This document shows positions 1-64,000 of a stretch of 64,000 nt of DNA, piece after piece (position 1 is the first letter of the stretch; each line of letters starts with the position of its first letter). The translations under genes were made by a program, and so were the position numbers. Source of the stretch: Microcoleaceae cyanobacterium MO_207.B10 (GTDB lineage Bacteria; Cyanobacteriota; Cyanobacteriia; Cyanobacteriales; Microcoleaceae). The DNA lies in contig JASJEE010000001.1 of NCBI GenBank assembly GCA_030064835.1, positions 1 through 64,000 of the forward strand. The letters are read 5' to 3'. The notes under the pieces are model-generated. The model was not told the origin of the DNA and did no database searches. It saw nothing but the letters and a program-made list of their open reading frames with translations.

Positions 1-1793
1 TCATTGCCTTAGTCAGTTTAATCATTCTAGTTGAATGGACAAAATTTAAAGTAAACCCCCTACCCAACCCAATTACTGGCCCAGTAGTCATTTATGCTCG
101 TGATGGACAAACACCTCTACGTCCAGAATATAGAAATTCTCATTATGAATTGGGACGCATCTCTAAATTTTCCAAATATTTACCAGATGCAGTCATTGCT
201 TCTGAGGATAGTCGCTTTTATTGGCATTTCGGCGTAGATCCCATCGGAATATTAAGAGCAGTATTAATAAATTTACGTTCAGATGGTATACGGGAAGGGG
301 GTAGTACAGTTACTCAGCAACTAGCAAGAAGTATATTTAGAGATTATGTAGGTACAGAAGATTCTGCTAGTCGGAAATTGCGAGAGGCAATAGTATCTCT
401 CAAGATAGAAGCTTTTTATAGTAAAGAAGAATTATTATTAGCCTATCTAAATAAAGTTTATTTAGGATTAGATTTATATGGATTTGAAGACGCTGCCAGA
501 TTTTATTTTGGTAAAAGTGCAACAGATTTAACTTTATCAGAAGCAGCAACATTAGTAGGAATTTTACCCGCACCCAATAGTTTTAACCCAGTACAAAATT
601 ATGAAATAGCTGTACAAAAAAGAGATGGCGTTCTTTATCGAATGCTGAGTCTGGGAATGATCGATCAACAACAAGCAGATAGAGCTAGGCGATCGCGAAT
701 AGAAATTAATCCCAAAGCTAAAGAAGTTATCCAAGGTACATTAGCACCTTACTACTATGGTTATGTATTTACCGAATTAGAGGAATTATTAGGAACAGAC
801 TTAGCTAGAGAAGGAAATTTTATCGTTCAAACAGCTTTAAACCCTGAAGTTCAAAACCATGCAGAAATAACTTTGCAAGATACAATTAATAACGCTGGTT
901 CTTATGCGAGGTTTTCTCAAGGTGCTATAGTCACAATAGATTCTAGGAATGGGGAAGTCATTGCTCTGACAGGAGGTGCAGATTACCAACAAAGTCAGTT
1001 TAACCGAGCGACTCAAGCACAACGTCAACCAGGTTCTACATTTAAAGTGTTTGCTTATGCTGCTGCCATAGAAAGGGGGATACCACCGACAAGATTATAT
1101 TCTTGTGATTCCCTCAGATGGATGGGTGTCAGTTACGGCGGTTGTCAACGCAGTAGTGGCAATACAAATATGTACACAGGTATGGCAATGTCTGAAAATG
1201 TAGTAGCTTTGCGAGTTGCTCAACAGGTAGGTTTAGATAGAGTAGTAAGAATGGCAAAGCGTTTAGGGATTAAGTCTAAATTAAATGCTGTACCTGGGTT
1301 AATTTTAGGTCAAAGTGAAGTTAATGTTTTGGAGATGACTGGTGCTTATGGGGTATTTGCTAATCGTGGAGTGGGGAATAAACCCCATACTATTCGGAAA
1401 ATTATAGATAGTAGTGATTGTAGCGATCGTAATAATATTTACACTTGTCGCTGCATTTATTCCTACGATCCAGATCCAAATTGTGAAAACCCTCAAGGAG
1501 ATATTCAAGCTAACCGCTCTATTTTGAAACCATACATAGCAGACAGAATGACTCAAATGCTTCAGGGAGTTGTGGAATTTGGTACAGGTAGTAGTCTTAA
1601 TTTAGGTTTAGGAGAAGCGGGTAAAACTGGTACTACTAATAATGGAGTTGATTTATGGTTTATTGGGTACATTCCTAATCAAAGTTTAGTAACTGGAATT
1701 TGGCTAGGAAATGATGATAATTCGCCTACCTATAGCAGTAGTGGAGAAGCGGCTAAGTTGTGGGGAAACTATATGGAGAAAGTTGTGCGTTAG
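1..1793 (+). CDS. Class A penicillin-binding protein (transglycosylase/transpeptidase), 5' end outside window
   Basis: Bifunctional peptidoglycan synthase that polymerises glycan strands and cross-links stem peptides in the periplasm. The reading frame is open from base 3, so the gene begins before the window. The first 11 or so codons visible are hydrophobic (ALVSLIILVEW), the end of the N-terminal membrane anchor, followed by a typical linker (GPVVIYARDGQTPLR). The GT51 domain shows EDSRFYWHFGVD and GGSTVTQQLARSIF. The transpeptidase domain shows the active-site PGSTFK (SxxK), SEN (in MAMSENVVA) and KTGTT. The internal TTG at 150 gives a shorter frame but would lose the anchor, so it is not the start. 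Convergent with the next gene. Family assignment is firm; which PBP paralogue it is (PBP1A-like) is inference. Confidence 0.95.
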   Translation, partial: IALVSLIILVEWTKFKVNPLPNPITGPVVIYARDGQTPLRPEYRNSHYELGRISKFSKYLPDAVIASEDSRFYWHFGVDPIGILRAVLINLRSDGIREGGSTVTQQLARSIFRDYVGTEDSASRKLREAIVSLKIEAFYSKEELLLAYLNKVYLGLDLYGFEDAARFYFGKSATDLTLSEAATLVGILPAPNSFNPVQNYEIAVQKRDGVLYRMLSLGMIDQQQADRARRSRIEINPKAKEVIQGTLAPYYYGYVFTELEELLGTDLAREGNFIVQTALNPEVQNHAEITLQDTINNAGSYARFSQGAIVTIDSRNGEVIALTGGADYQQSQFNRATQAQRQPGSTFKVFAYAAAIERGIPPTRLYSCDSLRWMGVSYGGCQRSSGNTNMYTGMAMSENVVALRVAQQVGLDRVVRMAKRLGIKSKLNAVPGLILGQSEVNVLEMTGAYGVFANRGVGNKPHTIRKIIDSSDCSDRNNIYTCRCIYSYDPDPNCENPQGDIQANRSILKPYIADRMTQMLQGVVEFGTGSSLNLGLGEAGKTGTTNNGVDLWFIGYIPNQSLVTGIWLGNDDNSPTYSSSGEAAKLWGNYMEKVVR

Positions 1794-1820
1794 CAAAAAT
1801 CAGCCAGGAAAATGAGAACA

Positions 1821-1849
1821 CCTACACTTCCAATGTTGGTAAGTGTAGG
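1821..1849. terminator. Hairpin between convergent genes
   Basis: A 9-bp perfect stem CCTACACTT / AAGTGTAGG encloses a second short stem CCAA-TG-TTGG. It lies in the 62-bp gap between two convergent genes, a usual place for a bidirectional terminator. No long T-run follows on either side, so the role is inferred from position and structure. Confidence 0.5.
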
Positions 1850-1855
1850 ATAAAC

Positions 1856-2740
1856 TCACCGAGAAAATGGGGGAGAAGCAGGAGGTAAATCTTCTATCTG
1901 AGCCAAAGTTTCTTGAATACGTGGAGTTGCAAGAAATCTTTTTGCATCTTCAAGCAACCGTTTACCCCAAAGATTTTGATCGAGATATTCAATGTCTGCA
2001 TATCGACTATCTAACCTTAGTGCTTCTTCTCCCATAGCAAGTCCCTGTTCTTGATCGCCTTGGATATAAAGAGCTACAGCTAGTGCTAATAGTGGTTCTG
2101 CTGCTTTATTATCTAAAGATATAGCCTCACGCCACTTTCTAATGGCAGTATCTACATTACCCATTTCATATTCAACTAACCCGATGTTATTAACTGCGGG
2201 CCATAGATTTTTCTCTAAGCCATAAGCTTTTTCATATTGAGCGATCGCTCTTTTTAATTTACCACGCTTATAATAAGCATTACCTAAGTCAAATAAAGCA
2301 CCAGGGCTATCTGGTTTTAATTTTAAACCGACTTTTAACTGATTGATAGCTTTTTGATGATCGCCGTTTTGAAAGTAGGCTCTACCTAGAACAAAACTAA
2401 TATCAGCATTATTAGAATCAATATTTTGAGCTTGTTTTAAAGCAGCAATACCCTGTTCTAGATCCTCTGCTTGAATATACAGACTACCTAGAAGTGCCCA
2501 AGCTTGTTGACTATTTGGGGCTAATTGAGTGGCCAGTTCAGCTCTAGATAAAGCTAACTCAAACTGTTGAAATCTTGCTAATTGTACAGCTTCTTCTGCT
2601 AAACTCAAACCTGTCTGTTCCAGTTGAGCTGAGTCTAACTGTAATATATGAGGAACTAATGCCTGTCCCAGTACAGGTTTAGCAGAACTACACAGACCGA
2701 TGGTGATTAATAAAGAGACTAAGGAAATTCGATTTGGCAC
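1856..2740 (-). CDS. Exported TPR-repeat protein
   Basis: A 294-residue protein. It begins with a Sec-type signal peptide (basic MPNR, hydrophobic core, then SSAKPVLGQ). The rest is tetratricopeptide repeats from about residue 45 to 260, seen as recurring patterns such as ALFDLGNAYYKRGKLKRAI and AVNNIGLVEYEMGNVDTAI. TPR proteins act as protein-protein scaffolds; this one is probably periplasmic or thylakoid-lumenal. The start codon is GTG. The C-terminal 30 residues leave the repeat pattern and are proline-rich. No enzymatic motif is seen and the partner is unknown. The convergent penicillin-binding protein gene need not be functionally linked. Confidence 0.8.
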   Translation of the reverse strand: MPNRISLVSLLITIGLCSSAKPVLGQALVPHILQLDSAQLEQTGLSLAEEAVQLARFQQFELALSRAELATQLAPNSQQAWALLGSLYIQAEDLEQGIAALKQAQNIDSNNADISFVLGRAYFQNGDHQKAINQLKVGLKLKPDSPGALFDLGNAYYKRGKLKRAIAQYEKAYGLEKNLWPAVNNIGLVEYEMGNVDTAIRKWREAISLDNKAAEPLLALAVALYIQGDQEQGLAMGEEALRLDSRYADIEYLDQNLWGKRLLEDAKRFLATPRIQETLAQIEDLPPASPPFSR

Positions 2741-2863
2741 GGTAAAAACTAGTATTTCTGGTTAAGAAGTTCAGATTAAAGTGTATAGTATGATAGGATA
2801 GCTTATAATTTATACTCTTTGCTGTAGATTATGATTTTCCGTGTATTTTAGAGAGCAAGTTTA

Positions 2864-3056
2864 TACCAAATTGATAAATGTTTGCTAGAAATATTATCAA
2901 TCTTGGGTGTAGGATGTGGGGTTTTGGGTATAGTGAAATCATAGGAAAAACAAAGAAAAAGGCTGGTTATCAAAGGGATAAAGTGGAAAAACTTTATTAA
3001 TTAGTTAATAGTTGAAGTTTGCTCAAGCATCACATTCTTTTTTTTTTAAATTGGTA
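2864..3056 (+). mobile_element. R1 element copy 1 (TACC...GGTA, 193 bp)
   Basis: Non-coding element starting TACCAAATTGATAAATG and ending AAATTGGTA. It is flanked by a 3-bp direct repeat TTA (2861-2863 and 3057-3059). The interior holds conserved blocks also found in the other four copies (AATATTATCAATCTTGGG, AAAGGGATAAAGT). The right end abuts the TATA end of an R10 element. No open frame; MITE-like. Confidence 0.8.
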
Positions 3057-3057
3057 T

Positions 3058-3190
3058 TATAGGAATCCGCGCAGAGGTTGCGGGGAATTAAAAAGTCAAT
3101 AAAAAAGTTGAAACTCCCACCTGTTCCCAGTTAAGTGTTCCCTAAAAAGCAGTAAGATTTTTGCCACGAATATGCGGAGGATTGCTATAT
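3058..3190. repeat. R10 element copy 1 (TATAG...CTATA)
   Basis: An inverted-end element, TATAGGAATCC at the left and GGATTGCTATA at the right, matching the copies at 19124 and 47352. The shared interior includes AAAAAGTTGAAACTCC and TTTTTGCCACGAATA. This copy has a GC-rich left arm (CGCGCAGAGGTTGCGGGG) that the others lack. Confidence 0.65.
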
Positions 3191-3556
3191 CTTTAATTCA
3201 GTCAGATAAATTCAGTAATAAGTAGTATAGAGATGTCGCTCAAGTGATAGTATAATTTTCTCTAAGTATTCAGCTATTAGCAGTCAGCTATCGGCGCTAA
3301 TTATTATCTTCAAAAAATCTCAAAAATCAAAACTTTTTTAGAAAAAAATGAATCAAAAAATTGTAAAATTTTATCTAAAATCGGAATTTTATTATTATGC
3401 TCAACAGTAGAATCTAAAGTTAATTCCCGAAGATTTATAATACTTAGATATTTTGATTAAATTTGATGTTAATTTTAGAGTGTTTATTTTCAAATAAAGC
3501 TGATAAAATACCCAGAAATAATCAAGAAAGTAATACTAATACTAAATTAGTATTGA
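3191..3556. other. AT-rich intergenic DNA
   Basis: No gene, RNA signature or clear repeat seen. It is very AT-rich, with A-runs and a short palindrome made by AATACTAATACTAAATTAGTATTG just beyond the stop of the kinase gene (about 3532-3555), which could act as a terminator. Confidence 0.4.
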
Positions 3557-4885
3557 TTATATTGGTAACATAATCATAAATTCAGTACCATGTCCTGGTG
3601 AAGAATTTAGTTTAAGTTTGCCACCATGTTTTTCACTAATAATCTGGTGACTAATAGCCAATCCCATGCCTGTTCCTTTTCCTACAGCTTTTGTTGTAAA
3701 GAAATTATCAAAAATTTTATCTTGTATTTCTAGAGGAATTCCATCTCCATTATCAGTCATTCTTATAGTCAGCCAAGTATAATTTTGAAAAAATATTACT
3801 TCTGTAGTAATTTGTATTTGAGGTTGCCACTCTGAATCTAAATCTACCGATTTTTCCTGTAGTGCATCAATAGCATTGCTAATAATATTCATAAATACCT
3901 GGCTAAGTTGACCAGAATAGCAACTTACCATCGGTAGATTGGGACAATAATTTTTGATAATTTTAATACCGTGCTTAAGGCGATTATTTAATATTAATAA
4001 GGTACTATCTATACATTCATGAATATTTGCTGGCTTGCGTTGGGACTCATCCATGTGAGAGAAGTTGCGCAGACTATTAACAATCTTAAGTAATTGTTCA
4101 GAACCAAACCTTATACCTTGAGTAGTTTCAGACAATTCTGCCTGTAGAGTATCATACTCTATTTGTTCTTTTATTTTATTTATGATGGGGGAAGGCTCTG
4201 ATATTTGATCATAAACAGCCAAAAGTTTTGTAATTTCTTCAATATAGGAAGTGAGAAATATCAGATTATTCCAAATACAATTAACAGGGTTTCTAATTTC
4301 GTGAGCTACTTCAGCAACCATTCTCCCCAGACTTGCCATTTTTTCTGTTTGAATAGCTTTTGCATGAGTTTGTTCTTTTAGCAAATTACTGGTAAGTTCA
4401 TGAATTTGTGACTGAGCAACTAATAATTGATGTATATCTAAAAGTCTATACTCTTCAGGCTGTACTTCGACAACTACTGGGTCATAGAGTAACTCAGGTC
4501 GTCTTTGTAAAGATTTTTGGGCTGCTTCAACTATTAATGTGGTACCAGGTAGGATTAATACTTCTACTTGAGAAAATCTATATAGGACATCTATGGAGCG
4601 CTTATAAAACATCTCTATACCATAGCGACCTCCCATTCTTTCAAAAAACAACCGTCGGGAAACCATACCAACAAAATTACCTTGCTGGTTTGTAAGAATA
4701 ACACCTGGCAATAAAGGATTAGATTCAAACACAGGTGCAATTTCTTTGCCCAAACAGCTAGACTCAATCTGAAAATTTTGGAGAGGCAGTTCCTGTATAG
4801 TAGATTCTAGAGATAGATTTTTACCTTTAACCTGAAGATTAGGTGAGGTAAATGAATCTGAAGATGACTCATGCAAAGCGAACAT
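3557..4885 (-). CDS. Sensor histidine kinase with CBS-like N-terminal module
   Basis: Soluble two-component kinase. From the upstream TTG at 4915 the frame has 452 residues. I prefer the ATG at 4885 (442 residues), which has AGGA about 13 bases upstream. Order of parts: N-terminal module (about residues 50-170) with [19 protein letters not shown] and a [15 protein letters not shown] segment; HisKA box AHEIRNPVN with the phospho-accepting His; N box [11 protein letters not shown]1 DNGDGIP; G2 GTGMGLAIS. It has no membrane segment and no receiver domain. The same N-terminal module occurs in the broken kinase gene at 5692-7650 and in the diguanylate cyclase at 8022. No adjacent response regulator is present, so the partner is unknown. 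Confidence 0.88.
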
Positions 4886-5299
4886 ATTTAAGTAGTTCCT
4901 ATGGTTATGTATCAATAGATACGCTCAAGATTGTTTATTGTTAATTCTTATTAGCTCTGACAAACTACAGTTAGATATATGAGCTTACACCTTTCTAGCA
5001 CAATCTTAATAAGATCATCAGATAATATAAAACTTACTTAATATTTTTCAGGGTATTATTAAATTTATTTATAAAAATATCAATCAAATCGCCTTTTGTT
5101 TCGTAAAAATACTTAGTACCTATTAGTATTAAATATATCATTATTAACTAGTAAGTTTAGTATTATTACTTAAAAACCCCCTAGTTCCTTGTCCATTTTA
5201 CGCCCTTCTCTAATTTGTCTGACCCATGTTATCTATTTACTGTTAAAAAGATACTCTTGTGAGAGGTGGGGGGGAGAGGTGAAAATTAGAAAAAATTTA
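4886..5299. other. Intergenic DNA upstream of the kinase
   Basis: Holds the presumed promoter region of the leftward kinase gene. AT-rich with no gene seen. CCCCCTAGTTCCTTG near 5176 and a GTGGGGGGGAGAGG stretch near 5264 are the only GC-rich patches. Confidence 0.4.
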
Positions 5300-5431
5300 G
5301 GTGGTGGTGCATAGTAATGGTAAACGAAGCAACGGGAGTGTCGGGAAATGGGGAGATGGGGAGATGGGGAGATGGGGAGTGTCGAAGAAATTAAAAAATA
5401 TATATCCTCACCATTACCATGCAGGACTACC
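5300..5431. mobile_element. R6 element copy 1 (132 bp, 8-bp target duplication)
   Basis: Ends GGTGGTGGTGCATAGTAATGG at the left and CCATTACCATGCAGGACTACC at the right form imperfect inverted repeats of about 24 bp. Flanked by a perfect 8-bp direct repeat AAAATTTA (5292-5299 and 5432-5439), the mark of transposition. The interior contains a four-fold tandem GGGGAGATG. A second copy lies at 26216-26328. Non-coding. Confidence 0.75.
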
Positions 5432-6102
5432 AAAATTTATACTAACCCACTAATTAATTGTCAAAAAAAAAAGACTTTCAATTTTGGTAACTATTTAACA
5501 GTTGAAGTCTAAGTGAAGTCTAGCATTACTTTCGGTAATTGTTATAATAAAAGTTTTACATAAATATAGTCATATATAGAATCCCGTTATATCATATATT
5601 TTGATAACTTAACTTTAATCATTGAACCTACCATCGCCCAATTTTCCCATACTTCCCCAACTATATAGTAAGTATCCAACTGGATTTGATATTAAGAGAC
5701 GGGGAATAAAATTTCAAATTCTGTACCGCTTCCAGGAGTAGAATTAACTTTGAGTTTACCTCCATGCTTTTCTGTAGTAATTTGATAAGTAATATTTAAA
5801 CCTAAACAAGTTCCTTTACCTACTGGCTTAATAGTAAAAAAGTTATTAAAAAAGTTATTAAAAATTTTGTTTTGAATCTCTATCAGAATTCCTGGACCAT
5901 TATCAATAATCCGAATTGATATATAATTATTTTGTTTGAGTTCTGTAGTCACCCAAATAGTGGGAGATTTAGGGGGCTTTTCTTGAGAATCTTCTAGAGC
6001 TTCTATAGCATTAGTAAAAAGATTCATAAAAGCTTGACTTAATTGACCAGAATAACAATTTAACAAAGGAATTTTTCCATAATTTCTAATAACTGTAATT
6101 TT

Positions 6103-6245
6103 GAGGTTGCACATTATGGAATGATACTGCAAAAAATTGGCTTGGACTTTGACTGAAAAAAAACCATTAACTAATCATTTTAGTCATTCCCAAATCTAAA
6201 ATTCGACCATCGAAAATCGAGAATCATTCGTCACTGTGCAACGCC
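6103..6245. mobile_element. R2 element copy 1 (143 bp, 8-bp target duplication)
   Basis: Non-coding insert in the kinase pseudogene. The ends are GAGGTTGCACATTATGGAATGAT and, inverted, GGCGTTGCACAGTGACGAATGAT. Flanked by GTAATTTT on both sides (6095-6102 and 6246-6253). The same terminal sequence bounds the insert at 37238-37348, also with an 8-bp duplication. Confidence 0.8.
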
Positions 6246-6893
6246 GTAATTTTCGGTTTGAGACGACCCCTTAAAATTAAAAGTGTACTATCTATACATT
6301 CCTGAATATCAGTTTCTCTCGGTTTAGTCTCGTTCATATATGAAATTTTTTTCAGACTACCTATTAGCTGATTTAATTGTTGTGCTGAAGCTATGATACT
6401 TTGAATTAATTCTGGTAAATCTTGTTGGATAAAATCAAAGTCAATCTCATCTTTAATTTTTTCAATATCATCTATTTTTTTGCGGAAGTTTTTATTCATA
6501 AGCATTGAAAAGCTGATTCAAATCTTGATAATAGTTGAAGAGAAAATTTGTATTTCCTAAGATGCAACCTACAGGATTTTTGATTTCATGAGCTACTCCT
6601 GCTAAAATTTGCCCTAAACTTGCTAATTTTTCTGTTTGAATAAGCTGAGACTGGGTTTGTTGATGAAGTAGTTGAATAGCTAATTGATGAATATGTGATT
6701 TGGCAACGAGTAACTGATGAATATCTATTAAACTATATGCTCCAGATGATATTTTAAGAACTATTGGTTCGTATAGCAGTTCCGGAGAACGTTTCCATAA
6801 TTTTCTCGCGACATCGACAACTAATGTATCATTGGGTAAAACTAATATTTCTGTTTCGGCAAAACGATATAAAGTTTCTATAGAACGTTCTAA

Positions 6894-7084
6894 TACCAAA
6901 TTGATAAATGTTTGCTACAAATATTATCAATCTTGGGTGTTGGCTGTGGGGTTTTGGGTGTAGTGAAATAATAGGAAAAACCCAGAAAAAAGCCGATTCT
7001 AAAAGGGATAAAGTGGAAAAAATTTATTAATTGGTTAATACTTGAAGTTTTCTCAAGCAAAACATTCTTTTTTCACGCAGGGTA
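6894..7084 (+). mobile_element. R1 element copy 2 (191 bp)
   Basis: TACCAAATTGATAAATG...GGTA with TAA on both sides (6891-6893 and 7085-7087). It interrupts the kinase pseudogene, and its removal with one TAA restores the reading frame. The right end has diverged (CACGCAGGGTA in place of AAATTGGTA). Confidence 0.85.
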
Positions 7085-7186
7085 TAAAAATAGTTCTCTA
7101 CCAAAAGGACGACCAATATATTCTAAAAATTTTCGCCGAGAAATCATACCGAAAAACTCACCTCAGTGTAGTAAGATAACTCCGGT

Positions 7187-7492
7187 TCATTAATTGATAA
7201 TTGATCAGGGATAATTGATAATTACCTCTGGTTAAAACCGTTACGGAATTGCATATCAGGAAATATTATTTCTTCTCTTGGTCGATTGGATATGGCAATG
7301 CTTCGGAGCGGCTCTGCATTCTTCGGGAGACCTTTCCCTCCGGGACGCTTCGCGTTTAGCGAAGCTTTGCGGTAGCAAACGCCATCTCATCCTACGGACT
7401 GCTCCGCTTTCCGACCGCTTTTTTCCCCTTAAAAGGGTCAGCTTTCAACCATTATTACCGAATTATTAATTCGGTAATAATGGGTTTGTTTC
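7187..7492 (-). repeat. R12 repeat, enlarged by a GC-rich block
   Basis: Boundaries approximate. The arms TAATTGATAATTGATCAGGG and CCGAATTATTAATTCGG and the block CCGTTACGGAATTG match other R12 copies. Between about 7275 and 7425 sits a GC-rich patch (TTCGGGAGACC, CTCCGGGACGCTTCGCG, TTAGCGAAGC) that can fold into several small hairpins and looks like a separate inserted repeat. It lies inside the kinase pseudogene. Confidence 0.55.
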
Positions 7493-7650
7493 AAATAAAA
7501 TAAGTTTGCTACTACAGTTCCTGTTGCAATTAGTTAAACTTGAGCATTATAAGTGAATAGGTCTTCAATTTTTGACCCTAAATGAAATTTTTTTGAGCTT
7601 ACCTGATATACAAATTCAGGCAGTTGTTCAATTTCTAATGTATTTAACAT

Positions 7651-8021
7651 AAAAATTTTTTTGATTGTTATTTATTAACTTATATATAAAACTATTTTTT
7701 CGTTTTTATTTAATAAACACCCTGATATATATAAATTCTGGTTTCTCTGTTTGAGAGAATGTTAACTATGATTGGTTTTAATTATTTGTGGAATTAATTT
7801 TGTTGAGATGAAGCTACGTCAATCAAAATCTACGAATCAAGTATTTGGAAAATTAATCAAATTAATCATAACCATAGAATATGTAGTTGAATCTTATTCT
7901 TCAACTTACCGAAAAATTCTGTTCTCAAGCCTCCCCTTTTAAAAGGAAATAAGAAAAAATGTTTTTTTTAGTCAATCTTCTTCTTTTGCAAGAGAGGTAA
8001 TTACTAATTAATAATTATTGA
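7651..8021. repeat. Intergenic DNA ending in a partial R12 repeat
   Basis: Upstream of the dead kinase gene the sequence is plain AT-rich DNA. From about 7914 to 8021 there is an R12-like stretch (TCAAGCCTCCCCTTTT, then GAGGTAATTACTAATTAATAA), which ends at the stop of the diguanylate cyclase gene. No gene seen. Confidence 0.45.
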
Positions 8022-9113
8022 TTAATAATTGTTTAATTCCCATCCTTTTTCACTCAAAATAACCCGATTACGACCTTGTGTTTTAGCTTGATAAAGAGCT
8101 TTGTCAGCTTCAGAAATTAATCGTTCTGGTGAAATATTTATCTGAGGCACAACGCTAGCTATTCCTAAACTTAAAGTGACATGATTACTAACTTTAGAAG
8201 CTTGATGAATTATATTTAATGCTTTGACTTCTGAACGAATTTTTTCAGCTATAAAAACAGCTTTAGCAGCATTTGTCGAAGGCAAAACAATAGCAAATTC
8301 TTCTCCTCCATAGCGGGCTACTAAATTTTCATAATTAGTTCCTGTAATTAAATTTACAGTTTGTTTCATCGCAGAAGCTACCTGTTTTATACATTTATCT
8401 CCTGCTTGATGACCATAGGTATCATTATAACTTTTGAAACAGTCAATATCTCCTATAATTAGAGAGATAAAATTCTGTTGCTGTTCCATTTGGAACCACT
8501 TTTGAGACAGATATTGGTCAAATCGTCTCCGATTGGCAATTTGAGTTAAACCATCTAGAGAGGCTTGAAGTACCAATTCTTGATTAGCTATTTCTAATTT
8601 TTGATAAAGTTCATGTAGTAAATTATTCGCCAATTTATGAACATGACATTGAGCTATTAGTAAATTATGGAAATCTAAAATTCTATATACAGAGGGTTTA
8701 ATTTCGACAACAATAGGTTCATAGGCTAAATCAACTTCTCGCTCCAAAGCTTTACTAGCAGCCTCAACAATTTTAGTATCTCCAGACATTAGTAAAAAAT
8801 TTGTAGAAGCAAAACGATATAAAGTTTTGAGAGACCTTTTTAGAAAAAGTTCTCTGCCAAAAGGACGACTCAGATATTCCAAAAATCGCTGCCGGGAAAT
8901 CATGCCAAACAGCTGTCCCTTATCTGTTAAAATAGCCCCTGGTAATCTGGGTTCAGATTCTAATTTTACTGCAACAACTTCTCCCGGTTGATTACAGTCA
9001 ACCTGAAAGTCATAAGCAAACAAACTTTGCAAAGTTGACTCCGGAAATGTTGTTTTTAGACAGTTGTCTGAGATTGATGAGACTAATGATTCATAGCAGG
9101 ATAGGTTAACCAT
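8022..9113 (-). CDS. Diguanylate cyclase (GGDEF) with CBS-like N-terminal module
   Basis: Predicted to make cyclic di-GMP. The start is the ATG at 9113 (363 residues); the longer frame begins at a TTG. Residues about 35-165 are the module shared with the adjacent kinases (PGAILTDKGQLFGMISR, RPFGRELFLKRS, LDFHNLLIAQCHVHKL). A GGDEF domain follows from about residue 190 (DGLTQIANRRRFDQYL, then the active-site RYGGEEF). The residues five to eight before GGEEF do not form the RxxD inhibitory site, so classical product inhibition is not expected. It sits beside kinases with the same input module, which suggests one sensory input wired to two output types. Confidence 0.9.
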   Translation of the reverse strand: MVNLSCYESLVSSISDNCLKTTFPESTLQSLFAYDFQVDCNQPGEVVAVKLESEPRLPGAILTDKGQLFGMISRQRFLEYLSRPFGRELFLKRSLKTLYRFASTNFLLMSGDTKIVEAASKALEREVDLAYEPIVVEIKPSVYRILDFHNLLIAQCHVHKLANNLLHELYQKLEIANQELVLQASLDGLTQIANRRRFDQYLSQKWFQMEQQQNFISLIIGDIDCFKSYNDTYGHQAGDKCIKQVASAMKQTVNLITGTNYENLVARYGGEEFAIVLPSTNAAKAVFIAEKIRSEVKALNIIHQASKVSNHVTLSLGIASVVPQINISPERLISEADKALYQAKTQGRNRVILSEKGWELNNY

Positions 9114-9416
9114 AAATAGTAACAAAAAAAATCAGAATGGTACAGAGCTAGAGTCAAAAAAAGTCAAGATTATTTTAATCGGGTACACAAAATTAATTAC
9201 ACATTTTCCTAAGATTAAACCTTTTTAGGGCAAAGGTTACATAGGGTCAGAGTAGGTAATCAATTCTGTGTAGTTACTTAATTTCTTAGCTTATCAAATT
9301 ACTATGATATATTAACTATAACTTAACTATACTAGCACTTTTTACTTGAACTTAAATTATCCAGTTTAAGTAAGGATGTATAGATAAAAGCATGAAAGTT
9401 TAAGAATAGGTAAAGA

Positions 9417-10526
9417 ATGCCATCAACACTGACAACTCAGTTGAACAATGCTTTCACTCTCTTTCTCAGTTTATTGGTAGAAGCAATGCCATTTTTGCTG
9501 TTGGGGGTGATTTTTTCGGGAATGTTACAGTGGCTCATTAATGAACGTAAATTGATAAGTATGATGCCACAGAATCCTATTTTGGGAGCATTGGTAGGGA
9601 GTTTAGTGGGTTTTTTATTTCCCGTGTGTGAATGTGGTAATGTTCCAGTAGCACGGCGTTTATTATTACAAGGTCTACCAACATCCGTAGCAATAGGATA
9701 TTTATTAGCTGCTCCGACAATAAATCCTATAGTTATTTGGGCAACTTGGACAGCATTTAGAGATCAACCAGAAATAGTGGTTTTGCGAGTAATATTTTCT
9801 TTGGCGATCGCAACTATTATTGGTTGGGTATTCAGCGTGCAGAAGGATATACGACCAATTCTGCAACCAAAAACAGCTCGTTTATTACCATTATCCACTG
9901 TGAGTAAAAAGTCAATATCTAAAAGTTTTCAGACTTCTCCTCTATTGCAGTCCGGAACATTTTTTCTGGGAGAATCAAGTAAATCTGGGCCCCTAGAGTC
10001 AATCCCACTCTGGCAAGCAGAAGTTACTCAACCTTTTAACATAAACCAGGTAGGGGTTAGCACTCAAGCAATTCCAGTTAAGACAATAGGTTGGAAATCT
10101 CTGTTTATTGTACCTGATAAACAACGGCTTTTATCTTTATTAAATAGTATGGTGCAAGAGTTAAGAGAGTTGGGAGGAGTATTAGTAATTGGTAGTGCGA
10201 TCGCTGCGATAATTCAAGTAGCTGCTCCCCGTGAATTAATTCTGAATCTTGGTCAAGGACCCGTAAGTTCAATTATTGCCATGCTGACTTTAGCAGCAGT
10301 AGTTTCTATTTGTTCGACTGTAGATGCTTTTTTTGCTTTGTCGTTTGCTGCTACTTTTACTAGTGGTTCCCTATTAGCTTTTTTGGTTTTTGGACCAATG
10401 ATTGATATTAAAGCTGTGGGTCTTTTATTATCATTTTTTCGGTCAAAAGCTGTGATTTATTTGATGGTTTTGGCTGCACAGTTGACATTTATTATGGCTG
10501 TGTTAGTTAACTTATATTTGAGTTGA
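9417..10526 (+). CDS. ArsP/DUF318-family permease
   Basis: A 369-residue integral membrane protein of the DUF318 (ArsP_1) permease family. It has at least eight hydrophobic segments, split into two halves by a cytoplasmic loop (about residues 160-240). The family hallmark is PVCECGNVPVARRLL, followed by AAPTINPIVIWATW; the second half has CSTVDAFFALSFAATF and GPMIDIKAVGL. Members export metalloids or other metals, but the substrate here cannot be read from sequence. The gene is followed 35 bp later by its usual partner, a TIGR03943 protein, so the two form an operon. Confidence 0.88.
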   Translation: MPSTLTTQLNNAFTLFLSLLVEAMPFLLLGVIFSGMLQWLINERKLISMMPQNPILGALVGSLVGFLFPVCECGNVPVARRLLLQGLPTSVAIGYLLAAPTINPIVIWATWTAFRDQPEIVVLRVIFSLAIATIIGWVFSVQKDIRPILQPKTARLLPLSTVSKKSISKSFQTSPLLQSGTFFLGESSKSGPLESIPLWQAEVTQPFNINQVGVSTQAIPVKTIGWKSLFIVPDKQRLLSLLNSMVQELRELGGVLVIGSAIAAIIQVAAPRELILNLGQGPVSSIIAMLTLAAVVSICSTVDAFFALSFAATFTSGSLLAFLVFGPMIDIKAVGLLLSFFRSKAVIYLMVLAAQLTFIMAVLVNLYLS

Positions 10527-10561
10527 ATTAATTGTTCATTCACACAGAGATAATTTTTGAT

Positions 10562-11371
10562 ATGAAAGATGATAAATCACTCTTTTTGATATTTAAAAAA
10601 TATGAATCTTGGATAGATGCAGGAGCAATTTTTCTTTGGGGTTTTTTGTTAATATATTATTGGCTGACCGGGAAGTTATATATTTTAATTCATCCCCGTT
10701 ATTTTGGTTTAACTATTGGTGCGGGAATTGGTTTACTAATATTAGGTGGATTGAAAATATGGGAGTTATGGGATATTAGTAAAAATCAAAAATTATCACA
10801 GCAATCAAAACAATTATTTAATAGTATTGAAAATCAACAACACATTAACTTGTTTCCTCCTGGTTGGAGCAGTGCTTTATTATTAGTATCTGCTTTACTT
10901 GCTTTCACGATTACTCCTGAAGTTTTTGCTAGTCAAACAGCATTACAAAGAGGATTAACAGAGTCATTACCAGTAACAAGAACTCAACCACAAACATTCC
11001 GCACTGCAACTAAACCTGAAGACCGATCGCTTATTGAATGGATTAGAACTTTAAATGTTTATCCAGAACCAGATGCTTACAATGGTCAAAAAGTGGAAGT
11101 AACAGGATTTGTAATTTATCCTCCAGGATTATCTGAGCAATATTTTTGGATATCTAGATTTATTCTGACTTGTTGTGCTGCAGATGCTTATCCGATAGGA
11201 TTACCCGTTAAATTACCAGAAGGTAGAAGTCGGAGTAAATATCCTCAAGATGGTTGGTTTAAAGTGGAAGGTGAAATGATTACAGAAGAGTTGAATGGTC
11301 AGCGTAAATTAACCATTTCACCATCGGCAATTCAGCCAATTCCTAAACCGAAAAATCCTTATGATTATTAG
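10562..11371 (+). CDS. TIGR03943-family permease partner protein
   Basis: The start is placed at the ATG at 10562 (269 residues); the frame could also begin at a TTG at 10532. Two or three membrane segments near the N-terminus (AIFLWGFLLIYYWLTG, GAGIGLLILGGL), another near residue 110 (SALLLVSALLAFTI), then a soluble C-terminal domain with VTGFVIYPPG, a CCAADA motif and GWFKVEGEM. This is the pattern of the TIGR03943/DUF1980 family, regularly encoded next to DUF318 permeases and regarded as their accessory subunit. The CC pair could bind metal, which is inference. Confidence 0.85.
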   Translation: MKDDKSLFLIFKKYESWIDAGAIFLWGFLLIYYWLTGKLYILIHPRYFGLTIGAGIGLLILGGLKIWELWDISKNQKLSQQSKQLFNSIENQQHINLFPPGWSSALLLVSALLAFTITPEVFASQTALQRGLTESLPVTRTQPQTFRTATKPEDRSLIEWIRTLNVYPEPDAYNGQKVEVTGFVIYPPGLSEQYFWISRFILTCCAADAYPIGLPVKLPEGRSRSKYPQDGWFKVEGEMITEELNGQRKLTISPSAIQPIPKPKNPYDY

Positions 11372-11892
11372 TAATACTCTTTCTCTTTTGATAAAATTCT
11401 ATAAAATCTTCCTACATTACTTGGTTATAGGTGAATTAAGAATTAAGAATTAATAATTAATAATTGTTGATTATTTACTAGTTAGTTTATTTGTAACATT
11501 CTACCGCCTGATACCCGCCTCCGCGACCTATCCCTGATCAGGAACTCCTGAAACCGTTTTAGGGAGAAGGGGAGCAGGGAGAAGAGAGAAGGGAGAAGGG
11601 AGAAATAGTCTAGGTAGATAAGCAAAACTACTTAAATTTCTCAGTAAATGTATGAAAAATTACATTGTTTTGGAGAAAAAATTTGCTCCCAGACTTACAT
11701 ATAACCTGTCTATAATGTCTAGGTTTTATCTTAAGAAAGATGTTTATAAAGCATAGCTGGGCGACGAGGGGGCAACCACCTAATATATAAGGGCATGGCT
11801 TTTTTAAATTTGGTATAAAAAAAGTAACAGCACTTAAATAGTAAACCATATAAATTATTGCCGTAATTTGCAAGAAATAATAATCAAGACTA
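11372..11892. repeat. Intergenic DNA with repeat remnants
   Basis: About 11405-11560 holds ATTAAGAATTAATAATTAATAA and other pieces resembling R12. About 11560-11605 is a purine-rich run of GGGAGAA units (AGGGAGAAGGGAGAAGGGAG). The remainder is AT-rich, with TTTAAATTTGGTATAAA near 11800 recalling an R1 end. No convincing gene; the antisense open frame here has no recognisable feature. Confidence 0.4.
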
Positions 11893-13428
11893 ATGGTGAA
11901 TTTTAGAGAAAAAATTAATCATATATTTAAAGAAAATCAAGACATTATTTTACAAGAATTCCGACAACCTCTCGACCGAGTTGCTATTAGTTTGATTTTC
12001 GGACTAACTTTGTTAATTTGTCTACTATTTTTAGGGGGAGCTAGTACAGCTCCAAAAGTTAGAAACTTTAGCTGGGAAAATCAAAAAATAGGAGCAGAAG
12101 ACAAAGCTTTTATTTTAAATTTTAACCGACCAATGAATCATCCTAGTGTGGAGAAAAATTTAAAGATTTCACCACCTCTACCAGGGAAAATTAGTTGGGC
12201 GGGGCGCAGAATGGCTTTTACAATTTTACAACCTGTTCCTTATGGTAATAAATATAATGTTGAATTGTCAGGAGCAAAAGAGAAGTTTTATGGGTTAGAT
12301 AAAGGCGATGTAATGCAGCCTTTTTCAAGTTCCTTTAAAAGTCGCGATCGCGCATTTGCTTATATAGGTTTTACAGGGGAAGAAAAAGGGAGATTAATTT
12401 TAGTTAATTTAACGGAAAAACAGCGACCGCTCCGGATAACTCCGAAAAATCTAGAAGTAATGGATTTTAAATTTTTTCCCAAGGGAGAAAAGATTTTATT
12501 TTCCGCAGTTGAAAAGAAAAGTGAAGTTCCTGAACTGATAGAACAAAAAATTTATAGTGTAACAACTGGAATTAATTCCGAAGCTTCTGAATCAGCAGGA
12601 ATAATTGAACAAGTTTTAGATAATCAAGCATACCAAAACTTAAAATTTGATTTGTCTGCTGATGGGAAAATAATTATAATTCAAAGGGTAAATAGAAAAG
12701 ATGTTTTTGATTCAGGACCCTGGGTATTAGAATTAGGAAAGGAAGCAAAACCTCTAACTAATAAAGATGGAATAGTTCAAAAAGGCGGAGACTTTTTAAT
12801 TGCTCCAGACAGCAAAAGTTTAGTAATTTTACAGGGGGAAGGAACATCTATTTTGCCAATATATCCAGAAACAGATAGAGAAGAGTTAATATTTTTACCA
12901 AAGTTTGGAACGGTTTTGAGTTTTGCTTCAGATGGTTCAATGGCAACCATGGTAAAATATAATCAAGATGGTACGCGATCGCTCTATATTGTAACTAATC
13001 AAGGTGACGAACGAGAAGTATTACGAACTCGTCCTTTTGGTAATATTATCAGTGCCGAATTTGACCCCACAAAAAATATTCTTTACTGTTTATTAACTCA
13101 AATGGTAGAGAATGGTGAAACATATCAAGAACAACCCTATATTGCAGCATTTGATATGCAGAGAAATATTTTAAGACCATTAGTGATTTTGCCAAACCAA
13201 AGGGAAGTTAATATAGATTTATCACCGGATGGTTTAGCATTATTATTTGACCAAACTGTGAAAATATCACAGTCAGAAAAGCCAAAAGAAACTAGTCAAA
13301 GTAACACTAAAATTCGTCGTTTATGGATTCTACCATTGGACTCAAAAATGCCAGAAGATGATTCCCCGTGGGAACTTATACCACAGGAGTTACCCCTAAC
13401 AGGTTTTAATCCTAAATGGTCATCTTAA
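11893..13428 (+). CDS. Membrane-anchored Ig-like/beta-propeller protein
   Basis: A 511-residue protein. One membrane segment at about residues 30-50 (ISLIFGLTLLICLLFLGG) anchors it, with most of the chain outside. An SbsA-like Ig (Big_5) domain follows (FILNFNRPMNHPSVEKNL, ISPPLPGKISW). The rest is a repeating beta-rich region with TolB/WD40-like blades (DFKFFPKGEKILFSA, FDLSADGKIIIIQR, IAPDSKSLVILQG, DLSPDGLALLF). No catalytic motif is seen; such proteins usually bind partners or envelope components. Start ATG at 11893. Flanked by repeat DNA on both sides, so probably monocistronic. Exact function unknown. Confidence 0.72.
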   Translation: MVNFREKINHIFKENQDIILQEFRQPLDRVAISLIFGLTLLICLLFLGGASTAPKVRNFSWENQKIGAEDKAFILNFNRPMNHPSVEKNLKISPPLPGKISWAGRRMAFTILQPVPYGNKYNVELSGAKEKFYGLDKGDVMQPFSSSFKSRDRAFAYIGFTGEEKGRLILVNLTEKQRPLRITPKNLEVMDFKFFPKGEKILFSAVEKKSEVPELIEQKIYSVTTGINSEASESAGIIEQVLDNQAYQNLKFDLSADGKIIIIQRVNRKDVFDSGPWVLELGKEAKPLTNKDGIVQKGGDFLIAPDSKSLVILQGEGTSILPIYPETDREELIFLPKFGTVLSFASDGSMATMVKYNQDGTRSLYIVTNQGDEREVLRTRPFGNIISAEFDPTKNILYCLLTQMVENGETYQEQPYIAAFDMQRNILRPLVILPNQREVNIDLSPDGLALLFDQTVKISQSEKPKETSQSNTKIRRLWILPLDSKMPEDDSPWELIPQELPLTGFNPKWSS

Positions 13429-13484
13429 GCATAATTTTGGCAGAAAAATTATTACTAATTGCCGATTAGTAAATTACACAGGAC

Positions 13485-13645
13485 TTACCGAATTATTGAT
13501 TATTAATTATTAAATAATTCTGGTTGAAAGCCGACCCTTTTAAGGTTAAGGGGAAAAAAAGAAATAATATTTCCTGATTGTCAATTCCGTAACGGTTTTA
13601 ACCAGAGGTAATTATCAATTATCCCTGATAAATTATCAAATAATC
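13485..13645 (+). repeat. R12 repeat (reference copy)
   Basis: The most complete copy: CCGAATTATTGATTATTAATT, then AAGCCGACCCTTTTAAGG, GAAATAATATTTCCTGATTG, CCGTAACGGTTTTAACC and GAGGTAATTATCAATTATCC. Each block recurs in the same order at about 7187 (reversed), 25893 (reversed) and 36305. No target duplication could be fixed because the ends are low-complexity. Confidence 0.6.
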
Positions 13646-13875
13646 AAGCATTTTTCTGTTTTCAACAAGATATACAAGACTTTCGAGTTTTGATTGACTA
13701 TATATTGTGTCTTTGTATAAGTTCTATTACAAATAATTTTTTCATCTACTGAATCTAAAGATAAATGCTAAAATTCTCTAAAATGTAAGGACGGTCAATG
13801 GAACGTTTCTGCGGGTTATAAAAACCAATTTTCAATAATAACTGGTGACTGAGTTGAAGGACAAAATTATTTATA

Positions 13876-14018
13876 CTAAAATTTTTTGATCTAAAATGGA
13901 ACTTAAACCACAAAAAATCGAAATTAGCACCCAAAATATCGCTTTTATTAACGGCTAAAACTGGTGTAGCAATTCTGGATAAAAAATATAGAAATAAAGG
14001 ATATGGAAAACTAGCATT
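13876..14018 (+). pseudogene. GNAT acetyltransferase fragment
   Basis: A short frame reads LTAKTGVAILDKKYRNKGYG then KLALDIW. This fits motif A of GNAT N-acetyltransferases, where the RNKGYG loop binds acetyl-CoA. No intact start lies upstream, and the C-terminal half is cut off where an R5 element begins at about 14017. The 5' boundary is approximate. Assignment rests on one motif, so it is tentative. Confidence 0.4.
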
Positions 14019-14124
14019 AGACATCTGGTGATCATCAAAAATCAAATCAATTATCGCCTATAAATCATCAATTATTTCCCCCTACTCCCTACTCCCTACT
14101 CCCTCTTTTCCACCAGAGGTCTAA
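14017..14124 (+). mobile_element. R5 element copy 1
   Basis: TTAGACATCTGGTG at the left and CACCAGAGGTCTAA at the right are inverted ends of 14 bp with one mismatch. The interior has AAATCAAATCAATTATCGCC and three to four tandem CCCTACT heptamers. The copy at 18792-18906 is the same sequence in the opposite orientation. It truncates the GNAT fragment. Confidence 0.7.
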
Positions 14125-14142
14125 GATGAAACCTGCTATAAT

Positions 14143-14850
14143 TTAATTCCTATTTTTAATCAAAAAATCAACCTGTATTGCTGCTTTTAATTCACCTAAA
14201 TAAGTCAAAAACCCATAAATAAAAACCACACATCCCATCATTTCCATTACTTCTTCTATTGTTGCCAACATGGCATAAAATAAATTTTGCTGACCATCAA
14301 TTCCATCATAAACACCTCCTACCTTTTCCATACCTAATGCTCCACCAATATATAAACTAATACCTATCAGGAAATATCGGCGCAAAGGCTTTGGTAAATA
14401 TCGGATAAATTTCCAATATTTCCAGATAAAAATTGCCACTAAAATTGTGCCAGGAATTACCCAGACAGAATGCCAAAAACTTGGAAGATTTAAAGCATCT
14501 GCCAAGTCATCAATAATTAAAATTTCATGGATACTAACTATTTCATCAATAGCTAAAACAAAAAAGATAATTGAAAGAATTTTCCACTGTTGTGAGAAGC
14601 GGTCAGAATCAGCTTTTTTAGCAAAATATATTCCCCGAATAATAAAGCCACAGGATATTAACATTAAACCTGAATACCAAGTCGGAATATTCATTTCCCG
14701 GTCTAGATTCAATAACCTTGTCCAATCAGCACGGTAATCAAAAACATATTTGCCTATCTGAATAGCAATGCTACATATAGTTAAAAATATCACGCCAAAA
14801 GTTAAGTATTTAGCAACATTAAAAGGAGAAATTATAATTTTTAAATTCAT
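14143..14850 (-). CDS. Six-helix membrane protein of unknown function
   Basis: A 235-residue protein with six predicted membrane helices and short loops. I do not recognise the family with certainty. Notable are charged or metal-ligand residues in or next to the helices: AIDEIVSIHE (helix 3), GMEKVGGVYDG (after helix 5) and ATIEEVMEMMG (before helix 6). Acidic and His residues at membrane depth could bind a metal or cofactor or pass protons; this is inference. Start ATG at 14850. No operon partner. Flanked by repeat DNA on both sides. Confidence 0.65.
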   Translation of the reverse strand: MNLKIIISPFNVAKYLTFGVIFLTICSIAIQIGKYVFDYRADWTRLLNLDREMNIPTWYSGLMLISCGFIIRGIYFAKKADSDRFSQQWKILSIIFFVLAIDEIVSIHEILIIDDLADALNLPSFWHSVWVIPGTILVAIFIWKYWKFIRYLPKPLRRYFLIGISLYIGGALGMEKVGGVYDGIDGQQNLFYAMLATIEEVMEMMGCVVFIYGFLTYLGELKAAIQVDFLIKNRN

Positions 14851-15086
14851 AAAATCAGATTAAGTTTAGAAGTAAAATTATTTAGTAAATATAGCATATT
14901 TTTGGTAAACATTCAGCATTTCCTGACGGAATGCTCCGCAAACAGCCGTCAGCTTATTCTACAGAATGCTATACAAATGTTTGATGCTCTTTCTAACATA
15001 TTTTTAGGCAAAGTACCGTTAGAAACAAGTATAATAAAAAAGCTGATAGCTAAATGCTTACCGAATAATTAATAATTAATAGTTAA
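14851..15086. other. Intergenic DNA with GCATTC-type repeat
   Basis: Contains CAGCATTTCCTGACGGAATG, CTCCGCAAACAGCCGTCAGC and a mirrored CAGAATGCTATAC. A similar GCGGAATGCTGCGCAAACAGC occurs at about 28030 and ACGGAATGCTGCGCAAACC at about 18985. No gene seen. Confidence 0.4.
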
Positions 15087-15229
15087 TATAGCGTTTTTCA
15101 GTCTGGTGAGGTACATCAACGATCCCCCTAAATCCCCCTTTTTAAGGGGGACTTCCATTTCCACCCCTTGAGAAGGGGGGTTAGGGGGGATCGAAAGCGG
15201 TGTACCTCACTAACCTGGGAAATACTATA
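15087..15229. repeat. R9 element copy 1, carrying an R7 element
   Basis: Left end TATAGCGTTTTTCAG...GTGAGGTACA; right end, inverted, TATAGTATTTCCCAG...GTGAGGTACA. The loop is occupied by an R7 inverted repeat at 15121-15192. Other R9 copies lie at 38998, 41043 and 47499. Confidence 0.65.
15121..15192. repeat. R7 inverted repeat
   Basis: GATCCCCCTAAATCCCCC at the left and GGGGGGTTAGGGGGGATC at the right form a near-perfect inverted repeat around a short CTTCCATTTCCACC centre. This GATCCCCCTAAATCC motif is a widespread cyanobacterial repeat. A second, interrupted copy lies at 26654-27000. Confidence 0.7.
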
Positions 15230-15231
15230 AT

Positions 15232-15392
15232 TAACAATTAAGAGTTGATTGTTAATAGTTAATAATTATTAATTCAACAATTAAGGTAAAAAGCCTCACC
15301 TTTTAAGGGGATAAAATACCAAATTTTCCTTTTAGTCAATCCCCTTATTTGAATCAGGGGTAATTGTTAATTGTTAATTGCTGAACAATAAT
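15232..15392 (+). repeat. R12 repeat
   Basis: AT-rich arms (TTAATAATTATTAATTCAAC at the left, GGTAATTGTTAATTGTTAATT at the right) around GCCTCACCTTTTAAGGGG. It ends just beyond the stop of the Rieske pseudogene on the minus strand. Confidence 0.5.
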
Positions 15393-15397
15393 ACACT

Positions 15398-16025
15398 TTA
15401 ACAATTATGATAAAGTTTTTCAGCATCAAACATAATCTCTTCATTTGGCAATCTAATTTTAGGTTTTTGTCGCGGATAAAGATTTTCTACTGCCGTTGTA
15501 TCCTGTTCAATAACAGTAGCAGCTGCCTGCAAAAATGACTTTTGAAACAAAAACTTTAATAGTAGATTTTTAAACTTTTCATATAATAAAATAAATGTCT
15601 TTTTTACGTTTTCAGTTTCTGGGTAAACAATATGAGTTTGAACAACTTTACCCACTGGTGCTTGAGCCATAAATGTTGTAATTGTAGGAAAAGAATATTC
15701 TAGAATATTATTCATAACTTTAGGAATTATTCCCAAAGCTGGATTTTTCAAAATTTCTCCCAGAGTATTTTCAGCTCTTGTTATATGTTGTTATACTTTG
15801 GCATAATAACCATCACTTTGATATGACTTAACATCACATGAGCTAATTCGAAACAAATCCTTATGAATAGCATTTTGATGATTATAGTCATAGTTCACAA
15901 GCATACTACTTAAAAAATCTGCTTGAATATTTTTTTATTCAGTTACTCCAATAAATTCATACTCAAGAAGCAGTCCATTTCGTTCTAGGTGGGGTGCTGC
16001 TACATTCAGAAAAGTCAAGTAGAGT
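15398..16025 (-). pseudogene. Rieske-type oxygenase remnant (C-terminal part)
   Basis: One frame reads FLNVAAPHLERNGLLLEYEF, then a stop, QADFLSSMLVNYDYNH, KDLFRISSCD, a second stop, TRAENTLGEILKNPALGIIP, and ends in LYPRQKPKIRLPNEEIMFDA followed by EKLYHNC. The spacing and the closing LPNEEIMFDAEKLYHN fit the C-terminal part of cyanobacterial Rieske-type ring-hydroxylating oxygenases. There are two in-frame stops and the N-terminal Rieske cluster domain is missing. The longest uninterrupted piece is 117 codons (15398-15751). Family call from end motifs; moderate certainty. Confidence 0.6.
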
Positions 16026-16183
16026 TTAAAATATAGTAAAAATTAAATTTTTCCTAAGTAAATCAATGGATTCATTTGAGCATCTATAATATTTTTTTAA
16101 AATTTTGACATTGATTCAGGATAAACAATTATCAAAACAGCTTTTTCTGTTTACGATCCCCGTCAATAACTCTCAAATATTTT

Positions 16184-16882
16184 ATGTTAATAAATCGAAT
16201 TATTAAATTAATACTAATTGCTATTTTATCTGTAATAACTTGCCTGATTGTTGGTTACTTGACTCCAAAAAGTTGGCAAAAATTAGAATGCGAATTAACT
16301 TTATTAAACAAAGGAATACCTATCTATATTTATGATACTGGTATTCATACAGATATTCTTGTTCCAGTCACCACAAAACAATGGGATTGGCAACAATATT
16401 TCGACTTAAACCTAATAGTTAATCCATCAGTGACAATAAATTATCTAGGTTTTGGCTTTGGCGATAGAGCTTATTTTCTAGAAACTTATACTGGGACATC
16501 ATCACCAATTGCCACAACTTTAAAGGCCCTATTCTTACCTACCCCTTCTGCCATGCGGGTATTAGCTTATCAAACAATCCCTCAACAATATCAAATTAAG
16601 TGTGTTATAATTACCCAATCTAATTACCATAAGCTAATGGAATTTATCAATGATTCTTTCCAGTTAGATGCTGAAGGTCATAGAATAAATATTACCATAG
16701 ACTCTAATTATGGAGGGGCTTTTTTTGCAGCCAAAAATAGTTATTCGATTTTAAAGAGCTGTAATGATTGGACTGGAGAAGGTCTACAAGTAGCAGGAGT
16801 GAAGACTCCATTATGGTCAGGACTTTCAAGTTCGATTATGTACCATGTTAACAGTGGGTGCGACTGTCAGCAAACAAAGTAG
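16184..16882 (+). CDS. TIGR02117/DUF2459-family protein
   Basis: A 232-residue protein with an N-terminal membrane segment (IIKLILIAILSVITCLIVGY) and an extracytoplasmic domain. Features of the TIGR02117 (DUF2459) family are IYIYDTGIHTDILVPV near residue 45, YLGFGFGDRAYFLET near residue 87 and NSYSILKSCNDWTGEGLQVA near residue 186. The conserved His, Asp and Cys residues suggest a hydrolase-like fold, but no activity is known to me for this family. It ends 24 bp before hisA and may be co-transcribed with it. Confidence 0.8.
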   Translation: MLINRIIKLILIAILSVITCLIVGYLTPKSWQKLECELTLLNKGIPIYIYDTGIHTDILVPVTTKQWDWQQYFDLNLIVNPSVTINYLGFGFGDRAYFLETYTGTSSPIATTLKALFLPTPSAMRVLAYQTIPQQYQIKCVIITQSNYHKLMEFINDSFQLDAEGHRINITIDSNYGGAFFAAKNSYSILKSCNDWTGEGLQVAGVKTPLWSGLSSSIMYHVNSGCDCQQTK

Positions 16883-16906
16883 TTTTGAATACAAAATATA
16901 GTGTCT

Positions 16907-17680
16907 ATGAATATAATTCCCGCTATTGATATATTAGGTGGACGTTGCGTGCGACTGTATCAAGGAGATTATGAGCGATCGCAAATTTTTAATGATAATC
17001 CCGTTGATGTCGCCAAAAGGTGGGTAGACGAAGGAGCAACAAAGCTACATTTAGTAGACTTAGACGGTGCAAAAGCAGGTCAGCCTGTAAATCAAAAGAC
17101 TATTGAAGCGATTATTAAAGCAGTAGATGTACCAGTACAATTGGGAGGAGGCTTACGCAACTATTCTGCAGTCGCTAGCGTACTTGCTCTAGGTCTGCAA
17201 CACGCAATTCTCGGTACTGTTGCCATTGAACGACCTCAGTTAGTTTCTAACCTCTGTCAAGAGTTTCCAGGTCAAATAATTGTGGGTATTGATGCTAGAG
17301 ATGGTAAAGTCGCGACTAAAGGTTGGTTAGAAACATCAGAGGTCTTAGCCACTGACTTAGCTCGGCAAATGGCTAAACTAAAAGTAGCCGGGATTATCTA
17401 CACTGATATTTGCCGAGATGGTACACTGAAAGGACCAAACATAGAAGCGTTAAGAGAACTGGCTACTGTGGTTAATATCCCTGTAATTGCTTCTGGTGGT
17501 ATTAGTTCCATTAGCGACCTATTAAAGTTGTTGGCATTAGAACCTACTGGTGTTGAAGGTGCAATTATTGGTCGTGCGTTATACACTGGTGATATTAGTC
17601 TCACAGAAGCAAATCAAGCAGTGGGTCAAGGGCGTTGGCAGGATGTACCCCCAGATTTAGGTTATTCAGCATTTGCTTAA
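16907..17680 (+). CDS. hisA: HisA, ProFAR isomerase of histidine biosynthesis
   Basis: Converts ProFAR to PRFAR, the fourth step of histidine biosynthesis. It is a (beta/alpha)8 barrel, 257 residues from the ATG at 16907; a GTG two codons upstream is the alternative. Diagnostic parts: [18 protein letters not shown] at the N-terminus with the catalytic Asp, VQLGGGLRN, and [14 protein letters not shown] with the second catalytic Asp, then ASGGISS and [11 protein letters not shown] phosphate-binding loops. Length and motifs are normal. A GC-rich hairpin follows. Confidence 0.96.
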
Positions 17681-17701
17681 AGTAAAGAATTAGGAGAAAA
17701 A

Positions 17702-17726
17702 CGCGTCTCAACAAATATGAGGCGCG
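17702..17726 (+). terminator. Hairpin after hisA
   Basis: CGCGTCTCA and TGAGGCGCG pair with one mismatch around a 7-base loop, 22 bases after the hisA stop. There is no clear T-run, so termination here is likely but not certain. Confidence 0.45.
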
Positions 17727-17784
17727 ATTGCTCTAAGATTAACAAATTTATCTATCTCATGATTTACGCATTTTATAGTTGTAA

Positions 17785-17974
17785 TACCAATTTGATAAAT
17801 ATTTGCTACAAATATTATCAATCTTGGGTTTTGGGTGTGGGGTGTTGGATGTGGTGAAATAATAGGAAAAACAAAGAAAAAGGTTGGTTTTAAAAGGGAT
17901 AAAGTCGAAAAACTTTATTAATTAGTTAATAGTTGAAGTTTGATTAAGTATCACATTCTTTTTTTAAATTGGTA
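17785..17974 (+). mobile_element. R1 element copy 3 (190 bp)
   Basis: TACCAATTTGATAAATA...AAATTGGTA with TAA on both sides (17782-17784 and 17975-17977). All interior blocks are conserved. It lies between hisA and the next gene without breaking either. Confidence 0.85.
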
Positions 17975-18173
17975 TAAAAACTACATTTAGTTTACTGCTG
18001 TAGTTATTATTTAGTTTATTATAGTTTTTTTGCCTGCTATAAAGATTTGAATTATATAATGATAGGCTGATTTGTATATTATCAGGTTTTTCAGAAAGCA
18101 ATCGCTCCTATTATCAACAAAAAAATTGTAATATAATATTGAAGATTACTGAGAGTATGAATTATTTAAAATA

Positions 18174-18704
18174 GTGAATTCAGAAAACCTAGAATTATTT
18201 GAAACTGAATATAAAGCAGGCAAATATGCCTTTGAATGCGGTCAATACCGCAGGTCATTGCAACATTTAGAAACTGCAAGAGAACATATTAATCTTAATT
18301 CTCGGTTGGGAGGAGAGATACAAATATGGCTAGTAACAGTATATCAAGCTGCTGGTAAACTTCAAGAAGCAACGACACTTTGTAAACAACTAACTCGTCA
18401 TCCTAGTTTACAAACCAGGCAACAAGCTAAACGTATATTAGCTATTCTTGAAGCACCTGTACTGAGAACTCGACCAGAATGGCTCACCAAAATTCCTGAC
18501 TTAGCAGAAATATCTGAAAGTGATGCTAAAGATCGTAGAGGTAGCGGTATAGTTTCCCAGGTTAAGTCACCCCCAGCAAAACTAAAAACTCCTAAGTTGG
18601 AAGTTGTTGACCCGACCAAAGTTAACACAAAAGATAATCAATTTGTTTGGGTGGCTTTAGTATTAGTAATTTTGACTTTGAGTGGTTTACTTTGGTTGAG
18701 TTGA
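18174..18704 (+). CDS. TPR protein with C-terminal membrane anchor
   Basis: A 176-residue protein starting with GTG. Residues about 10-95 form two or three helical repeats of TPR type (YKAGKYAFECGQYRRSLQHL, LVTVYQAAGKLQEATTLC). A polar linker follows, and the last 20 residues are a membrane helix (FVWVALVLVILTLSGLLWLS), giving a tail-anchored protein with its TPR domain in the cytoplasm. This arrangement is common and conserved in cyanobacteria; its function is not known to me. The 490-bp upstream gap contains an R1 element. No operon partner. Confidence 0.7.
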   Translation: MNSENLELFETEYKAGKYAFECGQYRRSLQHLETAREHINLNSRLGGEIQIWLVTVYQAAGKLQEATTLCKQLTRHPSLQTRQQAKRILAILEAPVLRTRPEWLTKIPDLAEISESDAKDRRGSGIVSQVKSPPAKLKTPKLEVVDPTKVNTKDNQFVWVALVLVILTLSGLLWLS

Positions 18705-18791
18705 GTTTTAGTTAGGAATAATATTTTACCTAGAAAAAATATTTTCTTAAACTTAAAATATTAGCTGTTTTTATAGATATAAATCTACCCA

Positions 18792-18906
18792 TTCGACCTC
18801 TGGTGGAAAAGAGGGAGTAGGGATTAGGGAGTAGGGAGTAGGAGGAAATAATTGATGATTTATAGGCGAGAATTGATTTGATTTTTGATGATCACCAGAT
18901 GTCTAT
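18792..18906 (-). mobile_element. R5 element copy 2
   Basis: Reverse-orientation copy of the element at 14017: CGACCTCTGGTGGAAAAGAG at the left, GATGATCACCAGATGTCTA at the right, with tandem AGTAGGG units inside. The left terminus has diverged. Confidence 0.65.
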
Positions 18907-19123
18907 TATATAAAATCTGATTGAACAGTCGTCCGCAGCGACGAAGCGGAAGCAATCTCCTAAACTCCTGAGATTTCTTTCCTTACGGAATGCTGCGCAA
19001 ACCTTCCACTCCGTTCCAGTCGCTGCGGAATTAGGTATAGTAATTATCCGGATTTAATATAAATCCTAAATCCTGGCTTCTGGATTATGATTTTTTACGA
19101 ATACTAAAATGTTTCGACTTAAA
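18907..19123. other. Intergenic DNA with GC-rich hairpin repeat
   Basis: About 18930-19030 holds GTCGTCCGCAGCGACGAAGC and CCTTCCACTCCGTTCCAGTC. Its reverse complement recurs at about 26085-26180 (GACTGGAACGGAGTGGAAGG). The pair marks another dispersed repeat. No gene seen. Confidence 0.4.
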
Positions 19124-19253
19124 TATAGCAATCCGACCATAGGTTATGACAAATCAAAAAGTAAATAAAAAACTGAAACTCTTGCCTGTTCCCTGTTCCC
19201 TGTTCCCTAAAAGCCATTAAAATTTTGTACACGACTAAAATAGGATTGCTATA
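19124..19253. repeat. R10 element copy 2
   Basis: TATAGCAATCCGACCATAGG at the left and AATAGGATTGCTATA at the right. The interior ATTAAAATTTTGTACACGAC and a run of TGTTCCC heptamers match the copy at 47352. Confidence 0.7.
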
Positions 19254-19280
19254 GGATTGCTATACTAAAATATTACAAGT

Positions 19281-19387
19281 TATAGCGGTTTTCATTAATA
19301 TAGAATACAACTATCAGAGCTGTAACTTATCTAATTTCAAACATACTTATATTTTGTTTGTAGTCTACCTTTGTGAAAACCGCTATA
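19281..19387. repeat. R11 inverted-end element
   Basis: TATAGCGGTTTTCATTAATA at the left and TTTGTGAAAACCGCTATA at the right, 107 bp. The terminal 14 bases TATAGCGGTTTTCA are perfectly inverted. The flanks share AGT (left end of AAGT, right start of AGTT), a possible 3-bp duplication. Only one copy seen here. Confidence 0.55.
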
Positions 19388-19534
19388 AGTTTTCTCGATC
19401 TTTACTCTATGCAACGCCTAAGTCGAAATCTAACTACTTATACCATTTCACTTTAGATATGTTACATATATTGGCCTGTAAATTTATAGAATGGTAGCTT
19501 CATATATGACAGCCATTTAGTTAAATGGTATTAG

Positions 19535-20605
19535 TTAAATTTTCTCTGATATTTTAACTCTAACTTGTACCTTCATTTCAACTGGTTGCTGTTGAGGCTG
19601 TTTCAATAATTTGCCAGTAGTATCGGAAACATCTTCTTTGATTAAACTGCTAAATTTCAACTTTTGCGCTAACACATCCCGTTGATTAATCAAATAAATA
19701 CTCACTATAGTTAAACCTACTCCCACAGACTGCAGGGAACTCAAAACCTCTCCTAAAAAGAAATTACCAAACAACAGAGCAAAAATTGGAGTTAGAAAAG
19801 TTAAAGCACTTAAACTGGTAAGATTACCCGAAGAAGCAAAATAAAAGAATAAACCATAGGCGATAGCACTACCAAAAATAGCAGCATAACCCATAGCTAT
19901 CCAACCATACTGATCAATATTAACCCACTGCTCAGACTCAAACCCTGCGGAAATAGCAAGTAATGGAACACCACCTAAAATTAAATGCCAACCAGTTGCC
20001 ATAACTGGATCGTTATATTTGCAAACCCAACGCACTAATACTGTTCCCACTGCCATAGATAGAGATGCTAGCAACATTAGCCATTCTCCACTCTGAAACA
20101 ATTTTTCAATTCCTAAAGATGATTCTATTGTTTCAGGATTAAATAAATTCCAAATCAATTCATCTGGCAAACCAATTAGACTAATACCAATAACACCAAT
20201 AACTAGCCCCAACCAACCCCAAAATCTAATTTTCTCTTGAAATAACCATAAACATAAAATTGCCACTGCCAAAGGTTGAGAATCAATCATTACCGATCCT
20301 AAACCAGCACCTGTTCTCACTAATCCTTCAGCTAAAAACCCTTGAAATAAAGCACCATCTACCAGGGCAAATAATAAAATCCATAACCAAGCTTTTCTAC
20401 CTTGTGGTTGTGGTCTTCCCTGAATCATTCCCACTAATAATAATAATATACCTGCAGGCACTAAACGCAATCCTGCCATAAAAAATGGTGTGGTGTTAGG
20501 GATGACTCCTTTCATTGCTACCATTGCTGTGCCCCAAAAGAAAAAAGGTGCGATTAGTAGTAGTGGGGCAAAGGGAAATTTTGAATTAGTTAGTTTTAGT
20601 TGCAT
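19535..20605 (-). CDS. DMT-family (EamA) transporter
   Basis: A 356-residue inner-membrane protein with ten predicted helices in two EamA repeats (first half with FFFWGTAMVAMKGVIP, second with IFGSAIAYGLFFYFASSG and TFLTPIFALLFGNFFLGE). These drug/metabolite exporters move small metabolites or amino-acid-like compounds; the substrate is not predictable here. The C-terminal 45 residues are a polar cytoplasmic tail rich in Lys and Gln. Start ATG at 20605. Divergent from sppA with a 250-bp shared upstream region. Confidence 0.88.
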   Translation of the reverse strand: MQLKLTNSKFPFAPLLLIAPFFFWGTAMVAMKGVIPNTTPFFMAGLRLVPAGILLLLVGMIQGRPQPQGRKAWLWILLFALVDGALFQGFLAEGLVRTGAGLGSVMIDSQPLAVAILCLWLFQEKIRFWGWLGLVIGVIGISLIGLPDELIWNLFNPETIESSLGIEKLFQSGEWLMLLASLSMAVGTVLVRWVCKYNDPVMATGWHLILGGVPLLAISAGFESEQWVNIDQYGWIAMGYAAIFGSAIAYGLFFYFASSGNLTSLSALTFLTPIFALLFGNFFLGEVLSSLQSVGVGLTIVSIYLINQRDVLAQKLKFSSLIKEDVSDTTGKLLKQPQQQPVEMKVQVRVKISEKI

Positions 20606-20856
20606 AGTTAAATTTGGGTTTGATTTTCGGCCTGTGGTTAACTAAGTTATTGATATACTTTTACAAATTGTAACATTTTGATGAAAAATTATAAATTATG
20701 TAGGATTATTAATTTGCCAAATCATAGAGAAAATATAGTAGAATTTTAAAATATTCATTGATATTCTCTTAATTGACAATTTAACTTGAATATGTTAAGC
20801 ATATAGGCTGAAAAGTCTATGCTATATGATTTTAGACTTTTGACTTAAATAAAAGC

Positions 20857-21675
20857 ATGATTTGGCCATTTAAGCCTCGGTATCGTAAACAAATTGCTCG
20901 AATTGAAATTAATGGTGCCATTGCTGGTGACACCCGAAAACGAGTTTTAGAAGCACTTAAAACCGTAGAAGAAAGAAAATTTCCGGCTCTGTTGCTTAGG
21001 ATAGATAGTCCAGGGGGTACCGTTGCTGACTCTCAGGAAATCTACAGCGCCCTGAAAAGGTTGCAGGAGAAAGTAAAGATTGTTGCTAGCTTCGGTAATA
21101 TTTCAGCGTCCGGGGGAGTTTATATTGGCATGGGTGCCCAAAATATTATGTCTAATCCTGGGACGATTACTGGCAGTATCGGAGTAATTTTGCGGGGTAA
21201 CAATATAGAACCTCTTTTGGAAAGAATAGGAATTTCCTTTAAAGTAGTCAAATCTGGGCCATATAAAGATATATTAGCCTTTGACCGAGAAATGACAGAG
21301 CCAGAAAAGCAAATTCTCCAAGATTTAATAGATGTGAGCTATCACCAGTTTGTCCAAACTGTAGCCGAAGCTAGAAATTTAGCTGTAGAAACTGTCAAAA
21401 CTTTTGCTGATGGTCGTATCTTTACTGGAGAACAAGCATTAGAGTTAGGTGTGGTTGACCGTTTAGGAACAGAAGAAGATGCGAGAAAATGGGCCTGTGA
21501 GCTGGTAGACTTAGACCCAGAGAAAACCGAAAGTTGTACTTTAGAAAAACCAAAATCTTTATTAAATCGAGTTTTGAGCAATAATCAGGTATCATCAAAA
21601 TTATCGGCTGCTCAAAGCTGGGTAGAATTTGAAGTCTCTACCAGTGGCTTACCTCTGTGGCTATATCGACCTTAA
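20857..21675 (+). CDS. sppA: SppA-type signal peptide peptidase
   Basis: Serine protease of the SppA (S49) family, 272 residues, the short single-domain form. The catalytic dyad is visible: Ser85 in ISASGGVYIG and Lys137 in SGPYKDI. DSPGGTVADSQE forms the oxyanion strand and TITGSIGVI the following conserved loop. Some SppA forms have an N-terminal membrane anchor; here there is only a short MIWPFKPRYRK start, so membrane association would be peripheral. The start is the ATG at 20857. Probably degrades cleaved signal peptides; in cyanobacteria SppA homologues have also been linked to light-harvesting turnover. Followed at 133 bp by aroH. Confidence 0.92.
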   Translation: MIWPFKPRYRKQIARIEINGAIAGDTRKRVLEALKTVEERKFPALLLRIDSPGGTVADSQEIYSALKRLQEKVKIVASFGNISASGGVYIGMGAQNIMSNPGTITGSIGVILRGNNIEPLLERIGISFKVVKSGPYKDILAFDREMTEPEKQILQDLIDVSYHQFVQTVAEARNLAVETVKTFADGRIFTGEQALELGVVDRLGTEEDARKWACELVDLDPEKTESCTLEKPKSLLNRVLSNNQVSSKLSAAQSWVEFEVSTSGLPLWLYRP

Positions 21676-21808
21676 TAAAGCAATCAGCGGTCAGCAATCA
21701 GCATAATTTTTTTGTGGACATTGATCAGAAGATTTCAAGCACTCCTCAACTAAAAGCTGATAGCTAGTCAAACTTAAGCAAAAAACTATTGATTGGGAGG
21801 ATTTTGGC

Positions 21809-22186
21809 GTGGCGTGGCGAGTTCAAGCAATTCGTGGGGCAACTACTGTCTTAGAAAACTCAAAAGAAGCTATTCAGGAGGCAGTAACAGAACTACTCGA
21901 TGAACTAGAAACCCATAATCAGATCGATCCAGACGAAATTATCAGTGTAACTTTTTCTGTGACTCGCGACTTAGATGCTATTTTTCCAGCAGCGATCGCC
22001 CGCCAACGTCCCCAGTGGAATAATGTACCTTTATTAGATGTGCAACAAATGCACGTTGAGGGTAGTTTAGAACGTTGTATCAGATTTTTGATTCATGTGA
22101 ATATACCGGAAACTCACGACAAAAAAATTGTGCATACCTATCTGCGAGGGGCAAAAAATCTGAGACCTGACTTGATAGCTAGATAG
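21809..22186 (+). CDS. aroH: Chorismate mutase, AroH type
   Basis: Turns chorismate into prephenate for Phe and Tyr synthesis. A 125-residue protein of the trimeric AroH fold. Visible are RAIRG-type start WRVQAIRGATTVLENSKEAI, the ISVTFSVTRDLDAIFPA segment, a conserved Cys/Arg pair (LERCIRFLIHV) and the C-terminal HTYLRGAKNLRPDL. The start is GTG at 21809 (VAWR read as MAWR), preceded by GGGAGG 10 bases upstream. Length is normal for the family. Confidence 0.95.
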   Translation: MAWRVQAIRGATTVLENSKEAIQEAVTELLDELETHNQIDPDEIISVTFSVTRDLDAIFPAAIARQRPQWNNVPLLDVQQMHVEGSLERCIRFLIHVNIPETHDKKIVHTYLRGAKNLRPDLIAR

Positions 22187-22374
22187 CAAAAAGTAGCTCT
22201 CTTCTGTCACTTTTAGAGAGAGCGATCGCTACATTTAATTATAGCTATCAAGTTTTGGAAATTTATAGCAGGTATAATAAATATTTGCTACGTGGAATGG
22301 GCATCCGGCCCACCCCACTTATCTTAATCCTGCCCTTCAGCTCTAAAGATGATTTATACTAAGTCCTATTGGTA

Positions 22375-23082
22375 TTACTTAGGTGAAAACAGTAAAATCA
22401 GAGTAACAGATAACACCGCTACAGTGAAGATTGACAAAAATACCAGGGATTTGCGATAGAAATTAGCACTGTCATCAAGTTGACCAAACTTCCGCAGTTG
22501 CCCTGATCGATATAACTGTTCCAGGTAATTACTGTCGTAACGGGCCATCCGAGCAAATGGCAACTCTCCTTGAGTGCGCTGGGGCAAAATCCGGCGACGC
22601 TGGTAGGGAACATAATTATAGCCAAATTGTTTGTCATATTCTTCGCTGTCTAACAGAGCATCAACAAAACCTTGGATTCCTTTTGTTGCTAATACAATAG
22701 ACCAAGCAAGTTTCTCTCGTTCGTTATAGACTGGGCGTCCTAAAACTCTTTGAATACAAAGCTCGACACAACGATAGTTACTGTTAGTATCATAAATCAG
22801 TCGCCGGAATGAGTCTGAAAGCAACAAACCTCGAATGAAATCCTTAATCGAGATCTGACCATTACGAAGTTGAGATTCCAGATAAACCTGTCGATGAGCT
22901 GTAATAATTTGCTGCTCGTTGAAAATTTGCCGATATGCTGCCCAGATGATGTCATCCATCTCTTTACCAATGGCTAGGTTCTCCAAAGTGTACTGTCTGG
23001 GATATTCATCTCCTGGAACCTCAAATCCTCAGACCCGATGATTTTGACTAGAGAGTGGATAGTAAAGTAAAGGAATTGTCAT
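22375..23082 (-). CDS. cpcL: CpcG/CpcL phycobilisome linker with an in-frame TGA at codon 18
   Basis: Rod linker with a PBS linker domain (IIWAAYRQIFNEQQII, LLLSDSFRRLIYDTNSNYRC, VLGRPVYNEREKLAWSIV, LLDSEEYDKQFGYNYVPYQR) and a C-terminal membrane helix (SLVFLSIFTVAVLSVTLILL). CpcG-like linkers with such a helix are the CpcL (CpcG2) type, known to attach rod-type phycobilisomes to photosystem I. The family N-terminus is fully present from the ATG at 23082 (MTIPLLYYPLSSQNHRV), with AGGA upstream. It is then cut by TGA (23029-23031) before GFEVPGDEYPRQYT continues in the same frame. From TTG at 22986 the open part has 203 codons. Either a recent nonsense mutation, a sequencing error or an internally started protein. 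Confidence 0.85.
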
Positions 23083-23130
23083 TGATAAAATCCTATGATC
23101 AATATTTTTTTGATTTTGAGTTTTATTTTT

Positions 23131-23511
23131 GGCTTTGTTGCATGAAAGTATATAGTTACCGCACTTGCTTGTGCATATCTACTTCATAATGCGTGGAAAC
23201 TGCTGTAACTATTGGACAATAGATGAAGAGAACATCAATATAAGACCTAAAAAGGCTAAAAGCTTTACAGGTAAACATTTTGAGATTTAATCAGCCCACC
23301 CTAACTATTGGACAATAGATGAACAGAACATCAATAATACCCAAAGAGAGCGATATAGCAGCCGCACTTGCTCCGCGTTTGATATGCTAACCAAAGCGGA
23401 ATGGACGTTAGCTACTTTTATGCAACAAAGCCGTTATACCGCAACAAGGGGGTGATTTGGCGATTTGCGAAGCAATCCCTTCGGGAATCGCTACCTTCTG
23501 GCAACAAAGCC
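23131..23511. mobile_element. R4 element copy 1 (381 bp, 9-bp target duplication)
   Basis: GGCTTTGTTGCA at the left and GGCAACAAAGCC at the right, flanked by TTTATTTTT on both sides (23122-23130 and 23512-23520). GGCTTTGTTG ends with a 9-bp duplication resemble IS903-type ends of the IS5 family (established for that group; relationship inferred). Another TGCAACAAAGCC lies internally at 23421-23432, and a 35-bp segment beginning TAACTATTGGACAATAGATG is present twice inside. No transposase frame. Confidence 0.75.
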
Positions 23512-23520
23512 TTTATTTTT

Positions 23521-23882
23521 AATAATTTTATTTCAACATAAATTATAATTATTATCAATAATTAGGATATTAATTTTTATTAATAATTATAATTAAGGTT
23601 AATTTATTATATAACAATAAATTATAAAAAGTAGTGGTTAGGCAATTGGTAGTCAGCTTTTTTGTTGAGATAATGCACAAAAAACACTAAATTAATTGCT
23701 ACTTGCTCACAAATTTGCTCCTTTTAACCGCACCATTAAAAGTAAGCAAAAGATAGCACATACAGTATAGGATAGTCGAACTACTACCAATGGGATCGAT
23801 GAGCATTTGAAATTAAATTATCAAAGCATTGCTGCTCGTAACCACTACCGAAATTTAGGCAAGTTTCTCAGATATATACACT
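23521..23882. other. Intergenic DNA downstream of nadB
   Basis: AT-rich DNA without a recognisable gene or repeat. Mixed poly-AT blocks near 23550-23630. No terminator of classical form found after the nadB stop. Confidence 0.35.
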
Positions 23883-25586
23883 TCAACTACCTATACTTTG
23901 AATTTTCGGAGGTTTAGATTTAATCTTAGTTGGTGACTTCCACAGGCGATCGCCCTGTATCAAAGTATGTAAATTCCAATCATTGGAAGTTTTTGGATAA
24001 TCACTCCGATAATGTCCGCCTCTACTTTCAGTGCGTGATCTAGCACTTTTGAGAATTAAATAACCCAAATCTAAAAGATTGAGTGTTTCTGCTGTTATCC
24101 GCAACTGCTGTTCTGCCTCAGTAGAATTTAATTCTATCATTTCATTAGGTAAGAGATTAGCTAAAAATTTAACTATATCTAAATTTGCTAAACTATCTCG
24201 CAAACTATTAACCTGATTTAATGCCAGATTTAACAACTCCCCTTGACGAGAAATTCCTGCACTTTCCCACATTAAATTTGGCAACATTTGTCGGACCGCC
24301 TCTATCTGTTCCATCTCATTACTCCAATTTGAGTTAAACTGTGAAATTTGAGAATCTGGTGCAACCAAATTTGGCTCAATTTCAATGCGAGATAGTTGAG
24401 CAGCAAATACTAAACATTCCAACAAAGAATTACTAGCCAAACGGTTGGCTCCATGAACCCCTGTACTAGCAGTTTCTCCAATAGCATAGAGTCCGCGAAT
24501 AGAAGTTTGACTCATTAAGTCGCAAGCAACTCCTCCCATCCAATAATGAGCAGCAGGAGAAACTGGGATAGGTTCTTGAAAAACATCAATACCCCATTGT
24601 TGACAGACATTGATAATATTGGGAAAACGATAGCGAATGCGTTCTGGTTCAATTGGACGCAAATCTAAATAGACGTGAGCATGGGTGGGATCGTCAGAAG
24701 TTTTGTGCAAGTGATGAAAAATAGCTCGACTGACAACATCTCTAGGAGCTAATTCTCCAGCAGGATGATAGTCAAAAGCAAAACGGTAGCCTGTTTCATC
24801 AACCAGATGCGCTCCCTCCCCTCGCACTGCTTCGCTAATCAAAAAATGAGGAGCGCCGGGTTTAGTCAAAGCAGTAGGATGAAATTGGAAAAATTCTAAG
24901 TCTCGTAAAATTGCCCCTGCACGCCACGCAATGGCAGTTCCATCTCCGGTAGTGACTGCTGGGTTAGTAGTTTGAGCAAATATTTGACCTCCTCCACCTG
25001 TGGCGAGAACAACTACAGAAGATTTTAACCACTGAATTTTGTTTTGATGGAGAAGACTAATTCCTTGAACGCGGTTTTTTTGAGGACTCAGCCATAAATT
25101 CAATGCTACTGCTTGGGAAATTACTTGAATATTTGGACGTTCCAGAACTTTTTCTGCGAGAGTATCAATAATAGCTCGACCTGTAGTATCTGCGGAATGA
25201 AGTACGCGGGGGTAAGAGTGAGCAGCTTCTAAAGTCATTGCCAGTTTTTCTCCTTTGCGGTCAAAGGCAACTCCCATTTCTACTAGATGGGCGATCGCTT
25301 CAGCAGCATTCTCCACCATAAATTTTACTGCTTCATAGTCACACAAACCCACACCAGCTTTCAGGGTATCTTCTAGGTGTAATAATGGATTATCTGATGG
25401 GTCAACAGCAGCAGCAATACCTCCCTGAGCATAGTTACTTGAACCCATGTTAATCACATTTTTAGTAATTAAGGCAATTCTCAGATGGGTAGCTAAACAA
25501 AGTGCAGCATAAAGTCCTGCTGCACCCGATCCCACTACTATAACATCAAAGTAGGGAGAAATATTTAGAGATGTTAATTTTTGCAT
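23883..25586 (-). CDS. nadB: NadB, L-aspartate oxidase
   Basis: Flavoenzyme that oxidises L-aspartate to iminoaspartate, the first step of de novo NAD synthesis. 567 residues from the ATG at 25586; a TTG three codons upstream is less likely. FAD-binding GSGAAGLYAAL at the N-terminus, then SSNYAQGGIAAA, HSADTTGRAI, the catalytic region PTALTKPGAPHFLISEAVRG EGAH, MGGVACD, GETASTGVHGANRLASNSLL, and a C-terminal helical domain ending with GHYRSDYP. Its partner nadA lies at 35140 on the same strand, about 9.5 kb away, rather than adjacent. Confidence 0.96.
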   Translation of the reverse strand: MQKLTSLNISPYFDVIVVGSGAAGLYAALCLATHLRIALITKNVINMGSSNYAQGGIAAAVDPSDNPLLHLEDTLKAGVGLCDYEAVKFMVENAAEAIAHLVEMGVAFDRKGEKLAMTLEAAHSYPRVLHSADTTGRAIIDTLAEKVLERPNIQVISQAVALNLWLSPQKNRVQGISLLHQNKIQWLKSSVVVLATGGGGQIFAQTTNPAVTTGDGTAIAWRAGAILRDLEFFQFHPTALTKPGAPHFLISEAVRGEGAHLVDETGYRFAFDYHPAGELAPRDVVSRAIFHHLHKTSDDPTHAHVYLDLRPIEPERIRYRFPNIINVCQQWGIDVFQEPIPVSPAAHYWMGGVACDLMSQTSIRGLYAIGETASTGVHGANRLASNSLLECLVFAAQLSRIEIEPNLVAPDSQISQFNSNWSNEMEQIEAVRQMLPNLMWESAGISRQGELLNLALNQVNSLRDSLANLDIVKFLANLLPNEMIELNSTEAEQQLRITAETLNLLDLGYLILKSARSRTESRGGHYRSDYPKTSNDWNLHTLIQGDRLWKSPTKIKSKPPKIQSIGS

Positions 25587-25892
25587 TCTGATCAACTTAT
25601 ATTTTTAAGATAGAACAAATCTGTGGTAAAATGCTTCTGAGCAAGTTTTTATGCTAGGCTGATTTCCCAGAATATTTATATCTAGCAAAATAATTTCCTA
25701 ACCTCCTGATTATGCTAGAATAGGAGGATAGAAAGGATTATTACTCATTGGTACAGATTAGAGAAATTATAATTGCTTTTTCAATATTCAGCTATTTTTT
25801 TCTTACTTTTTTTATATTTTTTTTGTTGTGAATAAAAAATTGTTGACCAGCAATTTAATTTTTGTCAGGAAGATCGAGAATTAAGATGTCAT

Positions 25893-26062
25893 TCATTAAT
25901 TGATAATTGATAATGGATAATTGATAATTACAAGAAGGTTAAAACCGTTACGGAATTGAATATCGGGAAATTCAAGAGCACTTTTTTTCCCCTATCCAAG
26001 GGGAGGCTTCAAGGCGCGAATTATGTAATTATTAATAATTAATAATTGGGTAATATAGAATC
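25893..26062 (-). repeat. R12 repeat
   Basis: Reverse-orientation copy: TAATTGATAATGGATAATTG, GGTTAAAACCGTTACGG, TTTTTTCCCCTATCCAAGG, GGGAGGCTTCAAGG, TAATTATTAATAATTAATAA. The blocks align with the copy at 13485. The 300 bp between it and nadB are AT-rich and presumably hold the nadB promoter. Confidence 0.55.
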
Positions 26063-26084
26063 CGCATAATTACTATAGCTAAGT

Positions 26085-26200
26085 CATTGCGACTGGAACG
26101 GAGTGGAAGGTTTCGCTGCGCGACATGAATGCGCAGCATTCCGTAAGGAAAGCAATCTCGTGAGACCTCTGAGATTGCTTCCTATCGTCCCAATGACAAG
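26085..26200. repeat. GC-rich dispersed repeat
   Basis: TTGCGACTGGAACGGAGTGG, TGCGCAGCATTCCGTAAGG and CTCTGAGATTGCTTCC are the reverse complement of the block at about 18930-19030. The open frame that crosses it has no protein-like features. Confidence 0.45.
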
Positions 26201-26215
26201 TTTTCAGCCGGATTC

Positions 26216-26328
26216 GGTAGTCCTGCATAGTAATGGTAAATAGGACAGTACGGGAGCAAGATGCTCCCACTACCTTGTCTCGTAACAAAAATAATTACAA
26301 TCCACTACCATTACTATGCACCACCACC
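26216..26328 (-). mobile_element. R6 element copy 2
   Basis: GGTAGTCCTGCATAGTAATGG at the left and CTACCATTACTATGCACCAC ending CACC at the right, the same ends as the copy at 5300 in reverse. No target duplication seen here. The interior differs, with GGGAGCAAGATGCTCCC forming a small hairpin. Confidence 0.65.
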
Positions 26329-26389
26329 AAATATTTATAATTTAGTCTCTTACAATAGAAAAATATCTCATATTATCTCTGATTAAATA

Positions 26390-26620
26390 ACTTTAACAAA
26401 CAATCTTTTCCCAATCTCGTAGGGACGTTGCATGCAACATCCCTACATCACGGTTAATTAATGTTATATCATGTCCGGTTGAACAGTGATAAATAAATAA
26501 CTGGGGAGGAGTCAGGAGTCAGGAGTCAGGAGTCAGAATAAAAGAAGAAAGAAGAAGAAAGTTTTTTTATCACTAATTATCCGGACATGATGTTACTTGA
26601 TATCACCAGCAAATACTAAA
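26390..26620. repeat. R13 palindromic repeat split by an R3 element
   Basis: R13 has the core CGTAGGGACGTTGCATGCAAC, then ATCCCTAC, followed by GGTTAATTAATGTTA and ACTTGATATC. The same sequence runs uninterrupted, in reverse, at about 47862-47946. Here an R3 element (26468-26591) sits between GTTAT and GTTAC, so R3 jumped into R13. Confidence 0.65.
26468..26591. mobile_element. R3 element copy 1 (124 bp, 5-bp duplication)
   Basis: ATCATGTCCGG at the left and CCGGACATGAT at the right are perfectly inverted. Flanked by GTTAT (26463-26467) and GTTAC (26592-26596), a 5-bp duplication with one change. The interior holds tandem GTCAGGA heptamers. Non-coding. Confidence 0.75.
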
Positions 26621-26653
26621 ATTTTTGCCTAAGAAGTTGTTTGAGAAGTAATT

Positions 26654-27000
26654 GATCGCCCTAAATCCCCCTTTTTAAGGGCAGGGCTGTTTCAAAGTCA
26701 AATAAATAATTGATATGAATGAGAATTGGGGGCACGATTACCGGAATTTGCGGAAAATTGAGGAAAAACTGGGGATTTTTAGGGGTGGAGGTAGGGAAAA
26801 GCTCCCAAAGAATCTTGGTCAAATCAACGGAATTTCTCAAAAATCCATGAGATCGCCAAAATTATTGAGCGATAAATTTGGGCGAAATCCAATGGTATTG
26901 GGTGGAAAATTCTCCTCTGCTCCCTGCTCCCCTGCTCCCCCTCTACCTTAACCAAGAATCAAACAGCCCTACCTTTTCAAGGGGGGTTAGGGGGGATATC
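26654..27000. repeat. R7 inverted repeat interrupted by an AGGGCTGTTT-ended insert
   Basis: The arms GATCGCCCTAAATCCCCC and GGGGGGTTAGGGGGGAT are those of an R7 repeat. Between them lies an insert of about 288 bp (26683-26970) with inverted ends AGGGCTGTTT. Its interior includes a 78-codon open frame (26715-26951) that is glycine-, lysine- and proline-rich without any recognisable motif; I do not treat it as a gene. Confidence 0.55.
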
Positions 27001-27068
27001 AATCAAAATTCATGCTTTTCCAAGATTCTCTAAATTACCGATAACTATCAAGAGGTAAATACAAAATC

Positions 27069-27869
27069 CTAAGCGCTGATCAACCCCATCTGACGCTCCC
27101 ATTTTTGTTTAATAGTCTGATAGTCGTTGTAATATTCTTCTGGATTAAATCCTGGCAAAATTTCATACACATCTATTTCTTGCCATAAAGGTTGTAAACT
27201 TTCAATAACTGGCATAGATTGAGCTACAATTTTTTCAGGTTTTAACCAATATTGTTTTTCTTCAACTGTTACATTAGGACGTAATTTATTTTCATTACCT
27301 GTATCTGTGGTACTAACATTAATAAAACGTCCCCGAATTAATCCTTTCCACTCTTCTGACTTGGCTAAATCTTTGATATATTGGCGTAAAGTATCTTTAG
27401 CATAGGTATAAGAACGCCAAAACGGAATTTTATATTTATCACTAATGGAACCAAAGCCACAAAGGGCGAGGGTTATTTTCTGCCCGCTCTGATGTTCTTT
27501 ATTAAGTTTTTCTACCAAGGGATTGACAACATTAACAAAAGTATGGTAATTTGATAAAAATACTTCATTATCTATTTTGTGCCGATCTTGGTTGAGGTGG
27601 GGCAAAGATTCTAAATCTTCATACTTGAATTTACCTACGCCATGTACCAGTATGAGATCGGAAATTCCACTAAGGTCTAATTTTTCAATAGCTTCTCTAG
27701 TTTTTTTTTCATCTAGGAGATCGACTTTAAATTGGATAACTTCGGTTGCTTCTAAATTGCTCCGGGAAAGAGCCACACATTTTGTATTTTCTTGTTTTAA
27801 AAAATGTTTGAGGTAGGAGCTTCCAACAGCACCACCTGCACCTGTGACAATTGCTAATCGAGTATTCAT
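27069..27869 (-). CDS. Short-chain dehydrogenase/reductase family protein
   Basis: A 266-residue SDR with Rossmann fold. The start is the ATG at 27869, with GAGG 11 bases upstream; the longer frame begins with TTG. The nucleotide-binding glycine motif is TGAGGAVGSSYL. The catalytic YxxxK is in SYTYAKDTLRQYIK, with Ser in FGSIS before it. A C-terminal extension (ILPGFNPEEYYNDYQTIKQK) goes past the usual SDR core. The substrate is not predictable. Same strand as the nicotinamidase-like gene upstream, but 350 bp separate them, so a separate unit is likely. Confidence 0.82.
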   Translation of the reverse strand: MNTRLAIVTGAGGAVGSSYLKHFLKQENTKCVALSRSNLEATEVIQFKVDLLDEKKTREAIEKLDLSGISDLILVHGVGKFKYEDLESLPHLNQDRHKIDNEVFLSNYHTFVNVVNPLVEKLNKEHQSGQKITLALCGFGSISDKYKIPFWRSYTYAKDTLRQYIKDLAKSEEWKGLIRGRFINVSTTDTGNENKLRPNVTVEEKQYWLKPEKIVAQSMPVIESLQPLWQEIDVYEILPGFNPEEYYNDYQTIKQKWERQMGLISA

Positions 27870-28217
27870 AAATTTTTTATCCTCTATTTTCAAAGTATGT
27901 TGCTATTTTGACCTTGATTTTCTCAACATAACTTTTAAAATTATTTATTTCCCTTGTCTTCAGAAAAGCAGGATTTGAGTTTAGGTCTAAAAATTCGTAA
28001 GCATTCAGCTATTAGCCCTCAGCTATTCCTGCGGAATGCTGCGCAAACAGCAAATCCTATCTAAACCTTAAAATAGCTTTAAAGTCAGCTTTGATAGATT
28101 AAGATTCAATTTACCTCAATAAAGCCAAGCTTTTATCTCAAACTAAAATAAATAGCTAACTGCTGAATGCTGACAAAATTTCATTATTATTAAATAGAAA
28201 ATCCTGCTTTTATAATG
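27870..28217. other. Intergenic DNA
   Basis: Contains AGCTATTCCTGCGGAATGCTGCGCAAACAGC (about 28021-28050, written here in two halves: AGCTATTCCTGCGGAATG then CTGCGCAAACAGC), a copy of the repeat at 14903. Otherwise AT-rich, with no gene seen. Confidence 0.35.
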
Positions 28218-28970
28218 TTAATTAGCCTCTAGATTAATGGTAGAAGCAATGAATGCACCACGCTCGGCCATTGTATATAACCCTACATGGTGAGATACTT
28301 TCTGTGGATGGATAGCAGTTTTGGGTAAACCTTGTTCCGCTGCCATTTCTGCTGTCAGATCAAAAGTAGCACAACCTTTATCATATACAGCAACATCTTT
28401 TAAAGTAGGTACTAAACCATGATTGCGCACTGACAGAATAGTAACAACGAAGTCCATCACACAGATATCAGTACAAATTCCTACTACAACTAAGCTCTCC
28501 AGCTTATTATCATTAATCCAGTTCAACAATACATTACTTTGAGTATCAAGGTCAATGGAACCGATAAATCCATTGATGCAGTCTTTGGGAACCAATGTTG
28601 CTAAGGAATTATCGTGTAACCATTTAAGTTCAGGAACAAGTTCTTCTTCTCCAGTACCCTTTTCACAATGAGGAGGATAAGGGGGTTCAGGTTTTCCTGG
28701 TTCGTGGGTATCTAGGAAAGCTAAAACTGGCCAACCTTTTTCGACAAAAGTTCGAGCTAGGCGATCGCTTTCTGAGACCATTGTGGCAATTTGTTCGTCG
28801 GGTTCTTGGGGTGCTAATGGGCCAAAGCCAACTGTACAAAAACCATTAAGTACATCTACTACAACTAATCCGGTAGGGCGATCGGCTACAACATAAGGTT
28901 GTGGATCGATGGGTAAAGCAGCTTGAATAGTTGCTAAGGAAGTATCGGGAGTAGCTAGAGTTGTTGTCAT
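28218..28970 (-). CDS. Nicotinamidase-like cysteine hydrolase (isochorismatase family)
   Basis: A 250-residue protein, likely hydrolysing nicotinamide to nicotinate in NAD salvage. The catalytic triad can be read: Asp39 (VVVDVLNGFC), Lys129 (LVPKDC) and Cys170 (CTDICVMDF). The metal site of true nicotinamidases is also visible: Asp87 and His89 (LDTHEPG) and His101 (YPPHCEKGT). This separates it from isochorismatases, which lack the metal site. Start ATG at 28970. The first 17 codons are repeated as a 50-bp copy at 31121-31170. nadA, nadB and a NADAR gene lie within about 10 kb, giving a loose NAD-metabolism neighbourhood. Confidence 0.85.
   Translation of the reverse strand: MTTTLATPDTSLATIQAALPIDPQPYVVADRPTGLVVVDVLNGFCTVGFGPLAPQEPDEQIATMVSESDRLARTFVEKGWPVLAFLDTHEPGKPEPPYPPHCEKGTGEEELVPELKWLHDNSLATLVPKDCINGFIGSIDLDTQSNVLLNWINDNKLESLVVVGICTDICVMDFVVTILSVRNHGLVPTLKDVAVYDKGCATFDLTAEMAAEQGLPKTAIHPQKVSHHVGLYTMAERGAFIASTINLEAN
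28921..28970. repeat. 50-bp direct repeat, left copy
   Basis: Identical to 31121-31170 except one base (28929 A versus 31129 G). It covers exactly the first 17 codons of the nicotinamidase-like gene. The two copies are in direct orientation exactly 2,200 bp apart and bracket the nucleotidyltransferase/XisI/XisH block. Confidence 0.85.
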
Positions 28971-29142
28971 TACAATTTACTGAACGAGAGAACTGTATAA
29001 ATAATTTTAGCTAAAACTGTATAAATAATTTTAGCTAAATTTTATTGATGATTTATTTTACCCTAAAATATAGCTAGATAAGCTAGATTTAGTTTTTACA
29101 GAAGACTTGCTTTCAAACCCAGTCTCAATACTTAAGAAAATA

Positions 29143-29979
29143 TTAAGCTAAAGTAGTTTCATCCACAGCTTTTTCTAATTCTGGAGTTAGTTTGAGGCGA
29201 TCGCTCCACAACCTCAAATAGTCAAAATCTAATATTTTGCGTCTGGCTTTAATTACACCCAAAATATCGCGCCATTGTTTTTGAGAGTAATTATCTGCAA
29301 TTTTGTACAATCTTAATTTATGTAAAATAATATTTTCAGGAGAAGTAATATAAATAGATTTATTCCCCGAAAAAAGTTTAACTTGTTTTCGGCGAGACAT
29401 AGCCGATAACTCAAAATCATTAGACTGTTTAATAGGATAAATATCTGCTTTAATAGCTGATGCTGTATGAATGACATTAAAGCTATTAGTCCGACCTCTC
29501 AGAGCATCATCTATAGCAGTATCACTCAGATAAAATTCTGTTGATAACGCTGTTATTAATTGTTCTACTTTATCTGGTTCTAAAATAATTGCAATGTCAG
29601 CATCTTCTGTTTGTCTCCGTTCTCCCCAAAACGAACTAGCCAGACCACTACTTAAGTAGTAAGGAATGTTTAAATTATCTAATATTTCACCAAGATTCAG
29701 GGCTAAATCAATTTCAGAAGCCATCATAAAATCTGTGTTAATAAGTTTATTTATTGAGCAATATTGCTCTCCTAGTTTGAATTTTATATACTCTAATTTC
29801 AGTTGTTTATTTGTTAGATTATCATGTTGTTGTTTAAATAAATTCCACCAAATTTCTTGAGATTGAATGGATGCCCTGTGATATTGCATTATTCTGGTTT
29901 CTATTGGTATTTTACCTATGAGGTCGAACCATATTTTTTCAGCTTCTATGGTTGTATCTGTTGCTTGAGTTTTATACAT
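29143..29979 (-). CDS. Nucleotidyltransferase-fold protein
   Basis: A 278-residue protein. Residues about 90-230 look like a minimal nucleotidyltransferase domain of the kind seen in AbiEii/DUF6036 proteins: LNIPYYLSSGLASSFWGERR, then the acidic motif TEDADIAIIL and a third acidic residue in KADIYPI, followed by ENIILHKLRLYK. The N-terminal 75 residues are helical and of unknown origin. Such proteins are often parts of toxin-antitoxin or defence loci. No cognate partner of known type is adjacent, except the small DUF104-like protein 58 bp upstream. Function uncertain. Confidence 0.7.
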   Translation of the reverse strand: MYKTQATDTTIEAEKIWFDLIGKIPIETRIMQYHRASIQSQEIWWNLFKQQHDNLTNKQLKLEYIKFKLGEQYCSINKLINTDFMMASEIDLALNLGEILDNLNIPYYLSSGLASSFWGERRQTEDADIAIILEPDKVEQLITALSTEFYLSDTAIDDALRGRTNSFNVIHTASAIKADIYPIKQSNDFELSAMSRRKQVKLFSGNKSIYITSPENIILHKLRLYKIADNYSQKQWRDILGVIKARRKILDFDYLRLWSDRLKLTPELEKAVDETTLA

Positions 29980-30036
29980 TATTACTAATCTACTGGCTAA
30001 TTTTATTCTAGGAATATAGCCTAATTTTTGATTATT

Positions 30037-30273
30037 TTAATTGCGTTTAGGAGTGCGATATAAATAATGATCATGATGTATTGACCAATCTTCGGGTGCT
30101 TCAAAAGTATCTGCTAAACTCTCCAAAATATCCCAAGCATTTTCTTTTGGAGGAGCGGGTAATTGTTCCTCAGAAATAATCTGGATTCGATAACGTTTAT
30201 TTGGTTTTAAATTCAAAGCTGAATCTGGATGCAATCCTCTCCCATCAAAGGTTACTGTTACAGTTTTATTCAT
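30037..30273 (-). CDS. Small DUF104-like antitoxin-type protein
   Basis: 78 residues from the ATG at 30273, preceded by AGGAG. It begins MNKTVTVTFDGRGLHPDSAL and has a beta-rich start with NLKPNKRYRIQII, then a helical AWDILESLADTFEAPEDW and the closing HDHYLYRTPKRN. This resembles the AF2212/DUF104 group of putative antitoxins, which in cyanobacteria often precede PIN-type toxins. No PIN gene is present here: the neighbours are a nucleotidyltransferase and XisI. It lies 16 bp after the xisI stop on the same strand, so the three are likely co-transcribed. Confidence 0.7.
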   Translation of the reverse strand: MNKTVTVTFDGRGLHPDSALNLKPNKRYRIQIISEEQLPAPPKENAWDILESLADTFEAPEDWSIHHDHYLYRTPKRN

Positions 30274-30289
30274 GTATACTCCTGTTTGA

Positions 30290-30625
30290 TTAACATAAAG
30301 CAAAATCGGTATACTTTCTCAGATATGGTGCATGATAGGCTAAAACAATATCTTGTGGAGATACACCACGTTCAACTAATACATTGGCAATGCCAATTTC
30401 TGTACCATCATTTTGAATCCAAATCTTGTCATTTTTCAAGTCAATATGAATAGTTGAACCATAAATACGGCGATGTTTATTCCATCCTGTATGAACAAGT
30501 TGATAACGGTCTCTTTCTGTATCAAAAATTAATTCCACTTCTACTTCACCATAAGCAGGTTTGTGGCTGCTATATTCGGTGAGAATTTCTTTGACAAGAT
30601 GCCGATATTCGTCTAGTTTTGCCAT
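30290..30625 (-). CDS. xisI: XisI, element excision controlling factor family
   Basis: A 111-residue XisI-family protein, starting ATG at 30625. Features: MAKLDEYRHLVKEILTEYSS, VELIFDTERDRYQLVHTGW, RIYGSTIHIDLKNDKIWIQ, DGTEIGIANVLVERGVSPQD and YHAPYLRKYTDFA. XisI was named for its role in excision of the fdxN element in heterocyst-forming cyanobacteria, but homologues are widespread in strains without that element, and a broader role is unproven. Its start overlaps the end of xisH by 13 bases, so the two are translationally coupled. Confidence 0.93.
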   Translation of the reverse strand: MAKLDEYRHLVKEILTEYSSHKPAYGEVEVELIFDTERDRYQLVHTGWNKHRRIYGSTIHIDLKNDKIWIQNDGTEIGIANVLVERGVSPQDIVLAYHAPYLRKYTDFALC

Positions 30626-31029
30626 TGGATAATTTCCTCATTAACTGGATCGAATACAATCAATTTTAATTGATATTCTTGGGTAATAAGTTGGACAAAA
30701 CGACGGGCAAAGAAAGTATCATAAATTTCAACAGGAATAGCCAGGTATAGTATTCGCCCTGGCTCTTCTGCGTGAAGAGCAAAGCGATAATTCAGGAATT
30801 GTCCTAAAACTGTATGAAATTCAGAAACAGCCGAAGGCTTGAGAAATGTTTTAATTTCAACCGCTATTCTTTCTCCATCCTTTTCTGCTGCTAAAAGTCT
30901 TTCTGCTCCCAAGTCAATGTAAATTTCAACTTCAGCAAAATTAATGTAGAGAGGGTCATGGGTGATGCGCCAGCCCTCTTTCTCTAAAGCAGATTTTACT
31001 TGATTATGAAAGGTATCCTTTGCTGACAC
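30613..31029 (-). CDS. xisH: XisH, element excision controlling factor family
   Basis: A 138-residue protein of the restriction-endonuclease-like fold, starting GTG at 31029. Motifs: AKDTFHNQVKSALEKEGWRI, ITHDPLYI, the acidic/Lys core VEIYIDLGAERLLAAEKDGE, RIAVEIKTFLKPSAVSEFH (ExK) and LGQFLNYRFAL. The D...ExK arrangement fits a PD-(D/E)xK nuclease-like site, so nuclease activity is possible (inference from fold). Paired with xisI. The pair sits inside a 2.2-kb block bracketed by 50-bp direct repeats. Confidence 0.92.
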   Translation of the reverse strand: MSAKDTFHNQVKSALEKEGWRITHDPLYINFAEVEIYIDLGAERLLAAEKDGERIAVEIKTFLKPSAVSEFHTVLGQFLNYRFALHAEEPGRILYLAIPVEIYDTFFARRFVQLITQEYQLKLIVFDPVNEEIIQWQN

Positions 31030-31120
31030 GATTTGCCTCTACCTTGATTTTTTTACCTGATGTACCTACCTTGACTAGATACCTGAACATTTTAGTGGAG
31101 GTAGGCAAAAGGGAACAGGA

Positions 31121-31170
31121 GCTTGAATGGTTGCTAAGGAAGTATCGGGAGTAGCTAGAGTTGTTGTCAT
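31121..31170. repeat. 50-bp direct repeat, right copy
   Basis: Copy of the first 17 codons of the nicotinamidase-like gene (28921-28970), including its start codon (CAT at 31168-31170 on the plus strand), but with no gene attached. Similar AATTTA follows both copies. The sequence between this copy and the xisH start (31030-31120) shows no other feature. Confidence 0.85.
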
Positions 31171-31251
31171 AATTTATCTTAACCCTTGTTTGTTCAAGAT
31201 ATTTTCTGCTCAAATTGTATCAGTTTTTGATAAAGCAGAAATAATTTTTTG

Positions 31252-31962
31252 TTAGTAGTCAATTATTAAATCATAGCGTCCTTGGTCATAAACTTGATGT
31301 AAAATACTTTGTAAATCTAGAGTAATTTCTGAATCTTCTGGAAGTAGAGGCAAAGTAAAAACAGGAATCACATCTTGAATGTTAAAAGTATAGAGATATG
31401 CTTGAGGACGTTGATTATTAGGACTGACTAAAATACAATAATCATGCTCTATATTTTGATTTAAGGTAATCATTGAATTACCTTGACGTAGCAAATCTAT
31501 TTCTACAAAATTTGTACAGCTACTTAAAATATGCTGACGTTTTTTTTCGTATTTTATTCGACCTTCTCCTGCATTTTTATTGATAGGGGAAAGAATTTCA
31601 ATTGCCGTAATAACTTCTCCCGTGCCAACTCTCCTAACTTCTAGATATCCTTGTTTAATTATTTCTGTCAGAGCAAGTTCTATGGTTAAAGGTTGAGTAG
31701 AAGGGAATGCAACAGCTACATTAGACTCAGGAGATTTGATGGAAGTTTCAGAATTTTTAGCAATGATATTATCAGGAATACCAATAAGTGTAGATTTTTC
31801 TCCACTGGTTTCATAGATTTGCACTTCCACCGCAACTACATATTTAGGGGCTAACTGTTGATTTAATAAGCGAGCAATTTCCGTAATTAGCCAATGATGT
31901 ATACTTGACCAATAGGCTGAATCTTCTAAATAGGGATTCATTCCAGGGAAGGGTGAGAGCAT
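31252..31962 (-). CDS. DUF4058-family protein
   Basis: 236 residues from the ATG at 31962. The family signature is the N-terminus MLSPFPGMNPYLEDSAYWSS then IHHWLITEIARLLNQQLAP, followed by TAIEILSPINKNAGEGRIKY and KKRQHILSSCTNFVEIDLLR. The TAIEILSP...EIDLLR core has the beta strand with E...ExD-type acidic residues found in PD-(D/E)xK-like folds, but DUF4058 has no demonstrated activity known to me. DUF4058 genes are numerous in filamentous cyanobacteria. The upstream region (31969-32040) is made of TAATTAATAAT repeats. Confidence 0.85.
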   Translation of the reverse strand: MLSPFPGMNPYLEDSAYWSSIHHWLITEIARLLNQQLAPKYVVAVEVQIYETSGEKSTLIGIPDNIIAKNSETSIKSPESNVAVAFPSTQPLTIELALTEIIKQGYLEVRRVGTGEVITAIEILSPINKNAGEGRIKYEKKRQHILSSCTNFVEIDLLRQGNSMITLNQNIEHDYCILVSPNNQRPQAYLYTFNIQDVIPVFTLPLLPEDSEITLDLQSILHQVYDQGRYDLIIDY

Positions 31963-32050
31963 TTTCAATAATTAATAATTAATAATTAATAATTAATTAT
32001 TATAGCAATCCTATTAACTGTTGTCTTTTCATCACAAATCTCGTTCACCA

Positions 32051-32742
32051 TTAACAAACACCAAAAGTAATACCTAAGTCCTTCAACCAACGACGATAGG
32101 CAATAGAAGCGCGATCGCACTGAGCATGGACTTCTGGGAGCCAGTCGCTATTTGTTTCACTTTGGGATAGCAAAGGCAAACAAACCGGACGTTGGGATTC
32201 TATTATTTCAGCATCTTCAGCCCAAAGTCGATCCTGAAATGCTTGGAAATCTGACTCCGAAGCTCCATCGCTATAATTCATGGCAGCCAGTCCCCATATC
32301 AAACTTTCGTTTTCCTCAATGGGGGTTACTGTAAATAGAAGACTGTATTTTCCCTGCACTGACTCTTTGACTTGATAGAGAGTCAAAGGACGACATATTT
32401 TTTGCGACCACTCGATCTTACCATCAGTACCGGAGCCATCAAAATTTGGTTGCCAGAGGGAAATTTTTCCAATAGTGATACCTTCTACATTTACTTTTAC
32501 TTCATAGTCTTCGATTTCTGGGTGTTCTGGTGAACCGAGACTTCCTTGATGGGCAAAAGAAAAATGAGACACATCAAATGCATTCTCAATTACACGAAAT
32601 CCACTAGAATGGCAGTGATACGGACCGAAAACAAACTTACGGTAGCTTAAATCATTCCATTCTGGAAATGAAGGCACATCTTGCGAAGGTTCCCCCAAGC
32701 ATACCCACACGAAGCCATAGCATTCTTGACATTGGTAAGTTT
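32051..32742 (-). pseudogene. Rieske oxygenase lacking its Rieske domain
   Basis: Encodes the catalytic half of a Rieske-type ring-hydroxylating oxygenase. YQCQECYGFVWVCLGEP leads into the iron-site region (VIENAFDVSHFSFAHQGSLG, with the N/D...H...H pattern), then a beta-rich domain and a closing RASIAYRRWLKDLG. The N-terminal CxH...CxxH cluster domain is absent. Upstream of YQCQ the frame runs straight into the last codons of the truncated quinone-oxidoreductase gene, separated only by its TAA stop. The first ATG would be at about 32710 (219 residues). A deletion probably removed the Rieske domain and the rest of the neighbouring gene. Confidence 0.75.
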
Positions 32743-33237
32743 TTATTCGTGCATTTTTTGGTGGGTGTTGCTCAGGGTTAGCTGGTAAATATTAGTAGCA
32801 GGAACTACTACATATTCAGCAAAACCCCCATCCAATTCACTGCCAATATATTGATAGTCGTCTAGAGTTTCATCACGAATCCAACTATCAACTATAACTC
32901 TTTTTTGGAGAAGTTTTGAATCTACATTTTCCCCAATTTCTATTACTTTGCCAACAATATCAGCACCTTGTATTCGCGGAAACTCTGTACCATTTTGTGT
33001 CCAACAAGATGTATTATTGGGGTTGTTTTCTTTTGTATCTTGGAGAATAGCTTGAAAATTATCCTCCGCAGCATACCAACCAGTCCGAGTATTAATATCT
33101 GTATTATTTACCGAACAAGCTCCCACTTTAATCAATACTTCTCCCGGTTTTGGAGTTGGTTTAGGAACTTGAGTATAGACCAGTTTTTCTGGTCCTCCAA
33201 AACCCGTGAGAATAACCGCATTCATTAAATCAGTCAT
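32743..33237 (-). pseudogene. Quinone oxidoreductase/zinc-type alcohol dehydrogenase, C-terminally truncated
   Basis: 164 codons. MNAVILTGFGGPEKLVYTQV and KPGEVLIKVGACSVNNTDIN, then FPRIQGADIVGKVIEIGENV, belong to the N-terminal catalytic domain of MDR-family quinone oxidoreductases, normally about 320-340 residues. It stops after NIYQLTLSNTHQKMHE, before the Rossmann domain with its GxGxxG. The following bases belong to a Rieske oxygenase, so the break is a deletion junction near 32745. The start is either ATG at 33237 or ATG at 33225. Confidence 0.75.
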
Positions 33238-33611
33238 TTCAGTTATCAGTTATCAGTTATCAGCATTACCTCTATGAATAATTAATAATTAATAATTAAT
33301 AATTAAACTAGACAGTACAAAGTTCTTAGAATAACTATTGCTAACTAAGGCTTTCAGCTATCTCAAACTTAGAAACTATCTATTGATAATGTAGTTGCTG
33401 TCAGCCTGCTACAGTAATATTTTCAGTCTTGAAAGCAAATCGTTTTTTAGCAGAAATTTGTATTCTCCAGCAATTAAAGAATCCTTGCATTATTAATTGT
33501 TCATTATTAATTATTTACTGCTCCCCTGCTCCCCACAAGTTTTTCAGGAGTTCTTTATAAGGGATAGCTTTTAAGGGGAGATTTTTAACCTGAATTATTA
33601 ATTATTAATTA
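33235..33611. repeat. Heptamer leader and R12-like repeat
   Basis: 33239-33265 holds tandem CAGTTAT heptamers directly upstream of a start codon. The same arrangement occurs upstream of the methyltransferase start at 34885. 33270-33310 is TAATTAATAAT sequence. From about 33478 to 33611 lies an R12-like block (TTATTAATTGTTCATTATTAA, CTTTTAAGGGGAG, TTATTAATTATTAATTATT) that runs up to the stop of the NADAR gene. No gene. Confidence 0.45.
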
Positions 33612-34052
33612 TTAATTATTCTGTAACCTATTTCTTACTTTCATCAATATTTCTCCCAAACGATTTTTCCCACTCCCATCTTTACCACATCCCCAATAAT
33701 AATCTTGAGGTGCATTTTCCACTATCAATTTATCTCCCGTACTCAGAAGAATTTCGCCAATATCTTTATGAGTTTGAAACTTACAAAGTAAACCTCGCTC
33801 CATCACATCCTCCTTAATTTCCTCCCAGTCTTTGCGGAGGGGACGACTACGCTCTCGCCCCATTTTAGCAGCATCTGCCGGAGTTTTAGCCAATCTAATT
33901 TCTTCCAGATGCTCAGTCCCCACAAATTTTTGGCCTTGGAAATAATGCTCTGAAGTTGGCCACCAGAGTCCATCAAGTTCAAAACCGTGGGGGGAAAAGT
34001 TGGAAAAACAACCATAAGGTTGTTCTGTTTCATCAAAAAAGTAAATAGTCAT
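33612..34052 (-). CDS. NADAR-family protein
   Basis: 146 residues from the ATG at 34052. Motifs of the NADAR (YbiA/RibX-like) family: YGCFSNFSPHGFELDGLWWP, TSEHYFQGQKF, AAKMGRERSRPLRKDWEEIK, and the C-terminal DYYWGCGKDGSGKNRLGEIL. Family members hydrolyse N-glycosidic bonds in riboflavin-pathway intermediates or ADP-ribose conjugates. Its ATG overlaps the stop of the upstream methyltransferase gene (TAATG), so the two are translationally coupled. The longer upstream frame lies inside the methyltransferase gene and is not used. Confidence 0.9.
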   Translation of the reverse strand: MTIYFFDETEQPYGCFSNFSPHGFELDGLWWPTSEHYFQGQKFVGTEHLEEIRLAKTPADAAKMGRERSRPLRKDWEEIKEDVMERGLLCKFQTHKDIGEILLSTGDKLIVENAPQDYYWGCGKDGSGKNRLGEILMKVRNRLQNN

Positions 34053-34885
34053 TAATTGTTCTCCAACAAACGGAAGTGTAAAATTCCCCACTGCATATAT
34101 CCTTGTTCGTAACGTTCTATCCAAGGTTGAATGCTATTTAAAGTTTTATCGGCAAATTCTGTAGAAGTCAATTTTACTACTTCATCGTAACGCTTTTGTA
34201 CTTCTTCCCCAAAACGTCGATAATGGATGGGCACATTTTGAGAAAGGTCAATAAAATGTAGTTCCTCAAAACCTAACTCTCTTGCTGTTTGACTGTAAAA
34301 GTGGTATGACCCCATGTCACTAATTCCCAAACGTTCAAAAGCAGGTTGTAATGCTCCTGGAGGACAAGTTTCGCTTTGCATGGGGTCAGTAAAAATTAAT
34401 TCGCCTCCCGGTTTTAATATTCTTTTAATTTCCTGGAAAACTAGACGGCGATCGCCACTATGTAAAATAGCATCTTGAGACCAAACAATATCAAAGGAGT
34501 TGTCTGGATAGGGAATATCCTCGAAACTCCCTTGAATTACTTCTACCAAGTGGCTTAAGTTTTGTTCTTGGTTAAGTTGGCTATTGCGTTGATTTTGCAA
34601 TTCGCTTAAATTGAGACAACATACTGAACAGCCATAAGTTTTAGCTAAATACCGAGCTGCTCCTCCATATCCTGCTCCCAGGTCAATGACTCGCGAATTT
34701 TTGTCTATTTTTTCCAGAGTTTGGGCGATGGTTTCTACTGTCCGCAGGGAAGCTTCGTGGATAGGTTCGTCTTGTTGGGTATAGATTCCGTAACAAATAT
34801 GTTCCCCTCCCCAGATAGTGGAATACATTCTGTCGGTCTCAGTCCCATCATAATATTGTTGGGCAACTTTTACTGCTTCTGTCAT
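34052..34885 (-). CDS. SAM-dependent methyltransferase, sarcosine/dimethylglycine (betaine-forming) type
   Basis: A 277-residue class I methyltransferase. The N-terminus QQYYDGTETDRMYSTIWGGE and HICYGIYTQQDEPIHEASLR is typical of the sarcosine/dimethylglycine N-methyltransferase group that makes glycine betaine. SAM motif I is VIDLGAGYGGAARYLA; then DIPYPDNSFDIVWSQDAILH and LKPGGELIFTDPMQS. In Trichodesmium a related enzyme has been reported to make homoserine betaine, so the substrate could be another amino acid (inference). Start ATG at 34885, just after tandem CTGATAA-type heptamers. No glycine-sarcosine methyltransferase lies beside it, so it would need another gene for the first methylations. 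Confidence 0.82.
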   Translation of the reverse strand: MTEAVKVAQQYYDGTETDRMYSTIWGGEHICYGIYTQQDEPIHEASLRTVETIAQTLEKIDKNSRVIDLGAGYGGAARYLAKTYGCSVCCLNLSELQNQRNSQLNQEQNLSHLVEVIQGSFEDIPYPDNSFDIVWSQDAILHSGDRRLVFQEIKRILKPGGELIFTDPMQSETCPPGALQPAFERLGISDMGSYHFYSQTARELGFEELHFIDLSQNVPIHYRRFGEEVQKRYDEVVKLTSTEFADKTLNSIQPWIERYEQGYMQWGILHFRLLENN

Positions 34886-35139
34886 TTCAGTTATCAGTTA
34901 TTACTTATCAGTTATTAGTTATCAGTATTTCTCACCTATTTATGGGAGGAAATACTGAATTTTCTTTTTCTTCTCCTGCTTTTAAAGAGGAGACTTAAGA
35001 CTTTATATTTTAAGTCATTGGTGTTGGTCAATCAAGGTATGAAAATAAAAATTGAACAATCCCAAATATTTGTTTTTCAATAGTGAGCGCAATTACCAAA
35101 ACATACAAATCATACCCTAATTTACCAACGCCTAGTCAT

Positions 35140-36132
35140 TTATTGTTTCTCTGCTTTTGCCGAATTAAATGAAAGTTCTAACATTTTTTGAATTGGTTTC
35201 AACGCTGCCACTCTTGTCTCTTCAGGAATGGTAATTTCTGGTGTCTTGTTTTTCATCGCTAGATAAAGTTTTTCTAAAGTATTCAACCTCATGTGAGGAC
35301 ATTCATTACAAGCACAATTATTCATTGCTGGTGCAGGAATAAAGTTTTTGTTGCTAGCTTTCTTTTCCATTTGATGAATAATTCCCGGTTCGGTTGCCAC
35401 AATAAATGTTTGATTTTGGCTTTCCTGACAATATTTTAATAAAGCAGTGGTGGAACCGACATAATTTGCATGACGCAACACACTCGGTTCGCATTCTGGA
35501 TGAGCAATCATCTCAGCTTCGGGATGTTCTATTTTTAATTGCACGATCTTTTTCTCAGAGAATGTCTCGTGAACAATACAACTGCCTTCCCACAGAATTA
35601 AATCTCGTCCAGTTTGCTCCATGACATAACGACCCAGGTTTCGGTCTGGAGCAAAAATTATCGGTTGGTCTGCTGGTATTTGTTTAACTATTTTGACTGA
35701 GTTGGAACTGGTGCAGATAATATCGCTCATTGCCTTGATAGCAGCAGTGCAATTAATATAAGAAATTACTATTGCATCGGGATGAGCAGCTTTAAATTTG
35801 CCAAATTCTTCTGGTGGACAACTATCGGCGAGAGAGCAACCTGCATCTAAATCTGGTAGCAGTACCAGTTTATTTGGGTTAAGAATTTTTGCAGTTTCTG
35901 CCATAAAATGAACTCCTGCAAAAACTATTACATCTGCATCAGTTTCAGCAGCTTGTTGGGAAAGACCTAGAGAATCGCCAATATAGTCGGCAATGTCTTG
36001 AATATCCGGTTCTTGATAATAGTGAGCCAGAATGACAGCATTTAGTTCTTGCTTGAGGTCGGCGATCGCTTCAAACAAGTTGTTAGGTATCTGATTAAGA
36101 GTTTGGTTGGTTTTGAGTTGAGTTGCAAACAT
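35140..36132 (-). CDS. nadA: NadA, quinolinate synthase
   Basis: [4Fe-4S] enzyme that condenses iminoaspartate with dihydroxyacetone phosphate to quinolinate in NAD synthesis. 330 residues from the ATG at 36132 ([12 protein letters not shown]), which fits the family N-terminus; the frame extends 27 codons further but that part is not family-like. Motifs: [49 protein letters not shown], a cluster Cys in [20 protein letters not shown] and the C-terminal [15 protein letters not shown]. Works with NadB (23883). Confidence 0.96.
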
Positions 36133-36165
36133 TATTAATTTTTTCTGTAATTTATCTATTAACGG

Positions 36166-36183
36166 GCGGTCAGTTTTGACCGC
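36166..36183. promoter_or_regulatory. Hairpin in the nadA leader
   Basis: GCGGTCA-GTTT-TGACCGC, a perfect 7-bp stem with a 4-base loop, 34 bases upstream of the nadA start. Wider pairing (AACGGGC / CTACGGTT) lengthens the stem imperfectly. It could be regulatory or merely a dispersed repeat. Confidence 0.4.
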
Positions 36184-36304
36184 TACGGTTAATTTAATTA
36201 TAGTAAAATTCACAAAAATTATGTAGGCAACTGTTTGGTCTCTATAGACCCCAAATGGGTTCTATTTTTAAATAGACGGTGTGATGGCGAGATGGGTTCA
36301 GCAA

Positions 36305-36460
36305 TTAACAATTAATAATTACCGAATTATTAATTAATAATTAAATAATTCAGGTTTAAAGCCTCCCCTGTTAAGGTGAAAAAATAAATAATATTTCCTA
36401 ATCTTCAATCAAGGACGGTTTTAACCAGAGGTAATTATCAATTATCCATTATCAATATAA
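36305..36460 (+). repeat. R12 repeat
   Basis: CCGAATTATTAATTAATAATT, AAGCCTCCCCTGTTAAGG, AATAATATTTCCTAATC, GGTTTTAACCAGAGG, TAATTATCAATTATCC, in the same order as at 13485. Ends 13 bases before the stop of the SDR pseudogene. Confidence 0.6.
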
Positions 36461-36473
36461 TTAACGCCTTAGT

Positions 36474-37225
36474 TTACCGTACATAAGAAGCACTATTAAT
36501 ATCAATAGTTGCTCCTGTAGTATGAGGTGCTAAACCGGATGCTAAAAAAGCTACAACATTCGCAACATCTTCTGGAGTTGCTAACTTACCCAAAGAAATA
36601 TCGCGGGTAGCAAACTCTTCGCCTACTTCTTGAAGATAACTTTCTACTCTTTCGGTGCGCACAAAACCGGGTGCAACAGCATAAGCTAACATTTTATCCT
36701 TAGCAAAACCCCTGGCAATAGTAAGAGTTAGAGAAATCACTCCACCTTTAGCAGCAGCGTAATGAATATATTCGGGGTCATCTCCGGGAAAAGCTGTTCT
36801 ACTGGCCATATTAATAATGGTTCCACCATTATGAGTTTGAAAATAACGAATTGCTTCCCGACTATAGATCGGCAACTGCCATTAAATTTACCTGAAAAGT
36901 TTGTTGCCAAGCATTAGCCCAAGTGTCTGTTTCATCAGTAACCCTAGCAGCTACAAAAATACCAGCATTATTCACAATAATATCAATATTTCCTTTCCCA
37001 GCGATCGCCTAAGAGTCACAATTTAACAGCAGCATTTTTCTCAGCTAAGTTTGCTTGTAATAAATAACATTTATCCTGACCAATTTTTTCAGCAATAGCT
37101 GTTGCTGCTTGTTGTTTATGACCATAATGCAAAATCACATTTGTTCCTGCATCAGCCAGGGTTTTTACTATTGCAGCACCAATACCACTCGATCCACCCG
37201 TAACCAAAATAACTTTTTTGTTTTA
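36474..37225 (-). pseudogene. Short-chain dehydrogenase pseudogene
   Basis: Three frame segments make one SDR. KKVILVTGGSSGIGAAIV (glycine motif) to QANLAEKNAAVKL; then, after a frameshift near 37015, GKGNIDIIVNNAGIFVAARV to QVNLMAV; after a second frameshift near 36880, YSREAIRYFQTHNGGTIINM with catalytic YAAAK-type IHYAAAKGGVISL, and the end TGATIDINSASYVR. The 5' end is cut at 37225 by an R1 element. On the far side of R1, ATGATTGAC could be the original first codons. Two frameshifts and an insertion make it non-functional. Confidence 0.85.
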
Positions 37226-37534
37226 TACCAATTTTCAGGCGTTGCACGATTAGGAATGATGAAATCAGAAAGTAGATATTTTTAGATAATTCTTTCCTCA
37301 ATATATGGAGAGTTGAAAATCTATTATCATTCTTTAATGTGCAACCCCAATTTTCAAAAAGAATGTGATGCTTGAGCCAACTTCAACTATTAACTAATTA
37401 ATCAAGTTTTTCGACTTTATCCCTTTTCTAACCAGCCTTTTTCTTTGTTTTTCCTATGATTTCACCACACCCAAAACCCGACACCCAAAACCCAAGATTA
37501 ATAATATTTGTAGCAAACATTTATCAATTTGGTA
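37226..37534 (-). mobile_element. R1 element copy 4, with R2 nested inside
   Basis: TACC at 37226 and GGTA at 37531-37534 with TTA on both sides (37223-37225 and 37535-37537). An R2 element and its 8-bp duplication occupy 37238-37356. Without them the R1 copy is 190 bp, the normal size. It separates the SDR pseudogene from its probable start. Confidence 0.85.
37238..37348. mobile_element. R2 element copy 2 (111 bp, 8-bp target duplication)
   Basis: GGCGTTGCACGATTAGGAATG at the left; inverted right end GGGGTTGCACATTAAAGAATG. AATTTTCA is present on both sides (37230-37237 and 37349-37356), and the joined sequence restores an R1 end. Confidence 0.85.
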
Positions 37535-37570
37535 TTAGTCAATCATTATTTCTATAATTCTGCTTTTTTT

Positions 37571-37602
37571 TGGCTTCCATACTAAACTCAAAGAGGAAGC
37601 CA
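37571..37602 (+). promoter_or_regulatory. Hairpin that covers a ribosome-binding site
   Basis: TGGCTTCC (37571-37578) pairs perfectly with GGAAGCCA (37595-37602). The right arm contains part of the Shine-Dalgarno AGAGGAAG, and its last base is the A of the downstream ATG. If it folds in the mRNA, it would hide the start site of the small gene at 37602. Confidence 0.45.
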
Positions 37603-37778
37603 TGAAAGCAGATAATGAATTCAGATTAACGACAGGACGCTTTAACTATAAGCAAAGGAATTTATTTTCAGAAAAAAAGGAAATAATTGCCATAAAAACA
37701 AAAATTGAAAACTACAAAAGTTCCCTCGATAAATATCTGAAAATTATTTATGAGATTGACTTATTTATGTTTTCCTGA
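37602..37778 (+). CDS. 58-residue hypothetical protein
   Basis: A small open frame with a strong ribosome-binding site (GAGG, 5 bases from the ATG). It encodes a charged, mostly helical peptide: MKADNEFRLTTGRFNYKQRN, then a Lys/Glu-rich stretch (SEKKEIIAIKTKIENYKSSL) that looks like a short coiled coil, ending DLFMFS. I do not recognise it. Its last 31 bases overlap the 3' end of crtR on the other strand. The upstream hairpin at 37571 would sequester the start. It may be real or a chance frame. Confidence 0.4.
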   Translation: MKADNEFRLTTGRFNYKQRNLFSEKKEIIAIKTKIENYKSSLDKYLKIIYEIDLFMFS

Positions 37779-38659
37779 GAGTTGTGGTGTTTATGAAACC
37801 TAATTCCCAAAAAAACATCATAGAGAAAGCCCCAAAAATTTTTTCCTTGGAGTAATCCCAAAGATTGGGGTGAACCCTTAACATCTAAAAGTGGCTTCAT
37901 TACTTCATACGCAGGTTTATAGTTGTACCAAGGTATAGAAGGCCATAAATGATGAATCAGGTGATAATTCTGCCCACAAATTAGGATATTGAGGATTGGA
38001 CTAGGATATACTCTCGCATTGTGCCAGCGATCGCGTTCCACAAAGGGACGATGAGGCAAATAATCAAAAAATAATCCTAGAGCTAAACCTACTACCAAAG
38101 CTGGACAAAACCAGAAATTTAAAACGTAGTCCAGAAATCCGTAATATATGGACACACCTACTACTGTAAACACAAACAAACGGCTGAAAAACCATTCCCA
38201 TAGCTCAAATTTGCGCCATAGTCGTCTTTTAAAAAAGAAAATCTCATGGTAGAAGAAACGAGCTGCAATTAGCCACAAGGGGCCACCAGTAGAAACAAAA
38301 TGATCTGGGTCATTTTCGGGATCGTTAACATGAGCGTGATGCTGTAGATGTACGCGGGTGAATACAGGGAAAGCGAAACCCAGCAGTAAAGCACTACCGT
38401 GGCCTAAAATTGCATTGACTAAGCGATCCTTGTGAGCTGAATTATGAGAAGCATCATGAATCACTGTTCCTGCCATATGTAAGGCTAGTACATTCATCAA
38501 AAAGCAGCACAATTCAGGCCAATGCCCATACCAGTAGCCAAGGGTTGATATAATCACAATTGCTACAGCGCTCAAAAACATAAGTAAGTTAGTGTTTAAG
38601 CCTCCGGAAGGACTTAGTAACTCTCTTGGGACTGTCATTTGCAGCCCTGCCTCCAACAT
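37748..38659 (-). CDS. crtR: CrtR-type beta-carotene hydroxylase (membrane desaturase family)
   Basis: Non-haem di-iron membrane hydroxylase that forms zeaxanthin from beta-carotene. 303 residues from the ATG at 38659 (MLEAGLQMTVPRELLSP); GAGGAG lies upstream, overlapping a GTG that the longer frame would use. Histidine boxes: HDASHN (near residue 66), HLQHHAH (near 104) and HLIHHLWP (near 238), plus YLPHRPF. At least four membrane helices. Distinguished from acyl-lipid desaturases by the N-terminus and by GQNYHLIHHLWPSIPWY, both typical of cyanobacterial CrtR. Confidence 0.9.
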   Translation of the reverse strand: MLEAGLQMTVPRELLSPSGGLNTNLLMFLSAVAIVIISTLGYWYGHWPELCCFLMNVLALHMAGTVIHDASHNSAHKDRLVNAILGHGSALLLGFAFPVFTRVHLQHHAHVNDPENDPDHFVSTGGPLWLIAARFFYHEIFFFKRRLWRKFELWEWFFSRLFVFTVVGVSIYYGFLDYVLNFWFCPALVVGLALGLFFDYLPHRPFVERDRWHNARVYPSPILNILICGQNYHLIHHLWPSIPWYNYKPAYEVMKPLLDVKGSPQSLGLLQGKNFWGFLYDVFLGIRFHKHHNSQENINKSIS

Positions 38660-39266
38660 TGTTATTCGCACTCCTCAATATTAATTAATACTTTTTTTAG
38701 TATTTTATGATACAGCTTATCTTCTGTAAAGATATATGAACAATATTAAGTAGATAAGATAATTGGCATTTTTGTCAAGAGAGAAAGTTCAAAAAATTTA
38801 GCAAAGACTTCCTTTTTTCATACAGAGCATCATCATCAACTAGATAAAATAGCGATTTTACAAGATAACAATAAGGAGTAATTATACTAGCTATCCTAAA
38901 ATCTTGGAAGTATGATATAGTATAATTTTTATTCTATTAACTTGATAGTGGATAAATTCAAGGTAGCGTTTCAGAATCTGCCCAGAGATTAGTCAAATAT
39001 AGTGTTTCTCAAGCTCTTGAGACAGTTATCTTTAATTGTCTTTGATTCCCTGTTGACTGTTGCTTGTTGCCTCAAACAAACGAATGAGCGTACCTCACGC
39101 TTTTTGGGAATTACTATATCTTTAATAATTAAAAAAATCTAAAATAAAAAAAAATTATCAAGATTCATGGCGTAATTACTATCGGAAAATAATTAAATGA
39201 TTAAAAATCAAAAGATTACTTTTAATCTACCAATAATCTACGTTAATCTACTATAAGGGAAAATTT
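38660..39266. repeat. Divergent promoter region with an R9 element
   Basis: Shared upstream region of crtR (leftward) and pyk (rightward). An R9 copy lies at 38998-39118 (TATAGTGTTTCTCAAGC at the left, GCGTACCTCACGC and TTACTATA at the right). 39119-39266 is AT-rich; AAGGGA precedes the pyk start. No gene seen. Confidence 0.5.
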
Positions 39267-41033
39267 ATGCAACTGCAAACCTCCTTACGTCGAACTAAAA
39301 TAGTCGCAACTATTGGTCCAGCAACGACAAAACCTGATGTACTTCGGGAACTAATCAAAGCTGGGGCTACAACCTTACGACTAAACTTTTCCCATGGAAC
39401 CCACGAAGATCACCAGCGAAGTATTCGGCTAATTCGACAAACGTCTTTTGAAATAAATCAGCCTGTCGCTATTCTCCAAGACCTTCAAGGGCCAAAAATT
39501 AGATTGGGACGATTTGAAACAGGCTCCATATCTCTCAAACGTGGAGACCCATTTATTTTAACCAGTCATCTGTTAACCGGAACTCAAGAAATTTCCTCAG
39601 TAACTTATGAGCCTCTTGCAGATGAAGTGCCAGAAGGAGCAAAAATTCTCCTTGATGATGGCAAGGTAGAAATGGTAGTCGAAAAAGTAGATAAACTAGA
39701 AAGAAGACTGCATTGTGTTGTTGTCGTGGGTGGTACTCTTTCTAATAATAAAGGTGTAAACTTTCCAGGAGTTTATCTTTCAATTAAAGCACTGACTGAC
39801 AAAGATCGCAAAGACTTAATGTTTGGTCTCGATCAAGGAGTAGACTGGATAGCGTTAAGCTTTGTGCGTAACCCCCAAGATATGTTAGAAATTAAGCAAC
39901 TTATTGCTAATGCTGGTAAAAAAGTGCCAGTAGTAGCAAAAATTGAAAAGCATGAAGCGATCGAACAAATGGAGGAAATTCTCGCTTTGTGTAATGGTGT
40001 GATGGTAGCTCGTGGGGACTTGGGGGTAGAATTACCAGCCGAGGAAGTACCTCTGTTGCAAAAACGATTGATTTCAACATCTAACCGCATGGGAATTCCT
40101 GTTATTACTGCCACGCAAATGTTAGATAGTATGGTGAATAACCCACGCGCCACCCGTGCAGAAATTTCTGATGTAGCAAACGCCATTATTGATGGTACTG
40201 ATGCAGTGATGCTATCTAATGAAACTGCTGTGGGAAATTATCCTGTAGAAGCTGTCGCCACAATGGCAACGATCGCACAACGGATCGAAAGGGAAGTGAT
40301 AACCTGCAATGTTTCTAGTATGAACGATACTACAGGTAACTCTATCCCCAATGCTATTAGTCAAGCAGTAGCTCAAATTGCAGAAAAGTTGGATGCAGCA
40401 GCTATTATGAGTTTGACTAAAACGGGAGCAACAGCCCGAAATGTTTCTAAGTTTCGACCAAAAACTCCAATTTTGGCAGTGACTCCTCATGTTGATGTAG
40501 CAAGACAATTACAGTTGGTTTGGGGAGTAAAACCATTACTTGTGTTAGATTTGCCTTCTGCTGGTCAGACTTTTCAATCAGCCATAAATGTTGCTCAGGA
40601 GAAAGAGTTATTATTTGATGGAGATTTAGTTGTAATGACTGCAGGTACGCTCCAAGGTGTTGCTGGATCAACTGATCTAGTTAAGGTTGAAGTAGTAACT
40701 GCAATTTTAGGTCAAGGTACTGGTATTGGTCAAGGTGCTGCTAGTGGTAGGGCTCGTGTTGCTCGTAGTGCAAGAGAAGTCAGAGATTTTAACCCAGGAG
40801 AAATCTTAGTTGTTAATCACACAAATGCTGAATTTGTAGATGCAATGCGAAAAGCTGCTGGAGTAGTTACAGAAGAGGATAGTGTTACCAGTCATGCTGC
40901 AATTATTGGTTTACGCTTGGGGTTGCCAGTTATTGTGGGAGTGAAGAATGCTATGAGTGTGGTTCGGGATGGAACGATTTTGACTTTGGATGCTCAAAGG
41001 GGTATGGTTTACTCAGGAGCTAGTCGAAAATAG
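39267..41033 (+). CDS. pyk: Pyruvate kinase with C-terminal PEP-utilising domain
   Basis: Glycolytic enzyme converting PEP and ADP to pyruvate and ATP. 588 residues, longer than the usual 470-480. The PK core shows RTKIVATIGPAT, LRLNFSHGTHEDH, ILQDLQGPKIRLGRF, KIEKHEAIEQMEEIL, MVARGDLGVELPAEEVPLLQ, TQMLDSMVNNPRATRAEISD and DGTDAVMLSNETAVGNYP. Residues about 480-585 add a PEP-utilising (PPDK-like) phosphohistidine domain with VTEEDSVTSHAAIIG and GLPVIVGV. This extra domain is known in Bacillus and cyanobacterial pyruvate kinases. Start ATG at 39267. Confidence 0.96.
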   Translation: MQLQTSLRRTKIVATIGPATTKPDVLRELIKAGATTLRLNFSHGTHEDHQRSIRLIRQTSFEINQPVAILQDLQGPKIRLGRFETGSISLKRGDPFILTSHLLTGTQEISSVTYEPLADEVPEGAKILLDDGKVEMVVEKVDKLERRLHCVVVVGGTLSNNKGVNFPGVYLSIKALTDKDRKDLMFGLDQGVDWIALSFVRNPQDMLEIKQLIANAGKKVPVVAKIEKHEAIEQMEEILALCNGVMVARGDLGVELPAEEVPLLQKRLISTSNRMGIPVITATQMLDSMVNNPRATRAEISDVANAIIDGTDAVMLSNETAVGNYPVEAVATMATIAQRIEREVITCNVSSMNDTTGNSIPNAISQAVAQIAEKLDAAAIMSLTKTGATARNVSKFRPKTPILAVTPHVDVARQLQLVWGVKPLLVLDLPSAGQTFQSAINVAQEKELLFDGDLVVMTAGTLQGVAGSTDLVKVEVVTAILGQGTGIGQGAASGRARVARSAREVRDFNPGEILVVNHTNAEFVDAMRKAAGVVTEEDSVTSHAAIIGLRLGLPVIVGVKNAMSVVRDGTILTLDAQRGMVYSGASRK

Positions 41034-41042
41034 TTTCAGTCT

Positions 41043-41148
41043 TATAGCAGTTTCGGAGTTAGTGAGGTACAAAGTTTTATCACTTTAGCAAATAGGGAAG
41101 AAATATTAGTATTCACCCGTACCTCACCATCCTCAACAGTTCTGTAAG
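41043..41148. repeat. R9 element copy 3 (degenerate)
   Basis: TATAGCAGTTTCGGAGTTAG and GTGAGGTACA at the left, CGTACCTCACCATCC at the right. The right terminus has drifted. It lies directly after pyk. Confidence 0.5.
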
Positions 41149-41274
41149 TTGCTCATTCAGAAATTATGACCAGCAACTCTGAGAAACCTAAAAAATAACG
41201 GGAGGAAAGTTCCCGGAAGATTTATCCCCTGGTTGAATGACGACACGCGGGTTTTAACCCGGTGTTACTTTCCG

Positions 41275-41420
41275 GTTTGGTTTTCAATGTACTTTCTAAT
41301 AGTTTCTGTTAGAGGTGTACATGGTCTGGCATTATTTCTAAAGCTATTAACCTCCAATTATGCTCAGTACATAATTCAAAAATAAAAAGCATTTTTAATA
41401 CTACCTACCATTTGAATGTC
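41275..41420 (-). pseudogene. IS200/IS605-type TnpA (Y1 transposase) remnant
   Basis: On the minus strand a frame reads MLFIFELCTEHNWRLIALEI followed by MPDHVHL and then a stop. PDHVHL with a hydrophobic lead is the HUH motif of Y1 (TnpA/REP-type) transposases. No catalytic Tyr helix is intact downstream. It diverges from the TnpB-like remnant that starts 50 bp away, the usual IS605 arrangement. Assignment rests on one strong motif and the neighbour. Confidence 0.6.
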
Positions 41421-41469
41421 ATATTCCATAGAGGTAGAAAAACCAACCTAGAAAAAACTTGAAAATTAG

Positions 41470-42065
41470 CAACAAAATCAGGTTTCCCACATATACAAGC
41501 TCGAAATAAATTTGCTCATCAATTACTACGTTTAAAAAGTAAAATTCAGTATTTGCAGCGTCTGAAACGAAAATTAAAGAAGTTAAAAAAGACAGAACGT
41601 TTACAGGTTTGTTTTGGTTCAAAGAAATTATTTAACGCTCAACATAATTTAGCAGAAAACGGATATCAAACCAGACAGGAATGGGTTGTTGATTGGAGTA
41701 AGAAACGGCAGGTTTTTATGTGTGGGAAAATCTCAGCCTGGTGGTGGAACTATGATGAAAGTTTTCTTGTTATACCAATTAAAAAAAAAGAATGTTATGC
41801 TTGCTCAAACTTGAACTATTAACTAATTAATAAAGTTTTTCCACTTTATCCCTTTGATCACCAGCCTTTTTCTTTGTTTTTCCTCTGATTTCACCACACC
41901 CTACACCCCACACCCAAAACCCAAGATTGATAATATTTGTAGCAAACATTTATCAATTTGGTATTACAAGAGGATGGATTATATCAACTACAAGTTAAAC
42001 TACCTAGACCATTACAGGATAAATATGGTCAGAAAATACAGTTAAAATTTTCTGTTGATGACCAG
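41470..42065 (+). pseudogene. TnpB-like (IS605 OrfB) remnant, interrupted by R1
   Basis: The frame ATKSGFPHIQARNKFAHQLL, KSKIQYLQRLKRKLKKLKKT, VCFGSKKLFNAQHNLAENGY, QEWVVDWSKKRQVFMCGK is characteristic of a cyanobacterial TnpB-like family. A 1-base frameshift follows near 41725 (continuing as SQPGGGTMMKVFLL). R1 is inserted at 41773-41963, and QEDGLYQLQVKLPRPLQDKY continues on the far side. Removing R1 with one TTA makes the join in frame. The N-terminus and the whole RuvC nuclease half are missing, so it is dead. Confidence 0.75.
41773..41963 (-). mobile_element. R1 element copy 5 (191 bp)
   Basis: TACCAATTAAAAAAAAAGAATG...CAATTTGGTA with TTA on both sides (41770-41772 and 41964-41966). Inserted in the TnpB-like remnant. 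Confidence 0.85.
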
Positions 42066-42116
42066 AAAACCAGGTCTCAAGCCTCCCCTTTTAAGGGGAT
42101 GAAAAAAATATTTAAT

Positions 42117-42383
42117 ATCATGTTCGGTTGAATACTTATAAATAATTACCAAGGAGTCAGTCCTCAGTCCTCATAATTGTTGGAGAAAGAAGTCAGGAGA
42201 AAAGTAGAAGTTTCAATAATTGATAATTGATAATTACCTCTCCCTAAAACGGATTGGATTGAATAAAAGGAAAATAAATTCATTGTTTCTCTTGATCTAG
42301 TTGGCTTTAAACCTTAATTATTCGGCAATATCTTTTCTCTACTGTCAGAGCTGAAATTTTATAACTGATTATCCGAACATGAT
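42117..42383. mobile_element. R3 element copy 2, enlarged by an R12-like block
   Basis: ATCATGTTCGGTTGAATAC at the left and TGATTATCCGAACATGAT at the right. Between about 42207 and 42345 lies an R12-like sequence (ATAATTGATAATTGATAATT, TAAAACGGATTGG, CCTTAATTATTCGG), which accounts for the extra length compared with other R3 copies. The flanks TTAAT and ATAAC match only partly. Confidence 0.6.
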
Positions 42384-42703
42384 ATAACAGCAATTTTATC
42401 AGGAATGCTCCGCAAATATGACTTCTATTATTTATGATAAATTTTTGTAGATTTGTGCAGTATTTCTGGAGCAAAAAATAAGTCATCACCCACCCATTTA
42501 AATACCATTTCTCAAAAACTTTGCTATGTTTGATAGGGTAGGGGGAGAGGGAAGAGTGAGAGGTGTGGGAGGTGTGGGAAGCAAATAAAAATATAAAGAA
42601 CATATAGTAATTGTCAAAAACATTGTTGAATTTTACTAATTACTTAATTGTTGAAGTATCTCTCAGGTATAGCATTCTTGTTGGGAGTTGGTATAAGGGG
42701 ATA
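42384..42703. other. Intergenic DNA with partial R1
   Basis: 42615-42695 resembles the right half of R1 (ACTAATTACTTAATTGTTGAAG, then AGCATTCTTG and GTTGGTATAAG). The rest is unremarkable AT-rich DNA with purine-rich GTGGGAGGTGTGGGA near 42560. No gene. Confidence 0.35.
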
Positions 42704-42733
42704 AAAAAAAATAAACCCCCGCCTGTGCGGGGA
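42704..42733 (-). terminator. Rho-independent terminator of the lysozyme gene
   Basis: Read on the minus strand: CCCCGC-ACAG-GCGGGG, a 6-bp GC stem with a 4-base loop, followed by GTTTATTTTTTTTAT. It lies 71 bases after the lysozyme stop codon. Confidence 0.75.
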
Positions 42734-42803
42734 CAAGTTTAAGTATTTCAAGCCTTTTGCTTCAGCAGAACAACTGTTAACTGTTAACTGATAACTGAAA
42801 TCA

Positions 42804-44294
42804 CTAAGGTTTAGGACAAGTTCCCAGTCCCCAATTAACATACAAACCGCGGGGATCTGTGTCTCTTAACCAAGTAACTAAGCGTTTATAATCAGCTATA
42901 TTGTAAGTAGCTATACAACCAACTGTACCAGGAGAACCATAATTTCGATTCCAATCAATGTGAATTTCTATAGCGCTTCTTTCAGTTGTACCTGGTTCTA
43001 AATAATCTAACGGAACTGTTACCGGACCAATACCACTTTGAAAAATTGCACCATAATAATTATCTTTACCATCAGCCCAAATAATATCATTAACATACCA
43101 CTTTCCTTCTGGTAAAGGCTCCCCAGTTAATGCCCGACTTTGAGCTGCGGTACGGAAAAATTGTCTTCCTGGTGCCCCACAACAAACCTCCATTCGATCC
43201 TGCAATTTTCCATTTTTAAAATAATCTAAATTAAGTACATAACACCCATACATATCTTTGGTATTTGTTTTAGTTAGTTGAAGATAATTTTTGCCTGTTG
43301 TAGGAGGTGGTGTAGGGGGGACTTGAGTAGGTTTTTCTCCCCACAATTTTTGCCATGTTATAGACTCTACTGTACTATTGCCTGTTGTAGTTCCAAAATA
43401 ATCTTTTTTAAAGTCTATAACTGCTAATTCCGTTTTCTTGCCAAAAATAGGTTCAAGTTCTCCCACATAATACCCTAAATCTTTCAATCTCAGTTGTAAA
43501 ATTCTCACTTCATCACCTTGACTACCACGCACTAATACGCGGTCGAGTTTAGGAGGTGTATCTCTTTTCGGGATATCCGAAACATCAGAAATTGAAATTC
43601 TTTCACCTGCAGGAATTGGTTTATTTGCAGGAGCAATTACAAAATAGCTAGCATTTTTATACTGAGGAAAAACACTTGCGAATAACTCTTTGTCAAACTT
43701 TTCTAGAGTTAATATTTCTATGACTGTACCTTGTTGCCAAGCTACAACTACAGTCTTTTTATTTTCATCTCTATATCCCTCCAACCAGGTGACTTTATCT
43801 TGTAGGGAAACTTCACCTCCTAGAGGTTTTTTTTCTCCTCCAGAAGTTAGGAATAATCTTTTTTCATCCGCGCGACGAGATACTAATCCTGGTAGTGGTT
43901 GTTTGACACCATTAACCACTCCATTTACCCAACGAGAAAATTCATTAGCTGCTCCTTGATAGTCTCGTTGATTGAGTTTTCTTAATAAAGTGCTACCTTG
44001 AAATGCACCAGTTCCTACGTTATAAGAAAAAGATACAAGCGCATCAAATTGGTTTTGATTAACAGGAACTTTTATTACTGGAGAAATTGTTGCTGCTACT
44101 CGGGAACATTCATATCTCAAGTAAGCTTCTGCATCTCTTTCTGAAATTCTTTCTCCTAGTCGGACTTTTTGTCCATTGGGATAACGAGTTGTACCATACC
44201 CAATAGTTGGTATACCCACTGGATCTAGGTAAGCATTCAGATAGAGTCCTTCCCATTTCTTGATTAAATTGAGACAATTTTGTGATATTTCCAT
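42804..44294 (-). CDS. Modular lysozyme: GH24 + peptidoglycan-binding + YkuD-like domain
   Basis: 496 residues. Residues 1-155 are a phage-type lysozyme (GH24): KKWEGLYLNAYLDPVGIPTI and GYGTT carry the E...D...T catalytic residues, with FDALVSFSYNVGTGAF later. Residues about 245-310 hold a PG_binding_1 repeat (RGSQGDEVRILQLRLKDLGY). Residues about 330-496 resemble an L,D-transpeptidase-like domain, with EIHIDWNRNYGSPGTVGCIA giving the His...Gly-Cys arrangement. No signal peptide is visible, so export must be by another route or it acts on lysis. Start ATG at 44294. An 11-bp sequence is repeated four times about 145 bp upstream. Confidence 0.85.
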   Translation of the reverse strand: MEISQNCLNLIKKWEGLYLNAYLDPVGIPTIGYGTTRYPNGQKVRLGERISERDAEAYLRYECSRVAATISPVIKVPVNQNQFDALVSFSYNVGTGAFQGSTLLRKLNQRDYQGAANEFSRWVNGVVNGVKQPLPGLVSRRADEKRLFLTSGGEKKPLGGEVSLQDKVTWLEGYRDENKKTVVVAWQQGTVIEILTLEKFDKELFASVFPQYKNASYFVIAPANKPIPAGERISISDVSDIPKRDTPPKLDRVLVRGSQGDEVRILQLRLKDLGYYVGELEPIFGKKTELAVIDFKKDYFGTTTGNSTVESITWQKLWGEKPTQVPPTPPPTTGKNYLQLTKTNTKDMYGCYVLNLDYFKNGKLQDRMEVCCGAPGRQFFRTAAQSRALTGEPLPEGKWYVNDIIWADGKDNYYGAIFQSGIGPVTVPLDYLEPGTTERSAIEIHIDWNRNYGSPGTVGCIATYNIADYKRLVTWLRDTDPRGLYVNWGLGTCPKP

Positions 44295-44437
44295 AGTCTA
44301 TTTTCAAGAGTTTCAATTTCTGCTTAATACTTTGGCTAACTAAATATCAAAATCATTAATTAGCTCTAATCTAGAGATACATTCTCAAGCAGATTTATTA
44401 CGGATATTTTATCAAAAAACGGTTCTTTTGAGACAAG

Positions 44438-44481
44438 CCATAAATATTCCATAAATATTCCATAAATATTCCATAAATATT
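44438..44481. repeat. Four tandem copies of an 11-bp unit
   Basis: CCATAAATATT is repeated four times without a mismatch. It lies about 145 bp upstream of the lysozyme start. A tandem set spaced by 11 bp, about one helical turn, could be a protein-binding array, though slipped replication alone could create it. The rest of 44295-44757 has no gene. Confidence 0.65.
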
Positions 44482-44757
44482 ATTATATTCTCTCTGGTTG
44501 TTATACAAAATTCAATAAAGTCATGCCCTCGCCCCCACCTACGGCAGGGTCTATTTATTGTCACGCTTAGAAAAAAGGGGGAGAGCGTGGGAAGTACAGG
44601 ATTCAAAAAATATAGGGTTACAAATATTATCTGATTAGCAATATTTTATGAAAATGGTATTAATAATAGTCATCTCTATTTCTTATTAAATCGTTATCAA
44701 ACTAGACATTAGTTTAAATCTTTAATTATGTTTTTGGAATAAAAACTTTAAACATCC

Positions 44758-45552
44758 TCATTTTCTACACTTAATAATTCCATAAACTCCTCGCTTTTCT
44801 ACCTCTAAGCTCTCTTGAACAAATCCCGCCTTTAACATAATATTCAACAATTCATCTACAGAAAAAAAACGAAATACAATACTTGGCAAAGGTTTCATAA
44901 AAGTCGTAGCAAATAACTTCCCACCTGTAGACAATACTCGGTAAATATTGTTAATTCCTTGTTCGGTATTAGGCCAACAATGCATTGCTGCTCCAGAATA
45001 AATAGCCTCTATAGAATTATCAGCAAAAGGTAGCATTTCTACATCTCCCCGAATCAGCATAATTTTGCTCAATGGAATATTTTCTTGTTTCATTTTTTGC
45101 TGCAATTCATTTAGCATGAACTCCGAATAGTCTAAAGCTATTACCTGTTTATACTTTCCTGTTTTTATCAGTTGTCTTGCCATAATACCGGAACCGCAGC
45201 TAATATCAACTACTACTTCTGAATCATTTCCGAAAAACTGTTTAACTTCCCCAAATTCTACTTCCATTCCGCCAAGATTCCGCAATCCCATTGCCCAAAT
45301 AGGAGGCAATATTCGTTCATATAAAAGTGGAATTATTTGGCTGCGAAATAACTGAGTTCGTAGAGGTTTAGTTTCTGATTTTTTTTGAGATTGTGTTTGT
45401 ATAGATTCAGGAGTTAAGTCTATAAAATTTTCAGGTATTTTTGTGATTTTATTTCTAAAGTTATTTAGACAAATAGTACAGTTTTGTGGTAACTCTACTA
45501 AATTCAAATGACAAATAGGACAAACAATAATTGTGTTGGTGATTGACATCAT
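44758..45552 (-). CDS. SAM methyltransferase with N-terminal zinc ribbon
   Basis: A 264-residue protein. The N-terminus has CPICHLNLVELPQNCTIC, a zinc-ribbon pair of CxxC. A class I methyltransferase core follows: VVVDISCGSGIMARQLI (motif I), VIALDYSEFMLNEL, DVEMLPFADNSIEAIYSGAA and STGGKLFATTF. The sequence resembles plastid-targeted plant methyltransferases of unknown substrate and their cyanobacterial relatives. The C-terminal VDELLNIMLKAGF and GVYGIIKCRK complete the family pattern. Start ATG at 45552 or the adjacent ATG at 45549. Monocistronic. Confidence 0.82.
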   Translation of the reverse strand: MMSITNTIIVCPICHLNLVELPQNCTICLNNFRNKITKIPENFIDLTPESIQTQSQKKSETKPLRTQLFRSQIIPLLYERILPPIWAMGLRNLGGMEVEFGEVKQFFGNDSEVVVDISCGSGIMARQLIKTGKYKQVIALDYSEFMLNELQQKMKQENIPLSKIMLIRGDVEMLPFADNSIEAIYSGAAMHCWPNTEQGINNIYRVLSTGGKLFATTFMKPLPSIVFRFFSVDELLNIMLKAGFVQESLEVEKRGVYGIIKCRK

Positions 45553-45631
45553 ACTAAATTGATAAATTTTGCTACAAATACATTTGTAGGTTTTAGGTGG
45601 TAGGTGATAGGTTCCAGGTAGGGAATAAATC

Positions 45632-45766
45632 CAGGGCTATTTCATTCTAGAATCAAGTGAGGATTTTACTAGCTTTTAGAGATTGGTTGATAGAACCTTC
45701 AATCCTTGAAAAGGCATATTTTCGTGGTTTGCACAAAAAGTCATAAATTAGAACGAAATAGCCCTG
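45632..45766. mobile_element. R8 element (135 bp, 10-bp target duplication)
   Basis: CAGGGCTATTTCATTCTAG at the left and TTAGAACGAAATAGCCCTG at the right are inverted ends of about 19 bp with few mismatches. Flanked by a perfect 10-bp direct repeat GGAATAAATC (45622-45631 and 45767-45776). Non-coding. The end sequence resembles the AGGGCTGTTT-ended insert at 26683. Confidence 0.8.
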
Positions 45767-45776
45767 GGAATAAATC

Positions 45777-46082
45777 TCGATCGGGTATTTATAGCTGTGT
45801 TATCTCTTTAAATTAAATTATCGAATTATCGAATTTATTTATAACATTATTTTTTCACCCCTTGTATTATAGCAATTTCAATCAATCTTCTCCCCGCAGA
45901 AGCGGAGGGTTATTAGAGTAAAATATTCTGCCCAAGGGAAATGGAAAATTTGCACTTACCATCTAAAACCTTGAATAATTAATCTAGCAATTTGCGTGAA
46001 AATGGTATTCTACCTACCACCTAAAACCTAAAACCTAACACCTTTAAATCAACCAATATAGCAATATTTTCTAAAAATGGTA
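45777..46082. other. Intergenic DNA with CCTAAAA heptamers
   Basis: 46013-46043 is a run of related 7-mers (ACCTAAAACCTAAAACCTAA). A GC hairpin CTCCCCGCAGAAGCGGAGG lies near 45890. No gene seen. Similar heptamers occur at 48066-48108. Confidence 0.4.
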
Positions 46083-47033
46083 TTACTTCAAATATTCATC
46101 AAAAAAATCCATTGCCATATCTATCAAAACCGGATCAAAATCTTCACCTCTACCATGATAATGCCCCCAATTAGGCTTTTTAACAAACTCAACTTCTACC
46201 CCTTTTTCTGATAAAGCATCTGCCAATAAAACACTTTGACTTATCGGCACAATATTATCTTTTTCTCCGTGCATAATTAAAAAAGGTGGGTCTTGAGCAT
46301 CAACATAATTAATAGGATTTGCTAGAGCTGCTAATTCTAAATTTTTCGATACAACTCCACCTAATAATTTATGAGTTGCCACTGTATAAACATACCATTC
46401 TTTATCTTTATACTTTTCCTCTACCGCAGCATTAATAGGTTCCTCAAAAGCAGGAGGAACTTGAGTAAAATCTGTAGGTGGATACCATGCACAAACAGCT
46501 TTTACCGCACTAGATATTCCCTGATTATTATTTTTTGGTTCCAACTTCTCTACCCCTGCTGATGTACCTAATAAAGCACTTAAATGCCCACCAGCAGAAG
46601 GTCCCCAAGCACCAAAATTATTGGGGTCTAAATTATACTTATCTGCATTTTTTCTAAGCCAACGAACAGCATTTTTAACATCTTGAATTTGAGCTGGAAA
46701 TATTGCTTCACTACTAAACCGATAACTAATACAAGCCATCGCATAATTTCTTTGCACGACAATTTTGCCTGGGCAATATTCTTTTTCTCCCCTTAGCCAA
46801 CTTCCACCATGAATATATATTAAAAGAGGTAAAGGTTTATCTGGTTTTTTCTGTGGCAAGTATAAATCTAAAAGCAGTGATTTTTCTTGATTTTGAAAAG
46901 TATAATTCCCATAAACAAGATTTTGTAAAACTTTAACTTCTGTCGGCTTTTGCTGACAACTCGTAATTAAAAATGTCAGAATTAATAACACAAATTTAGA
47001 AATAATCTTGTTGGCATAGCTAGAAAAAGTCAT
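46083..47033 (-). CDS. Lipoprotein alpha/beta hydrolase (esterase/lipase)
   Basis: 316 residues from the ATG at 47033. The N-terminus is a lipoprotein signal (FVLLILTFLITSC with lipobox Cys), so it is anchored outside the cytoplasm. The catalytic domain shows LLIYIHGGSWLRGE (HGG oxyanion hole), FGAWGPSAGGHLSALL (GPSAG nucleophile Ser), IMHGEKDNIVPISQS (Asp) and NWGHYHG (His). This is the BD-FAE/hormone-sensitive-lipase-like group, usually acting on small esters or polysaccharide acetyl groups. The longer frame starting at 47090 would place 19 residues before the signal peptide and is unlikely. Confidence 0.87.
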   Translation of the reverse strand: MTFSSYANKIISKFVLLILTFLITSCQQKPTEVKVLQNLVYGNYTFQNQEKSLLLDLYLPQKKPDKPLPLLIYIHGGSWLRGEKEYCPGKIVVQRNYAMACISYRFSSEAIFPAQIQDVKNAVRWLRKNADKYNLDPNNFGAWGPSAGGHLSALLGTSAGVEKLEPKNNNQGISSAVKAVCAWYPPTDFTQVPPAFEEPINAAVEEKYKDKEWYVYTVATHKLLGGVVSKNLELAALANPINYVDAQDPPFLIMHGEKDNIVPISQSVLLADALSEKGVEVEFVKKPNWGHYHGRGEDFDPVLIDMAMDFFDEYLK

Positions 47034-47078
47034 ACTTAAAAACCTAATTTGGAATAGTGATATAGCAATTCCCATATT

Positions 47079-47182
47079 AAACATCTCCAATAATAAAAAA
47101 TAAAATCAATTATCGCAAATAAAATATTAGTTATTCCTGCCTGCTCTTTACTCCCTGCTCTCTATTTTCCGGAGAGGTCTAT
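47079..47182. repeat. R5 element copy 3
   Basis: AAACATCTCCAATAATAAAA at the left, ATTTTCCGGAGAGGTCTA at the right, interior ATAAAATCAATTATCG as in other R5 copies. Confidence 0.55.
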
Positions 47183-47351
47183 TCGTAAACTACACTCATT
47201 CGTTTGTTTAAGAAAACGGGGAATGGGAACAGGAAATAAAAAGATAAAAGATAACTGTACCTCACAAGCTTGAGAAATTATATAACTAGAATACACCCAA
47301 AACTAACTTTATTACTTCACTTACAACTAAAAAATATTAAAGTTGTTAATA
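47183..47351. other. Intergenic DNA with partial R9
   Basis: CATTCGTTTGTTTAAG (47199-47214) and TGTACCTCACAAGCTTGAG (about 47258-47276) are the right half of an R9-like element, close in sequence to 39070-39118. No gene. Confidence 0.35.
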
Positions 47352-47489
47352 TATAGCAATTCGCCCATAGGTTATGACAAATTAAAAAGTAAATAAAAAA
47401 GTTGAAACTCCCACCTGTTCCCTTTTTCCTCTTCCCTCTTCCAGAAAAAGCAGTAAGATTTTTGCCACGAATAAAATAGGATTGCTATA
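47352..47489. repeat. R10 element copy 3
   Basis: TATAGCAATTCGCCCATAGG at the left, AAAATAGGATTGCTATA at the right, interior TTATGACAAATTAAAAAGT as in the copy at 19124. Confidence 0.7.
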
Positions 47490-47498
47490 TTCTGATAA

Positions 47499-47688
47499 TA
47501 TAGCAATTCCCATGCTGGTGAGGTACAAAATTCCTTGGTTTTAGGGAACAGGGAACAGGGAATAGGAAACAGGGAATAGGGAATAGGGAATAGGGAATAG
47601 GGAATAGGAAACAGGGAATAGGGAATAGGGAATAGGGAATAGGAACAAATAAAAATAGGTGTACCTCATTAGGCTGAGAAACGCTATA
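47499..47688. repeat. R9 element copy 4 with a GGGAATA array
   Basis: TATAGCAATTCCCATGC and GTGAGGTACA at the left, GTGTACCTCATTAGGC and AACGCTATA at the right. The interior (about 47545-47640) is a long run of GGGAATA heptamers and close variants. The open frame across it is a repeat artefact. Confidence 0.65.
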
Positions 47689-47861
47689 ATAACCATCAAT
47701 AACTTATTCAAAGTCAAAAATTCAATATTAATTCTGACCAAAAAATTAGGTCTCAAGCCTCCCCTTGAATAGGGTATAAAGAAAGAAACTTCCGTATGAA
47801 AACTGCTGTAGAATTAAAGAAGGTTGTAAGTGATAGATTATGTAAAGATTCAGGAGTTATA

Positions 47862-47946
47862 TCAAGTAATATTAATTAACCACAATGTAGTTGCATGCAA
47901 CGTCCCTACGAGTCCCTACGAGCTTGGGGAAAGATTGTTTATTACA
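47862..47946 (-). repeat. R13 palindromic repeat, uninterrupted copy
   Basis: The core AGTTGCATGCAACGTCCCTAC is partly palindromic (GTTGCATGCAAC), with an extra tandem GAGTCCCTAC. The flanks AATATTAATTAACCAC and CTTGGGGAAAGATTG match, in reverse, the copy around 26390-26620 that carries an R3 insertion. Confidence 0.6.
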
Positions 47947-48106
47947 GTTATTTAATGAGACATGATATTAGTAGAAGAAAGTTTTTTTCCGCACAAAATT
48001 ATCAGCTTCCACAAAGCTACCTTTTTCCCACAAAAAAATTTCCTTCCTACTTACTTAGCTAATTAATTTCAACACCTAAAACCTACCACCTACCACCTAA
48101 CACCTA

Positions 48107-48922
48107 CTACATACCAGCAACTTCCTTTATCGGAACAAGCAACTCCAAAGGCAACTTCAGCATATTTAAAGTAGTTTCCTCTTTTCCCTGATTATTGGGC
48201 CCGTGATAGTCACTGCCGCCAGTCATCAACAACCCATACCTTTCGCACAACTCTTTTAAATTTCTGACTTGAGTCGGAGAGTGACAGGGATGAAAAACTT
48301 CCACCCCCATCAAACCAACTTCTACCATTTCCGGTAATACTTCCTCCACCTTTCCCCCACGGAAGAGATAGGGATGCGCCCAAACAGCAACCGCACCACA
48401 ACTACGCAATAAATTAATACCTTCAACTATAGAAAACTTTTCATAATGAACATAAGCAGGTTTATCATCCCCCAACCAACGATCAAAAGCTTCTTGAGGC
48501 GATCGCACATAACCCGCTTTTACCAAAGCCATGGCAATATGTGGTCTTCCCGGTGCTACTCCCCCATCCATTTTAGGTAACTTTATAGCATAGCCCAACT
48601 TAGCTAATTTTTCTACCATCAACTTAGCTCGCCGATGTCTACCAGCAATGCGATCGCTCAACGGCTCCACTAACTTATTAGCATCTGGATAAAACCCCAG
48701 AATATGAAGCGAACAATTATTATGAACCGTACTTAATTCTATACCAGGTACTATTTCTATGTTGTATTCCCTCGCTACATTAATTGCTTCATCCCAACCA
48801 GATAATGTATCATGGTCAGTTATCGCTAATGCCTTTACTCCGCAACTTGCTGCTTTGTTAACCAATTCAGTAGGAGTGAGGGAGCCATCGGAATAGGTAG
48901 TATGACAGTGAAGTTCTAACAT
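48107..48922 (-). CDS. PHP-domain phosphoesterase (TrpH/RNase AM-like)
   Basis: A 271-residue metal-dependent phosphoesterase. Metal-ligand motifs of the PHP fold: MLELHCHTTYSDGSLTP (HxH...D), ALAITDHDTLSGW (DHD), VPGIELST (E), VWAHPYLFRGG (H) and LMTGGSDYHGPN (DxH). Close to TrpH/YciV, shown in E. coli to be a 5'-3' exonuclease on short RNA and 3',5'-nucleoside bisphosphates. Start ATG at 48922. The sequence just after its stop (48066-48106) is a run of ACCTACC-type heptamers. Confidence 0.9.
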   Translation of the reverse strand: MLELHCHTTYSDGSLTPTELVNKAASCGVKALAITDHDTLSGWDEAINVAREYNIEIVPGIELSTVHNNCSLHILGFYPDANKLVEPLSDRIAGRHRRAKLMVEKLAKLGYAIKLPKMDGGVAPGRPHIAMALVKAGYVRSPQEAFDRWLGDDKPAYVHYEKFSIVEGINLLRSCGAVAVWAHPYLFRGGKVEEVLPEMVEVGLMGVEVFHPCHSPTQVRNLKELCERYGLLMTGGSDYHGPNNQGKEETTLNMLKLPLELLVPIKEVAGM

Positions 48923-49116
48923 TAGCTTTTTTTACAATTAATAAATTCAAAAGACACCCATTTTGAAACTTTATGGATGTCTACACCAGTAATTATTCAA
49001 TATTATTATTATGCAACGAATTTGAAAAAACAAGTAGTTACTATTTACTGATTTATATAATATCGAGAACCTACTAAAATTTTATAGCAGCTCCCTTCTC
49101 CTAATTTTTGTCATCT

Positions 49117-49275
49117 CTATCTAAGACACTCTACCCTCAACTTCCGGATCATTTCCACTAAGACTTCTGTTTTCGTTTTTTGGGTTTTACAACAGAAGTC
49201 CTCTAAATTTTGAAAGTCGGATTCTGTTAATCGGATTGTCAGCACCTTGTTTGATGGGGGTTTAGTTCTGGCCAT
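49117..49275 (-). CDS. Small ribbon-helix-helix regulator, 52 residues
   Basis: MARTKPPSNKVLTIRLTESD then FQNLEDFCCKTQKTKTEVLV and EMIRKLRVECLR. The VLTIRLTESDFQNLEDFC strand-helix and KTEVLVEMIRKL second helix match the RHH (CopG/Arc-like) DNA-binding fold at typical length. Start ATG at 49275 (49273-49275); the stop is TAG. Divergent from the small gene at 49501. Similar GTACATACAA boxes lie next to both start regions, pointing to autoregulation. It could be the antitoxin of a pair or a simple repressor. Confidence 0.75.
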   Translation of the reverse strand: MARTKPPSNKVLTIRLTESDFQNLEDFCCKTQKTKTEVLVEMIRKLRVECLR

Positions 49276-49281
49276 GGTCTA

Positions 49282-49302
49282 GTAAACGTACATACAATAT
49301 AC
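49282..49302. promoter_or_regulatory. Operator-like box near the RHH gene
   Basis: GTAAACGTACATACAATATA then C, 7 bases upstream of the RHH start codon. Its inverse (GTATGTACGTTGTTTAC) lies at 49445-49461. Confidence 0.5.
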
Positions 49303-49430
49303 TTCTATTTTACTCACATTATCGTAGCATTGTATATCTCACAATTATTTGGATTCAGAAAAATTTTTGCTCCCTCGCTCAATTCAAATGGCCAATAAAT
49401 GGCCACCTATTTGACAAATCTTAGCAATAC

Positions 49431-49461
49431 GTATACAATACTTTGTATGTACGTTGTTTAC
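49431..49461. promoter_or_regulatory. Operator-like box near the 41-residue peptide gene
   Basis: GTATACAATACTTTGTATG followed by TACGTTGTTTAC: an internal inverted pair (ATACAA / TTGTAT) plus the inverse of the box at 49282. About 40 bases upstream of the start at 49501. Confidence 0.5.
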
Positions 49462-49500
49462 ATTCAATTGACCAAAAACTAAAGGAGTAAATCTTAAATT

Positions 49501-49626
49501 ATGATTACTATTGATAAAGGTCTAGCATCTTTTGATACTCTAGTGAAAGTATTTAAGGAATATATGGACAGAGGTATAACGGTACTTTTCCTAGTTCTTG
49601 ATCAAATGGAGCAAAACTTAGACTAA
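49501..49626 (+). CDS. 41-residue peptide divergent from RHH gene
   Basis: MITIDKGLASFDTLVKVFKE then YMDRGITVLFLVLDQMEQNL and D. GGAG lies 13 bases upstream, and a strong terminator follows at 49657. The peptide has a helical first half and a hydrophobic stretch ITVLFLVL, short for a membrane helix. I do not recognise the family. The dedicated terminator, promoter-side operator boxes and divergent RHH gene argue that it is a real gene. Possible roles: small toxin, inhibitor or regulatory peptide. Confidence 0.55.
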   Translation: MITIDKGLASFDTLVKVFKEYMDRGITVLFLVLDQMEQNLD

Positions 49627-49656
49627 GGGGCACCTGAACTCAAAAATTCAGAGAAG

Positions 49657-49687
49657 CCTCCCTAATTTGGACAGGGAGGATTTTTTT
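49657..49687 (+). terminator. Rho-independent terminator of the small peptide gene
   Basis: CCTCCCT-AATTTGGAC-AGGGAGG, a perfect 7-bp stem followed by ATTTTTTT, 31 bases after the stop at 49626. Confidence 0.88.
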
Positions 49688-49987
49688 GTCTTAAATTATG
49701 GGATAGATTAAGCTTAAACAAAGCAGGCCATACATAGAAGACTTAAATCAGGAAACAAACTAGCTTTAGTCAATCAAGCTATGGTTATTATTTAATAATT
49801 AGTTTTTAATCATCTGAATTAGTACCAGATAATTCAGTAGATAAAACATCATTAGGATCTAGATACAGGTATAGAAAATTCAGTTAAAATACGTAATTAT
49901 TACAGGACGTGACACAAATGAGATTCATTGTGAGAAACTATCTAGAATCCGGTCAATCATCTTTAGAAAATCCCTACTAATATTCAG
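49688..49987. other. Intergenic DNA upstream of the GH104 gene
   Basis: A 20-codon frame at 49918-49980 (MRFIVRNYLESGQSSLENPY) ends 7 bases before the next start and is preceded by AGGACG. It could be a leader peptide but has no supporting feature. Otherwise nothing seen. Confidence 0.35.
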
Positions 49988-51133
49988 ATGCGTTCTGTCA
50001 GACCTAAAATCATTATTAGAAAGAGACGTAAATCTTCTCAAGTGCGCCGTATGCTCTTCAAACGTCTAATATTTGTTTCAATAGTTATCTTCTCTTTCAT
50101 CTCCTTTTTCCAAATTTTCAAAGGAAACTCAAACATTAATCCCCAGAAATTAACCACATTAATTTCCCCGTCAACTTCCCCCAGTAAATATGAATACAAT
50201 GACGAAAATAAATGGCCTCCGCTAGCAATGAAAGGGGGAGATCCTTATATCCGAGCCCTAATGCGAACTATTTCAGCCAGTGAGTCCAATTATTCCCAAC
50301 CCTATCATGTTGTTTACACTGGTAAAACAGTATCCGATCTGAGCCATCATCCAGACTGGTGTATCACGATTGTTTCTGGGCCAAATAAAGGAAATTGCAG
50401 TACCGCCGCTGGACGATATCAAATGTTAACAAATACTTGGTTTACCATGGCAAAACGTTATCATCCCAAACGTGGTTGGTTTATGTTTTGGGAGTCTTAT
50501 AGTTTTGAACCTAAATATCAAGATGCTGTGGTGCATGGTTGGTTGAGCGATCGTAAATATTGGAAAGCAGATATTCCAGGGTTATTAAGAAAGGAAAAGT
50601 TAGATCGGGTTTTGCGGTTATTATCTGGAACATGGACAAGTTTAGGATATGGTATTGAAACTAACTCCATGAGTCGTCATTTACCAACCGTTTATCAACA
50701 GTTTTTAGCAGAGGAATTAAGTCTTTCTGGAAATGATTTTCAGAAAAATCAAGAAAATTTTCTCATCGTAGAATATTTTCCCAAAGACGTTGATAATGGA
50801 GTAGTTGAAAAAGCCCTGAGAACGTTAGATTATCAGTTAATTCTTTTACCAACTGTCGTAGTAGATCTACCCACTAATTCAATTTGGTTTGGTTCAGAAG
50901 TTAATATAGAAGCAGTTAAATTAGTTGCAGAGACACTAATAAATTCAGGAGTAGAAATTAAAGCGATACGACCCTTTCGTAAAACAGCCGTATTTTCTGA
51001 TTTATTAATTCAAGTGGGAGCTGACCCAGAGATAAAAAATAGACCGTCTTTAAGTTTAGAAGAAATTCGGAACCAATCAAATTTTACTAGAGGCGATCGC
51101 TTTGATCAAGCTGCTAATATTAAATATCAATAA
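49988..51133 (+). CDS. GH104-type lysozyme with membrane anchor
   Basis: A 381-residue protein. Basic N-terminus and one hydrophobic helix (LIFVSIVIFSFISFFQIF) act as anchor or signal. Residues about 80-215 are the GH104 (lambda lysozyme-like) domain: ALMRTISASESNYSQPYHVV with the catalytic Glu, DLSHHPDWCITI, STAAGRYQMLTNTWFTM and QDAVVHGWLSDR. The last 140 residues form a separate alpha/beta domain (DYQLILLPTVVVDLPTNSIW, INSGVEIKAIRPFR) that I do not recognise. Probably cleaves peptidoglycan in the periplasm. Start ATG at 49988. The chemosensory operon begins 290 bp downstream and need not be linked. Confidence 0.83.
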   Translation: MRSVRPKIIIRKRRKSSQVRRMLFKRLIFVSIVIFSFISFFQIFKGNSNINPQKLTTLISPSTSPSKYEYNDENKWPPLAMKGGDPYIRALMRTISASESNYSQPYHVVYTGKTVSDLSHHPDWCITIVSGPNKGNCSTAAGRYQMLTNTWFTMAKRYHPKRGWFMFWESYSFEPKYQDAVVHGWLSDRKYWKADIPGLLRKEKLDRVLRLLSGTWTSLGYGIETNSMSRHLPTVYQQFLAEELSLSGNDFQKNQENFLIVEYFPKDVDNGVVEKALRTLDYQLILLPTVVVDLPTNSIWFGSEVNIEAVKLVAETLINSGVEIKAIRPFRKTAVFSDLLIQVGADPEIKNRPSLSLEEIRNQSNFTRGDRFDQAANIKYQ

Positions 51134-51423
51134 GAGATTGTTTTTCAAGGAAATATAAAAATGAGATAGGGAATAGGGAGGAAGAAATTAAGATAACTAT
51201 TTCTCACTTAAAAATCTAGGAATATATTTACCTCAAATCTCTAGAATTGAAAAACATAATTCAGCTATAAATATCTGATTAAGATTTATTCCCTATCCAA
51301 AAATTCTGGGATAAAGCCTCTCCATTTTATGGCTATCAATAATCTCATTAAATCTTTGCCCTCCGAGTAGGATTTAACTTACAATATTACAACCTTAAAA
51401 TTAATACCATTCAAGAAAAAAAC

Positions 51424-51936
51424 ATGGTGTTAGTACAAGAAATAGATATCCTCAGTAAACCCATGGCAAGTGGTAATCTCATACTCAAAAGTAATGCTGA
51501 AGAAGGAAAACTACATTTATTTTATGGTATATTGCTGGAAACGACCAGTAATTATCACAGAGTCAGACCTTGGCAACGAGCAATTAAATTACACTGCTTA
51601 GATTGGAACTATGAACCTTCACAAAGATTGTTAGATGACGATAAACCTTGGGAATATTTGCTACTTTATGATGGAATTATGCAAAATAAAATAAGTATTT
51701 ATCAGGCAAAAGCCGTCATCCGTAGTGTCACCTTAGAAGTATTATTTTCCTTAAGTAATTATGCAGATATAACTAATCAGTGGGAAGCAAATACAGATAG
51801 CAAATCAGAATTATCTCTAGGTCTAGCCTTGTCTTACCGGGAGGTAGAACCTATTTTCAGTAAAGTTACTCTGATACAAAATGTATGGAAAAAAAATTAT
51901 CCAAAAATATTTATCTACAACCAAAGATTTAATTAG
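51424..51936 (+). CDS. PATAN (DUF4388)-domain protein, lacking a receiver domain
   Basis: A 170-residue protein with a PatA N-terminal type domain (QEIDILSKPMASGNLILKSN, EEGKLHLFYGILLETTSNYH, RVRPWQRAIKLHCLDWNYEP, NKISIYQAKAVIRSVTLEVL). In PixG/PilG/PatA proteins this domain is followed by a receiver domain, giving about 400 residues; here it stops short. First gene of the chemosensory operon, 151 bp before the CheY gene. Position matches pixG/pilG, so it is likely a shortened version. Whether it is functional is unknown. Confidence 0.75.
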   Translation: MVLVQEIDILSKPMASGNLILKSNAEEGKLHLFYGILLETTSNYHRVRPWQRAIKLHCLDWNYEPSQRLLDDDKPWEYLLLYDGIMQNKISIYQAKAVIRSVTLEVLFSLSNYADITNQWEANTDSKSELSLGLALSYREVEPIFSKVTLIQNVWKKNYPKIFIYNQRFN

Positions 51937-52087
51937 GAAGGAATAAGTTGAGCTTGCTATTGCTAATCTTATCCAAATCTGTTAATCAAACTATTTTATG
52001 AAGAAACATAAATTTTTGCAAAAATATTAAAAATACCAATCATTAGGAATTAAAATTAAATTAGTTTTCAAAGTGGAAAGATAAGAA

Positions 52088-52450
52088 ATGACAAGTGTGT
52101 TGATTGTAGAAGATAGCCCAACAGAAGCAAATATTCTGACTGAATGCTTACAAGAATCAGGCTTTGATGTCTTGAGTGTAACTACAGCAGAAGCAGCTAA
52201 AGCTATCCTTAATCAAAAAAACTTTGATGCAATTTTAATGGACGTTGTACTACCTGGTCAAAGCGGTTATGGTTTATGTAGGGAACTCAGAAATCAAGAA
52301 AATACTGCAAATATACCGATTATTATTTGTTCTAGTAAATCAGGGAAAATAGATCAAAAATGGGGTATGAAGCAAGGAGCTTCTGCCTATGTTCCGAAAC
52401 CCATCAACAAAGAAGAAATTGTATCCACATTAAAACGATTAGTTGTTTAA
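52088..52450 (+). CDS. CheY-like single-domain response regulator (PixH/PilH type)
   Basis: 120 residues forming one receiver domain. Acidic pocket in VLIVEDSPTEANILTECL, phosphorylation Asp in ILMDVVLPGQSGYGLC, conserved Ser/Thr in PIIICSSKS and Lys in AYVPKPINKEEI. No output domain, as in CheY/PixH. It precedes the CheW gene by 42 bp and would be phosphorylated by the CheA at 57587. Confidence 0.92.
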   Translation: MTSVLIVEDSPTEANILTECLQESGFDVLSVTTAEAAKAILNQKNFDAILMDVVLPGQSGYGLCRELRNQENTANIPIIICSSKSGKIDQKWGMKQGASAYVPKPINKEEIVSTLKRLVV

Positions 52451-52492
52451 AAAATATAGGCATTTAATTACTAATAATTCTGAAAAAAATCA

Positions 52493-52975
52493 ATGCCAAA
52501 ACAACCAGCATTAAGTAGTAGTATACAATTTATATCTATAGAAGTTTCTAATAATTTACCGCTAATACTATCTACCCGCGAACTGGATGAGGTCATAACT
52601 TTAGACCAGAAAACAATATTACAAATACCAGGTATGCCAACTGTAGTTGTAGGAGTTTTTCAGTCGGATGGGGAAATTATTTGGTTAATCGATATGGGTT
52701 TTTTAATGGGTTTTAATCCTTTGCTATCTACTGGATACTATCAGCAAAAACTGCGGGCAGTGAAAGTAAAAGTTGGAGATAGTTATCTGGCTTTATTAGT
52801 GCAAAAAGTAGGCAATTTAATAAATATTGAAAGCCAAAATATTACTGTGGCGAAATCTGCAAAAAGAGATGCACTTGTCAAGAGATTTATTAAGGGTACT
52901 TGTAGAAACTCGGTCGGAGCAAAAATGATGATTTTAGATATTGAAGCCATCATTAAATATCTAGAGTTATCCTAA
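52493..52975 (+). CDS. CheW-like coupling protein (PixI/PilI type)
   Basis: 160 residues with one CheW domain: FISIEVSNNLPLILSTRELD at the start, IPGMPTVVVGVFQSDGEIIW in the middle and the second barrel YLALLVQKVGNLINIESQNI. Couples the receptor at 53015 to CheA. The ATG at 52493 is the start; the gene ends 39 bp before the receptor gene. Confidence 0.9.
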   Translation: MPKQPALSSSIQFISIEVSNNLPLILSTRELDEVITLDQKTILQIPGMPTVVVGVFQSDGEIIWLIDMGFLMGFNPLLSTGYYQQKLRAVKVKVGDSYLALLVQKVGNLINIESQNITVAKSAKRDALVKRFIKGTCRNSVGAKMMILDIEAIIKYLELS

Positions 52976-53014
52976 AACTCAACAAATCAATGATTAGTAA
53001 TAACTAATAAAATT

Positions 53015-56000
53015 ATGACACATACAAACTTTAGAAAAAGTCATCAACCAGAAAATTCAGCTACAAATAAAAGCAAGACTTACTACTACCAAAAATTGAA
53101 TCAAGAACCAGAAGAAACTGAATCCAATAATGAATCAGTATCAATTGTGCCAGTAGAAGTATGGCAGCCAAGGACTAACCAAACATCTCCTGCTTCAGAA
53201 AAAGCACTAGGTTTAAAGGCAAAAACCAACGCATTAGCAGAAGATTTAGCAGTATTACGCTCTAATATAGATGTCAGAATTAATCAACTTCAATCATTAA
53301 TAGAAACAGAAGGAGCTGCAGCAGAAAGAGCCGAATTATTAAACCAAATAACCTCTAATATTCGGGAGTCTCTCAATGTTAAAGATATCTTTAAAAGTGT
53401 TGTAGAAGAGGTGAGAGAAGCTTTACAAACAGACAGGGTTATAGTATATGAATTTGATAAAAATTGGCAAGGTACAGTTATTGCTGAATCAGTAGACGTG
53501 AAATGGCCAGAGAGCTTGGGTGCTGAAATAACTGACCCTTGTTTTGCCGACCGTTATGTAGAATTTTATCAAAAAGGTCGGGTAAGAGCGATCGCTGATA
53601 TTTACGAAGCAGGATTAACAGAATGTCACATTGGGCAACTTGAACCCCTTGCTGTTAGAGCAAATTTAGTTGCTCCCATTCTTGCTAACGGAGAACTATT
53701 AGGATTATTAATAGCCCATCATTGCGCTGAACCCCGACAATGGATAGAATCAGAAATCGAATTTTTCCAACAACTGGCGATTCAACTAGGTTACGCTGTA
53801 GACCAAGCTTTACTATTAGAAAAACAACGGGTAGCTACCCAACAAGCTCAAAAATTAAATCACATTAATGCCGAAATTCGTAAATCTCTCAATCTGAAAG
53901 ACATATTAGTGACTGCAGTCGAACAAACCCGCAGCGCTCTAAAATCAGACCGAGTAGTAGTCTACGAATTTGATGGCGACTGGAAAGGTACAGTCATTGC
54001 TGAATCAGTTGATAGTGGCTGGCCAAAAGCCCAGGGAGCAAAAATCCCTGACCCCTGTTTTGCTGAACGTTATGTACAATCCTATCAACAAGGGCGAGTT
54101 AAGGCTGTAGACCATATTGAAGAAGCAGGACTAAATCCCTGTTATATTAATCAGCTTAAATCCTTTGAGGTCAAAGCTAACTTAGTTGCCCCAATTATAG
54201 TAGAGAAGAAACTGCAAGGTCTGTTGATTGCTCACCAATGTTCTGGCCCCAGAGCTTGGACAGAATTAGAAATAGACTTAATGCGGAAAGTTGCTATTCA
54301 AGTGGGTTACGCTCTAGACCAAGCATACCTATTAGAAAGGCAACAAGCTGCGGTTAAACAAGCTCGATTATTAAACGAAATTTCTAACAGTCTGCGGAGT
54401 ACCACCAACACTGAAGAAGTTTTTGATACTGTAATTGAAGAAGCTCGTAATGCTCTAGGAGCAGACCGCGCCATCATCTGTCAATTTGATGAGAATATGC
54501 TGGGTACAGTGGTAGCAGAATCAGTTGATCGGAGTTTGCCAGCTACTCTTGGGCATCAGATAGATGACTCTAGTTTTGGCAAAAACTTGAAATCCTATCT
54601 GCGCGGGCAAATTAGCACCATTGAAAATATTAAAGCATCTGGAGTAGCTGAGTCAGATATTAAACTATTAGAGCCTTTTGAAGCTAAAGCTAACATTGTT
54701 GCTCCTGTTTTAGTCGAAGCACAACTGTACGGTTTGTTGATTATTCATCAATGCTCTAAACCTCGAAGTTGGGAAGAATCAGAAATTACCTTTATTAAAC
54801 AGTTAGCTAGTCAAGTCAGCACATCCTTAGAACAGAAAAGACTATTAGAACAGCAAAAAGTAGCTACCGAACAAGCACGACGCTTGAATGAAATTAGTTC
54901 AATGATTCGGGAGTCTTTGAATGAACAGGATATTTTTAACACAGTAGTCGTTGAGACTCGCCAAGTGTTAGCAGCAGACAGAGTAATGATTTATAAGTTA
55001 GATGATGACTACAATGGTGTTGTTGTAGCTGAATCAGTAGATAGTATGTGGCCTGTTGGTTTGGGTAGCAAGCTAGACAGCAAATGTTTTAAGGAACATC
55101 ATATTAAAGCTTATCTGCGAGGACGAATTAAGGTATTCAATAATCTGCACGACCCCTCTCAAACCATGATTGATGATGCTAAGAATACCGAATGTTACTT
55201 AAAAGATGCTGCACCTCTAGAAATTAAAGCTACTTTGACAGCTCCAATTATTGTTGACAAAAAGCTGTATGGTTTCTTTGTGACTAATCAATGTTCAGGA
55301 CCTCGGAACTGGAAAGATACAGAAGTTGATTTTATTAAGCAGTTAGCAACTCAAATCGGTTTTGCAGTTGAACAGGAAAACCTGATACAACAACAAAAGA
55401 CAACTGTTGAACAGTCCAAAAAACTGAACAGAATTAGCTTAAGGATTCGGGAATCTCTTGACATTACCCGTATTTTCCGTACAGGTGTAGAAGAAGCACT
55501 CAAACTTATGGAAGCTGACCGAGTGGTAGTTTATCGCTTTGATGAAGATTGGGATGGCAAGATTATTAGTGAGGCAGTAAAACAGGGGTATGTTAATATT
55601 GCCGAGATGGAAACTGAGGTAACTTGTTTTCCCGCAGATTATGTGGAACCATATCGTCAAGGTAGGGTACAAGTTACACCAGATGTGAGTAAAGCAGGTT
55701 TGACCGCGTGCCACGAAGAACAACTCGGAAAATGGCAGGTTAAAGCTAATATAGTAGCTCCAATTTTGGTTAACCAAACTCTCTATGGTTTATTGGGTGT
55801 GCATCAATGTTCTGACACTCGTAACTGGTTAGAGTCAGATGTTGAGGTATTCAAACAAGTAGCTTTACAGATTGGGTATGCTCTTGACCAAGCACTGTTG
55901 TTACAAGAAATTCTACAAGCTCGCCAAAAAGCAGAAGCTATATCTCTTGAGCAGCAACAGCAAAAAGAATTACTGGAAAATCAGATCGAAAAGTTTTTGG

Positions 56001-56959
56001 CAGAAATCGAAAATTCTTTTGATGGGGATTTGACAGTTCGAGCTGCTGTAACAACTGGGGTAATGGGAACTGTAGCTGACTTCTTTAATGCCACAATTGA
56101 AAACTTACAGCAGTTGGTATTGCAGGTGCAGTCGGCTACAAATGTTGTGAGTTCGACAACAGAAGGTAATGAAAAAGAAATTAAAAAGTTGTCGGGTGAA
56201 GCTCAACGTCAAGCTGAAGCAATAGTTAATGCTCTCCAACAAATTCAGGTGATGACTAATTCTGTGAAAGCCGTGGTAGGTAATGCTCAACAAGCAGAAG
56301 CTAAGGTGCAGCAAGCAAATCAGATTCTGCAAACCAGTGATGCTGCGATGAACCGCACAGTTGATGGAATTGTGACTATCCAAAAAACAGTGGAAGCAAC
56401 TGCTCGGAAAGTGAAAACTTTAGGGGAAACTTCTAAGAAGATATCCAGGGTATTGAGTTTGATTAACGATTTGGCAAATCAAACAAATGTTTTGGCGTTG
56501 AATGCTTCGGTGGAAGCAACCAGAGCGGGGCAAGACGATCAAGGGTTTGCAACAGTTGCTAGTGAAGTACGTTCTCTGGCGGAACAGTCAGCTAGTGCGA
56601 CTCAAGAAATAGAACAAATTGTTGAGGAACTTCAATCTGGAACCAGTGAAGTTATTAAAGCAATGGTAGTAGGGCGAAAGCGAGTAATGATTGGTACTCA
56701 GTTGGTGAAGGGAGCGCGAAAAACTCTGACAGATGTGTTGGATGTGAGTGGAGAAATTAGTGAGTTGGTAGAGGGGATTACTGGTTCTGCTACTACTCAA
56801 GCTGATACTTCTAACGCACTGTCGAAAACAATGGAGGAAGTAGCAGCGATCGCTAATCAAACTTCTGAACAGTCTATGACTGTGGCAAATTCTTTTGCTA
56901 AGTTACTAGCAGTTGCAGGAGAGTTAGAGAAGAATGTTGCTGAGTTTAAGGTGAATTAA
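53015..56959 (+). CDS. Soluble chemoreceptor with five GAF domains (PixJ-like, cyanobacteriochrome signatures)
   Basis: 1314 residues. After a polar N-terminus and a short coiled coil come five GAF domains (about 108-265, 285-440, 465-615, 640-795, 815-970), a HAMP-like segment and an MCP signalling domain (tip LINDLANQTNVLALNASVEA, TRAGQDDQGFATVASEVRSL). No membrane helix is seen. GAF1 has DPCF (Cys176) and ECH (Cys204-His205), 28 residues apart, as in DXCF-type cyanobacteriochromes such as TePixJ. GAF2 has DPCF (Cys348) and PCY (Cys376). GAF4 has KCF (Cys691) and ECY (Cys727). GAF5 has TCF (Cys871) and ACH (Cys899). GAF3 has no such cysteine. Likely a light sensor for phototaxis; bilin binding is inference. 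Confidence 0.92.
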   Translation: MTHTNFRKSHQPENSATNKSKTYYYQKLNQEPEETESNNESVSIVPVEVWQPRTNQTSPASEKALGLKAKTNALAEDLAVLRSNIDVRINQLQSLIETEGAAAERAELLNQITSNIRESLNVKDIFKSVVEEVREALQTDRVIVYEFDKNWQGTVIAESVDVKWPESLGAEITDPCFADRYVEFYQKGRVRAIADIYEAGLTECHIGQLEPLAVRANLVAPILANGELLGLLIAHHCAEPRQWIESEIEFFQQLAIQLGYAVDQALLLEKQRVATQQAQKLNHINAEIRKSLNLKDILVTAVEQTRSALKSDRVVVYEFDGDWKGTVIAESVDSGWPKAQGAKIPDPCFAERYVQSYQQGRVKAVDHIEEAGLNPCYINQLKSFEVKANLVAPIIVEKKLQGLLIAHQCSGPRAWTELEIDLMRKVAIQVGYALDQAYLLERQQAAVKQARLLNEISNSLRSTTNTEEVFDTVIEEARNALGADRAIICQFDENMLGTVVAESVDRSLPATLGHQIDDSSFGKNLKSYLRGQISTIENIKASGVAESDIKLLEPFEAKANIVAPVLVEAQLYGLLIIHQCSKPRSWEESEITFIKQLASQVSTSLEQKRLLEQQKVATEQARRLNEISSMIRESLNEQDIFNTVVVETRQVLAADRVMIYKLDDDYNGVVVAESVDSMWPVGLGSKLDSKCFKEHHIKAYLRGRIKVFNNLHDPSQTMIDDAKNTECYLKDAAPLEIKATLTAPIIVDKKLYGFFVTNQCSGPRNWKDTEVDFIKQLATQIGFAVEQENLIQQQKTTVEQSKKLNRISLRIRESLDITRIFRTGVEEALKLMEADRVVVYRFDEDWDGKIISEAVKQGYVNIAEMETEVTCFPADYVEPYRQGRVQVTPDVSKAGLTACHEEQLGKWQVKANIVAPILVNQTLYGLLGVHQCSDTRNWLESDVEVFKQVALQIGYALDQALLLQEILQARQKAEAISLEQQQQKELLENQIEKFLAEIENSFDGDLTVRAAVTTGVMGTVADFFNATIENLQQLVLQVQSATNVVSSTTEGNEKEIKKLSGEAQRQAEAIVNALQQIQVMTNSVKAVVGNAQQAEAKVQQANQILQTSDAAMNRTVDGIVTIQKTVEATARKVKTLGETSKKISRVLSLINDLANQTNVLALNASVEATRAGQDDQGFATVASEVRSLAEQSASATQEIEQIVEELQSGTSEVIKAMVVGRKRVMIGTQLVKGARKTLTDVLDVSGEISELVEGITGSATTQADTSNALSKTMEEVAAIANQTSEQSMTVANSFAKLLAVAGELEKNVAEFKVN

Positions 56960-57085
56960 TAATGGATAATGGATAATTAATAATTAGAGATAGTTTTCAT
57001 TATCTCCATTAATTAGCTACTTTTAGTTATCTGTTAGATGACTGTTGCTATAAGCCCAGAAAGAAATTTTTTGGCGAAAGGAACG

Positions 57086-57108
57086 CCAAGGATTTCTAAT
57101 CCTTGGCT
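57086..57108. terminator. Hairpin after the chemoreceptor gene
   Basis: GCCAAGGAT-TTCTA-ATCCTTGGC, a perfect 9-bp stem, 127 bases after the receptor stop and before the CheA gene. There is no T-run, so it may pause, process or partly terminate the message rather than end it. Confidence 0.45.
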
Positions 57109-57137
57109 AATACCTTAAGTTATCTTTAGATGACTAA

Positions 57138-57355
57138 TAGACTTCTCCAAAAATTCAAAATAAAATCAATTATTATCCATAAACGGCTTTGTTGCACGAA
57201 TATCCTGGAATCCTTGCAGTACAATACTTTCGCATTAATAATATTTATTGATAAATCCTTATTTCATAATGCTTCTAGCACTTTCATGCAACAAAGCCTC
57301 CATAAACTATCAATTATTTCTCTGTTCCCTATTCCCTATTTTCTGGAGATGTCTA
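57138..57355. mobile_element. R5 element copy 4, split by an R4 element
   Basis: TAGACTTCTCCAAAAATTC at the left and ATTTTCTGGAGATGTCTA at the right, with AATAAAATCAATTATTATCC and ACTATCAATTATTTCTC inside. The R4 element with its 9-bp duplication occupies 57185-57307. The 84-codon frame here is an artefact. Confidence 0.7.
57185..57298. mobile_element. R4 element copy 2 (114 bp, 9-bp target duplication)
   Basis: GGCTTTGTTGCACGAATATCC to ACTTTCATGCAACAAAGCC, with perfectly inverted 12-bp ends. TCCATAAAC is present on both sides (57176-57184 and 57299-57307). Non-coding. Confidence 0.85.
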
Positions 57356-57395
57356 ATGAGAGGCTTCAAACCTCTGGGGATTAATTATCAATTAT

Positions 57396-57544
57396 ATCAT
57401 GTCCGTTGATATTGTTTGTGTAAAGCCAATGGTGGATATCTACAGGAAATTGAAGTTTTTTTTCTTGCTCTTAAGCCTTGTTCCCTGTTCCCAGTTAAGT
57501 GTTCCCTACCTTTGCTACACAATACCGATGCTACCGGACATGAT
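57396..57544. mobile_element. R3 element copy 3 (149 bp, 5-bp target duplication)
   Basis: ATCATGTCCGTTGATATTG at the left and GATGCTACCGGACATGAT at the right, with ATTAT on both sides (57391-57395 and 57545-57549). It lies 40 bp upstream of the CheA start. The copy at 60761 is its close relative in reverse. Confidence 0.8.
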
Positions 57545-57586
57545 ATTATTAATTATTAATTAATTAATTATTCTCCCCTATTCCTT

Positions 57587-60500
57587 ATGATTGAAATTGA
57601 CGATCAAGCTTACGAATTCTTTGTAGAAGAAACTACAGAATTATTGCAAATTCTTGAGCAAGGTTTAATCAGCATTTCTCAAGAACATGAAATTAAAACA
57701 CTCCATAAATTAATGCGGGCAGCTCATTCGATTAAAGGTGGTGCTGCTTGTATAGGTTTAACAGGAATCCAAAATATTGCCCATGACTTAGAAAATGGTA
57801 TTCGGGCGCTTTATCAAGAAAATACTGTTTTTGATCTGGAGTTGGAAAATTTACTATTGCAAGCTTTTGACTGTTTGCGGTCGCCAACGACAGAACAAAT
57901 TGAAACGGGTAACTACGATCAGGATATAGCTGTTGCTAAGGCAAAACAAGTTTTTCAGGAGTTGGAAAATAAACTTGGGCATTCTCTAGAGGAAGCAGCA
58001 GAGTTTCCAGAAGTACCAATGGAACAGGGTGATATGGCAAAGTTTCTCTTTACAGAAGAGATACCCTCTGGTTTGCATCGTTGGGAAAATTTGTTAGCTG
58101 GAAAAAGTCAAGGTGATAGTGGTTCATCCCTGAAAGATGAATTGAAGAGACAAGCAGAAGTATTTGCGACTTTAGGAACAATGCTGAATTTGTCGGGGTT
58201 TACTTCTATTGCTGAAACTACTATTAAAGCACTGGAAACAAACCCAAAATATGCAGCAAAAATTGGTCAACTCGCTTTAGCAGATTTTTGGGCAGGACAA
58301 AAAGCAGTATTAGATGGCGATCGCGTTGCCGGAGGAAAACCAAATCCAACATTAGTTAAATTAACCAAACCATATAAACCGAAAAAAACTGTAGCAACTA
58401 CTCAGCAAAAACCAGTTAATCAACCTACTCAAAAATCGCAAAGTGTAGATAAAAATCAACATCAAAAAACAGAAGTAATTCATACAATTAACCGTAAAAT
58501 ATCTGAAGATATATCTCAGAAACAAGATATTTTACCAGCAGTGACTAAATCTGAAAATATATCTCAGAAACAAGATACTTTACCAGCAGTGACTAAATCT
58601 GAAAATATATCTCAGAAACAAGATACTCGTAAAGTATCTACGAATCATAAAAAGCAAAATACAGTAAATCAAAGTAAGCAAAAAATCAAAAAAAGTAACC
58701 ATACTAAAACTAAAAATATTGATATTCCCATAGCAGAAAAAAATCCATTGCAAAAAGCAGATTCTGCATCAACAGTTGCCAAAAATCAGAAGCAAATTCA
58801 AGAGAAAAAAACTACGATTAAAACCGCATCCTCTTTAGGCGTTAGGATAGATATTAAACGCTTGGAAATGTTGAATAATTTAGTAGGGGAATTAGCAACT
58901 CAAGATAATAGTTTTATCCTCCAAAATCAACAAACTGAATCCTCTATAGAAACAGTAGAAAAAGGCTGGCAGAAATTCCAAAAATTAATGACAAATCTCC
59001 AAGAGATTACAGCCTTTTCTGAAAAACTCAAAAAATCATCAAATCCGCAAAATCAGAAACTAGCATCTTTACTAAATATCATACCAAATATTACAGAAGA
59101 AATTGCTCAAATAGGAGAAGCAGTAGACGATATTAAATTATTACATCAGCAGAGCCAACAAATTCTCAAAAAAAGGCAACAAACTTTACAGCAAATACAA
59201 AATCATCTTACTAAAACTCGAATGTTACCTGTGGAATCATTATTTAATAGATTCCCTAGAATGATTAGAGATTTATCAGTACAAAAACAAAAACAGGTAA
59301 AACTCGAATTAGTGGGGATGAATACAATGTTAGATAAAGCAGTTTTAGAGAAATTATATGACCCGATGGTTCATATAGTTAGAAATGCTTTTGATCATGG
59401 CATTGAACCTCCAGAAATCAGAAAAGGTAATGGCAAATCAGAGACAGGAATAATTAGTATTAAATCCTATTATCAAGGAAATTATACTTATATTGAAATT
59501 AAAGATGATGGTGGGGGGATAGATATTGAGAAAATTCGGAATAAAGCAGTAACAAAAAAAATTATTTCTGCTACGGAAGCAGTAAAATTATCAACAAAAC
59601 AATTATACAAATTTTTATTCTATCCTGACTTTTCCACTAAAGACAAAGTAAGTGACTTGTCAGGAAGAGGCGTAGGATTAAATGCAGTTTTTCGTCAAAT
59701 AGAAGAGTTAAAAGGTAATATTACTATTCAATCAGAAACTTCTAAAGGTACAAAATTTCTGCTAAGATTACCTTGGACTTTAACAATTACAAAATTATTA
59801 GTTTTTCGGATGGATGGTAAAATATTTGCCATGCCATTAGATATTTTATCAACTATTATTTATGCTAATATTAATGAAATCGGAATTAATCAAGAAGGAG
59901 ATCAAGTCTATAACTGGCAGGGCAAAAAAGTATTAATCGCACCATCAATTGTCTCAAATTATAATTATCCAATAGTTCTAGAAAGTATTCAACAAAAATC
60001 TGTTGAATTGGGTAAAAAATCTTATGCTCAAAAATATCAAGGAAAGGTGATTTTGCTATTAATTTCTGAAGATACAGAAACAATTGCTATTCAAATTGAG
60101 CAAATATTAATGGAACAAAATTTGACAATTAAACCTTTTAGTCAAGTTTTAACAGCTCCATCATATTTATATGGATGTACAATTTTAGGGGATGGCAGTT
60201 TAGTACCAGTTATTGATGGCATTCAATTATTAGAAAATACTTTGCATAAAGAAGAATTAACTACTAATAAATCACCGATAATTCATAAGACACTTAAGCA
60301 GTCTGCTTTATCTAACTTGCCAACTATTTTAGTAATAGATGATTCTTTAACTACTCGTCAAACTATTTCTAAAACTTTGCAAAAATCAGGATACAATGTC
60401 ATACAAGCTGAAGATGGTAAAGCAGGATTATTACAGCTACAACAAAATACTCAAATAAAGGCTATTATTTGTGATGTGGAAATGCCAGAAATGAATGGTT

Positions 60501-60685
60501 TTGAGTTTCTGAGTCGTTGTCGTAAAGAATATTCTATTGAGGAAATGCCGATATTAATGTTAACATCTCGTGGCAGTCAACCTTATCGTCAGTTAGCTAA
60601 ACAGTTAGGCGCAAATGGTTATTTAACTAAACCTTATTTAGATCAAGATTTAATTAATAATTTACAAAAATGTTTACAGGTTTAA
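57587..60685 (+). CDS. CheA-type hybrid histidine kinase with C-terminal receiver (PixL/PilL type)
   Basis: 1032 residues. Hpt domain with phospho-His47 (RAAHSIKGGAACIGL); a long Lys/Gln-rich linker (about 265-420) with a 16-residue unit (ISQKQDTLPAVTKSEN) present two to three times; dimerisation helices; HATPase (HIVRNAFDHGIEPPEI, IKDDGGGIDIEKI, LSGRGVGLNAVFRQI); CheW-like regulatory domain (RMDGKIFAMPLDILSTII); receiver domain with ILVIDDSLTTRQTISKTL, Asp963 in ICDVEMPEMNGFEF and LTKPYLDQD. The architecture equals PixL/PilL of cyanobacterial taxis operons. Start ATG at 57587. It is separated from the receptor gene by 627 bp of hairpin and mobile elements, so transcription from the upstream genes may be reduced. 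Confidence 0.94.
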   Translation: MIEIDDQAYEFFVEETTELLQILEQGLISISQEHEIKTLHKLMRAAHSIKGGAACIGLTGIQNIAHDLENGIRALYQENTVFDLELENLLLQAFDCLRSPTTEQIETGNYDQDIAVAKAKQVFQELENKLGHSLEEAAEFPEVPMEQGDMAKFLFTEEIPSGLHRWENLLAGKSQGDSGSSLKDELKRQAEVFATLGTMLNLSGFTSIAETTIKALETNPKYAAKIGQLALADFWAGQKAVLDGDRVAGGKPNPTLVKLTKPYKPKKTVATTQQKPVNQPTQKSQSVDKNQHQKTEVIHTINRKISEDISQKQDILPAVTKSENISQKQDTLPAVTKSENISQKQDTRKVSTNHKKQNTVNQSKQKIKKSNHTKTKNIDIPIAEKNPLQKADSASTVAKNQKQIQEKKTTIKTASSLGVRIDIKRLEMLNNLVGELATQDNSFILQNQQTESSIETVEKGWQKFQKLMTNLQEITAFSEKLKKSSNPQNQKLASLLNIIPNITEEIAQIGEAVDDIKLLHQQSQQILKKRQQTLQQIQNHLTKTRMLPVESLFNRFPRMIRDLSVQKQKQVKLELVGMNTMLDKAVLEKLYDPMVHIVRNAFDHGIEPPEIRKGNGKSETGIISIKSYYQGNYTYIEIKDDGGGIDIEKIRNKAVTKKIISATEAVKLSTKQLYKFLFYPDFSTKDKVSDLSGRGVGLNAVFRQIEELKGNITIQSETSKGTKFLLRLPWTLTITKLLVFRMDGKIFAMPLDILSTIIYANINEIGINQEGDQVYNWQGKKVLIAPSIVSNYNYPIVLESIQQKSVELGKKSYAQKYQGKVILLLISEDTETIAIQIEQILMEQNLTIKPFSQVLTAPSYLYGCTILGDGSLVPVIDGIQLLENTLHKEELTTNKSPIIHKTLKQSALSNLPTILVIDDSLTTRQTISKTLQKSGYNVIQAEDGKAGLLQLQQNTQIKAIICDVEMPEMNGFEFLSRCRKEYSIEEMPILMLTSRGSQPYRQLAKQLGANGYLTKPYLDQDLINNLQKCLQV

Positions 60686-60760
60686 GCAGGGAGTAGGGGA
60701 GTTAGATCGGGACGTTGTATGTAACTTCCGTAAAGAGAAGTAGACTAATAATTATCTCAT

Positions 60761-60934
60761 ATCATGTCCGGTAGCATCGGTATTGTATAGCAAAGCTAGG
60801 GAGTAGGGAGTAGGGAGTAGGGAGTAGGTATGGAGGGAACAGGCAGAAAAACTTAACCAAGAGCCAGAAAAAAACTTAGATTCCCTGTAGATATTTACCC
60901 TAACTTTTACACAAACGATATTAACGGACACGAT
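60761..60934 (-). mobile_element. R3 element copy 4
   Basis: ATCATGTCCGGTAGCATCGG at the left and GATATTAACGGACACGAT at the right; the reverse complement follows the copy at 57396 closely. The flanks are CTCAT and ATCAT (four of five bases equal). Tandem GGGAGTA heptamers lie inside. It lies just after the CheA gene. Confidence 0.7.
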
Positions 60935-61148
60935 ATCATATAGCAGCTGTAGAGGCAAACTGCCGTTTGACCCTAATAGATATAGATATAGTGGTTATGC
61001 GTAAGTCCTGTATCTATCAAAAAGGTTATTTCATTAGTGTTAATTACTTAGATAATTGAAGTGTCAGTTAAATTATAGCATTCTTTTTTCAAATTGCTAT
61101 ATATTTATACTATTCTATTAATAAATAAATTAATTTTTGTACCTAAAA
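60935..61148. other. Intergenic DNA with degenerate R1 half
   Basis: 61020-61100 (AAGGTTATTTCATTAGTG, AATTACTTAGATAATTGAAG, AGCATTCTTTTTTCAAATTG) resembles the right half of R1 but without intact ends. No gene. Confidence 0.35.
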
Positions 61149-61511
61149 ATGTCACAACAATTTTCTCCGCAACCAATACTGGAAGTTACTGTTGAAGAAC
61201 TAGCAAATCGCCTAATAGATGGTATTCCTGAAAATTTACAATTAGTAGATGTTCGAGAGCCACAAGAAGTAGAAATAGCCTTTATCGAAGGTTTTAAAGT
61301 TTTCCCCTTAAGTCAGTTTCCCGAATGGTCAGACCAAATTCATGTCCATTTAGACTCTGAGCGAGAGACTTTAGTTTTGTGCCACCATGGGATGCGTTCA
61401 GCTCAAATGTGCCAATGGTTGAAGAACCAAGGTTTTACTAATGTGAAAAATATTATTGGTGGTATAGATGCCTACTCATTAGTCGTAGATAAAAGTATAC
61501 CGCGCTATTAG
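61149..61511 (+). CDS. Rhodanese-domain sulfurtransferase
   Basis: A single rhodanese domain of 120 residues starting at ATG 61149 (MSQQFSPQPILEVTVEELAN); a TTG four codons upstream is less likely. QLVDVREPQEVEIAFIEGF, then the active-site loop LVLCHHGMRSAQMC with Cys78, and FTNVKNIIGGIDAYSLVVD. The CHHGMRS loop is usual for cyanobacterial and plastid rhodanese-like proteins. Probably carries persulfide sulfur in the cytoplasm. It lies 180 bp upstream of hrcA on the same strand. Confidence 0.93.
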   Translation: MSQQFSPQPILEVTVEELANRLIDGIPENLQLVDVREPQEVEIAFIEGFKVFPLSQFPEWSDQIHVHLDSERETLVLCHHGMRSAQMCQWLKNQGFTNVKNIIGGIDAYSLVVDKSIPRY

Positions 61512-61691
61512 ACAGCAAAAACTTTATGATTATTAAGTAGAAAAGTTTCTTTGGCTACATATTTTTTAGCAGAATATGCTTATATCATAACGAAGCACCA
61601 ATTTATATTAAGAAAAATAACTGTTTTGATTAACTAAAATAATTATTTTCTGCTATTGTCTGGAAACTTACCGATATACTCACCTACATCT

Positions 61692-62798
61692 ATGTCAGTG
61701 CAAGTTAAGCTTAATAATCGTCATCAACATATTCTTTGGGCAACAATTCGCCACTATATTGCGACAGCAGAGCCAGTTGGCTCAAAGTCCCTTGTAGAAG
61801 TAGAAGAGTATAATCTCAGTGTTAGTCCAGCGACCATTCGCAATGGGATGAGCTTTTTAGAGAAAAGTGGACTTTTATATCAACCTCATACTTCGGCAGG
61901 AAGAGTTCCCTCGGACTCAGGCTACCGAATATATGTCGATCAATTAATGACACCTTCAGAAAATTTGGCTTTTGAAGTTGAAGAACTTTTACAAAAACAA
62001 CTAAATGGGCCACAAGAACGAATAGAGGCTATGCTACGAGGAGCAGCTCAAATGTTAGCTACTCTAAGTGGTTATATTACTTTGGTAACAATGCCCCAAA
62101 CTTCTACTGCTAGGTTACGACATTTGCAACTTGTGCAGGTCGAACCAAAAAAAATTATGCTGATTGTGGTGACAAATACTTATGAGACTCACTCATTAAT
62201 GATGGACTTGAAGCAGATTAATCAGACCATATCATTAGATGATTCAGCACTCCAAAACTCAGAGGATATTGATAGAGAGCTACAAATATTATCAAATTTT
62301 TTAAATAGCGAACTGCGAGGACGAGCAATAGGGGAATTATCTTTGTTAGATGGGGAAGAGCTAGACCAAGACTTTGAAAAGTATGCGGAATTAATTAAAA
62401 ATCTCTTGGAAAATCTAAGCCTCCGTTGTCAAACACCAGAATATACAAGAATTTTGATTAGTGGTATAGCAGAAGCACTACGTTTACCAGAATTCTCCCA
62501 ACTCCAACAAGTTCAAACTATTATTCAGCTACTGGAAGAAGAACAAGAACAATTATGGCCTTTGATTTTTGAACCTGCTACTACAAAAACAGGGAAGCAA
62601 GTAACAGTCAGAATTGGCTCAGAAAATCCTCTAGAACCTATCCAAGGTTGTGCCTTGGTTTCTGCAATTTATGGTAATGGCCCAATTCCATTGGGAAGTG
62701 TAGGGGTTTTAGGGCCAACTAGAATGGTCTATGAGAATGCGATCGCTTTAGTAGGGGCAACTGCTGATTTTATCTCGGAAGCTCTTGTAGCTAGTTAA
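61692..62798 (+). CDS. hrcA: HrcA, heat-inducible transcription repressor
   Basis: Represses chaperone genes (groESL, dnaK group) through CIRCE operators. 368 residues from the ATG at 61692 ([20 protein letters not shown]); the frame extends 12 codons upstream to a TTG. The winged-helix start has [20 protein letters not shown] and [20 protein letters not shown], then [18 protein letters not shown]; the end [18 protein letters not shown] is typical. The usual IRNxM sequence reads IRNGM, with LE following in place. No CIRCE (TTAGCACTC-N9-GAGTGCTAA) was seen in the window. Confidence 0.94.
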
Positions 62799-63060
62799 TC
62801 ACCTTTTTAAATAACTTAAAAATTCACAGCTAAAACTGACATTATTATTTGAGTCAAAATCTGAATTACAAATGAATGCTTATTTAACAAAATACTCAGA
62901 GTTGAAAAAACTATATTCTTTCTTTCCCACTCCCGACTCCCGACTTTACTTCATAAACCACTAGAATAGGTTGTAATTTCTTTAGCCCATAATTCTATCA
63001 CCCCAACAAATTTGCCCAGGTCCCTTGTTACTACCATGTTGGATTTGTTAAGCTTAAATT
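62799..63060. other. Intergenic DNA between hrcA and lipA
   Basis: No gene or repeat of the R families. CCCACTCCCGACTCCCGACT near 62928 is a short tandem array. It contains the lipA promoter region by position. Confidence 0.35.
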
Positions 63061-63972
63061 GTGTATCAAACTACAGTAGAGGCAAAAGTGGTAGTTAAGC
63101 CAGAGTGGTTACGAGTAAAGGCCCCCCAATGGCAAAGGGTAGGTAGCGTTAAGGAAATTTTGCGAGACCTAAATCTCAATACGGTATGCGAAGAAGCTTC
63201 CTGTCCTAATATTGGTGAGTGTTTTAATGCTGGTACAGCAACTTTCCTAATTATGGGACCTGCTTGTACCCGTGCTTGTCCCTACTGTGATATTGATTTT
63301 GAGAAAAAGCCCAAGTCTTTAGATATTACTGAACCAGACCGACTCGCAGAAGCAGTTAGAAGATTGAAACTTAATCATGTGGTGATTACTTCTGTTAATC
63401 GGGATGATTTGACAGATGGAGGTGCTTCTCAGTTTGCCCAATGTATTTCCCAAGTCCGAATAATTTCACCTCAGACAACTATAGAAGTTCTAATACCAGA
63501 CTTATGTGGTAATTGGCAAGCTTTAGAAATTATTCTTAACGCCAAACCAGAAGTGCTTAACCATAATACCGAGACCGTGGAACGATTATATCGCCGAATT
63601 AGGCCCCAAGGTGATTATCACCGCACATTAGAATTGTTGAGGCGATCGCGAGAATTGGCCCCAGAAGTTTATACAAAATCGGGAATTATGGTGGGTCTTG
63701 GAGAAACTGACGCAGAAGTCCAAGAAGTAATGAAGGACTTACGGGCTGTTGACTGCGATATTTTAACCATTGGACAATACCTACAACCTAGTCCTAAACA
63801 TTTACCCGTAGCTAGTTTCATCAAACCAAAACAATTTGAGCAGTGGAAAGAAATCGGTGTTTCAATGGGATTTTTACAAGTTGTTGCTTCCCCCTTGACT
63901 CGTAGTTCATATCATGCTGAACAAGTAAAAGAATTGATGGCAACTAATCCAAAGTCCAAATCTGAAAAATAA
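63061..63972 (+). CDS. lipA: LipA, lipoyl synthase
   Basis: Radical SAM enzyme that inserts two sulfur atoms into octanoyl groups of lipoyl-dependent enzymes. 303 residues, starting with GTG at 63061. The auxiliary [4Fe-4S] cluster cysteines are Cys43, Cys48 and Cys54 ([14 protein letters not shown]). The radical SAM triad is Cys69, Cys73 and Cys76 ([13 protein letters not shown]). Further motifs are [51 protein letters not shown] and the terminal [12 protein letters not shown] that carries the conserved RSSYHA segment. Length and spacing are normal. Confidence 0.96.
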
Positions 63973-64000
63973 ATATTTGATGGTCTTGGCCAAAAGGTGT

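Follow-up and report, generated by a model that had tools for sequence, protein, structure and literature searches.

A repeated nicotinamidase-like gene start bracketing a xisH/xisI cassette in Microcoleaceae cyanobacterium MO_207.B10: a probable scar of rearrangement

The window analyzed here, a stretch of 64,000 nucleotides at the beginning of contig JASJEE010000001.1, carries the start of a nicotinamidase-like gene (hereafter nic) twice, and the two 50-bp copies bracket a small set of genes that includes xisH and xisI along with others that resemble toxin-antitoxin genes. The source organism is a marine filamentous cyanobacterium. We propose that these repeats are probably a scar left at the nic 5' end by a rearrangement that was not site-specific, as opposed to the ends of a programmed element. 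Read along the minus strand, the locus runs through a DUF4058 gene, a 50-bp relic of the nic start (nic'), XisH, XisI, a DUF104-like protein, a nucleotidyltransferase-like protein (NTase), the nic leader, nic itself and an SDR gene. Its components are as follows.

28218–28970, minus strand: nic, nicotinamidase-like gene of the isochorismatase family (PF00857, E=4.2e-20), intact at 250 aa; its first 50 bp form one copy of the repeat
28971–29050, minus strand: U2, the nic leader; nic has a similar leader in Okeania hirsuta and Okeania SIO2C9
29143–29979, minus strand: nucleotidyltransferase-like protein (NTase), 278 aa; no Pfam match, weak PDB match (E=0.21)
30037–30303, minus strand: DUF104-like small protein, 88 aa; no Pfam match
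30290–30625, minus strand: XisI, 111 aa (PF08869, E=2e-44)
30613–31029, minus strand: XisH, 138 aa (PF08814, E=6.7e-57; relatives of PDB 2okf and 2inb)
31030–31120, minus strand: 5' flank of XisH (CTCCTGTTCCCTTTTGCC...), also present in Okeania SIO2F4, there joined to a nic fragment of greater length
31121–31170, minus strand: nic', a relic copy of the nic start (50 bp)
31171–31968, minus strand: the gene past the far repeat, identified by its profile match as DUF4058 (ORF 31252–31968; PF13267, E=4.7e-92), with its 3' flank; joined directly to nic in Okeania

The initial annotation had listed a nucleotidyltransferase, a DUF104-like protein, XisI and XisH between the repeats. The profile matches bear out this order and the identity of XisH and XisI, while the other two labels derive from the appearance of the sequences: neither protein matches Pfam even at E≤1, and the weak PDB match of the NTase is to a nucleotidyltransferase-like protein. 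Searches with PADLOC and NCBIfam did not help to assign the cassette genes. XisH is regarded as nuclease-like. In Okeania SIO2F4, a homolog of the DUF104-like protein is followed by an ORF that looks PIN-like by eye, without Pfam support, and the 88-aa protein of the present locus is possibly an orphan antitoxin. We considered the cassette as a unit mobile element and rejected this reading, as its parts occur apart: homologs of the NTase occur alone, without nic, in Okeania and others; XisHI adjoins nic without the NTase in Moorena; and Hydrocoleum has the NTase without XisHI.

The surroundings of the locus constitute an NAD/quinolinate-type neighborhood (23883–36213) that includes nadA (35140–36213), a methyltransferase (34052–34885), a NADAR protein (33612–34124), nic, the SDR gene and nadB (23883–25595). 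The versions of this neighborhood in Trichodesmium and Okeania add a TauD-family dioxygenase and a complete Zn-alcohol dehydrogenase of 361 aa; in the window the latter is truncated to 164 aa (32743–33237) and lies beside a short fragment of a Rieske-type oxygenase (32051–32710). The upstream side of the nic locus is eroded too. Elsewhere in the window, a MITE-like dispersed repeat is present at 3057–3188, 19123–19253 and 47351–47489, with the ends TATAGCAATCC / GGATTGCTATA and inner CTGTTCCC runs, and a 182-bp direct repeat (37356–37537 and 41785–41966; 92% identical, 4.4 kb apart) has a part that recurs near 66 kb of the contig.

The repeat that drew attention to the locus proved to be as first described: 28921–28970 and 31121–31170 form a direct 50-bp repeat, spaced by exactly 2,200 bp and with a single mismatch (A at 28929, G at 31129). 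A repeat search extended it to 60 bp at 93% identity (28911–28970 and 31111–31170), with the similarity fading across the outer 10 bases. Searched against all 6.2 Mb of the genome, the 60-mer matches these two places only (E=1.1e-19 for the second), and hence the repeat is not due to chance. One of its edges is exactly the start codon of nic (ATG), because the two copies of nic have different DNA upstream, namely the DUF4058 tail in one case and the U2 leader in the other. The other edge falls at codon 17, where AAGCT stands against TTCTCCTG, with few bases in common. Such duplication of gene starts is uncommon in this genome: in 604 kb of it, which contain 346 ORFs of 120 aa or more, just two of these, nic and one other, have their starts repeated nearby, the remaining matches being internal tandem repeats. 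The other case is an ORF of 141 aa whose first 42 bp recur 316 bp upstream at 95% identity (L215:137-178 and 453-). Further, nic' is identical at 49/50 positions to the nic of this genome and that of Hydrocoleum, as against 45–46/50 for other relatives, and its bases CCCGATACTTCC are common only to the former two. This implies that the copy arose, or was last homogenized by gene conversion, recently. A search of viral contigs for the 23-bp nic start, bearing on carriage by viruses, found no match.

The relatives furnish natural counterparts of the uninterrupted site. It had been predicted that recombination between the repeats would join nic to the DNA beyond 31171, and that relatives might have nic directly beside that DNA. 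The latter is borne out: DUF4058 runs straight into nic in three Okeania genomes (SIO2F4, SIO1I7 and SIO2B3), and two Trichodesmium genomes have a shorter remnant of the end of DUF4058 joined to nic in this way. The product expected from recombination matches the natural empty site across the junction except for a gap of 1 bp. An observation named beforehand as speaking against the idea, DNA from beyond 31171 never lying upstream of nic, is contradicted by the Okeania genomes. In the nic tree, this genome groups with Hydrocoleum CS-953 (support 100/99) and the pair is placed beside Trichodesmium (88/99, not fully firm), with Okeania outside. Taken with the empty sites, the tree suggests that the uninterrupted DUF4058–nic junction is probably ancestral and the interruption derived.

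Hydrocoleum, whose nic shares 98% amino acid identity with that of this genome over the full length, presents a partial version of the locus. Its DUF4058 tail extends to exactly the equivalent of 31171 and is followed by ~80 unrelated bases, the very end of the DUF104-like gene, the NTase, the leader and nic, with no nic' and no XisHI. The leader also has a 24-bp tandem duplication found in U2 (28991–29038), which is single in Okeania SIO2C9 and O. hirsuta. Compared with nic', XisHI and the DUF104-like gene, the ~80 bp gave no convincing match, and none was found elsewhere in the 62 genomes of the family. Hydrocoleum probably once had the cassette and has since lost the greater part, although the DUF104-like tail that it retains is short.

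Relics of the nic start are not confined to the present locus. Upstream of its DUF4058–nic, Okeania SIO2F4 has a diverged nic 5' fragment of ~225 bp, which matches the nic of that genome at 84% identity over 225 bp and is joined to the XisH flank seen here. Beyond this flank come the end of the DUF104-like gene and the PIN-like ORF; xisI is wholly deleted there, as is the greater part of xisH. Thus, the nic-to-XisH joint is present in a second genome, with a different length of nic. In Moorena, a decayed nic leader and codons 4–31 of nic (82 bp) lie upstream of a XisHI array, and one Moorena genome has a nic relic just before a second xisH; these relics are 84–91% identical. In Okeania SIO2C9, nic and its leader are followed by an 11-kb metabolic cluster, and then by a second leader with the first 20 bp of nic beside a decayed NTase; an 81-bp imperfect repeat of the nic start and leader bounds the cluster, and no XisHI lies between. 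The cluster itself (L068:7213-18090) encodes, by eye, a dioxygenase, aldolases, an MmgE/PrpD-like protein and a member of the enolase superfamily. The nic portion of the repeats therefore differs by genome (20, 50, 82 and ~225 bp), and the cargo differs by species. Judged from these sequence comparisons, the nic start is a recurrent joint of rearrangement. As the repeat lengths and cargo vary and the nic start alone is shared, we see in this the mark of general recombination or end-joining, as opposed to a fixed attachment site.

The scenario that we favor is as follows. In the ancestor of this genome and Hydrocoleum, DUF4058 would have been joined directly to nic, as in present-day Okeania. 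XisH–XisI, the DUF104-like gene and the NTase, along with a different nic leader, would then have been placed between DUF4058 and nic by one of two equivalent routes: recombination that used nic as its anchor at one end and made a joint of the end-joining type at codon 17 at the other, or tandem duplication of the local DNA followed by losses. In either case, nic' would be what remains of the old gene start. Collapse to the DUF4058–nic state might still occur through general recombination (RecA or slippage) between the repeats. We infer the order of these events, the recombination route and any excision. In favor of a scar are the empty sites, the recent nic', the relics that vary in length and cargo among relatives, the joint of few bases, and the absence of a recombinase ORF between the repeats in both the ORF list and the Pfam searches. 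Likewise, the locus has no transposase ORF and the 50-bp duplication is confined to the gene start, whereas a transposon or insertion sequence would present a transposase and a short duplication of its target. Certain observations count against it. The donor arrangement XisHI–DUF104–NTase–leader–nic was not found intact elsewhere; the loss of nic' in Hydrocoleum stops exactly at 31171 and leaves the ~80 bases unexplained; random joints do not in themselves explain the recurrence of relics at one gene start; and the adjacency of XisHI to nic in Moorena too allows the opposite order of events, with loss in the relatives.

In that opposite order, nic'–XisHI–nic would be ancestral, the DUF4058–nic of Okeania and Trichodesmium would stem from repeated deletions between nic' and nic, and gene conversion would account for how nearly identical the two copies are here. 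The distribution of the XisHI lineage lends this some weight: its Moorena orthologs (83–85% amino acid identity) lie ~60 bp upstream of nic, with a nic' upstream of XisHI as well, and a genome of another genus (G103; L266:5017-5756) has XisHI of this lineage flanked by nadA and nadB. Moreover, the amino acid identity within the lineage (84–85%) is like that of the neighboring nadA (82%), as vertical descent predicts. Nevertheless, several independent deletions and gene conversion over 50 bp would be required, and the relics of Moorena and SIO2F4 do not have the 98% identity seen here; we consider this history unlikely, though deserving of attention. The same relics could be read as homing-like insertion of XisHI cassettes into the nic 5' end as a recurrent target, with duplication of the gene start, since nic' is found beside XisHI in Moorena (with two different XisHI pairs), in Okeania SIO2F4 and in this genome. 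That the break positions in nic vary, that the SIO2C9 repeats enclose no XisHI and that other XisHI loci have no target repeats makes such homing very improbable. We give least credence to an assembly artefact, i.e., a misjoin through the 50-bp repeat: the source assembly is indeed a draft of 465 contigs with 83% completeness, but Hydrocoleum independently has the DUF4058 tail, the DUF104-like end, the NTase, the leader and nic in that order, and SIO2F4 independently joins a fragment of nic to this XisH flank.

There remains the notion of XisH and XisI as excision-controlling factors, which the initial annotation had entertained. In its full form, the locus would be an active fdxN-like element, with a recombinase acting in trans to excise 28971–31120 and rejoin DUF4058 to nic. 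XisH and XisI do both lie between direct repeats, the recombination product matches the natural empty sites, and the genome encodes one large serine recombinase (PF07508) on another contig. However, the cassette itself has no recombinase, and nic is uninterrupted, so that excision restores nothing. XisH is present in all 62 of the family genomes in up to 44 copies, with 15 in MO_207.B10, and direct repeats flank none of the 11 other XisH loci that we read from this genome. The variation of relic lengths among genomes is also adverse, as is the state of the fdxN core, TATTC, which is present in nic but reads CATTC in nic'. Accordingly, we rejected a XisHI excision system as the main reading and regard an active element of this kind as exceedingly doubtful, more so than homing and less so than misassembly. 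Of the two origins suggested at the outset, an integrated cassette or the outcome of a duplication, the latter fits as well as the former, and an excision role of XisHI is not supported.

On the favored reading, XisHI are passengers with a long association with the NAD-gene cluster (nadA, nadB and nic) across genera; our literature search found no paper linking XisHI with nic or NAD genes. XisH and XisI are named for fdxN excision, yet have many copies in non-heterocystous cyanobacteria. The portions of PMC4874684 and PMC2674450 that deal with these genes describe xisH and xisI as needed, with xisF, for fdxN excision in Nostoc 7120, and give no known function for the non-heterocystous copies. 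The present locus cautions against taking xisHI between repeats as an excisable element. The part deserving a survey is the presence of nic-start relics beside XisHI in three genera; if these proved to be mechanistically tied to XisHI, they would be a first clue to XisHI as a mobile pair.

Set against known systems, the locus resembles the fdxN element of Nostoc/Anabaena PCC 7120 (xisF, xisH, xisI) in having XisH and XisI between direct repeats whose recombination joins the flanks, but that element has its own recombinase, XisF, and an interrupted gene, whereas here there is no recombinase and nic is of full length. In Lyngbya majuscula CCAP 1446/4, likewise a filamentous cyanobacterium without heterocysts, xisHI stand upstream of hoxW, a metabolic gene unrelated to them (PMC2674450); in contrast to the present case, the part of that paper describing them reports no repeat of the gene start. 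Partial tandem gene duplication with a 5' relic similarly leaves a truncated gene start upstream in the same orientation, but here other genes lie between the copies and the leaders differ. Finally, homology-facilitated illegitimate recombination (e.g., PMC3240628), though known from experiments and here deduced solely from the final structure, combines one homologous anchor with one non-homologous joint and would produce a duplication of arbitrary length, with which the repeated start of nic is compatible.
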